This document shows, one piece after another, positions 1 through 40,638 of a stretch of DNA of 40,638 bases. The stretch comes from a virus. The translations under genes and the position numbers were made by a program. The notes under the pieces were generated by a model. That model saw only the letters and a list, made by a program, of their open reading frames with translations, was not told the origin of the DNA and did not search any database. Position 1 is the first letter of the stretch. Each line of letters opens with the position of its first letter. Location: positions 1 to 40,638 of IMG/VR virus record IMGVR_UViG_3300040801_003765, one strand, 5' to 3'.

Positions 1-490
1 GATACCGTAAAGATACTGATCTCTGGTACGTATATTTAAAGAAACAGAATCATAAGAACCTGTAGATATACTCCAAGAAGTAGAAAGAGAATACTGATAA
101 ACTACGTCAAGGTTATAATCCACCACATACACTTTAGAGCCATCTTGGCTGAAAGCCATTTCATATGGAGAGTCTACTTCAGTACCTACAAGCAAATAAG
201 CAGAGTCATAAGAGGCTGTGGATACATTCCAAGGAGTAGAAAGAGAATACTGGTAAATTTTGTTATAAGAGGATCCTAATATGTACATCTTAGACCCATC
301 AGGCTTAAAGGCTACACTATATAAAATGTTATCCTCATCAGATACATCAAAAGAAACGGAGTCATAAGAAGCTATCGATAAATCCGGAACATGGTAAGCA
401 CTCGTAACTTGTTTCCAAGTGCCTCCATCATTGACCCAAACTTCTTGAATTTGTTTCCAAACACCCCCGTCATTTACATAAGGATCAGCC
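1..490. repeat. Left copy of a 490-bp imperfect terminal repeat
   Basis: By hand alignment this matches 40149-40638 without gaps. Positions 1-77 and 404-490 are identical, while about 37 mismatches lie between 78 and 403. This is most simply the overlap of a circular or terminally redundant genome assembled through two variants of the fibre gene. Two real tandem paralogues with a missing piece between them remain possible. Confidence 0.9.
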
Positions 491-528
491 TCTTTCCACA
501 CGCTTGAATCGTTTACATGTAAAGTCAT
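1..528 (-). CDS. Tail fibre, beta-propeller type, N-terminal part (runs off the left edge)
   Basis: The ATG is at 528-526 and overlaps the stop of the upstream fibre gene (ATGA), which suggests translational coupling. The N terminus has three copies of a VNDGGxWK-like motif (VNDSSVWKE, VNDGGVWKQ, VNDGGTWKQ), common at the base of phage fibres. It is followed by about 45-residue blades built on AFSxDGSKMY, then IYQYSLSTPW, then STASYDS. These look like YncE/WD-type propeller blades and presumably form a receptor-binding head (inference). The frame is open to position 1. Position 1 equals position 40149, so on a circular map the protein continues at 40148 and ends at 39768, giving about 302 residues and five blades. 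The segment differs from the right-hand copy in about 37 bases, mostly changing amino acids. Confidence 0.75.
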   Translation of the reverse strand, partial: MTLHVNDSSVWKEADPYVNDGGVWKQIQEVWVNDGGTWKQVTSAYHVPDLSIASYDSVSFDVSDEDNILYSVAFKPDGSKMYILGSSYNKIYQYSLSTPWNVSTASYDSAYLLVGTEVDSPYEMAFSQDGSKVYVVDYNLDVVYQYSLSTSWSISTGSYDSVSLNIRTRDQYLYGI

Positions 529-1781
529 GATTCCACCTTATACCAAACATCACCAGATGATCCACCAGATGGATCTGATGTTGAAACTGTTAAAGCCCTT
601 TCAGCCATAGTTCCAATGCTGCACATTGTTTTGACCTGGGCAGCTGTCAGCTCTTGCGGAGTACCTGCCGTAGATACTCTACCCACAATCCTATCAGCGG
701 TCATGCTGGAATGATCAGAAGCTCCATTTATAGCATGAGCTCGTGTATGCAGTCTTGAGTCACCTGTATCAATTAAAGTAGCATCCGAAATCTTGCCATT
801 TAAAGCAGCCAGAGTAGAAGCTGAATGCTCTGATCCTGCCACAGCATGAGAAGAAGGTGTACGGGCATCTGATAGCCTGGCATCAGCTGTGTCAATTAAC
901 GTGGCATCTGACACCAGTGCGTTGAGTTCAGCTAAAGTAGCTGAAGTGTGGTCTGCTCCACCCAACGCGTGAGCTTGTGTATGAAGATCTGTATGGTCAT
1001 ATGTTGCCTCATGCGTAACAACAGAGTCTACTGAAAGTGCTGAGATGTCTGCCTGGATATCATTTATTTGGGCCAATAGAGTTGCTTCACCATCACGAGC
1101 ATTTGTAACCTCTGTAGTTACAGTTACAATGTCTGCCTGGATAGCATTGATCTGAGCCAGAAGGCTTGCTTCCCCATCCCGTGCTGCTTCAATCTCTGCA
1201 GTGTTTGTTGCAACATCTGCGTGATCTGAACCGTCACCAGCTGTATGTATTGTATTAAGAGAGATGCCCGCCTGGATAGCATTAATCTGGGCAAGTAAAC
1301 TTGACTCACCATCTCGTGCTGCTTCAATCTCTGCAGTGTTTGCTGCAACATCCGCATGATCTGAGCCATCACCTGTTGAGTGTGTAGTGTTCGTTGCAAC
1401 GTTTGCGTGATCTGAACCATCACCAGCTGTGTGTATTGTATTAGGAGAGATGTCCGCCTGGATAGAATCGATCTGGGCCAGAAGGTTTGCTTCCCCATCC
1501 CGGGCTGCTTCAATCTCTGCAGTGACAGTAGTAATGTTGGCTTGTATATCATTGATCTGTGCTAAAAGATTTGCCTCACCATCACGAGCATTTGTTACTT
1601 CAGTTGTAACAGTAGAGATGTCTGCCTGGATATCATTTATTTGGGCCAGCAAAGTTGCTTCACCATCACGGGCATTTTCGACTTCAGTAGCTATAGCAAA
1701 GAGCTCAGTCAAATCTCCTTGAATTTTGGTAACAAGTACATCACCAATATAGTCACTTGAAGTAAAAGTATCTTGAGCCAT
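525..1781 (-). CDS. Repetitive coiled-coil tail fibre protein
   Basis: This 418-residue protein starts with MAQDTFTSSDY, behind the ribosome site AAAGGAACATTAAT. Residues of about 30-260 are repeats of a heptad-like unit (NARDGEATLLAQINDIQADI and variants ending in EIEAARDGEASLLAQI), interleaved with a TIHTAGDGSDHADVATNT unit. The first unit should make a trimeric coiled-coil shaft. Later blocks of the type HALGGADHTSATLAELNALVSDATLID are typical of phage fibre repeats. The C terminus (GGSSGDVWYKVES) resembles fibre ends that join a further fibre. It lies between the nozzle gene and the propeller fibre and is coupled to the latter by ATGA. It is probably the shaft connecting the tail to the receptor-binding protein (inference). 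The internal DNA repeats are long enough to recombine. Confidence 0.8.
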   Translation of the reverse strand: MAQDTFTSSDYIGDVLVTKIQGDLTELFAIATEVENARDGEATLLAQINDIQADISTVTTEVTNARDGEANLLAQINDIQANITTVTAEIEAARDGEANLLAQIDSIQADISPNTIHTAGDGSDHANVATNTTHSTGDGSDHADVAANTAEIEAARDGESSLLAQINAIQAGISLNTIHTAGDGSDHADVATNTAEIEAARDGEASLLAQINAIQADIVTVTTEVTNARDGEATLLAQINDIQADISALSVDSVVTHEATYDHTDLHTQAHALGGADHTSATLAELNALVSDATLIDTADARLSDARTPSSHAVAGSEHSASTLAALNGKISDATLIDTGDSRLHTRAHAINGASDHSSMTADRIVGRVSTAGTPQELTAAQVKTMCSIGTMAERALTVSTSDPSGGSSGDVWYKVES

Positions 1782-1782
1782 A

Positions 1783-3801
1783 TTAATGTTCCTTTAACTT
1801 TCTAAGTTTAATAACAAAGCCATCAACATATATTGGTGTCCCAATAACTTTAAAGTCTTGGCATTCAAATTGTATGGCAAAACAATGAATATTTACATCA
1901 AAAAAGGCCGGGCTACCGCCTTCAATAACAGCTCGATCTGCTATATCTGAAATAGGAATATCTTCAACTTCAGCTATAGTCAAATCATCAGCTAAAGGAT
2001 ATGACCTTGTAAAAGCTGAATAAACTGTTCGTCGTGACCTATTCACATATACATTTAGAGTAAACTCTAGTCCCGTTCTGCAAGCAAAAAGAGTTTGAAT
2101 TTGTTCAATATCAGCTTCTTGGAAAACAGTTTCCATATAAGCTGTTTTAAATTTGGGCTGTACGTATGTGGTTGTCAAATCCTTAATAATAGAATCTGAT
2201 AAAGTATAGATTTTCCCATCAGAAGCGCCTATCATGAACTCACCTTCAACCATACAAAACTTAGTTGGCTCTGCACTTGAAGGGAGTACATTTTTATAGC
2301 GCACCCAAGGAAATCTTACAATACCATCATTATCCCGAATTGGCTGTTTAACATGGCACACATGAATATATGTAGGAGCATCTGGAAAAAAAAGCCAATA
2401 CTGTCCGTCATAAGGATAATACCCAGAAATAGCTGATGAGGACCAATTTTCAAAAGCGTCTTTTATTGAGTCTGAAACTGGTTGAGTACGAAGATCACCA
2501 TACTCTTCAACACCACTTAATGTAGTAACTCCGTCTTGTGACCCACACCAAAATTCGTTGTTTGTGTTTTGAACAAGTCCTGGTGTCGACCACAAACTTT
2601 GAAACATACTGGTTATCTGATAGTCAGAAGGATCATAGCCTGTAAGCATAGCAACAAATGGATGTTCCTCTGTGCCTATTATAACAAGACTGTCATAAAG
2701 AACACCTAAAGCTCCTACAGGATAAGAATTTTTACCTTCATCTAGAACCCCAAGCCAACCAGCCTCATTCGTAGTTGACCAGTCTAAATGTGTTTGATTC
2801 CCGAAGTAAAGACGTCCAGGCTCATCAGGGTCTTTTATAAAAGGGCTATCATTAAAGATTATGCCATCTTCTGCTTTAGGTGGCAACCCTGGCCAGACGG
2901 TTATACAAGGATCAGCTGTTGCTGTATTAGTCCAAGTTGACCCATCATAAGTATACAGCACGCCACCCGATACAACAGTTGACTGAAAGACTTTAAAGCC
3001 ATCACCTTCAACACTGACATAATAGTCAGTAGAAGCTGCAAGTTCGGCTGTAATATCTCCAGCATCAAAAGTAACCTCAATCTCTTCAGGAGCTGAACTT
3101 GAGATAGGTCGATCATAATCTTTTGTTGCTACTACAGAATCATCACTGACTTTTCTAATCTTTATTGTAATATCAGCTGTAGTAGTCTCTTGAACAACTA
3201 CAGCTACTCGCGTAGGTGGCATTGTAATACCAGTACCATAATTTGGCGTGGTAAACTTAGCTGCAACTCGTTCTACCCCACCAACAGACTCTGTTGTACT
3301 ATCATCCTGATAACCTGTGGCATTATTGTAAATGGCTCCATCGTAATCGCCATCGTCATAAGCAAGATCAATTTCAGTGATGCTTTTGATATACTTCAGA
3401 TATCCACCATCACAGATCAAACAGGTATTGTTGTATGGGATAAGCTTTGAAGGGCCAGCAACTGTTCCGATTTCTGTTGGTACCAAAGAGCCATTCAAGT
3501 AATAAATCTTTGTACCAGCAGATATAATGACATAATCAGTACCACCTATATTAGCTGATACTATGTCATATATTGCTGCTGCAGCCGCCACAGTTGTATG
3601 TGCTTTAAACCGTGGGCGTGATTCCAAACGCCCACCCGGATTCATCTTGAAGTCAATACAATAAGCAAGTTCTTTGGGATCTAATTGAAAAGCTGGAACA
3701 CTGGTATTCTCACCCAGAGGAAACCGTTGGAAGGACATCATCTCCCGTTCAACATCTTGAAAAGGAATTTGGGCTAAAGATTCTAAATGATTAGTAAACA
3801 T
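1783..3801 (-). CDS. Tail nozzle protein (beta-propeller, P22 gp10 / T7 gp12 role)
   Basis: This is a 672-residue protein counted from the ATG at 3801; a TTG four codons upstream (3813) is an alternative start. It overlaps the end of the adaptor gene by 11 bases. The sequence is beta-rich, with segments such as RLESRPRFK, YVIISAGTKIYYLNGS, YTYDGSTWT and IYTLSDS spread over the whole length. These are characteristic of the propeller of podovirus tail nozzle or stabilisation proteins. About residues 290-400 contain the usual block in which a display of values (DEPGRLYFGNQTHLDWS) is followed by a search for a start-up or trigger value. The position directly after an adaptor gene and before the fibres fits a nozzle that extends the portal channel. 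The assignment rests on order and sequence character, not on a search. Confidence 0.7.
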   Translation of the reverse strand: MFTNHLESLAQIPFQDVEREMMSFQRFPLGENTSVPAFQLDPKELAYCIDFKMNPGGRLESRPRFKAHTTVAAAAAIYDIVSANIGGTDYVIISAGTKIYYLNGSLVPTEIGTVAGPSKLIPYNNTCLICDGGYLKYIKSITEIDLAYDDGDYDGAIYNNATGYQDDSTTESVGGVERVAAKFTTPNYGTGITMPPTRVAVVVQETTTADITIKIRKVSDDSVVATKDYDRPISSSAPEEIEVTFDAGDITAELAASTDYYVSVEGDGFKVFQSTVVSGGVLYTYDGSTWTNTATADPCITVWPGLPPKAEDGIIFNDSPFIKDPDEPGRLYFGNQTHLDWSTTNEAGWLGVLDEGKNSYPVGALGVLYDSLVIIGTEEHPFVAMLTGYDPSDYQITSMFQSLWSTPGLVQNTNNEFWCGSQDGVTTLSGVEEYGDLRTQPVSDSIKDAFENWSSSAISGYYPYDGQYWLFFPDAPTYIHVCHVKQPIRDNDGIVRFPWVRYKNVLPSSAEPTKFCMVEGEFMIGASDGKIYTLSDSIIKDLTTTYVQPKFKTAYMETVFQEADIEQIQTLFACRTGLEFTLNVYVNRSRRTVYSAFTRSYPLADDLTIAEVEDIPISDIADRAVIEGGSPAFFDVNIHCFAIQFECQDFKVIGTPIYVDGFVIKLRKLKEH

Positions 3802-4384
3802 AAGACCCCGCAAGAGAATAAGTTAAAGCACCATGCTTTTGAATCATTCGAGCTAAAGCTCTTTCCCGAACATTGTTTGCCATGATGGCTGCAGTAGAAA
3901 TGTCATACTGCCGAATCATTTTACAAGTTAAAATCAAAGTCCATCTTAAAGCATCATCCCACTCACCATCCCAGGGAAGAGTGTCAGCTAAAGCAGTTAA
4001 AGCTGTAGGACGTGCATCCCAATAGTAAGCTATAATAGCCTCAGTTCCTTGGTTGTAAAAAGTTATTCCTGAACTTGTTTCGATATAAGAAAAACGATCG
4101 GGGTAAAGCTCCGAATACCTCGGAACAAGATTTGTTTTATCAGCATAAACACCATGAACCACAATGGCATCTTTACTGGCAATAGCCAGAGTATCGACAC
4201 TCGCAGACAGTGTAGTCGAAGCAGAACTCATGATGGCTTTGCAATTTACACCACGCATATCATCATAAAAGGAATTGAGAATATCATTTGCCATAGAAAT
4301 GAAATTGGCATCAGTAAAATATTCTGTTGCTTCTTCCCTGATATGAAGACGAACTTTTGCGACTACACTGCTGAGAGTACCCAT
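3791..4384 (-). CDS. Head-tail adaptor-like protein (gp4/gp11 role)
   Basis: This 197-residue protein has a good ribosome site (AGGAGTAAATT before the ATG). It starts MGTLSSVVAKVRLHIREEATEYFTDANFISMANDILNSF, a helical N-terminal pattern common in phage adaptor proteins that sit below the portal. The C-terminal half (WDDALRWTLILTCKMIRQYDISTAAIMANNVRERALARM) is a long helical segment like that of P22 gp4-type adaptors. It lies between a short head gene and the nozzle gene, as the adaptor does in podoviruses. The function is inferred from position and helical pattern, and the exact family is not certain. Confidence 0.6.
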   Translation of the reverse strand: MGTLSSVVAKVRLHIREEATEYFTDANFISMANDILNSFYDDMRGVNCKAIMSSASTTLSASVDTLAIASKDAIVVHGVYADKTNLVPRYSELYPDRFSYIETSSGITFYNQGTEAIIAYYWDARPTALTALADTLPWDGEWDDALRWTLILTCKMIRQYDISTAAIMANNVRERALARMIQKHGALTYSLAGSYVY

Positions 4385-4387
4385 AAT

Positions 4388-4798
4388 TTACTCCTCTGTT
4401 TCAGACTCTGTTTCAACGTCGGGTTCGTAAGGCCCAACAACATTGATAGCAAACCGAGCCCGGTCTTTGTGCAACACCACCTGGCCAGTGATGTGATCCC
4501 AGGTCGCTTTGTATCCTGGGAACTGCGTCTCTGCCGCTTTAAGCGGATTGAGCTCTTCATAGACTCCAGACCCTTCCGGGATAGCTACTGTGTAACGCTC
4601 AACAGCATCCCGTAAGATATTGATTTGAACCTGGGAGAGCAAGGACTCTTGGTTAGGCCAGCATACAGCCCGGCCATGAGCCAAGTCTCCCAGGTCATTA
4701 ACAGGAATAGGATTGTCCCTTTCCTTTCCTTCTGCAAGTAAATGATTTACAACAACGCGGAAAAGTTGTCGCCGAGGATCTTTTGTGTCGATAGGCAT
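4388..4798 (-). CDS. Conserved-looking structural hypothetical protein
   Basis: This 136-residue protein is located directly after the capsid gene. It starts MPIDTKDPRRQLFRVVVNHLLAEGKERDNPIPVNDLG and ends in an acidic tail (PDVETESETEE). I see no enzymatic motif, signal peptide or membrane segment. The ribosome site is AAGGAAATAACT. The next gene starts four bases after its stop, so it belongs to the late operon. A head-completion or minor capsid role is plausible from position only. One CTGGCCAG site (4481) encodes the residues T-G-Q here. Confidence 0.65.
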   Translation of the reverse strand: MPIDTKDPRRQLFRVVVNHLLAEGKERDNPIPVNDLGDLAHGRAVCWPNQESLLSQVQINILRDAVERYTVAIPEGSGVYEELNPLKAAETQFPGYKATWDHITGQVVLHKDRARFAINVVGPYEPDVETESETEE

Positions 4799-4827
4799 AG
4801 TTATTTCCTTAGGTTAAGGGTTACAGA

Positions 4828-5829
4828 TTAGAGATCGGTTACACCGTGCTCAATCCGGTACAGGAAGTTGTCATTCAGGATTTTTGCCACGGTGTAAGCT
4901 TTCCAGCCTGAGGTATTCCGCTGGTTCAACGGGTCTTCGGTACCGGAAGCTTTTGCCTTTTTGATGATGTTCTCAATCCCTTCTTTCTGCAGAGGGATAA
5001 CACCATAGGCATCTTTGGCCAGAATCAGAGTCTGATACACATCACAAGCCGAGCTGGCTGAAGTGTAAACCAAGTCATTGGTTACAGCTGTTCCACCGGC
5101 ATCAGCAACGACGCCAGCATTTGTGGTTACCAGGAACCGAACGCCGAGGCACTCACCAATTTCCGTTTCCATCACATCTTTCTGAGATGAATACTTTTCA
5201 ACCGGAATAAAATTGGTGAGGCCTTCCAGGTCTTGCCGGCAATCAGTATGTGTGATACCAATGAAACCAGGCCGCAACGGTGTAGTACTGACTTTAACCG
5301 TCGGAGCATTCATGGACCGGAGTTTTTTGGCATTGGCACCTTCAAGGGCCCGAATAACCGTTTTGATGTCTGCTTCACTGATTGCTGTAATAATACTATC
5401 TCTTCCAACCACGCCATTGGCATAGCGGACTGAGGTACCAGCCAGCAGAACAGCACGATGAATTGTATCGATTGACAGGCCAGCCTGCTCACCGAGAATT
5501 TCACCAGCTTCGATCAGAATCGGGTCAAGACCCATATCCAGCAATTTATCAGTGATAATGACATAGTCACCATACTGGCCCATAGTTGCTGTGATTTCAG
5601 TTGCACTCAGCTGTTTCCCGGTAGGTGTAACACCTTCACTCAGCTGGGTGGTGTTTACCGCGAGAGAACCATAGCGCCGAAAGGTAATCTTGCTACCTTT
5701 GTTTTTGGGAATGGGGCGCGTTTGACCGAATTTGCTGTACAGCAAAACCGGGAGAGCTCTCTCCAGAAGGTTTCTATCGTAAAAACCCTCAATGTTGATG
5801 TCAATTGTAGAAGTAGTAGTAGCAGCCAT
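4828..5829 (-). CDS. Major capsid protein, N4-gp56 family
   Basis: The 333-residue protein has the character of the N4-gp56 family of major capsid proteins (HK97-fold). An N-terminal stretch (FYDRNLLERALPVLLYSKFGQ) is followed by KNKGSKITFRRYGSL, then the well-conserved block LSEGVTPTGKQLSATEITATMGQYGDYV and the I-TDKLLDM segment. The C-terminal part contains AYGVIPLQKEGIENIIKKAKASGTEDPLNQRNTSGWKA, matching the late E-loop/P-domain pattern of that family. Its length is close to the usual 330-400. The ribosome site CAGGAG lies about ten bases before the ATG. A scaffold gene and a small coiled-coil gene lie immediately upstream, the usual order. It forms the capsid shell. I am confident of the family, less so of its limits. 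Confidence 0.9.
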   Translation of the reverse strand: MAATTTSTIDINIEGFYDRNLLERALPVLLYSKFGQTRPIPKNKGSKITFRRYGSLAVNTTQLSEGVTPTGKQLSATEITATMGQYGDYVIITDKLLDMGLDPILIEAGEILGEQAGLSIDTIHRAVLLAGTSVRYANGVVGRDSIITAISEADIKTVIRALEGANAKKLRSMNAPTVKVSTTPLRPGFIGITHTDCRQDLEGLTNFIPVEKYSSQKDVMETEIGECLGVRFLVTTNAGVVADAGGTAVTNDLVYTSASSACDVYQTLILAKDAYGVIPLQKEGIENIIKKAKASGTEDPLNQRNTSGWKAYTVAKILNDNFLYRIEHGVTDL

Positions 5830-5860
5830 TAAAAAATTTCTCCTGGGTTATTCGGACAAA

Positions 5861-6247
5861 CTAGTCCGTGGTTGTAGTCAGAGCTGCAGGGGCTGAAGCT
5901 GTTACAGCAGCAGGATCAGCAGCTGTTACAGCAGCAGGATCAGCCGCGGTCATTGCAGCAGCACCAGCATAGTCTTCATCAGTCACACCGGCGTCAGCAT
6001 TCAGTTTTGCAATCAGTGTATCGAAAGCCGTATCCAGAGCAGTAATGTCTGCAACAGCATTCACTACTTCTCCTCTGACTTCGATGACGTCATCATTGAT
6101 CTTGACGACCTCAGCACGGGTTGCAGTGACGTCTGTCACCAGTTTTACAACCTCTGCACGAATAGCAGCCATATCTGCAACGATAGCGTCCAACACTGCG
6201 TTGAGATCAGCTTTATACTGCGAGGTATGCGCATTTACTTGAGGCAT
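5861..6247 (-). CDS. Coiled-coil head-associated protein with Ala-rich tail (head fibre or decoration candidate)
   Basis: This 128-residue protein has heptad-like valine/alanine repeats from residues 8 to 80 (AIRAEVVKLVTDVTATRAEVVKINDDVIEVRGEVV), so it is probably a parallel coiled coil. Next comes the block LIAKLNADAGVTDEDYAG, a motif I know from small proteins beside phage capsid genes. The end is a low-complexity repeat of T-A-A-D-P-A-A-V units. It lies four bases downstream of the scaffold gene and directly upstream of the capsid gene. A head fibre or decoration role is the most likely, though a scaffold partner is possible. There is no evidence beyond composition, motif and location. Confidence 0.6.
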   Translation of the reverse strand: MPQVNAHTSQYKADLNAVLDAIVADMAAIRAEVVKLVTDVTATRAEVVKINDDVIEVRGEVVNAVADITALDTAFDTLIAKLNADAGVTDEDYAGAAAMTAADPAAVTAADPAAVTASAPAALTTTTD

Positions 6248-6250
6248 TAT

Positions 6251-7141
6251 TTAATATCCTTTCGCTTTACGGATTTGCTCGTTAAAGTCTTTGTTACTAA
6301 GTTCCCAAACATTTTTTCGTGGGGCAGGCCTTGAAGCAACACCGCCACCGCCACGGAGATTAAAAGTACGGCCACCCCTTTGAGCAGCTGTACCACCACT
6401 GTTCCCACCCGCAACCACTTCGGACTTTACTTTGTCGTAAAACTTGACAACTTCTGTGGCACTCTGAGTGATCCTTGAGTACTCGTCCACAGTAAGCTTT
6501 TTGATCGCGTCAACAAGAACAGGTTTCACAGTTTCAAAGTGCTGTGGGTCTCGTTGACGCAAAGCCCGTACAATAGGTGACTCAACCTGGCCACCCTGGC
6601 CAGTAGGCGCATTAGGAGCAGTGGTCTGTTCTTGTTCTTCTCGTCTTGGCGAAACGATGGGTGTTGTCTTCGCCAAGACTTTCTCCATGTTATCACGGAA
6701 CCAATCGTCTTCAGAGTCGAAGTCTTCCCGTTTTGATGGAGCCGGCATAGTCTTCCGAATTACATGCCGGTTGATGATACTCTGAAGTTCTTCGTCACCT
6801 TCAACAAGTTCAATAAGCCGGCGATGGGGTGCCAACTGAGAAGTTTTCTTCTCATAATCGTACCCCTTCTGTGCCAGATTAATCGCCTCTTGCTGGGTAA
6901 CCTCAATAGCCTGACCATTGTGAATAAGGGTAATCTTCTGCTCAGTTTCCCTTTGGTTTAAAGGGTCTTCGTCCTGAGTAGTATCCTGTCCCCCTAAATC
7001 AGTTTCATCAGCCTGATCATAAGTTGATCGACCTTCGTCAGTTTCTTCAAAATCATCATCCTGGTCTTGCTGATCTAAACCTTGGTTTAGAGCTTCTGCG
7101 TACTCTTCATCAGTCAGATCATACACGTCTTTGTCGCTCAT
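6251..7141 (-). CDS. Capsid scaffolding protein
   Basis: This 296-residue, strongly charged protein has a very acidic N terminus (QDQDDDFEETDEGR) followed by a short conserved block (QKITLIHNGQAIEVTQQEAINLAQKGYDYEKK). That block is typical of scaffold proteins in N4-gp56-type phages. A predicted helical middle follows, then a Gly/Arg-rich stretch (GGNSGGTAAQRGGRTFNLRGGGG). The last 25 residues are basic and likely bind the capsid (as in other scaffolds). The ribosome site CAGGAGG lies seven bases before the ATG. The start overlaps the end of the hidden gene described at 7119-7454. Order portal, scaffold, capsid supports the call. One CTGGCCAG copy is at 6596. Confidence 0.75.
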   Translation of the reverse strand: MSDKDVYDLTDEEYAEALNQGLDQQDQDDDFEETDEGRSTYDQADETDLGGQDTTQDEDPLNQRETEQKITLIHNGQAIEVTQQEAINLAQKGYDYEKKTSQLAPHRRLIELVEGDEELQSIINRHVIRKTMPAPSKREDFDSEDDWFRDNMEKVLAKTTPIVSPRREEQEQTTAPNAPTGQGGQVESPIVRALRQRDPQHFETVKPVLVDAIKKLTVDEYSRITQSATEVVKFYDKVKSEVVAGGNSGGTAAQRGGRTFNLRGGGGVASRPAPRKNVWELSNKDFNEQIRKAKGY

Positions 7142-7454
7142 GTGGAGCCTCCTGTTTTTGGTACATGTAGTACTCTGTTAATTGTTTCTGTTCAACATAA
7201 CCCAAGAGTCGGGCTTTCAGTCTCTGTAATGCTCTGGTATTAGCTACAACTAATTGAAAAGTTGAAAGATTAGTACCAAAGTCCAGACTTTGAAAAGCCT
7301 CATAGTTCTCTTGATCCTCTTGTTCAAAAAACTCAGCTAAGAGACCGAGGAGGTCTGCTGCTTCGGTGCCTCTAGTGATGGCACGTTGCTGTTCCTCGCT
7401 TGGGCTGTTTGCTGATAAATTCTCCCGAATAGGTCTATCTTTTGTCGTGTCGAT
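7119..7454 (-). CDS. Hidden overlapping gene between portal and scaffold, non-canonical start
   Basis: A 111-codon open frame lies between portal and scaffold, overlapping the portal end by about 118 bases and the scaffold start by 23. It has no ATG, GTG or TTG until residue 97, so standard gene callers miss it. The translation looks real: EEQQRAITRGTEAADLLGLLAEFFEQEDQENYEAFQSL, then TRALQRLKARLLGYVEQKQLTEYYM. This helical pattern (A-x-x-LL near the start and RALxxLxxxL at the end) is like the short protein many podoviruses encode here. An ATC at 7454-7452 sits seven bases after a perfect AGGAG (7462-7466), so ATC is my preferred start. Alternatives are an ATT at 7430 without a ribosome site, or frameshifting from portal. 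No function is known to me. Confidence 0.55.
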   Translation of the reverse strand: MDTTKDRPIRENLSANSPSEEQQRAITRGTEAADLLGLLAEFFEQEDQENYEAFQSLDFGTNLSTFQLVVANTRALQRLKARLLGYVEQKQLTEYYMYQKQEAPHERQRRV

Positions 7455-9481
7455 GACTCTACTCCTTTCTGTTTAAGTTTCTGTGCTTCAATAAATAGTT
7501 TTGCCTTTAATTCTTCCTGAGCTGCGGCGATTTCACCAAGAACTTTAATCTTATCGATATTAACGCCTTCACGTTCAAGTTCCACTTTAAGACGTTCCAT
7601 TTGCATCTGCATCTCTTGAATCTGTTGCTGCATTTCTTGCTGTTGCTGTTGTGCTTCTGCAAACTCTTTAGCAGATGAAATATAACTCGTTGCTTCATAA
7701 CCAAGAGCCTGAACATACTTAACAGCAACATTACGCATTTTATCCGGTGATACAATACCAGGATATTTACTATTCAGATCAACAAGAACAGCAGACATCT
7801 GTAAGAGCTTCTGAGACTCTGCTTGTCCTACTTGTGCCTCAGCACCCATATCAGCAATAACCTCAATACGACCCTGAATCATCTCAGGTGTGATCTGCAT
7901 CTCTTCACCATTGATGACAGCAGTAAAAGGTTCTTTGAGATTTTTCTGATAAAGCAGAACAGCTTTCTTAAAGAAGTCTTTAAGACCACCCTCAGCAAAG
8001 AGACGACCAATAAGTTCAATACGTTTAAGAGAGGCATTCATAATTGTCTGCAGACCGTGGGCTGTCTGATTCAAAGTGTTTGCATCTGTACCCTGGTTAT
8101 ACCGTGTAGAACCTGTACGATTTTCTTTAATTGATTCTATGTACTCAAGTAAAGAAAGATTTGATGCATCAAAACCTGAAGGTGCAACATTCTTAATTTT
8201 ATCGGGATCAATAGAGAAAACGTCACCTGGAACATTCTGCAAAAATCGTTCTAAATCGATTGGCGTGTTTGGTTTCATGAACCATCGGCCAGCATTGTTG
8301 AGATCGAAGTTATCAAGCATTTTCCGCATAAGAGCAGTCTTCAAATTCTGCAGCTCAACAATGAGATCGGCATATGCAATGCCTTGAAAATTATAGCAAT
8401 CAATGATAGGACTAAGCTTGCTGTGAGGAACAAAGTTAACTTCGTTTAATTCCCAACGTATCATAACGCCATTGGCAATATAAACCTTGATGTCTTCAAG
8501 AAAGCCATCACCATTTACATCCAATCGAGTTATCCATTCAGAAAGTTGAACCCGTCGTTTTGGCCCTTCTTGTTTTGCACCAGCATAATCATTCAAGATT
8601 TCATACTCATAATACTTCTTCATCTCACTATCATTACGATAATAAGAGTCAGCCTGAGAAGCCACAGTTTCGACCAGATCAAGGTTATAGAAGTAAGAGT
8701 CTTCATCATCAGAGAAAGCTTTATTGATCCGACGTAAGTAGTCCAAAGTAACAATAGTTGTAATGCCTTTCCCGAACTCATCATTCATGTGCTTAGTTTG
8801 CTCTTCAAACACAAACTCCCAATGAGGAGTATTAGAACACACAAGCATGTCTTTTGATATACGTTCGTAGGTTCCTTGAACTTCTATCTGGCCAGTGGGT
8901 GGATGCAGACGCGTTTGAGCAATGGTAATCTCGGGTCGAGCAGAAAGTTCATCTAATCCTTCGGCATCCAGGATTTCGGAGAACTCTTCGAGAGTGTAGT
9001 CTTCTTCCCAGAAGAGCTTTACATATGCTGACCCTGAGACCAGAGCATCTTTGAACCAGGTATAAAATACTGTGAAGAGCCCTGCTTCTTCATCAGTATA
9101 AAGATCTTTATAGATCTGGTCCATAAGAGCCTCGCCTATTTGCTTCGCTGTAATGCCGAGTTCTCGAGACGTATCGTTAAAGATCTTTACTTTAATCTTA
9201 TGATCCATTGATGTAAAGAGTGCAATGAGGTTAGGCAGAACCCATTCAACAGTCTCAAGAAGATCACGAGACATGTATTGCGATCGACCAGCAACTTCAT
9301 TCCCGAGGGGTCGACCATAATAACGATCCCAGTTATCTGAGCGCTGTGGAACAATAACCTCTTTCTGGAACTTGATTGCTTCATCGAGTTCTGCTCGAAC
9401 AGCAGTTTCAATTTCCTCCCAGGTCATCTCCTCTTGCTCTTCAATATCAGCAACGTATTCTTTTTCCGGTTTAGTATTCAT
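7337..9481 (-). CDS. Portal protein
   Basis: This 714-residue protein belongs to the large podovirus portal type. It starts MNTKPEKEYVADIEEQEE and has EVIVPQRSDNWDRYYGRPLGNEVAGRSQYMSRDLLETVEWVLPNLI, the typical N-terminal block of this class. The middle contains VSGSAYVKLFW and the region NFQGIAYADLIVELQNLKTALMRKMLDN, a typical portal stem/clip segment. The last 150 residues are a long helical, Gln-rich coiled-coil stretch (EAQQQQQEMQQQIQEMQMQMERLKVELE) that could form the barrel. The start ATG overlaps the terminase stop (ATGA), so the two are coupled. It is the dodecameric channel through which DNA is packaged and ejected. The order terminase, portal, scaffold, capsid is canonical. Confidence 0.88.
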   Translation of the reverse strand: MNTKPEKEYVADIEEQEEMTWEEIETAVRAELDEAIKFQKEVIVPQRSDNWDRYYGRPLGNEVAGRSQYMSRDLLETVEWVLPNLIALFTSMDHKIKVKIFNDTSRELGITAKQIGEALMDQIYKDLYTDEEAGLFTVFYTWFKDALVSGSAYVKLFWEEDYTLEEFSEILDAEGLDELSARPEITIAQTRLHPPTGQIEVQGTYERISKDMLVCSNTPHWEFVFEEQTKHMNDEFGKGITTIVTLDYLRRINKAFSDDEDSYFYNLDLVETVASQADSYYRNDSEMKKYYEYEILNDYAGAKQEGPKRRVQLSEWITRLDVNGDGFLEDIKVYIANGVMIRWELNEVNFVPHSKLSPIIDCYNFQGIAYADLIVELQNLKTALMRKMLDNFDLNNAGRWFMKPNTPIDLERFLQNVPGDVFSIDPDKIKNVAPSGFDASNLSLLEYIESIKENRTGSTRYNQGTDANTLNQTAHGLQTIMNASLKRIELIGRLFAEGGLKDFFKKAVLLYQKNLKEPFTAVINGEEMQITPEMIQGRIEVIADMGAEAQVGQAESQKLLQMSAVLVDLNSKYPGIVSPDKMRNVAVKYVQALGYEATSYISSAKEFAEAQQQQQEMQQQIQEMQMQMERLKVELEREGVNIDKIKVLGEIAAAQEELKAKLFIEAQKLKQKGVESSTRQKIDLFGRIYQQTAQARNSNVPSLEAPKQQTSSVS

Positions 9482-11010
9482 ACACGTACCTTACTAATCC
9501 TTTCAATATATCTGTCTCGAGCTGCAAGATCTTCTGACCCGAACCATGTGTTATTAAATACATCCTCTTTAACACCTAATGAAACATATCTTAGTGCGTC
9601 AGCGGGATGAGCTGCCCAGTTGTGTAAAGGCTTATCATTATATTTACCGAGTTTTTCATTCCATTCTTTACGATAAACCTGGAGTCCACCAAAGCCTGAG
9701 TTATCCCCAGAACAACATTTCTCTGAGTCAAACCAGAAACGGTTGAACATACTTCTGGTCCGGTTTATCCCAGCCATTACATCCATTTCTCGCGGGAGTT
9801 CGATGAATTGGATTCCGACTTTTGCAGCGATTTCAGTTCGCGTCTCAGGTTCATCATAAGCCGAATGCTGACGAGAGCCCAAATCATGAGGACCAACGTG
9901 ACAACCATAAAGATATCCTTTCCCATCTAAGATTTGCTTGTAGTGAAGAAAACCTTTATCTGTGTTAGCATAGTAGTCAATAAAGTGAATTGCTTTACCA
10001 ACTAGCTGTATAAACCAAATAGCCATCTGATCATAAATCCCCAAGTCCCAAACAGTGTGGACCGGAAGAGATTCATCATATGGTACTTTTGTCAACCGTC
10101 GTTCATGGATCAAACGACGAATTTGCAGTTCATAATATGCACCACGAAGAGGCACAGAAAAAGCTTCTTCAGGCGTTGAAGGATATTCTCGTACCATTTC
10201 GTCTTGTTGCACCTCCCATTTTTTCCAATACCATAACTTCTGGCCAGGTGAGAGACTGATCCCATCTAACTTCTCTAAATCCTCAAAGTACTCTTCGAGA
10301 ACCTGAGGAATCTTATCAAGGTCCTCATCTTCATCCAGCTGATACTCAGGATGATGATGCCAGGGAAAGAAGAAGGCTTTAAAGTCCAAAAGTGAAAGCT
10401 TAGTATTAGCACGAAGTTTACCCAAAGCATTTATTGTTATTGTGTGAAAGTCTCCAGTGTTACCCTCTGCTGTTGATTCAATAAAACAGTAGCAGCCAGC
10501 CTGAATTGTATTGATTGCACCTGTTCTAATTTCACGAGCTTTTTCAGGAAACTTAGCACAAAGTTTCCCATACTCAGACACATGAAGAAATTGTAATGTG
10601 TCAGACCTCAGCGATGTCCCTACTGTTATCGAGGAACTATTGTTGAACCGATATTGCTTAGCTGAGTCTGTGTTTGCTGGGCGCATCTGCCGAATTTCTT
10701 CAGGCAAGTTCTCATAAGCAAACTTAACTTTTTTCTCAAAAAACTTCTCAGCATCATCTCTATTGTGTGCTATGATACCACACGAAGTATAAGAGTTAAA
10801 CAGTGCCTGGTCTAAAAAGAAGATGCAGATAAATGTAGTCATCCCAAGCTGCCGAGCTTTTAGGATAACGTTCATATACCACATTGATCGGTACAAGATA
10901 GCCTGAGCCCAATTGAGACGAAACTTAACCTTATTCCCCTTCTTATCTATAATATAGTAGAGGTTATTAAGGCGCCAGTACTGGCTTTTAAGTTTGTCTA
11001 CTTGACTCAT
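9478..11010 (-). CDS. terL: Terminase large subunit
   Basis: This 510-residue packaging ATPase/nuclease has a Walker A-type loop at residues 51-59 (KARQLGMTT, the variant phage terminases use) and a likely Walker B with its catalytic acid at about 172-180 (CYCFIESTAEG). The nuclease domain starts near residue 318 with HTVWDLGIYD, where the Asp should bind metal, and ends with the conserved HPADALRYVSLG block near residue 475. The start is shared with the stop of the lipoprotein gene (TAATG), so translation is coupled. It should pump DNA into the procapsid and cut it. Given the imperfect terminal repeat, the packaging type (fixed ends or headful) cannot be read from the sequence. Confidence 0.93.
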   Translation of the reverse strand: MSQVDKLKSQYWRLNNLYYIIDKKGNKVKFRLNWAQAILYRSMWYMNVILKARQLGMTTFICIFFLDQALFNSYTSCGIIAHNRDDAEKFFEKKVKFAYENLPEEIRQMRPANTDSAKQYRFNNSSSITVGTSLRSDTLQFLHVSEYGKLCAKFPEKAREIRTGAINTIQAGCYCFIESTAEGNTGDFHTITINALGKLRANTKLSLLDFKAFFFPWHHHPEYQLDEDEDLDKIPQVLEEYFEDLEKLDGISLSPGQKLWYWKKWEVQQDEMVREYPSTPEEAFSVPLRGAYYELQIRRLIHERRLTKVPYDESLPVHTVWDLGIYDQMAIWFIQLVGKAIHFIDYYANTDKGFLHYKQILDGKGYLYGCHVGPHDLGSRQHSAYDEPETRTEIAAKVGIQFIELPREMDVMAGINRTRSMFNRFWFDSEKCCSGDNSGFGGLQVYRKEWNEKLGKYNDKPLHNWAAHPADALRYVSLGVKEDVFNNTWFGSEDLAARDRYIERISKVRV

Positions 11011-11414
11011 TAAATACCTGTCACCATCTTGAGAATTGATATCCCGTACCGATCCCAGCTCTGTTGAATAGCTAAATACTCGAGCCGAACAAATGAGCCA
11101 ATCACCAGGCCTTTATCTTCTTCTGTCAAAGCTGGTTTTGCCGCAAGACTGTCCAGGGTGTCAATCACGTCTGTTGCCAAAGGCGTGATGTTTAGCTGGT
11201 ACTCAGCAGCTAAGACACCCTTGATCAGACCAGAGATATAAGGCCATGCTTTAATAGACTCTTCAGCATTTACAGTGCCTTGTAGTGCAGCCTCTTGATA
11301 GCTTGTACCTATTCGTGTCCCGATTGATGTGGCAACTTTAGACGAGGCACAGCCAAAGGTTAACAGAGAAAGGATAATAATAAAAGTTATAAAGGCTGTT
11401 CTAAAGTATGACAT
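11010..11414 (-). CDS. Small predicted lipoprotein, unknown role
   Basis: I chose the ATG at 11414, which has AAAGGAG eight bases upstream; a longer frame reaching 11540 only reads the wrong phase of the terminase small-subunit gene. The 134-residue product starts MSYFRTAFITFIIILSLLTFGCASSK: basic N terminus, hydrophobic stretch and a Cys at 22. The box LTFGC is a little unusual because Thr, not Leu, is at -3. The rest is a soluble helical domain without recognisable motifs. It is unusual to find a lipoprotein between the small and large terminase genes. Superinfection exclusion at the cell surface or a role in lysis are possibilities only. Confidence 0.65.
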   Translation of the reverse strand: MSYFRTAFITFIIILSLLTFGCASSKVATSIGTRIGTSYQEAALQGTVNAEESIKAWPYISGLIKGVLAAEYQLNITPLATDVIDTLDSLAAKPALTEEDKGLVIGSFVRLEYLAIQQSWDRYGISILKMVTGI

Positions 11415-12039
11415 TCTCTTGCTCCTTTGGTAATTTTTTAGCATCTCCATCGATCTCTTCAAGTAGCTGCTCCAAAGACTTCTGGAGTGTATTGGCCAAC
11501 CCTTCAATGTCAATAGCTGCAGGAACCTTAATAGCTTCACGGATCAACTGCTGCCGATCAACCACTTTGGCATGGGCATCTATGAGTTGCTTGAGCTCTC
11601 TTGCATCGACGAACTGGTTATTGGCTTTCTCATGTATGAGCTCTGATGCCTTAGCCAAACTGGCCAGGAGGTAGTCTTCGGATATAGCCAACTTTTCCCA
11701 GGCCCGAGCAGTCTGCAGAGCAACGAGACCTGACATGCGGATACGTATACTCTTATATGTTTCGTTGACACGGGTTTCAAAAGCTGCGATTTGATCTGGA
11801 GTGCTGAGTTCTTGTGGGTGGATATCATTCTCAAGAAAGAAGTCTTGAAGTGCTTTGGGTGTTACTCGATAATCACTGGCCAGTGTGGGTATGCTTTCCT
11901 CGAGGTACTGGTAGCGGTAACAGAGTTCTTCCCGAGCTGGGAGGGATAAGAGTGCTGGATCACCAACAAACTGGCGAAGAGGAGCACCTAAGGTTGACTC
12001 CTCATTATCACGGTATCTTGAGAAAAATGATTGTTCCAT
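11401..12039 (-). CDS. terS: Putative terminase small subunit
   Basis: This is a 212-residue helical, basic-to-acidic protein. Residues 50-72 (PTLASDYRVTPKALQDFFLEN) look like a helix-turn-helix, the DNA-recognition part of small terminases. A long helical middle (residues 90-180) and a coiled-coil-like C terminus (LEQLLEEIDGDAKKLPKEQE) would serve oligomerisation. It is the first gene of the late operon. There is no ribosome site before the ATG; instead a perfect-spacing promoter (TTTACA, 17 bases, TATAAT) ends five bases before it, so the mRNA is predicted to be leaderless. The function is inferred from position before the large subunit and from the HTH-like segment. Confidence 0.7.
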   Translation of the reverse strand: MEQSFFSRYRDNEESTLGAPLRQFVGDPALLSLPAREELCYRYQYLEESIPTLASDYRVTPKALQDFFLENDIHPQELSTPDQIAAFETRVNETYKSIRIRMSGLVALQTARAWEKLAISEDYLLASLAKASELIHEKANNQFVDARELKQLIDAHAKVVDRQQLIREAIKVPAAIDIEGLANTLQKSLEQLLEEIDGDAKKLPKEQENVIL

Positions 12040-12044
12040 ATTTT

Positions 12045-12073
12045 ATTATAGTAGAGGCGCAGTGGAATGTAAA
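12045..12073 (-). promoter_or_regulatory. Late promoter reading leftward (predicted leaderless)
   Basis: On the minus strand TTTACA (12073-12068) is separated by 17 bases from TATAAT (12050-12045), a near-consensus sigma70 promoter. It is followed by AAAAT and then the ATG of the small terminase at 12039, so the transcription start falls on or within one or two bases of the start codon. It drives the whole late operon. The same -35 element (TTTACA) is used by three of the four rightward promoters. Confidence 0.8.
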
Positions 12074-12145
12074 TAGGAAAAATGGCGAACGATATATGTG
12101 CAATACTTTTCATCGGTCATAGAAGACGTAACATATATTGGAGAA
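12074..12145. other. Upstream of the late promoter, no gene seen
   Basis: This AT-rich non-coding stretch lies between the late promoter and the 72-bp direct repeats. I see no ribosome site with an open frame of useful length. It presumably carries regulatory sites of the divergent control region. Confidence 0.5.
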
Positions 12146-12310
12146 ATTGGTTACACCTCCGATGGCTACAGTCATAAAACGTCACATTTTCTGTGAAAGT
12201 CATTGTGAAAAATTGGTTACACTCATCGACTGATCGGCTACAGTCATAAAACGTCACATTTTCTGTGAAAGTCATTGGAGAAAATTGGTTACACTCCCAT
12301 CGACTGATCG
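12146..12310. repeat. 72-bp direct repeats in the divergent control region
   Basis: The core ATTGGTTACAC appears at 12146, 12212 and 12284. A block starting GGCTACAGTCATAAAACGTC occurs at 12164 and again at 12236, exactly 72 bases apart; it is identical over about 42 bases. Each is followed by the core and by ATCGACTGATCGG. Possible origin iterons or operators for divergent late/early transcription. Confidence 0.85.
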
Positions 12311-12317
12311 GCGAATC

Positions 12318-12440
12318 CCACTCATTTAATGAATGACCCCCAGCCGTCTTTTGAATACCATTCATTTAATGAAGATCCTTGGCACTCAAGCCTTTCATCT
12401 TCATACCCAAATTTAATTAATGAATATTAATCTGGCGAAG
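12318..12440. repeat. Short palindromes of the CATTTAATG type
   Basis: At 12361 the sequence TTCATTTAATGAA is a perfect 13-base palindrome (centre T), and CATTTAATG recurs at about 12323 in a slightly different surrounding. Related AT-rich words follow (ATTTAATTAATGAAT near 12411). They precede the 18-bp iteron array and may be the palindromic form of the same site. Confidence 0.65.
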
Positions 12441-12446
12441 CTAAGA

Positions 12447-12618
12447 TTCATTTATTGAGTGACACCCATTTAATAAATGAATCCAATTCATTTCACGCAC
12501 ACAATTCATTTCATGCACGACACTCATCTATTGAGTGGCATTCATTTATTGAGCAGGATTCATCTCACGCATGACATTCATTTCACGCACGTCATTCATC
12601 TATTGATTGTCATTTATA
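12447..12618. repeat. Degenerate iteron array, period about 17-18 bp
   Basis: Tandem, imperfect copies of ATTCATYTNNYGNRYGNC run up to the early promoter. Two alternating forms are visible: one with CACGCA after the ATTCATTT (12487, 12504, 12558, 12577) and one with TATTGA (12447, 12523, 12540, 12595). The spacing places successive copies on roughly one face after every two turns of the helix less a few degrees. This looks like an array of binding sites for one protein or two related proteins. Confidence 0.75.
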
Positions 12619-12646
12619 AAAAGGTTTCAATTAATAAAATAAACTA

Positions 12647-12675
12647 TTTACTTTTGATTTTTTCTATGATATAAT
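12647..12675 (+). promoter_or_regulatory. Early promoter P1
   Basis: TTTACT (12647-12652), 17 bases, then a perfect TATAAT (12670-12675). The predicted start is near 12682, just before an inverted repeat (12685-12707). It drives the first winged-helix gene. The iteron array ends about 25 bases upstream of the -35 element, a typical position for activator or repressor sites. Confidence 0.75.
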
Positions 12676-12684
12676 ATTTTATAA

Positions 12685-12707
12685 CAAATTGAGAATGGCT
12701 CAATTTG
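12685..12707 (+). promoter_or_regulatory. 5' leader hairpin / operator downstream of P1
   Basis: CAAATTGAG, five bases AATGG, then CTCAATTTG: a perfect 9-bp inverted repeat at about +3 to +25. Related TGAG/CTCA or CGAG/CTCG repeats follow P2 and P3. It could be an mRNA 5' stem-loop or an operator. Confidence 0.7.
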
Positions 12708-12739
12708 AAAATTCAACAAGTTTGACAGGAGGTATGACC

Positions 12740-13048
12740 ATGAGTAAAAAAGAATTGAGTAGAGAAGAGTTACTGGCAATTTTGGCTGAAAAGGACCAAG
12801 AACTGGAAGCACTGAAAAACAGCAACGGGCAGACCATGCCTGAGCGAGTGTTCAGTCTCATCGAGCAAGGCTACCGGACAATTGAGGAGCTTGCAACTGA
12901 GCTGAAGACCAACAGCCGGAACATCAGCTCCAACCTGACCTACATCAGACGCGAGCTGAAACCCAAGGGCAAATGGTTGGTCTCCAGCAAGATCGATGGC
13001 AAGACCTACCTGAAGATCATCGATCTGGCAGAATTTGGCTGGATGTAA
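12740..13048 (+). CDS. Small winged-helix regulator, copy A
   Basis: The start is the ATG at 12740 with the ribosome site AGGAGGT six bases upstream. The 102-residue protein has an N-terminal coiled-coil region (residues 3-28, SREELLAILAEKDQELEAL) and then a helix-turn-helix of ArsR/MarR style (residues 35-72, VFSLIEQGYRTIEELATELKTNSRNISSNLTYIRREL). A wing-like hairpin follows (KWLVSSKIDGKTYLKI). About 85 per cent of its residues are identical to copy B (13397-13702). The architecture suggests a dimeric DNA-binding protein that controls the iteron region or the copied promoters (inference). It is followed by a hairpin and a terminator, so it is a single-gene unit. Confidence 0.8.
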   Translation: MSKKELSREELLAILAEKDQELEALKNSNGQTMPERVFSLIEQGYRTIEELATELKTNSRNISSNLTYIRRELKPKGKWLVSSKIDGKTYLKIIDLAEFGWM

Positions 13049-13057
13049 ATCACAACA

Positions 13058-13081
13058 GAGTCCCACCATGTGGTGGGACTC
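13058..13081 (+). promoter_or_regulatory. Inverted repeat after regulator A
   Basis: GAGTCCCACCA, TG, TGGTGGGACTC: a perfect 11-bp stem with only two bases between, so it may be better read as a protein operator or cruciform than as an RNA hairpin. It lies immediately upstream of the terminator at 13090-13124. Confidence 0.7.
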
Positions 13082-13089
13082 ACCACAAC

Positions 13090-13124
13090 AAGGTCCAGCT
13101 GAGAGATCAGCTGGACCTTTTTTA
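13090..13124 (+). terminator. Intrinsic terminator of regulator A
   Basis: AGGTCCAGCTGA, loop GAGA, TCAGCTGGACCT followed by a run of T (CCTTTTTT). A 12-bp stem and a T tract fit a rho-independent terminator. Confidence 0.9.
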
Positions 13125-13141
13125 TTTTATTTATTTTTCCC

Positions 13142-13240
13142 GCACAGACAGACGAAAAGGCGCAGCTGGGTTTCCCAGCACAGACAGACTAAAAAGCCTA
13201 ATCAAGTTGGGGGGAGGGGTTGGCGCAGTACAGACAGAAC
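13142..13240. repeat. Three copies of a CACAGACAGAC site
   Basis: GCACAGACAGAC occurs at 13142 and 13178 and the variant GTACAGACAGAA at 13228; a fourth (GTACAGACAGAC) is at 13771. Each is followed by an A-rich GAAAAGG or CTAAAAAG. All four lie just after an intrinsic terminator in otherwise non-coding DNA. Confidence 0.7.
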
Positions 13241-13311
13241 AAGAGGCCAACCCTGGCCAGTGGTGACTCTAGGGACTAGCGCAGCACTGTGAAAATAGGA
13301 TAGAAAAAGTG

Positions 13312-13340
13312 TTTACAAGGATGCACCGATGTTATATAAT
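13312..13340 (+). promoter_or_regulatory. Early promoter P2 with leader inverted repeat
   Basis: TTTACA, 17-base spacer, TATAAT. A stem TGAGG-ACGA-CCTCA follows at 13354-13367. About 36 of 37 bases around both elements are identical to P3 at 17299-17332, including the spacer. It drives winged-helix regulator B. The conserved spacer sequence (AAGGATKCACCGATGTTA) is more than a promoter needs and is a candidate operator. Confidence 0.85.
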
Positions 13341-13396
13341 ATAGTTATAAGATTGAGGACGACCTCAGTCATAACACAACTACAGGAGGTATCACC

Positions 13397-13702
13397 ATGA
13401 CAAAAGAACTGAGTAGAGAAGAACTGCTGGCAATCCTGGAAGAAAAAGACCAAGAACTAGAAGCACTGAAGAACTCGGCTGGACAGACAATGCCAGACCG
13501 GGTATTAAACCTGATCAATTCAGGGTACCGGACAATTGAGGAACTGGCCAGTGAGTTGAAGACTAACAGCCGGAACATTTCATCCAACCTCACTTATATC
13601 CGGCGTGAGTTGAAGCCACAGGGCAAATGGCTGGTGTCCAGCAAGATTGACGGACACACTTATTTGAAGATCATCAGTCTGGAAGAGTTTGGCTGGATCT
13701 AG
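13397..13702 (+). CDS. Small winged-helix regulator, copy B
   Basis: A 101-residue protein with ribosome site AGGAGGT and the ATG at 13397. It shares the coiled-coil N terminus, the HTH (RVLNLINSGYRTIEELASELKTNSRNISSNLTYIRREL) and the wing with copy A; about 13 residues differ over 98. Gene and flanking layout are the same (own promoter, leader inverted repeat, terminator), so the whole cassette was duplicated and then diverged. Differences fall mostly at residues 32-50 (for example ERVFSLIEQ against DRVLNLINS), while the presumed recognition helix is unchanged. Both copies would then bind the same site or heterodimerise (inference). Confidence 0.8.
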   Translation: MTKELSREELLAILEEKDQELEALKNSAGQTMPDRVLNLINSGYRTIEELASELKTNSRNISSNLTYIRRELKPQGKWLVSSKIDGHTYLKIISLEEFGWI

Positions 13703-13720
13703 AACAGTACTGTAAATTAG

Positions 13721-13753
13721 AGGTGGGCTGTGGAAACACAGCCCACCTTTTTT
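13721..13753 (+). terminator. Intrinsic terminator of regulator B
   Basis: GGTGGGCTGTG, GAAA tetraloop region, CACAGCCCACC followed by TTTTTT. A strong rho-independent terminator. Confidence 0.9.
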
Positions 13754-14254
13754 ATTTTAACAAATTCCCAGTACAGACAGACGAAGCAGCAGTGACAAAA
13801 TAGCACATATAACGTGTTGTAAAGAATGCGATATTTTGCGTTCGTTGCGTTCTGACCAGTGGGTGGCGAAATTTCGTTGCGCGTGGCTTTTCTACGCATA
13901 CCTAAGTACTTGAAATTACTACCTTTTTACTCTATTTTGTATTATTGCTTTATACTTAAAGATTATATAATTAAATTTTTATCTATAAGTAAACTCTGCG
14001 GTCATAGAGTGCCACAGAACGAGTGCACCACCGCCGGAGCTCACCACCACCGGAGAAAGTTTCAAAAAAAAAAAAAATTCACATTTTGCTACGAAGAGCT
14101 AAAAATAGCTAGTATTCTTAATGATTTCAAGTACTTAGGAGATCGCGTTCTTTTCTCGCGTTTTTTGCGTTCCCCTAACTATTTGATTTTATTAGCTTTT
14201 TTTCGTTGCCTTTTTCTCACCTTTTTCGCTAAAGCGAATCACAAGGAACGTTAT
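13754..14254. other. Non-coding, AT-rich; candidate replication origin, first part
   Basis: About 500 bases without a gene. It holds the fourth CAGACAGAC copy (13771), several GCGTT words (GCGTTCGTTGCGTTC near 13838, then 14147-14171), a pair of CACCACCRCCGGAG words (14027-14055), a run of 13 A's (14066) and a small palindrome TTCGCT-AA-AGCGAA (14225-14238). One open frame here is AT-rich and has no ribosome site. Confidence 0.6.
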
Positions 14255-14371
14255 ATGTTAAGTTAATATGTTAAGTTAATATGTTAAGTTAATATGTTAA
14301 GTTAATATGTTAAGTTAATATGTTAAGTTAATATGTTAAATTAATATGTTAAGTTAATATGTTAAGTTAAT
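14255..14371. repeat. Nine tandem copies of a 13-bp AT-rich repeat
   Basis: The unit ATGTTAAGTTAAT is repeated nine times head to tail, eight identical and the seventh with one A for G. A partial copy (ATGT) follows. It is the easiest-melting DNA of the window and precedes the primase/helicase gene by 390 bases. I take it as a likely DNA-unwinding element or iteron array of a replication origin. Confidence 0.9.
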
Positions 14372-14375
14372 ATGT

Positions 14376-14536
14376 GCCCACCTCATCCATTCCCTCCTAA
14401 ACACACTGGTCAGTGCTGTTACTTGCACCTATAACGTTCGAATAATTTATTATGTACTTTTCTTAATATTTTTGATATAGTAGATGTATATATAATTTTT
14501 AGCTACACGTAAATCTTATTAACCAAAGGAGTATTT
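14376..14536. other. Upstream of the replication operon
   Basis: No gene. A TATAAT (14491-14496) and several AT-rich words are present, but no TTTACA at the right distance, so the promoter of the next gene is not certain. A ribosome site AAAGGAG precedes the ATG at 14537. Confidence 0.5.
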
Positions 14537-14794
14537 ATGAGAAAAGAAATCACCCCTCAAGATCTCGAGGACATGCTTGCACTTTATCAGATGGGTGTGT
14601 CACTCAGAGAAATTACCCTCACTCTACGCATCCCGTATTCACAGATATATAAACACATTAATCGATTCAAGCTTATACTACCGCCCAAGCAATCACCTGG
14701 CCAGTTCCTTTATTCTCATCCTCTATTCAACCAACTCAAGAAGGGAGTATTAACTGATGCTGTCATACATGCCACCAAAGCAGATGCAAGATGA
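14537..14794 (+). CDS. Small helix-turn-helix protein
   Basis: This 85-residue protein contains a helix-turn-helix at about residues 8-44 (LEDMLALYQMGVSLREITLTLRIPYSQIYKHINRFK), of the type found in resolvase C termini and small phage DNA-binding proteins. It ends just inside the primase gene, overlapping by 38 bases, so both are one operon and coupled. It could bind the origin repeats next door and load the primase/helicase, or act as regulator; this is inference. A CTGGCCAG copy at 14697 encodes P-G-Q. Confidence 0.75.
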   Translation: MRKEITPQDLEDMLALYQMGVSLREITLTLRIPYSQIYKHINRFKLILPPKQSPGQFLYSHPLFNQLKKGVLTDAVIHATKADAR

Positions 14795-17294
14795 CCAAAT
14801 CTGGACCTTAGTTATCGCCAACATCCGTGATAACAAGGTGCCTGAGTATTATTATACAAAACGTAAGATGCCTCTCTTAACTTACCAGGCAGCAGTAGAG
14901 CGGTATAATCGCATGCCACAGAAATATGCTCCAGCTATTGGAATTGTATCAAGTGATTATATTGTCCTGGATATAGATAAAACCACCTGGCCAGAGGAGA
15001 TCCAAAATTTACTTAAAGATCATCCCACACTCCACCACAAGTCAAAATCGGGCAATGGGTTTCGGGTGGTCTATTCTACAGAAACACCCTTACCAAAGAA
15101 GATGATGGCATTTGAACATGGCGAGGTCTATTGTGGTGCGTTTGTCACTATGAACCCACCATTACAAGATGAGCAGCAAGACTATTCCACCGATACTATA
15201 ACATCAATAGAGCCTCAAGTTCTCGCCAACTACTCACCTAAGATTAAGAAGCGGCTCAACAACATCGCCCCAGAACACTCAGCATTGACACACATTTCCA
15301 ACTACCCAGACGGAGAAAAGTTGTTTCAGGAAGCACGGCAGATCTTGTCTATTTTACCAGCCGATGTTACTCCTCTTCTTGAGACAACATATGAGCTAAG
15401 ACTCAAAGACTTTGAATTGACATCATATTCACATTGGCTCTTGGTATCACATGCGTTGGCAGATCTTTGTGTGGGCGTTGCAAGAGACTATGACTTAGGA
15501 CCACAACTCAAGCAACTATTCATTGAGTGGTCACGGCAGTCACAGTCATTTATTTCTGATGAGGACGTGGAGGAGAGATGGTCGCGATCACTACATGAGA
15601 CCATTACTGCTAATAAACCCATTGTTACTTTCAGCACACTACGAAAACTTTATTGGGGCTATAGAATTCCCATAGAAGAGTTTCCTAAGATCAAGGTGGA
15701 CAAGAAAGGTAATACTACTATCGACACCTCTGATCCACGAAACTTTGAATTTCTCACGCGGCGACTTAAGCTCACACTGGTCAGAGACTTCTACACAGGA
15801 CTGGTCTATATTAAGGGGCCCAAAGCTATTATTCGTCACTATTTCACTTCTGGCCAGGGTGACTTCTTGACTAAAGAGAATGAGAACATATCTATACCTT
15901 TTTTGGAGAAGTATAGAAATGATGAAGACTTGCAATTCCGTTTAGTTAACCTGTTTAGAGACTTTGGCATTTCAGGTGCAGCTAAGACACAACCTATTTT
16001 TGCTGGGTTTTATCAACAAGGTGAAGAGTTGATTGATGCTATGTATCTGTGGTTGACAAGTAAACCCTGGGATAAGACACCAAGGTTTATGGATACAATA
16101 AAAGCTTCGATACAGTTTGATCCCACAGTGCTGCAAGATCTTAGGGATCATGAGCGCATGTATACTCTCATCTGGAAACATTGCTTAAATATGGTGGGGC
16201 TCAGAGCTAAAGCAAACAGATATCTTACAGGTTCTGAACTGCCTGAGGATAGACTTAAGCGCGCTCAGGGTATTCTTATTTTAGCAGGGTATCAGTCAAC
16301 ACATAAAACCACCTGGGTAGAGTGTCTTCTACCATCTAAAGCAGATGCTGTCAACTCTGTAACACCCTCATCTATGCGAGATACCTTGGAGATGCAGAGA
16401 GCACTCGCGGGTGCCTTTATTTTAAATATTGATGAGGTTGACGCAGTCCTGGATAAAATAGATCTGTCAGATTTTAAGAATGTACTCACCCAGGAGAAAG
16501 ACACGTATCGGACGATGTACACCCAACAGTTTAGATCTTTACCGAGAGCAGCTGGGTTCTTTGGGACTACAAATAAATCCCACATGCGCCTGGATAGAAC
16601 TGGGAATAGAAGGTTTTGGATTGTTCCTGTGAAGTCATGTGATGCTTTGCCTTTTCTTGAGTGCGACTACCAACAACTCTGGGCAGAAGCGCTATATTAT
16701 GCCGAGAATACGCCTATCGACGAATGGAATATGTCTTCTGACGATAAAGACTTTATCAATCGAATAGCTATGGAATACCAGAAAGAAAATCAAGGAACTA
16801 AATCATTAGACATGATCTATTCAGATTCATTGTATACTCATGAAGATATAGATTTTAAATTTTTCTTTGAAGACCTTAAGACTGTGGCTGTTCGCTTCTT
16901 TGCAAAAGAGGATGTACTTATTCCTTTAAGAGGACAAAAAGCTTTTCAAATTATAAAGAACCGAGGACTTCTTGCTGGTACAGAATTTGATCTTAAATCT
17001 TTTGATTACATCATAAAGGATTTTATAGCTGATACAACTGGCTTACATAACCAAGTAGTTTCTGGTAGAAGTGGAAGTTTTTTTAAAGATGGAGTATTTA
17101 CTTATACACCTGGTGATAGAAGATATAAATATTATTTTCTACCGGATAGAGAAAAAATTAATGAAGCTATAGCTCAGGGCCTGGTTTCTCCTTATGTTTT
17201 CTATGAAGAACGGGAGAAAAAAATTGATGAGGCTGTAGCTCAGGGCTTGGTTTCTCCTGATGTTTTCTATGAAGAGCTGGAGAAAAAAGGATGA
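14757..17294 (+). CDS. Primase-helicase: PrimPol-like N terminus and VapE-type helicase
   Basis: 845 residues; the ATG at 14757 has AAGGGAG nine bases upstream. Residues 60-110 carry the archaeo-eukaryotic primase signature: YIVLDIDKT (D72, D74) and SKSGNGFRVVY, as in bifunctional primase/polymerase domains. Residues 400-640 match the virulence-associated protein E family: Walker A position about 511-519 (GYQSTHKTT), NIDEVD near 558, GTTN near 603 and the closing GNRRFWIVPV near 618. His replaces the usual Gly in the Walker loop. It should prime and unwind DNA at the phage origin. The last 45 residues are two tandem copies of a roughly 22-residue unit with core AQGLVSP, not a known part of this family. 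It contains three CTGGCCAG sites counting the start overlap. Confidence 0.85.
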   Translation: MLSYMPPKQMQDDQIWTLVIANIRDNKVPEYYYTKRKMPLLTYQAAVERYNRMPQKYAPAIGIVSSDYIVLDIDKTTWPEEIQNLLKDHPTLHHKSKSGNGFRVVYSTETPLPKKMMAFEHGEVYCGAFVTMNPPLQDEQQDYSTDTITSIEPQVLANYSPKIKKRLNNIAPEHSALTHISNYPDGEKLFQEARQILSILPADVTPLLETTYELRLKDFELTSYSHWLLVSHALADLCVGVARDYDLGPQLKQLFIEWSRQSQSFISDEDVEERWSRSLHETITANKPIVTFSTLRKLYWGYRIPIEEFPKIKVDKKGNTTIDTSDPRNFEFLTRRLKLTLVRDFYTGLVYIKGPKAIIRHYFTSGQGDFLTKENENISIPFLEKYRNDEDLQFRLVNLFRDFGISGAAKTQPIFAGFYQQGEELIDAMYLWLTSKPWDKTPRFMDTIKASIQFDPTVLQDLRDHERMYTLIWKHCLNMVGLRAKANRYLTGSELPEDRLKRAQGILILAGYQSTHKTTWVECLLPSKADAVNSVTPSSMRDTLEMQRALAGAFILNIDEVDAVLDKIDLSDFKNVLTQEKDTYRTMYTQQFRSLPRAAGFFGTTNKSHMRLDRTGNRRFWIVPVKSCDALPFLECDYQQLWAEALYYAENTPIDEWNMSSDDKDFINRIAMEYQKENQGTKSLDMIYSDSLYTHEDIDFKFFFEDLKTVAVRFFAKEDVLIPLRGQKAFQIIKNRGLLAGTEFDLKSFDYIIKDFIADTTGLHNQVVSGRSGSFFKDGVFTYTPGDRRYKYYFLPDREKINEAIAQGLVSPYVFYEEREKKIDEAVAQGLVSPDVFYEELEKKG
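17149..17280 (+). repeat. 66-bp tandem duplication in the end of the primase gene
   Basis: Two units encode REKINEAIAQGLVSPYVFYEE and REKKIDEAVAQGLVSPDVFYEE. The second has one more codon. At the DNA level they are about 85 per cent identical. They extend the C-terminal tail of the primase-helicase. Confidence 0.85.
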
Positions 17295-17302
17295 AAAAAG
17301 TG

Positions 17303-17331
17303 TTTACAAGGATTCACCGATGTTATATAAT
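17303..17331 (+). promoter_or_regulatory. Early promoter P3 with leader inverted repeat
   Basis: TTTACA (17303-17308), 17 bases, TATAAT (17326-17331), almost identical over 37 bases to P2. The leader has CGAG-AATAAC-CTCG at 17343-17356, in line with the P2 leader, and then AGGAGG before the ATG at 17386. It directs the cluster of small unknown genes from 17386. Confidence 0.85.
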
Positions 17332-17385
17332 AATACTATAATCGAGAATAACCTCGGTTACAACAGAGACTTAGGAGGATGAATC

Positions 17386-17808
17386 ATGGAACTCAATAAA
17401 CTTAAATCAAAAAAACTGGGTATGAGCTATGGTCACAAACAAGAGATCATGGAACTGGAAGAGGCTACAGGGTTAACTGTAACTCTTCTGTCACAATTTA
17501 AAGACCGGGGCTGTGCTATTACCCTGGAAGATATACCTTCTGGCCAGATTTCAGTAAAAGAGTTTATCCACAATCCTTTATTTGAGCTCTTTGAAAGAAG
17601 TTTTGGCTATCAGATTGTTACAGGTGAAAATGAAGTGGATGCTATTTACCTCTATTTTGACAACACCTATAACTGGAGCCTGCCGATTAACACATACCAC
17701 CTGGAAAAAGTTATAGACTGTTTAAACAACAGTGATGACTGCATGGGTACACGGTTTTCTTTTCATACTGAGAAAACCCTGGTGTCCATCTTTATGGAGG
17801 TGATATAA
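17386..17808 (+). CDS. Unknown protein, first gene of the P3 operon
   Basis: This 140-residue acidic protein starts MELNKLKSKKLGMSYGHKQEIMEL behind AGGAGG. I recognise no family. It is predicted mixed alpha/beta, with VTLLSQFKDRGCAITLEDIPSGQISVKEF and an aromatic-rich middle (DAIYLYFDNTYNWSLPINTYHLEKV). It has no signal peptide or membrane segment. Its gene ends in TAATG, sharing bases with the start of the next gene. Being first behind a strong early promoter fits a host-takeover or anti-defence protein, which is only a suggestion from position. A CTGGCCAG copy (17540) encodes S-G-Q. Confidence 0.7.
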   Translation: MELNKLKSKKLGMSYGHKQEIMELEEATGLTVTLLSQFKDRGCAITLEDIPSGQISVKEFIHNPLFELFERSFGYQIVTGENEVDAIYLYFDNTYNWSLPINTYHLEKVIDCLNNSDDCMGTRFSFHTEKTLVSIFMEVI

Positions 17809-18200
17809 TGAAACCAACGATCAGAAACTTTGAGTATGGTCCAGAACTTTATGAGGACCTGGAAAACCTTGAACAGCAGTTAGATGCTGCTCTTGTGAAA
17901 TACTCCTGGTCAAGTTTAAACATGGTACATCTGGAATTCTGTGCTGGTGGCTCAGTTGATGTTACTCCAATATGTTTTATTCAACCTGATCTTTCTGAAC
18001 TTTTTAACAGTATCCACAGCGTTGAGTTTTCTTATAGCGACGCTCATGTGTGTTACAGTGAGTTCAAATCAATTTATGAAATTGATAGTATGGTAAAAGA
18101 GTATAATGCTGATGAATGGCATTTTGAACTATCATATCAATATATGATTGACTATGATGGTGATCCTCGTGTAACCTATACTTTAAAGGTGAAATCATGA
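17808..18200 (+). CDS. Unknown protein of the P3 operon
   Basis: 130 residues, MKPTIRNFEYGPELYEDLENLEQQLDAAL, acidic. A segment VHLEFCAGGSVDVTPICFIQPDLSELF and a tyrosine-rich end (ELSYQYMIDYDGDPRVTYTLKVK) suggest a small beta domain. No family recognised. Shares its start with the preceding stop (TAATG) and overlaps the next gene by four bases, so it is translated within the P3 operon. The shape of its C terminus (predicted strands) is similar to the first gene's end, but I cannot claim homology by eye. Confidence 0.65.
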   Translation: MKPTIRNFEYGPELYEDLENLEQQLDAALVKYSWSSLNMVHLEFCAGGSVDVTPICFIQPDLSELFNSIHSVEFSYSDAHVCYSEFKSIYEIDSMVKEYNADEWHFELSYQYMIDYDGDPRVTYTLKVKS

Positions 18201-18412
18201 ATGGACACGTGATCATTTCACCTGCTTACGGGCGGGACTATAAAACAGCTGAAGCAGCTATCAAGGATTTTGAAGATGGCAAAGACTTCATTCTTCATGA
18301 CATGTTCACTCGCGGCAAGTATTGCTCCATTAGAGATTTTCCGGGCAAGCTTGTTGAGATCAGATACAACAGATTTCAAGATTTGATTATGAAGGAGGTC
18401 CCATGCAAATAA
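18197..18412 (+). CDS. Small conserved phage-type protein (AYGRDYKTxxEAxxDFxxGKDF type)
   Basis: A 71-residue protein whose opening MNGHVIISPAYGRDYKTAEAAIKDFEDGKDFILHDMFTRGKYCSIRDF follows a pattern I know from short proteins in many phage early regions, in which a GRDY and a GKDF element are conserved with CSIRD. Function is not known to me. It sits in the P3 operon and its start overlaps the preceding gene by four bases (ATGA). Confidence 0.7.
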   Translation: MNGHVIISPAYGRDYKTAEAAIKDFEDGKDFILHDMFTRGKYCSIRDFPGKLVEIRYNRFQDLIMKEVPCK

Positions 18413-18531
18413 AAGTTTTAGCACTCCTTGAGAGTAAGCAGAAACATTCAATTGGAACTCGCTTTGTGTTTTATACTAGGCTTAATAACAAGCCTAAGTA
18501 TGGTCACCTATTACACTGGTCCTTTGTATAA
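18403..18531 (+). CDS. Tiny ORF with a perfect ribosome site
   Basis: A 42-residue frame, MQIKVLALLESKQKHSIGT and so on, starts at 18403 behind AAGGAGGTCCC, the best ribosome site nearby, and ends at 18531. It overlaps in another phase the longer frame at 18428-18712. The product is basic and has no recognised domain. It may be a short protein, a leader peptide that couples translation to the next gene, or the true N terminus of that gene if a frameshift takes place. Confidence 0.45.
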   Translation: MQIKVLALLESKQKHSIGTRFVFYTRLNNKPKYGHLLHWSFV

Positions 18532-18712
18532 AGATGCAGAGATCGACAAGCTCTATATCATCACTGGCCAGGAGGGTGCATGTGGTGACGTGCAGAAAGA
18601 GTTTATCAACGGTGAAGAAGTTATACTGTTCAAAAATCTTAAGATGAAGGAGTTCATCACAGACAAAGAAGCAGCAGCACTTAAATCTTTAGATAAGGAG
18701 TATCAACAATGA
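18428..18712 (+). CDS. Small predicted membrane protein with alternative start
   Basis: 94 residues if the TTG at 18428 is used; the first ATG is at 18500 (about 70 residues). Neither has a good ribosome site. Residues 9-24 (LELALCFILGLITSLS) are hydrophobic enough for a membrane segment or signal anchor. The C-terminal half (NGEEVILFKNLKMKEFITDKEAAALKSL) is soluble. It overlaps the tiny frame at 18403-18531 and ends in ATGA with the next gene. If the ATG is used the protein would be soluble, so the topology depends on the start. A CTGGCCAG site is at 18564. Confidence 0.5.
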   Translation: MRVSRNIQLELALCFILGLITSLSMVTYYTGPLYKDAEIDKLYIITGQEGACGDVQKEFINGEEVILFKNLKMKEFITDKEAAALKSLDKEYQQ

Positions 18713-19122
18713 AATTTTATCATGAATGGCGAGAAGCTGAAATCAAGGACCTGAACGACTATGTTGCCAAGCGAATTAAAGAGCTTGATGCAAAAGAACA
18801 TGACTATAACATGGTGTATGACCTGGCCGAAGAGCTGGCTATCGAGGGCTATCGGTCATCTTATAGCTATACCCGGTTGGACGTTTGGCCTGAGAAAGTT
18901 GAAGAGGTTCCATTCATCATTGAACTGATCAACGATTTCATGGATGACCACGACATTGAGATTGCAGAGGATAACTTCTGGACTTTTAATGATGCTGGTG
19001 GCTGGTGGACTCTTATTGCACCTTTTGCTCGCATTGAGGTGAATGTCAATAGTATCTGCAAGCAGGTTGTCGTCGGTAAAAAGATCATTGAGGAGACCAA
19101 ATACATATGCGGTGGGGAATAA
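18709..19122 (+). CDS. Unknown acidic protein
   Basis: 137 residues starting MKFYHEWREAEIKDLNDYVAKRIKELDAKE, coupled to the preceding gene (ATGA). Two helical segments are followed by an aromatic, acidic region (DDHDIEIAEDNFWTFNDAGGWWTLIAPFARIEVN). No family or catalytic motif is apparent. The acidic surface with many Trp/Phe residues is similar in composition to phage DNA-mimic or inhibitor proteins, which I mention as a guess only. Confidence 0.65.
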   Translation: MKFYHEWREAEIKDLNDYVAKRIKELDAKEHDYNMVYDLAEELAIEGYRSSYSYTRLDVWPEKVEEVPFIIELINDFMDDHDIEIAEDNFWTFNDAGGWWTLIAPFARIEVNVNSICKQVVVGKKIIEETKYICGGE

Positions 19123-19289
19123 TCCTCATACAAGCATTAATGCTGATTCTGCTCGCGTTAGAGTATCAATCTCAACGCGAGCAGAATCGTCAGTTGAAAA
19201 TATTGTATGACCAGGCTATACAGTATAGCCAACAACACATACCACGTAAGACAGCCAATGAGCGTCTGCTGTGGAAAACAAAAGGATAA
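19107..19289 (+). CDS. Small single-span membrane protein
   Basis: A 60-residue frame starting MRWGIILIQALMLILLALEYQSQREQNRQL: a hydrophobic stretch from residues 4 to 19 and a charged, Gln-rich cytoplasmic or periplasmic tail. It overlaps the end of the preceding gene by 16 bases. A perfect 15-bp inverted repeat (19145-19188) lies in codons 13-28. Shape (one N-terminal membrane helix plus helical charged tail) is like phage i-spanins or holin regulators, but it lies in the early region, so an early membrane function is more likely. Confidence 0.5.
   Translation: MRWGIILIQALMLILLALEYQSQREQNRQLKILYDQAIQYSQQHIPRKTANERLLWKTKG
19145..19188 (+). promoter_or_regulatory. Perfect 15-bp inverted repeat inside a coding region
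   Basis: GATTCTGCTCGCGTT, 14-base loop, AACGCGAGCAGAATC, perfectly complementary. Not followed by a T tract, so it is not a standard terminator. The stem is GC-richer than the surrounding gene. It may be an RNA structure (processing or stability site) or an operator. Confidence 0.85.
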
Positions 19290-19299
19290 GGAGGCTCGT

Positions 19300-19671
19300 A
19301 TGAAAAGAATTGCAGAAATTATTTTTACTGAGGCTTTTAATGATGACCCCAAACGGTACCATTATTTCACAGACGACAATGATCTCAAAACTGGCGATGT
19401 CTGTGTGGTTGATTCTGGTCCTGGGCTTGGCGTAGCTACTGTGCAGCGCTTTGTCAAGACTAGTGACAAGGCACATGCCTGGGTGGTTCAGAAGATTGAC
19501 ATGGTCGCTCATGCCGATCGTTTGAAAAGACAGCAGGAAATTGAGGACATTAAATCAAACCTGGAAAATCTTCGGAAAGACTTTGAAGAGAAACGGATCT
19601 GGGAAGTTCTTGCATCAGATAACCCCGTTGCTGCAAAACTCCTGGACACACTTAAAAAACTGGAGGACTAA
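19300..19671 (+). CDS. Unknown protein preceding the DUF2800 gene
   Basis: I start it at the ATG at 19300 (AAGGAGGCTCGT upstream); a longer frame from 19207 would be unlikely. 123 residues: KRIAEIIFTEAFNDDPKRYHYFTDDNDLKTGDVCVVDSGPGLGVATVQRFV and a helical, charged C-terminal half with a coiled-coil (DRLKRQQEIEDIKSNLENLRKDFEEKR). The start looks like a small beta domain (SH3-like or KOW-like, judged by eye), the end a coiled coil. I know no family. Five bases or fewer separate it from the next gene, so they are probably co-translated. Confidence 0.7.
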   Translation: MKRIAEIIFTEAFNDDPKRYHYFTDDNDLKTGDVCVVDSGPGLGVATVQRFVKTSDKAHAWVVQKIDMVAHADRLKRQQEIEDIKSNLENLRKDFEEKRIWEVLASDNPVAAKLLDTLKKLED

Positions 19672-20811
19672 ATGGGAGATCATGCAAAGTATTCTCCGTC
19701 GCAAATGCCTCGTATTATCAGGTGCCCAGGGTCTATTGACTTTGTTGAGTACCTGATACAGAAACAGGAAATACCGATGGACGACACAACGCCTTACCAG
19801 GCTGAGGGCTCAATGCTTCATCGGCAAGTTGAGAGGTTTGTTCAGAACAAGCCTTTTAATGAGCCTCTTGATGCTGAACAGACAACCGCCATTGTTGATG
19901 CTGCTGAGTTCTTATTTCAATTAGACCAGAAGTTTAAGTTTGCTGAAGTCTATTATGAACAGGAGGTCACACTGGCCAGATGGGGAATCGAGGAATGCTC
20001 AGGAACTGCAGACATTATTACAGAGGCTGTTAAACCTCGAAGTCTTCATGTTCTGGACTGGAAGTTCGGCAAAGGTGTATTTGTTCCAGTTGAGAAGAAT
20101 GAACAGTTGATGACTTATCTTCTCGGTGCTCTACAGGCTGAGCAGAATCTGGATGACTATGATGAACTCTGGATTCATATTGCCCAGCCTCGCCTGGAGA
20201 ATTATGCCTCATACAAATGTACTAAAGATGAGCTCTTGGGCTTGGTAAATGCAATTAAGAATGCCCAGAAGTCTCATCGGATTGAGGCTGGTGAAAAGCA
20301 ATGTTTTTGGTGCCGAGGTAAAAACCGTTGTTCTGAATATGAGGTCATGGTTCGTGGGAAAGCTGCTTTAGTTTTCCAAGTGAATGATCTTATGAAGCAG
20401 AATGAATATCCATTCGAAAAGATGGCTAAAGTCCTGCTTCTTGAGAGCGATTTCAAAAAGATATTCAAAGCAATTAAAGACAGTTTACAGGAGCTGAACA
20501 ATGAACAACTCAAAGTGCTCAAGCTTAAAAGAGTGGCTGGCCGCAGCATACGGCAATGGGCTTCTGCTGAAGCCACAGCACGTTTCCTCATGGACAAGTA
20601 TGAAGCGGAACCCGAGTCTATCACAACAACTCCAGAGCTTAAGTCACCAGCTCAAATTGAAAAAGAGTTCAAAGGAATAGCAAAGGACATGGAGTATCAA
20701 GCTTTAATTGTGAAGCCTGTAGGTGCTCCAGTTTTAGCCAGTATTTCTGACCCGAGACCAGAATATCAACAAGACGCGTCCTCGGTGTTCCAGAAGTACC
20801 TGGAAAAATAG
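19672..20811 (+). CDS. DUF2800 family nuclease, Cas4/RecB-like
   Basis: 379 residues of the DUF2800 family, related to PD-(D/E)XK exonucleases. Core residues visible: H50 (EGSMLHRQVE), D114 (GTADIIT), D129 and K131 (DWKFGKG), and NEQLMTYLLGAL near 143-155. A Cys at 18 (RCPGS) and three at 211, 214 and 220 (CFWCRGKNRC) have the arrangement that holds an iron-sulphur cluster in Cas4 and AddB nucleases. It should degrade or process DNA ends in recombination-based replication; DUF2800 is usual beside DUF2815 (SSB) in phages. The real substrate is unknown. A CTGGCCAG site is at 19972 (codons for L-A-R). Confidence 0.85.
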   Translation: MGDHAKYSPSQMPRIIRCPGSIDFVEYLIQKQEIPMDDTTPYQAEGSMLHRQVERFVQNKPFNEPLDAEQTTAIVDAAEFLFQLDQKFKFAEVYYEQEVTLARWGIEECSGTADIITEAVKPRSLHVLDWKFGKGVFVPVEKNEQLMTYLLGALQAEQNLDDYDELWIHIAQPRLENYASYKCTKDELLGLVNAIKNAQKSHRIEAGEKQCFWCRGKNRCSEYEVMVRGKAALVFQVNDLMKQNEYPFEKMAKVLLLESDFKKIFKAIKDSLQELNNEQLKVLKLKRVAGRSIRQWASAEATARFLMDKYEAEPESITTTPELKSPAQIEKEFKGIAKDMEYQALIVKPVGAPVLASISDPRPEYQQDASSVFQKYLEK

Positions 20812-20834
20812 TAAACACTTTTAAAAAATAAGTG

Positions 20835-20863
20835 TTTACAAAGTTCAAAATTCATGCTATATT
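20835..20863 (+). promoter_or_regulatory. Promoter P4
   Basis: TTTACA (20835-20840), 17 bases, TATATT (20858-20863). Shares AAGTGTTTACAA with P2 and P3 but has its own spacer and lacks their leader inverted repeat. It drives the gene at 20907. Confidence 0.75.
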
Positions 20864-20906
20864 ATATAGTATGATTAACAACAACCCAAGTTTTAGGAGG
20901 TACGCC

Positions 20907-21437
20907 ATGAGTGAAAAGAATGAAATGAGTAAACGTGACATCGTTATTGCCGAGATCGAAAAAGGTGGAGCAACAATGGATTCCCTGTGTACTGCAGCCG
21001 ATTGCAAGTACGCCAGCGTCATGAGCATCTTCTCTATGCTCCGACTGATGGGAAAATGCCCGGTCAAAGATGTTCCAGTCAAAACTGAAGATGGTAATGA
21101 AGAGATGACTTACCGGTTCGTCACTCCGGAAGAATGGGAAAAGATGAAAGAGGAAAAGGCTGCAAATGCCAAAACCCGCACCACTTCATCCCGGACTCCG
21201 TATGATGTTTTGCAGGCTGCTGAAAAGAAAGTTGAGCGGACGGAAAAAGCCTCTCAGCTGGCTGATGAACGCGCCAAGAAAGATGAAGCTGATCCTGTGC
21301 TGGCCCTGAAAGCACAGATTGCATCCCTCAACTATGATCTGGCAAAGATTGAACTGAAGGAAGCTACCAAAGCTTTCAAGAAAGCCAAAAAAGCCGGTGA
21401 ACCCACCGGTGAGCCTGAAGATACACAGGCCGCTTAA
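20907..21437 (+). CDS. HTH-like regulatory protein with long coiled-coil tail
   Basis: The ATG at 20907 follows TAGGAGGTACGCC, so I start here, giving 176 residues. Residues 5-60 (KRDIVIAEIEKGGATMDSLCTAADCKYASVMSIFSMLRLMGKCPV) have a winged-helix look: helix, TMDSLC turn, recognition-like helix, then a strand. After that come highly charged Glu/Lys/Ala-rich residues (80-165) that should form a coiled coil. It has its own promoter and terminator, like the two copies at 12.7-13.7 kb, though sequence similarity to them is weak. A role as a nucleoid-like or regulatory DNA-binding protein is likely but unproved. Confidence 0.7.
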   Translation: MSEKNEMSKRDIVIAEIEKGGATMDSLCTAADCKYASVMSIFSMLRLMGKCPVKDVPVKTEDGNEEMTYRFVTPEEWEKMKEEKAANAKTRTTSSRTPYDVLQAAEKKVERTEKASQLADERAKKDEADPVLALKAQIASLNYDLAKIELKEATKAFKKAKKAGEPTGEPEDTQAA

Positions 21438-21464
21438 TTTATTCAGTTCTACTCAATTCTGAAG

Positions 21465-21496
21465 AGTAGGTCCCTTAATTGGGACCTACTTTTTCA
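21465..21496 (+). terminator. Intrinsic terminator after the HTH gene
   Basis: AGTAGGTCCC, TTAATT, GGGACCTACT, then TTTTTC. A 10-bp stem and T run. Between this and 21532 only a ribosome site (CGGAGG) is found. Confidence 0.9.
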
Positions 21497-21531
21497 CTTA
21501 AACTCCACAATAAACGTTCGGAGGAAATCTT

Positions 21532-21807
21532 ATGTCAAATCTAAATGCAATTTTGAAAGACAGAAAAAATACCCATGGTCCGTTTCGTCAGTATGCTAAA
21601 GCTGCACAGACCTTAAAGAAGGCTATTTCTGGATATGAACCAGGACCTGGTCATCTTAGCTCTGTGCAACGGGAAGGCCTGGATATGATCTGTGGAAAGA
21701 TAGCTCGTATTGTTACTGGTGATCCCGACCATGTCGATCACTGGGAAGACATTGCAGGTTATGCTACTCGGGTAGCTGAAGACCTTCGTGGACCTTCAAA
21801 TGAATAG
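21532..21807 (+). CDS. DUF6378-type small phage protein
   Basis: 91 residues. KNTHGPFRQYAKAAQTLKKAISG followed by LSSVQREGLDMICGKIARIVTGDPDHVDHWEDIAGYATRVAEDL matches a common phage/prophage protein in which the REGLDMI-x-KIARI segment and the D-x-W-x-DIAGYA end are constant (DUF6378 as I recall it). The biochemical role is unknown to me; it usually accompanies nucleotide metabolism and MazG-type genes, as here. A ribosome site CGGAGG precedes the ATG. The end overlaps the zinc-ribbon gene start. Confidence 0.8.
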   Translation: MSNLNAILKDRKNTHGPFRQYAKAAQTLKKAISGYEPGPGHLSSVQREGLDMICGKIARIVTGDPDHVDHWEDIAGYATRVAEDLRGPSNE

Positions 21808-22024
21808 AGAGTGTCCATACTGCGGTGAAGAGTTCACGGATAATTCTCGCAATATTATCTGTGCAGAATGCCGTGCTAAACAGCACCATGAAGATATTCT
21901 TGAGGAGGTATTATGCTTGACGAGCAAGAGCAACATTGGTATTTTACATGGGGCTTCGGCCAGGAACACCCAAATTGTTACACCAAAATTTGGGGAACAT
22001 TTTCCTCAGCCCGGGATGAAATGA
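21800..22024 (+). CDS. Zinc-ribbon protein
   Basis: MNRECPYCGEEFTDNSRNIICAECRAKQHHE: a CPYC...CAEC zinc ribbon within 30 residues, as in many small phage proteins. I start it at the ATG at 21800, which overlaps the previous stop (ATGAATAG). The frame continues to 22024 (74 residues), overlapping the next gene at 21913 by 112 bases in another phase; the last 30 residues lack the look of a domain. No ribosome site lies in the previous gene beyond the coupling. Confidence 0.6.
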   Translation: MNRECPYCGEEFTDNSRNIICAECRAKQHHEDILEEVLCLTSKSNIGILHGASARNTQIVTPKFGEHFPQPGMK

Positions 22025-22113
22025 TTCGTCGTTATGGAGACAAGTGGGCTTTCCAGTATGAATCAGCAGACTCCGCAGGTGTTGACAGATGGAATCTTAA
22101 GGAGATAAAATGA
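21913..22113 (+). CDS. Small conserved phage-type protein (WYFTWGFGQEHPN)
   Basis: 66 residues with a good ribosome site (TGAGGAGGTATT). HWYFTWGFGQEHPNCYTKIWGTFSSARDEMIRRYGDKWAFQYES has the pattern of a widespread short phage protein in which the opening (YFTFGFGQ-HP) and ending (AREEM-FG-KWAFQY) are fixed. The family is known as conserved but without function. It overlaps the zinc-ribbon frame, and its stop overlaps the ThyX start by four bases (ATGA). Confidence 0.75.
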   Translation: MLDEQEQHWYFTWGFGQEHPNCYTKIWGTFSSARDEMIRRYGDKWAFQYESADSAGVDRWNLKEIK

Positions 22114-22772
22114 AACTGCAAACGTATAACGATATAACAATTGAATGCCTGGATTATACACCCATCTCGGGGAATATATTCAAGCTCGCTTGTGACATCT
22201 GTATGAAGAAAACAGATGACATCGATCCCGAGTATACCAACGAAGATTTCTCACCACTGGCCAGGAAGTTGATTCAACAAAGTCATACAAGTATTCTTGA
22301 GCATGCGAACATCGTGTTCTTGTGCAAAGGAATCTCTCGTTCTCTTCTGGCTCAGGTTACTCGGCATCGGACCTTTTCCTTCACCAGTGCCTCTCAGCAT
22401 TATCAAGACTACCGAGAGTATCCTATGAGTATTCGACCTGACTGCCCTGTTGCGTTTTCTTACGCTGAGGCATTAAACAGTGCCCTGGACTGGTATATCC
22501 ATCTCATTAGCATTGGTGAGAAGCCTGAAGAGGCTCGACAAGTTCTGCCCAACGCATGTACAGTGAATCTGATGATCACAGCAAACCTGCGAGCTCTTAT
22601 CAACTTCTTTGAGCAGCGATTGTGCAACAGAAACACTGAAGAGATGCAGACTTTTGCATTCAAGATGAAAAGAGTCTGTGACAACATCATGCCCTGGGTT
22701 TTTGAACATGTAGGAACATCGTGTTTCACAGGCAAATGTAATCAAGGAGCCATGTCATGCAAAAAGAATTAG
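22110..22772 (+). CDS. thyX: Flavin-dependent thymidylate synthase ThyX
   Basis: 220 residues. The ThyX signature RHRX7S is present at residues 85-95 (RHRTFSFTSAS), and the conserved H-T-S-I-L-E-H occurs near 59-65. RQVLPNACTVNLMITANLRALINFFEQRL near residue 140-170 is the substrate-binding block of the family. It makes dTMP from dUMP with FAD and methylene tetrahydrofolate, using NADPH. Gene order with MazG/dUTPase-like and dCMP deaminase genes completes a dTTP route: dCMP to dUMP to dTMP. It overlaps the next gene by 16 bases. The CTGGCCAG copy at 22257 encodes L-A-R. Confidence 0.93.
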   Translation: MKLQTYNDITIECLDYTPISGNIFKLACDICMKKTDDIDPEYTNEDFSPLARKLIQQSHTSILEHANIVFLCKGISRSLLAQVTRHRTFSFTSASQHYQDYREYPMSIRPDCPVAFSYAEALNSALDWYIHLISIGEKPEEARQVLPNACTVNLMITANLRALINFFEQRLCNRNTEEMQTFAFKMKRVCDNIMPWVFEHVGTSCFTGKCNQGAMSCKKN

Positions 22773-23098
22773 AGCAGATTCAGAGGCTCCAAAAAGAAAT
22801 GGGTTATCAACAGTTCATTGACAAGCATATAGACAACCGTCTTATGTATGCCCGCGATACTGCTTTAGCTCTTGTTATTGAGCTCGTTGAGACTATGCAG
22901 GAGACACCTTGGAAACCCTGGGTTGATCCTGATAAGCAACCTTTTAATCCACCTAAGATTGCACGTGAGCTGTGTGATGTTATGGTGTTTACTTTAAACC
23001 TCTTTAACACGCTCTGTCCCGATGAAAGCATTGAGGAAGCTTGGGCAGAAACATTGGATAAAATCGAACAACGAATTAATGTAAAAAGGAGAAAATGA
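22757..23098 (+). CDS. MazG/dUTPase type II-like nucleotide pyrophosphatase
   Basis: 113 residues, all-helical. IELVETMQETPWKPW contains an E-x2-E helix (residues 42-45), and KIARELCDVMVFTLNLFN has the second E-x2-D pair (residues 69-73): the metal-binding pattern of all-alpha NTP pyrophosphatases (MazG, dimeric dUTPase). The EtpWKPWvdp block fits the dUTPase-like group that keeps uracil from DNA and feeds dUMP to ThyX. The gene overlaps thyX and SSB genes, so all are co-translated. I cannot tell dUTPase from a more general pyrophosphatase. Confidence 0.75.
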   Translation: MQKELEQIQRLQKEMGYQQFIDKHIDNRLMYARDTALALVIELVETMQETPWKPWVDPDKQPFNPPKIARELCDVMVFTLNLFNTLCPDESIEEAWAETLDKIEQRINVKRRK

Positions 23099-23664
23099 TT
23101 ATGGGTATTGTATTAGAAAATGTTCGTGTGTCTTATGTGAATTTCCTGGAACCCAAAGAAAGCCTGAATGGTGAACTTGCCTACAGCTGCTGTGTTCTGA
23201 TTCCGAAAGACGACAAAGCCAACCTGGCTAGGGTTGAGCAGGCTATTGAGAAAGCTATTGTAAAAGGGAAGTCTACCAAATGGGGCGGGAAAAAACCCAA
23301 GTTCCGTTATGAGCCTCTGCGTGATGGCGATACTGAGCTCGAGTCTGGTGACCGGGAAGGCAAAGAGTATGAAGGACATTATTTCTTCAACTGTACTATG
23401 AAAGCCAAAGCCGGAAAACCTGGAGTTGTTGATGAGAACTGCAAGCCAGTGATGGACTCTAACAAGTTCTATTCTGGCTGCTATGTTCACATTGAGGTCA
23501 ACCCATATCCGTACAGCAACAGCGGAAACAGTGGTATTGGCTGGGGTCTGCAGAATGTTATGTTTGTTGAGGATGGTGATCGTCTCGACGGCCGGCGTTC
23601 TGCTACTGAAGCATTTGAAAGTCTAGCGCCCCAGAAACCTGGAGAAGAAGACGACGCATTCTAG
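23095..23664 (+). CDS. Single-stranded DNA-binding protein, DUF2815 family
   Basis: 189 residues counted from the ATG at 23095, or 187 from the ATG at 23101; the ribosome site AAGGAG suits either. ENVRVSYVNFLEPKE is the DUF2815 opening, an OB-fold family of phage SSBs. KYYGGKKPKFRYEPLRDGD-like and CTMKAKAGKPGVVDENCKPVMDSNKFYSGCYV are its central part, and the acidic end PGEEDDAF resembles the C-terminal tip SSBs use to contact partners. It binds ssDNA during replication/recombination next to the polymerase. DUF2800 and VRR-NUC genes nearby are its usual companions. Confidence 0.9.
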   Translation: MIMGIVLENVRVSYVNFLEPKESLNGELAYSCCVLIPKDDKANLARVEQAIEKAIVKGKSTKWGGKKPKFRYEPLRDGDTELESGDREGKEYEGHYFFNCTMKAKAGKPGVVDENCKPVMDSNKFYSGCYVHIEVNPYPYSNSGNSGIGWGLQNVMFVEDGDRLDGRRSATEAFESLAPQKPGEEDDAF

Positions 23665-23684
23665 CATTTAACTTTTAACCGATT

Positions 23685-23757
23685 TCTCTGGGCCCTGGGC
23701 ACTGGCAAATTTATTTGATTAAATTGACATCCTGTGATCGATACCAGGGCCCAGAGA
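23685..23757 (+). promoter_or_regulatory. Long-range 14-bp inverted repeat before the polymerase gene
   Basis: TCTCTGGGCCCTGG at 23685-23698 and CCAGGGCCCAGAGA at 23744-23757 are perfect complements with 45 bases between. Each arm has GGGCCC at its centre. The loop carries AATTTA...TAAATT. The repeat ends about 20 bases before the polymerase ATG, over the ribosome-site region, so it could regulate translation of the polymerase, or be a two-site operator. Confidence 0.85.
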
Positions 23758-23777
23758 TTCTCAATAAGGAGTATTGT

Positions 23778-25700
23778 ATGGATATAATTCTTGACTATGA
23801 AACTTATTCAGAAGTCTCACTCCAAAATGCTGGTGCTACAAAATATTGTCAGCATCCATCAACGCGTCCATTATGCTTAGCATACAAACCTTTTAATCCT
23901 TTAAATCTTGATGAGGAATATCCCACTAAGCTGTGGGTACCAGGATTTGATGAGCCTTTCCCAGACTTCTCTGGGTACGAATATAAATGGGCTTTCAATA
24001 CATACTTTGACTATAATGTCATGCGATGTAAAAACCAGGACACAAACCTCAATGAATGGAAAGATGTTGAGGTTGTCCTTTCAAAGTATTCTCTTCCACA
24101 AAATCTCCATGATGCAGCAGAAGTCACGGGTGCTAAAATTCAAAAGCATCCTGATGGTAACTTGATTATCAACCGCTGTTGTAAGAAGAACTCCAATCCT
24201 CCAACAGAAGATGACATGCAGAAGCTCTATATGTATTGCATCCAAGACGTTGACGCAACATTAGAAGTTCTGCGTGCCTGCCCACGAATAGACATCTCAG
24301 ATTATGAATGGAGGCTTTGGCGTATCACATGTATAATGAATCAGAATGGTTTACCTATTGATTATAAAGCAGTTCAAGCAATTAAAAACCGTTGTGATTC
24401 ATATAAACAAGTTATCCTGGAGATGTTACCAGAGATTACTGATGGAAAGATCACAACCCCAAATCAGCATGCTAAGATCAAACAATTCTTACATGAGCAT
24501 GGGGTTAAAGTTCCCAATACAACAGCTGACACTCTGGAAAAGCTGATGGAAAAGCCTGAAGATCTTCCTGACAATTGTCGAATGCTTATTGAGATTCGAC
24601 AAGCAGCAGGAGCCTCATCTGTAGCTAAGTTCGATAAGCTTTTAGAAATGCGCAACAATGACAAAGTGCATGATTTCCTGCGCTATGGGCATACAAACAC
24701 TCAGCGCTGGGGTGGAGCAGGCTTTCAAGTACACAGTCTCCCAAAGAAGACTGTTGATGACCCTGATGAGCTCATCCGAAAATTCATCGACAATGAAGAA
24801 TTAGATGAGAGTCCTATCCAGGCGGCAAAAGCTTTATGTCGCCCTGTTATCTTGGCACCCACTGGCCAGTTGTTATATCAGGCAGACTATTCAAGTATTG
24901 AGTATCTGCTTCTTATCTGGATTACAGATATGTATGACATGCTCGAGCTTTATGAGAAGGGCAAGAGCGCTTACATAGACATGGCAGCTTATCTTTTTGA
25001 AAAGCCATATGAATCTATTGATAAGCATGCTACGGATAATCTTGAATACTTCCTTGGGAAACAGGTTATCCTTGGTTGTGGGTACCAGATGGGTGCTATA
25101 AAATTTCGGGATACCTGTCTACGGTATGGACAAGAAATTACTCCCGATATGGCAAAGTTCGCCGTGACAAAATACCGGGAGAAATATGCTCCTATTGCTG
25201 ATCTGTGGAATAAAGTTCATAAGGCAAGTGTTGCTGCTATTATGAATCCTGGACAGAAATATGAAGTATATAAATGTATCTTTCAAGTTCAAAAGGACCC
25301 TCGAGGAAATGTCTGGCTTATTATCACATTACCTTCAAACACAAAACTTTTCTACCATTCACCTGAAATTGCTTCAGGTGCTTATGGTCCTGAGGTAAAG
25401 CATATGGGTCTTCACAATTATAAATGGGTCCGTCGCTTCTTATCTCCTGGTCGTATAACTGAAAACATTATCCAGAAACTTGCTCGGGATTTGATGGCTT
25501 ATGGTTTAACTAAGGTTGTTGAAACTGAATTTACTCCATTAATGACAGTTCATGATGAACTTGTATCTTTAGGCCCAGAAGATAATGCCGATAAACGACT
25601 GAAACGTTATTTAAAATTGATGGAGCTTACTCCTGCCTGGGCAGAATCGATTCCACTTAAAGCTGGAGGCTACTATGGGAAAAGATATAAAAAAGATTAA
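23778..25700 (+). CDS. DNA polymerase, family A (phage-type) with 3'-5' exonuclease
   Basis: 640 residues from the ATG at 23778 (AAGGAG nine bases upstream). Exonuclease motifs: D6/E8 in LDYETYS, Exo II-like AFNTYFDYNVM, Exo III YCIQDVDATLEV. Polymerase motifs: A at about 368-378 (QADYSSIEYLL; D370 is catalytic), B near 430-450 (LGKQVILGCGYQMGAIKF, with its Lys and Tyr), C near 591 (MTVHDELVS). Motif A lacks the usual Arg after IE(x) found in E. coli-type and many phage PolA. It copies the phage genome with the primase-helicase, SSB and ligase nearby. A CTGGCCAG copy (24862) is six residues from motif A. Confidence 0.93.
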   Translation: MDIILDYETYSEVSLQNAGATKYCQHPSTRPLCLAYKPFNPLNLDEEYPTKLWVPGFDEPFPDFSGYEYKWAFNTYFDYNVMRCKNQDTNLNEWKDVEVVLSKYSLPQNLHDAAEVTGAKIQKHPDGNLIINRCCKKNSNPPTEDDMQKLYMYCIQDVDATLEVLRACPRIDISDYEWRLWRITCIMNQNGLPIDYKAVQAIKNRCDSYKQVILEMLPEITDGKITTPNQHAKIKQFLHEHGVKVPNTTADTLEKLMEKPEDLPDNCRMLIEIRQAAGASSVAKFDKLLEMRNNDKVHDFLRYGHTNTQRWGGAGFQVHSLPKKTVDDPDELIRKFIDNEELDESPIQAAKALCRPVILAPTGQLLYQADYSSIEYLLLIWITDMYDMLELYEKGKSAYIDMAAYLFEKPYESIDKHATDNLEYFLGKQVILGCGYQMGAIKFRDTCLRYGQEITPDMAKFAVTKYREKYAPIADLWNKVHKASVAAIMNPGQKYEVYKCIFQVQKDPRGNVWLIITLPSNTKLFYHSPEIASGAYGPEVKHMGLHNYKWVRRFLSPGRITENIIQKLARDLMAYGLTKVVETEFTPLMTVHDELVSLGPEDNADKRLKRYLKLMELTPAWAESIPLKAGGYYGKRYKKD

Positions 25701-25974
25701 ATGTATGGCAGACCTTGCGTCATTTGTTTTCTCGAAAGGTGAAGAAGAGTTCTTCAGATCAGAGATTTCAAACTGGCATAAGTGCCTTGCTTTTCTTCGG
25801 AACAATGAAGATACAGACCAGCTCTTGATGGCCCTAGCATATGAACTACAGCATGCTAAACGGCCGGCTGTGCTCGATCGTATCCGTACTCGGTATAATA
25901 AAGTACGTGTGGTCAAAGAGCTGAAGGAAATTGAGGCTATTGTAGGAAAGGTGATCAATATTAATTATGTTTAA
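25675..25974 (+). CDS. Small unknown protein coupled to the polymerase
   Basis: 99 residues, basic and helical, MGKDIKKIKCMADLASFVFSKGEEEFFRSEISNWHKCLAFLRNNEDTDQLLMALAYELQHAKRPAVLDRIRTRYNKV. Starts inside the end of the polymerase gene (26-base overlap) behind GGAGG. No family. It might be a polymerase accessory protein given the coupling (inference). Confidence 0.65.
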   Translation: MGKDIKKIKCMADLASFVFSKGEEEFFRSEISNWHKCLAFLRNNEDTDQLLMALAYELQHAKRPAVLDRIRTRYNKVRVVKELKEIEAIVGKVININYV

Positions 25975-26305
25975 AATTGACCCTTTTAAAAAGAAATCCC
26001 AACGAGAGACAGGTAAGAAAGGAGTTGAAACAGATTTTGTTACTGCTGTATCTCGAGCCGGTGGAAAGGCTTACAAATTCACCTCAGAGAATAATCGAGG
26101 TGTTTCTGATAGACTAGTCATATTCCCTGGCCAGGTGTGGTTTGTGGAGATTAAACGAGAGGACACTGATCTCTCACCATTACAGGTTGTTTTCAAAAAC
26201 TTTATACTGCAGAATAATCTTAATCATTTTGTGGTATATGGTAAACCTGGAATCAAACAATTTTTACAGGAGGTATCAAAGTATGATAAATGCAGAAAAG
26301 CTTAA
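25967..26305 (+). CDS. VRR-NUC domain nuclease
   Basis: 112 residues in total, so a stand-alone VRR-NUC domain. E21 (GVETDFVTAV), a Gly-rich GGKAYKF, then NRGVSDRLVIFPGQVWFVEIKRE with D48 and the E61-x-K63 pair make the PD-(D/E)XK active site. In other phages it is next to SNF2-like helicases and is thought to resolve DNA structures (Holliday junction resolvase type). The gene overlaps its neighbours on both sides. A CTGGCCAG copy (26127) encodes P-G-Q. Confidence 0.85.
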   Translation: MFKIDPFKKKSQRETGKKGVETDFVTAVSRAGGKAYKFTSENNRGVSDRLVIFPGQVWFVEIKREDTDLSPLQVVFKNFILQNNLNHFVVYGKPGIKQFLQEVSKYDKCRKA

Positions 26306-27101
26306 AGACTATGATCCAAAGCGCTTTGACAAAGGCTTTGCCTCTGTTAAACGGAATGGAATCCATGGTATATATGATCCAGCTCACGGGTTTATATATT
26401 CCCGTACACCAGCAAAAATTCACGGACTTGAACATATTACAGCTGAGCTCAAAAATTTGGATACAGTTCTTGAGTATCCTGTTGTTGGTGAAATCATTAT
26501 TCCTGGCATAGACTTTGAAACAGCATCAGGTCGGATTCGTAGTTACAATCCAACACCTGAAGCTCTGTTCCATATCTTCAATGTGATTACATCAGAACCC
26601 TTCTGGAAACGGTGGTCTAACTTTCATGAGCAGTTTTCTCCATTGCTGTGTGAGTCTCCATCAATTTATATTGAGCCTCATCATTTTATGAAGAGCCATA
26701 AAGAGTATGATACTTTTCATGATGAGCTTATTGCTGCAGGTGTAGAAGGTACATGTCTGATTCATCCCGACCATGTTTATCAACCAGGTAAACGAACCTG
26801 GAACTGGATGAAGCGCGTACCCTATGCAAGTCTGGAAGCCATCATCCTGGATGTGTGCCCAGGCACAAAAGGGAAGAAGTATGAAAACTCCCTAGGCCAC
26901 TTTGTCTGTGAAACTCTTACCCCAATTAAAAAGATTTTTAATGTGGGGATCTTCAAAGGGCAGACAGATGCTTGGCGCCAAGATGTCTTTGACAATCGGG
27001 AAAGTTATCTCGGCGAGATGGTTGTAGTCGAGTTCAAAAATTTGTCAAAGTATGGTGTACCTGTTCAGCCACGGTTTAAGGCATTCAGATGGGATCTGTA
27101 A
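26283..27101 (+). CDS. ATP-dependent DNA ligase-like protein
   Basis: 272 residues from the ATG at 26283 (GGAGGTATCAAAGT upstream). Nucleotidyl-transferase features: K23 in FASVKRNGIHG (motif I, where Asp is usual the third residue is Asn), VVGEIIIPG near 74 (motif III), GVEGTCLI near 155 (motif IV), and RTWNWMKRVPY near 180 (motif V). An OB-like domain follows (LGEMVVVEFKNLSKYGVPVQPRFKAFR). It should seal nicks using ATP at replication forks. The Asn in motif I is a departure worth noting, and a nicked-RNA or dead-ligase role cannot be excluded. Confidence 0.75.
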   Translation: MINAEKLKDYDPKRFDKGFASVKRNGIHGIYDPAHGFIYSRTPAKIHGLEHITAELKNLDTVLEYPVVGEIIIPGIDFETASGRIRSYNPTPEALFHIFNVITSEPFWKRWSNFHEQFSPLLCESPSIYIEPHHFMKSHKEYDTFHDELIAAGVEGTCLIHPDHVYQPGKRTWNWMKRVPYASLEAIILDVCPGTKGKKYENSLGHFVCETLTPIKKIFNVGIFKGQTDAWRQDVFDNRESYLGEMVVVEFKNLSKYGVPVQPRFKAFRWDL

Positions 27102-28489
27102 TGAAGCTTCGTCCATATCAAATACGGGCAATAGATTATTGGCTTGAATATAAGCAAGCCTATTTTGCTATTGATATGGGGCTGGGCAAGACTGCTATCA
27201 TGCTCCATGCCCTCCCTGTTATTGATAAGCCAGCCTTAGTCATTGCGCCTCTTGAAGTTGCTTATAACACCTGGCCAGAGGAGATATCAGATTGGTCTCT
27301 TCAGGGTGAGTTTGATATAGCAATAATTCACGGGCCGCAGAAGTTGAATTTGCTAAAACGCAAAGAGAGAAGACAGAGGCTCGATATTATCAATTATGAG
27401 GGCATCCCGTGGCTATATAAGGAGCTTTTTAAGCTTCATAAAGCTAACGCCCCTATGCCTTATCAAGTACTCATTATGGACGAATCAACAGCTATAAAGG
27501 ACCCCAATACACATCGTTTTAAATACTTAGAAGCTATGCGAGATATATTCTCACATATTGCTTGTCTCAGTGGAACTCCCATAGGAAACTCTCTCAAAGA
27601 CTTATGGGCACAATATTATATTTTAGATAGAGGACAATGCCTTGGTAGAAATTACAGAGATTTTGAAAACCAGTACTTCAAGCAAAACCCTAACAACAAG
27701 TATGACGTCCAACTTAAGCCTGGAGCGGAGCATGCAATATATAGCCGAATCGCTGAAAAGACATTTCGGCTGTCCTCAGACGACTATGTGTACCTTCCAG
27801 AGAGAATCTACAATACGATTAACCTGGGCCTTCCCGATAGACTTAGGTCCATGTACAACGATTTTGCAAAAGACTTTGTTCTTCTGTTGGAAGGTGCCAC
27901 TATTGCAAGCTTCAATCAGGCGAGTCTTAACTCCAAACTTCGCCAGTTTTTACAAGGAGCCATCTATGAAAATATCGACGTTGGCACTCGGCGAACCCAC
28001 GTACTTCATGATATCAAAGTCACTGCCCTTAAGCGTCTTGTTGAACAACTCAGTGGACAAAGCTTGCTCTGCCTCATCCAATTCCAGTTTGAGGTCGACC
28101 TTATTAGAAAAGCCTTCCCAGAAGCACCAGTCGTCATTGGACGTACACCAAGAGCAGATCGCAAACAGATCTTTAGTGACTGGAATAAGGGACAAATTCC
28201 TCTCTTAGTTGCTCACCCAAAGACTGTTAGCAAAGGCTTAAACCTCCAACACGGTGGGCACAACATTTGTTGGTTTGCTCAAACCTACAGTTTACTAGAT
28301 TATCTTCAAGCTAATAAACGTTTACATCGTTCAGGCCAAAAGAAAACTGTTGTTATTCATCACATGGTTTTCAAAGAAACGGTTGATGAAACAGTATCTA
28401 AAGCCTTAACTACAAAAGGTATGACACAAGATAAGTTACTATCATTCTTAAAAGAGGAGACTATAAAATGGCTAAAGAAGGAGTCCTAA
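27101..28489 (+). CDS. SNF2/DEAH-type helicase
   Basis: 462 residues from MKLRPYQ (ATG 27101, which overlaps the ligase stop); another start four codons upstream (27089) is possible. Motif I: DMGLGKTAIM (residues 25-34). Motif II near 126: MDESTAIKD (DExx box). Motif III: LSGTPIGNS near 153. C-terminal helicase lobe ends with motif VI, QANKRLHRSGQKKTV. It moves on duplex DNA; with VRR-NUC it is a standard phage pair for recombination or branch processing. Gene order ligase, helicase continues the same early operon. A CTGGCCAG copy lies at 27271. Confidence 0.9.
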   Translation: MKLRPYQIRAIDYWLEYKQAYFAIDMGLGKTAIMLHALPVIDKPALVIAPLEVAYNTWPEEISDWSLQGEFDIAIIHGPQKLNLLKRKERRQRLDIINYEGIPWLYKELFKLHKANAPMPYQVLIMDESTAIKDPNTHRFKYLEAMRDIFSHIACLSGTPIGNSLKDLWAQYYILDRGQCLGRNYRDFENQYFKQNPNNKYDVQLKPGAEHAIYSRIAEKTFRLSSDDYVYLPERIYNTINLGLPDRLRSMYNDFAKDFVLLLEGATIASFNQASLNSKLRQFLQGAIYENIDVGTRRTHVLHDIKVTALKRLVEQLSGQSLLCLIQFQFEVDLIRKAFPEAPVVIGRTPRADRKQIFSDWNKGQIPLLVAHPKTVSKGLNLQHGGHNICWFAQTYSLLDYLQANKRLHRSGQKKTVVIHHMVFKETVDETVSKALTTKGMTQDKLLSFLKEETIKWLKKES

Positions 28490-28779
28490 AGTATTACGCT
28501 GGTGGGAAGCTTATATCAATTGAAGAGAAAGACAGATTACTCGCTGGCCAAGAGAAAAGAGTGGTATTCTCGCCTATTGACAAGCCCGGCGCACCCTTTG
28601 CTTTTAAGCAAGGCTTGTTTCAGAAATGGGAAAATAATATTGATCCAGATGATCCCATATTAAAAGATGTTGAAAAAGAATGTGGGCTTCCTCTGGACAA
28701 AACATTTATCATTGAGGCAATAAATAGTCAAGGAGCTTTCTCAGCTATTTATGCTTTACTCGAGAAAGGAGATGAATAA
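28468..28779 (+). CDS. Small unknown protein after the helicase
   Basis: 103 residues: MAKEGVLKYYAGGKLISIEEKDRLLAGQEKRVVFSPIDKPGAPFAFKQGLFQKWENNIDPDD and so on. Mixed alpha/beta, no recognised family. Starts within the helicase end, behind AGAGGAG, and ends at TAATGG shared with the deaminase start. An imperfect palindrome site (CTGGCCAA) is at 28543. Confidence 0.6.
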   Translation: MAKEGVLKYYAGGKLISIEEKDRLLAGQEKRVVFSPIDKPGAPFAFKQGLFQKWENNIDPDDPILKDVEKECGLPLDKTFIIEAINSQGAFSAIYALLEKGDE

Positions 28780-29222
28780 TGGAATTGCCTTGGACAAAAT
28801 GGGATGAACGTTTTATGGAGCGGGCTAAACAGATTGCTAGTTGGAGTAAGCATCCAAAGCATAGAGTTGGTGCAGTAATTAAAGACCCTCTGCATCGACT
28901 TGTAGGTGAGGGCTATAACGGTCCGCCTATGTTTACTATTGATGCTGTTGATTCAGAAGAAGAGCTCCGCATGCGATCTTTACATGCGGAGCTCAATGCG
29001 ATTCTCCATGCCTCACGTTTGGACTTGAAAGGGTGTGTCATGTATGTTTACCCCTACGCCCCATGTGCATTATGTGCTGCAGCTATAATCCAGAAGCAAA
29101 TTAGGGAGGTTATCTACTTTACCGATGGACCAAAAGATCAACTACAACATTGGAGAGAATCACAAATCGTTGGTGCAAGAATGCTTGGTGAAGCAGGTGT
29201 TATTTTAAGTGCATTCATTTAG
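28779..29222 (+). CDS. dCMP deaminase
   Basis: 147 residues. Zinc site H69-A-E71 and P95-C96-x2-C99 (CALC), with the general fold of deoxycytidylate deaminases (HPKHRVGAVI, GYNGPP). It converts dCMP to dUMP, feeding ThyX. It is the last gene of the early block; its end overlaps the tail of the convergent DUF1353 gene by 18 bases. A terminator lies a little beyond. Confidence 0.92.
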   Translation: MELPWTKWDERFMERAKQIASWSKHPKHRVGAVIKDPLHRLVGEGYNGPPMFTIDAVDSEEELRMRSLHAELNAILHASRLDLKGCVMYVYPYAPCALCAAAIIQKQIREVIYFTDGPKDQLQHWRESQIVGARMLGEAGVILSAFI

Positions 29223-29663
29223 CAAGCAGTCTGGAATCTGAAACTGTTCAATGTTAAATCTACATTTTAAATGGTCATAGAGGATCTGAAATTTTCTCAG
29301 ATCCTCTTTTGACACAGGCCAAGCCATCCCACCGGCAATTCGAAGAACTCTATACATAGCCTCAACTTTAATCTTGTTTGCATGATGAAGTAAAGCTGTA
29401 TCCTTAAAGAGCTCATCTGCTTCTTTCCTGGACAGTATGTGTGTAATATAAATCCAGTCGTGAATCAAAGCAGCAGTTACAATATAAGGATGAAAAGGTG
29501 TATAGGTTAACATCCAAGCTAGAGCTGGTATACTCGCTCCATCAAATAAAAATCCAGCAGGTATACGGATAACTCGCCCGTTCCAGATTGTACTATAATC
29601 CTCAACAAGACGATATAGCCTACGCCCAGCCTCTGGTGCAGGCTGGACATTAGGATAAAGCAT
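29205..29663 (-). CDS. DUF1353 family protein
   Basis: 152 residues from the ATG at 29663 (GAGGTCGAT upstream); an upstream frame to 29723 would belong to the peptidase in another phase. IPAGFLFDGASIPALAWMLTYTPFHPYIVTAALIHDWIY is the well-known DUF1353 core (F-D-G-A-S-I-P and a later H-D), possibly a hydrolase-like metal site; function unknown. It is the last late gene. Its start overlaps the peptidase end by 14 bases. In many phages it lies near lysis genes, as here. Contains, on the opposite strand, the early terminator at 29280. Confidence 0.85.
   Translation of the reverse strand: MLYPNVQPAPEAGRRLYRLVEDYSTIWNGRVIRIPAGFLFDGASIPALAWMLTYTPFHPYIVTAALIHDWIYITHILSRKEADELFKDTALLHHANKIKVEAMYRVLRIAGGMAWPVSKEDLRKFQILYDHLKCRFNIEQFQIPDCLLNECT
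29280..29310 (+). terminator. Terminator of the rightward early operon, within an opposing gene
   Basis: GAGGATCTGA, AATTTTC, TCAGATCCTC, then TTTT: 10-bp stem with a short T run. It sits 58 bases past the dCMP deaminase stop and inside DUF1353 coding DNA (encoding K-E-D-L-R-K-F-Q on the minus strand). Confidence 0.8.
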
Positions 29664-30036
29664 ATCGACCTCGTGTTCTAGGATGCACTTGAATATGAAA
29701 GTGCATCCCTCTCCCTGAATCATGCAAGATAGCTACCTGCATCCCAGGTCTTTCAGGATCATAGATCCATTTATCATTTATTTCCTGCTCGATGGCTTGC
29801 GCACGATCAGCACCACCGTTATAATCCCAAGAACGAATATCAACAGCTCGGACAGGAATAACACCGTGTAAGTCATTAGGATGCTCTTGCTCCCTATAAT
29901 ACTCGGTAAACATTACTCCATGATTTTTTGCCACCCACAATATAATTTTCATAAGTGTAGGATGACATGGATGCTTCAACATTCCGGCCAAAATCTCAGC
30001 ATTTTTAATTTCAATAACTCCAGGATTTAATGCCAC
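29650..30036 (-). CDS. Putative M15-like peptidase (lysis candidate)
   Basis: 128 residues with a GTG start (AAAGGACTAAATA upstream, overlap TAGTG with the preceding gene). H57 (LHGVIPVRAVDI), D66 and a closing H112-x-H114 (GRGMHFHIQVHP) have the order and spacing of zinc ligands in peptidase M15-type (VanY/D-Ala-D-Ala carboxypeptidase-like) enzymes. It would cleave peptidoglycan cross-bridge peptides, either as endolysin or as virion-associated enzyme. It lacks a signal peptide, so it would need a holin. No separate cell-wall-binding domain is visible. The zinc-site reading is convincing; the substrate is inferred. Confidence 0.65.
   Translation of the reverse strand: MALNPGVIEIKNAEILAGMLKHPCHPTLMKIILWVAKNHGVMFTEYYREQEHPNDLHGVIPVRAVDIRSWDYNGGADRAQAIEQEINDKWIYDPERPGMQVAILHDSGRGMHFHIQVHPRTRGRYALS

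Positions 30037-40638: not shown

Follow-up and report, generated by a model that had tools for sequence, protein, structure and literature searches.

Two versions of one propeller gene at the ends of a viral contig differ mainly on one face of the predicted protein

Why should the two ends of a single viral contig carry the same gene in two different versions? The stretch of DNA analysed here (the window) is an entire IMG/VR record of 40,638 bases, classed as "linear" by IMG/VR. An earlier note on this DNA had described positions 1-490 and 40149-40638 as aligning without gaps, identical over the first 77 and the last 87 bases and with about 37 differences between. We counted exactly 37 substitutions (92.4% identity), the first at position 78 and the last at 403, and the longest identical run inside this variable block is 35 bases, as against 77 and 87 in the flanks. 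The two contig ends are two versions of the start of one gene, which lies on the minus strand and stays open in both. The features concerned are as follows.

1-528, minus strand: propeller gene, version A; a 176-amino-acid open frame, aligned to version B and to gp51 of phage ICBM2
39768-40638, minus strand: propeller gene, version B; a 289-amino-acid open frame, modelled with AlphaFold2
78-403: variable block, version A; 37 substitutions relative to B, spanning blades 1-2 and the last part of the linker, from base-by-base comparison
40226-40551: variable block, version B, from base-by-base comparison with version A
1-77: left identical flank, exactly 77 bases, equal to 40149-40225
404-490: right identical flank, 87 bases, equal to 40552-40638
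525-1781, minus strand: upstream fibre/shaft gene, with repeated segments and weak matches to phage structural families; present in a single copy

Version A contains the start codon (complement of 526-528), the linker, blades 1 and 2 and the start of blade 3, and then runs off the contig start. Version B contains the linker and all five blades up to the stop, and lacks only about the first 13 codons, which lie beyond the contig end. The gene starts at 528, with a 4-base overlap with the stop of the fibre gene.

Contig ends are a usual place for errors, and one version could be a product of sequencing or assembly that does not exist in the virus. However, the 37 substitutions include no indel and create no stop, and they fall in 27 codons, with 18 amino-acid changes and 9 synonymous ones. 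When 37 random substitutions were placed in the block in 3000 simulated runs, only 18% of runs were stop-free, the mean number of amino-acid changes was 26.4, and no run had 18 or fewer. Because the frames are open and the amino-acid changes are fewer than simulated, we conclude that the differences between A and B are not sequencing errors, and we regard an artefact of either kind as extremely improbable. It had been said that most of the differences change amino acids; this is true of the changed codons, but the number is below the chance expectation. A direct terminal repeat of a linear phage genome was considered and rejected, since the end copies differ at 37 of 490 bases; the direct terminal repeats of the ICBM2 genome, in contrast, are exact copies of 159 bp.

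We compared the gene order around the two ends with that of a relative, IMGVR_UViG_3300019750_000003 (G003; 40,762 bases), in which the capsid, portal and terminase regions match those of the window in the same order. Two window genes are informative.

1783-3813, minus strand: conserved tail gene; in G003, a single fibre gene separates its homologue from that of 38063-39064
38063-39064, minus strand: gene near the other end; its C-terminal part resembles L021:5296-5766, as judged by eye

In G003, a single fibre gene comes next after the homologue of 1783-3813 (37% identity), and beyond it lies a gene with a C-terminus that, by eye, looks like that of 38063-39064. Since the neighbours of both window ends are adjacent in G003, the ends of the window most likely meet, which would make the genome circular. 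Joined across the ends, the propeller gene would have 303 codons including the stop, by arithmetic only. The flanks point in the same direction in part. The word length of the assembler was presumably 77, in which case the 77-base left flank is the junction word to be expected; at that word length in the graph, the block forms one uninterrupted bubble, which the start of the contig precedes by exactly one word. The right flank has 87 bases rather than 77, which counts against a bubble formed by two alleles, although the 10 additional bases are consistent with another branch point at 490.

We think it probable that a tailed phage with podovirus-like features, its genome circularly closed or circularly permuted, was assembled through a bubble in the assembly graph, formed where two alleles of a propeller gene were present together in one sampled population; the propeller probably serves as the receptor-binding tip. 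Having no basis for choosing between the alleles, the assembler would have entered the circle through allele A and left it through allele B, slightly past one round. Phage strain variants appear as branches of assembly graphs that part and rejoin (PMC10563150); those bubbles were seen in the graph, whereas the bubble proposed here is deduced from contig ends. If this explanation is right, the genome behind a "linear" contig can in fact be closed, with ends made unlike by real virus variation, and tests for exact end repeats would miss such closed genomes.

Taken alone, the assembly topology is also compatible with a phage that carries A and B as tandem paralogues, the contig being broken between them and the middle piece missing. 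About 10 of 80 related loci do have two or three separate propeller genes. However, the tandem propellers of these relatives share 58-66% DNA identity, with one pair at about 82%, and none approaches the identity of the window pair or has its long identical flanks. The corresponding site of G003 holds a single fibre gene, and if the duplication were very recent, divergence would have to be confined to the block. Hence, we consider tandem paralogues unlikely and favour two alleles. These were the two options that had been put forward for this locus, and the synteny, the 77-base flank and the far greater divergence of known paralogues make population variants on two assembly paths the better one.

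The encoded protein consists of a linker with three VND..(V/T)WK motifs followed by five repeats of about 50-52 amino acids, with the motifs DG[TS]K[MV]Y and YQYSLST found in ICBM2 gp51-like five-bladed phage propellers. An AlphaFold2 model made with 43 related viral sequences is a five-bladed beta-propeller (pLDDT 94.0, pTM 0.89) whose best structural match is ICBM2 gp51 (TM 0.86), and the repeats align to the YVTN propeller PDB 1l0q with a profile E of 2.7e-13. We predict from the model that the gene product is a closed five-bladed YVTN-like beta-propeller. The archaeal surface-layer propeller 1l0q shares the repeat motif and strand order of the window protein but is not a phage protein, has seven blades, and reaches a whole-fold TM of only 0.48. 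From the YVTN strand order, we take SPxGIAF to be the inner strand A, KMYxxG strand B, IYQYSLST strand C and ASYDSVSFSV strand D; by homology, the D-A and B-C loops would then presumably be those at offsets 11-17 and 35-38 of the repeat. In propellers generally, the ligand face is usually made up of loops of these two kinds.

The nearest annotated genome with such a propeller protein is that of Lentibacter phage vB_LenP_ICBM2 (Zobellviridae/Cobavirinae). Its gene 51 product (AYP28110.1) has five repeats of 52 amino acids, like the window protein, and is about 46% identical to it over the whole query. Both genes lie in a tail-fibre module: that of ICBM2 is beside tail assembly chaperones, and that of the window is beside the fibre gene and a second gene.

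39073-39750, minus strand: gene downstream of the propeller; carbohydrate-binding module 5/12 (Pfam CBM_5_12, E 1.7e-8)

The propeller and the product of 39073-39750 are likely two sugar-binding proteins encoded side by side. ICBM2 gp51 differs from the window protein in its N-terminal and C-terminal parts, is annotated as hypothetical, and has no reported variants. The host-recognition domain of Staphylococcus phage phi11 gp45 (PDB 5EFV) is likewise a five-bladed propeller, with a proposed sugar pocket (PMC4901313), but it has a different stem and tower and a Gram-positive host, and it was found neither by sequence search nor among 50 listed PDB fold matches. Position, fold and these analogies suggest that the propeller of the window is probably the receptor-binding tip of the phage tail. 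The fibre gene product would carry or neighbour it, and the exposed D-A (inter-blade) and B-C loops on one face would touch the host surface.

We mapped the differences between A and B onto the model. The earlier note had placed them at loops between propeller strands, and the model bears this out: 13 of 18 amino-acid changes lie outside strands (Fisher p=0.022), and the variant sites coincide with positions of the repeat at which homologous blades differ from one another (p=6e-4). One face of the propeller carries 14 of the 18 (p=0.004), and in a circular-shift test this count was reached only with shifts close to 0 or to one repeat length. Changed codons divide 14:2 between amino-acid and silent changes on the face and 4:6 elsewhere (p=0.026), with omega values of 1.28 and 0.15, respectively. 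We had already seen the variable sites when we defined the face, so that relatives are the fairer test. For six independent pairs of relatives, pooled as a non-redundant set (the pooled register counts contained redundant pairs), we obtained an omega of 0.57 on the face and 0.18 elsewhere, with changes of 49:30 and 24:38 (p=0.007), a weaker skew than in the window and one to which two of the six pairs add almost no face changes. The omega of 0.15 away from the variable face of the window protein reflects strong purifying selection, a further argument against an erroneous version.

These data are less favourable to the suggestion that change is faster in the receptor-binding part than in the shaft, a suggestion that is not supported as stated. 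Over the whole block, dN is 0.10 and dS is 0.19, so that dS is raised too, and the ratio of 0.53 led us to reject overall positive or diversifying selection on the block. The shaft gene is present once, leaving no second copy to set against the divergence of the propeller, and among near-identical pairs of relatives the comparison of the propeller with the regions outside it was mixed, with no general concentration of total divergence in the propeller. A narrower claim holds, namely that amino-acid changes gather on one of the propeller's faces. The raised dS suggests that the two forms of the block have an older common ancestor than the flanks, as would be expected of an allele that has been exchanged or long maintained, and it points to the age of the allele and not to rapid mutation.

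An old split within shared flanks could also mean that two closely related phage species have shared the flanks through recombination, and that the contig is a chimera of both. The dS of the block and the exchange of propellers between related contigs (below) both fit such a history. However, the rest of the contig is one sequence with no sign of a second genome (collapsed variants would be invisible), and this explanation differs from that of two alleles in one population only in degree. We rate it as a good deal less likely even than tandem paralogues.

Dense loop changes in a tail protein are also what targeted diversification would produce, whether its source were a diversity-generating retroelement or conversion with sequence from the gene's other blades. 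The earlier note had argued against a retroelement, and our results agree. We found no match to a reverse transcriptase family among the main window proteins scanned against Pfam and PHROGs, and no template copy of the variable block in the window. Changes are of all types, in 17 of the 37 differences neither coding-strand base is A, and many changes are silent. With respect to conversion, neither A nor B preferentially matches another blade at the variant sites. Targeted diversification is thus, in our judgement, almost certainly not the cause. Under the explanation that we prefer, the strands, being constant, would preserve the fold, and recognition would shift with the loop alleles; these alleles would probably be maintained by recombination, together with selection on host recognition, rather than by a dedicated mutator.

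Two pairs of related contigs show similar patterns. L086 and L087 differ at 24 sites within about 505 bases at the propeller start and at almost none in the next 5 kb, although L087 starts near its variable block, so that the difference could be an end effect. The block includes the loop after KMYIVG (TVDDGYD versus TDLAGFD), where the window has SSYNK and RGFDR at the matching position. L058 and L069 are 96.6% identical upstream, after which the propeller is replaced between conserved flanks. Together, the two pairs indicate that allele exchange at propellers has been seen independently of the window. Such exchange is not general; other near-identical pairs have no excess of differences at the propeller. 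A copy of the start of L087 was sought at its far end and not found, and no contig had propellers at both ends among the matches listed for 50 related contigs; the window is therefore a single case. We also considered whether propellers break contigs generally: a propeller lies less than 1 kb from an end in 7 of 41 contigs of at least 10 kb, with 4.4 expected, which is not significant. Three related phage contigs (L063, L052 and L056) have three separate propeller genes each, possibly encoding alternative receptor-binding tips.

At least 569 stretches in IMG/VR match this propeller family. No match was found in a single-sequence search for close homologues of the propeller, in a search of viral contigs for the exact DNA of the gene start, among phage records for DNA relatives of the window, or in bacterial genomes for the portal. 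In marine viromes, non-synonymous variants are concentrated in small segments of tail genes, which has been read as selection on host range (PMC6832022), and cobaviruses have variable tail-fibre modules (PMC6775973). The virome variants came from read mapping, whereas the window holds two haplotypes in one contig and its structural face can be named. The window is a clear case of an already known kind of system in a little-described family, and the new point is that the variable face of this little-annotated family can be named. If our reading is right, one face of a widespread, mostly unannotated propeller family is the probable host-contact surface. We tentatively suggest, as a possibility short of an even chance, that the proteins of this large and mostly unannotated phage family act as scaffolds for receptor binding, in which the strands stay constant while the top face varies under selection, its diversity arising from exchange of alleles and needing no mutator. 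If so, natural alleles would reveal the ligand contacts of the family.

Several other features of the window were recorded. A search with the fibre gene at 525-1781 gave partial repeat matches only, and one with the tail gene at 1783-3813 gave no result. Within 38063-39064, a 9-base repeat at 38515-38635 (12.9 copies) encodes a collagen-like GVQGVQ/GQAGQ stretch. The gene at 30036-34862 (minus strand) encodes a protein of 1608 residues that has no PHROGs or Pfam match and is homologous to a long protein of G003. The neighbouring small genes at 12689-13048 and 13397-13702 (plus strand) encode proteins that are 87% identical over 99 residues; they are a local gene duplication, beside repeats at 12137-12614. 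At 14253-14375, between genes, the 13-base unit ATATGTTAAGTTA is repeated 9.5 times at 98%; the array follows directly on a GC-skew minimum near 12-16 kb, precedes the primase/helicase genes, and is possibly an iteron-like origin. Finally, a 51-base repeat occurs at 17282-17332 and 13291-13341 with 92% identity, one copy just after a primase/helicase gene and the other between the two duplicated small genes.
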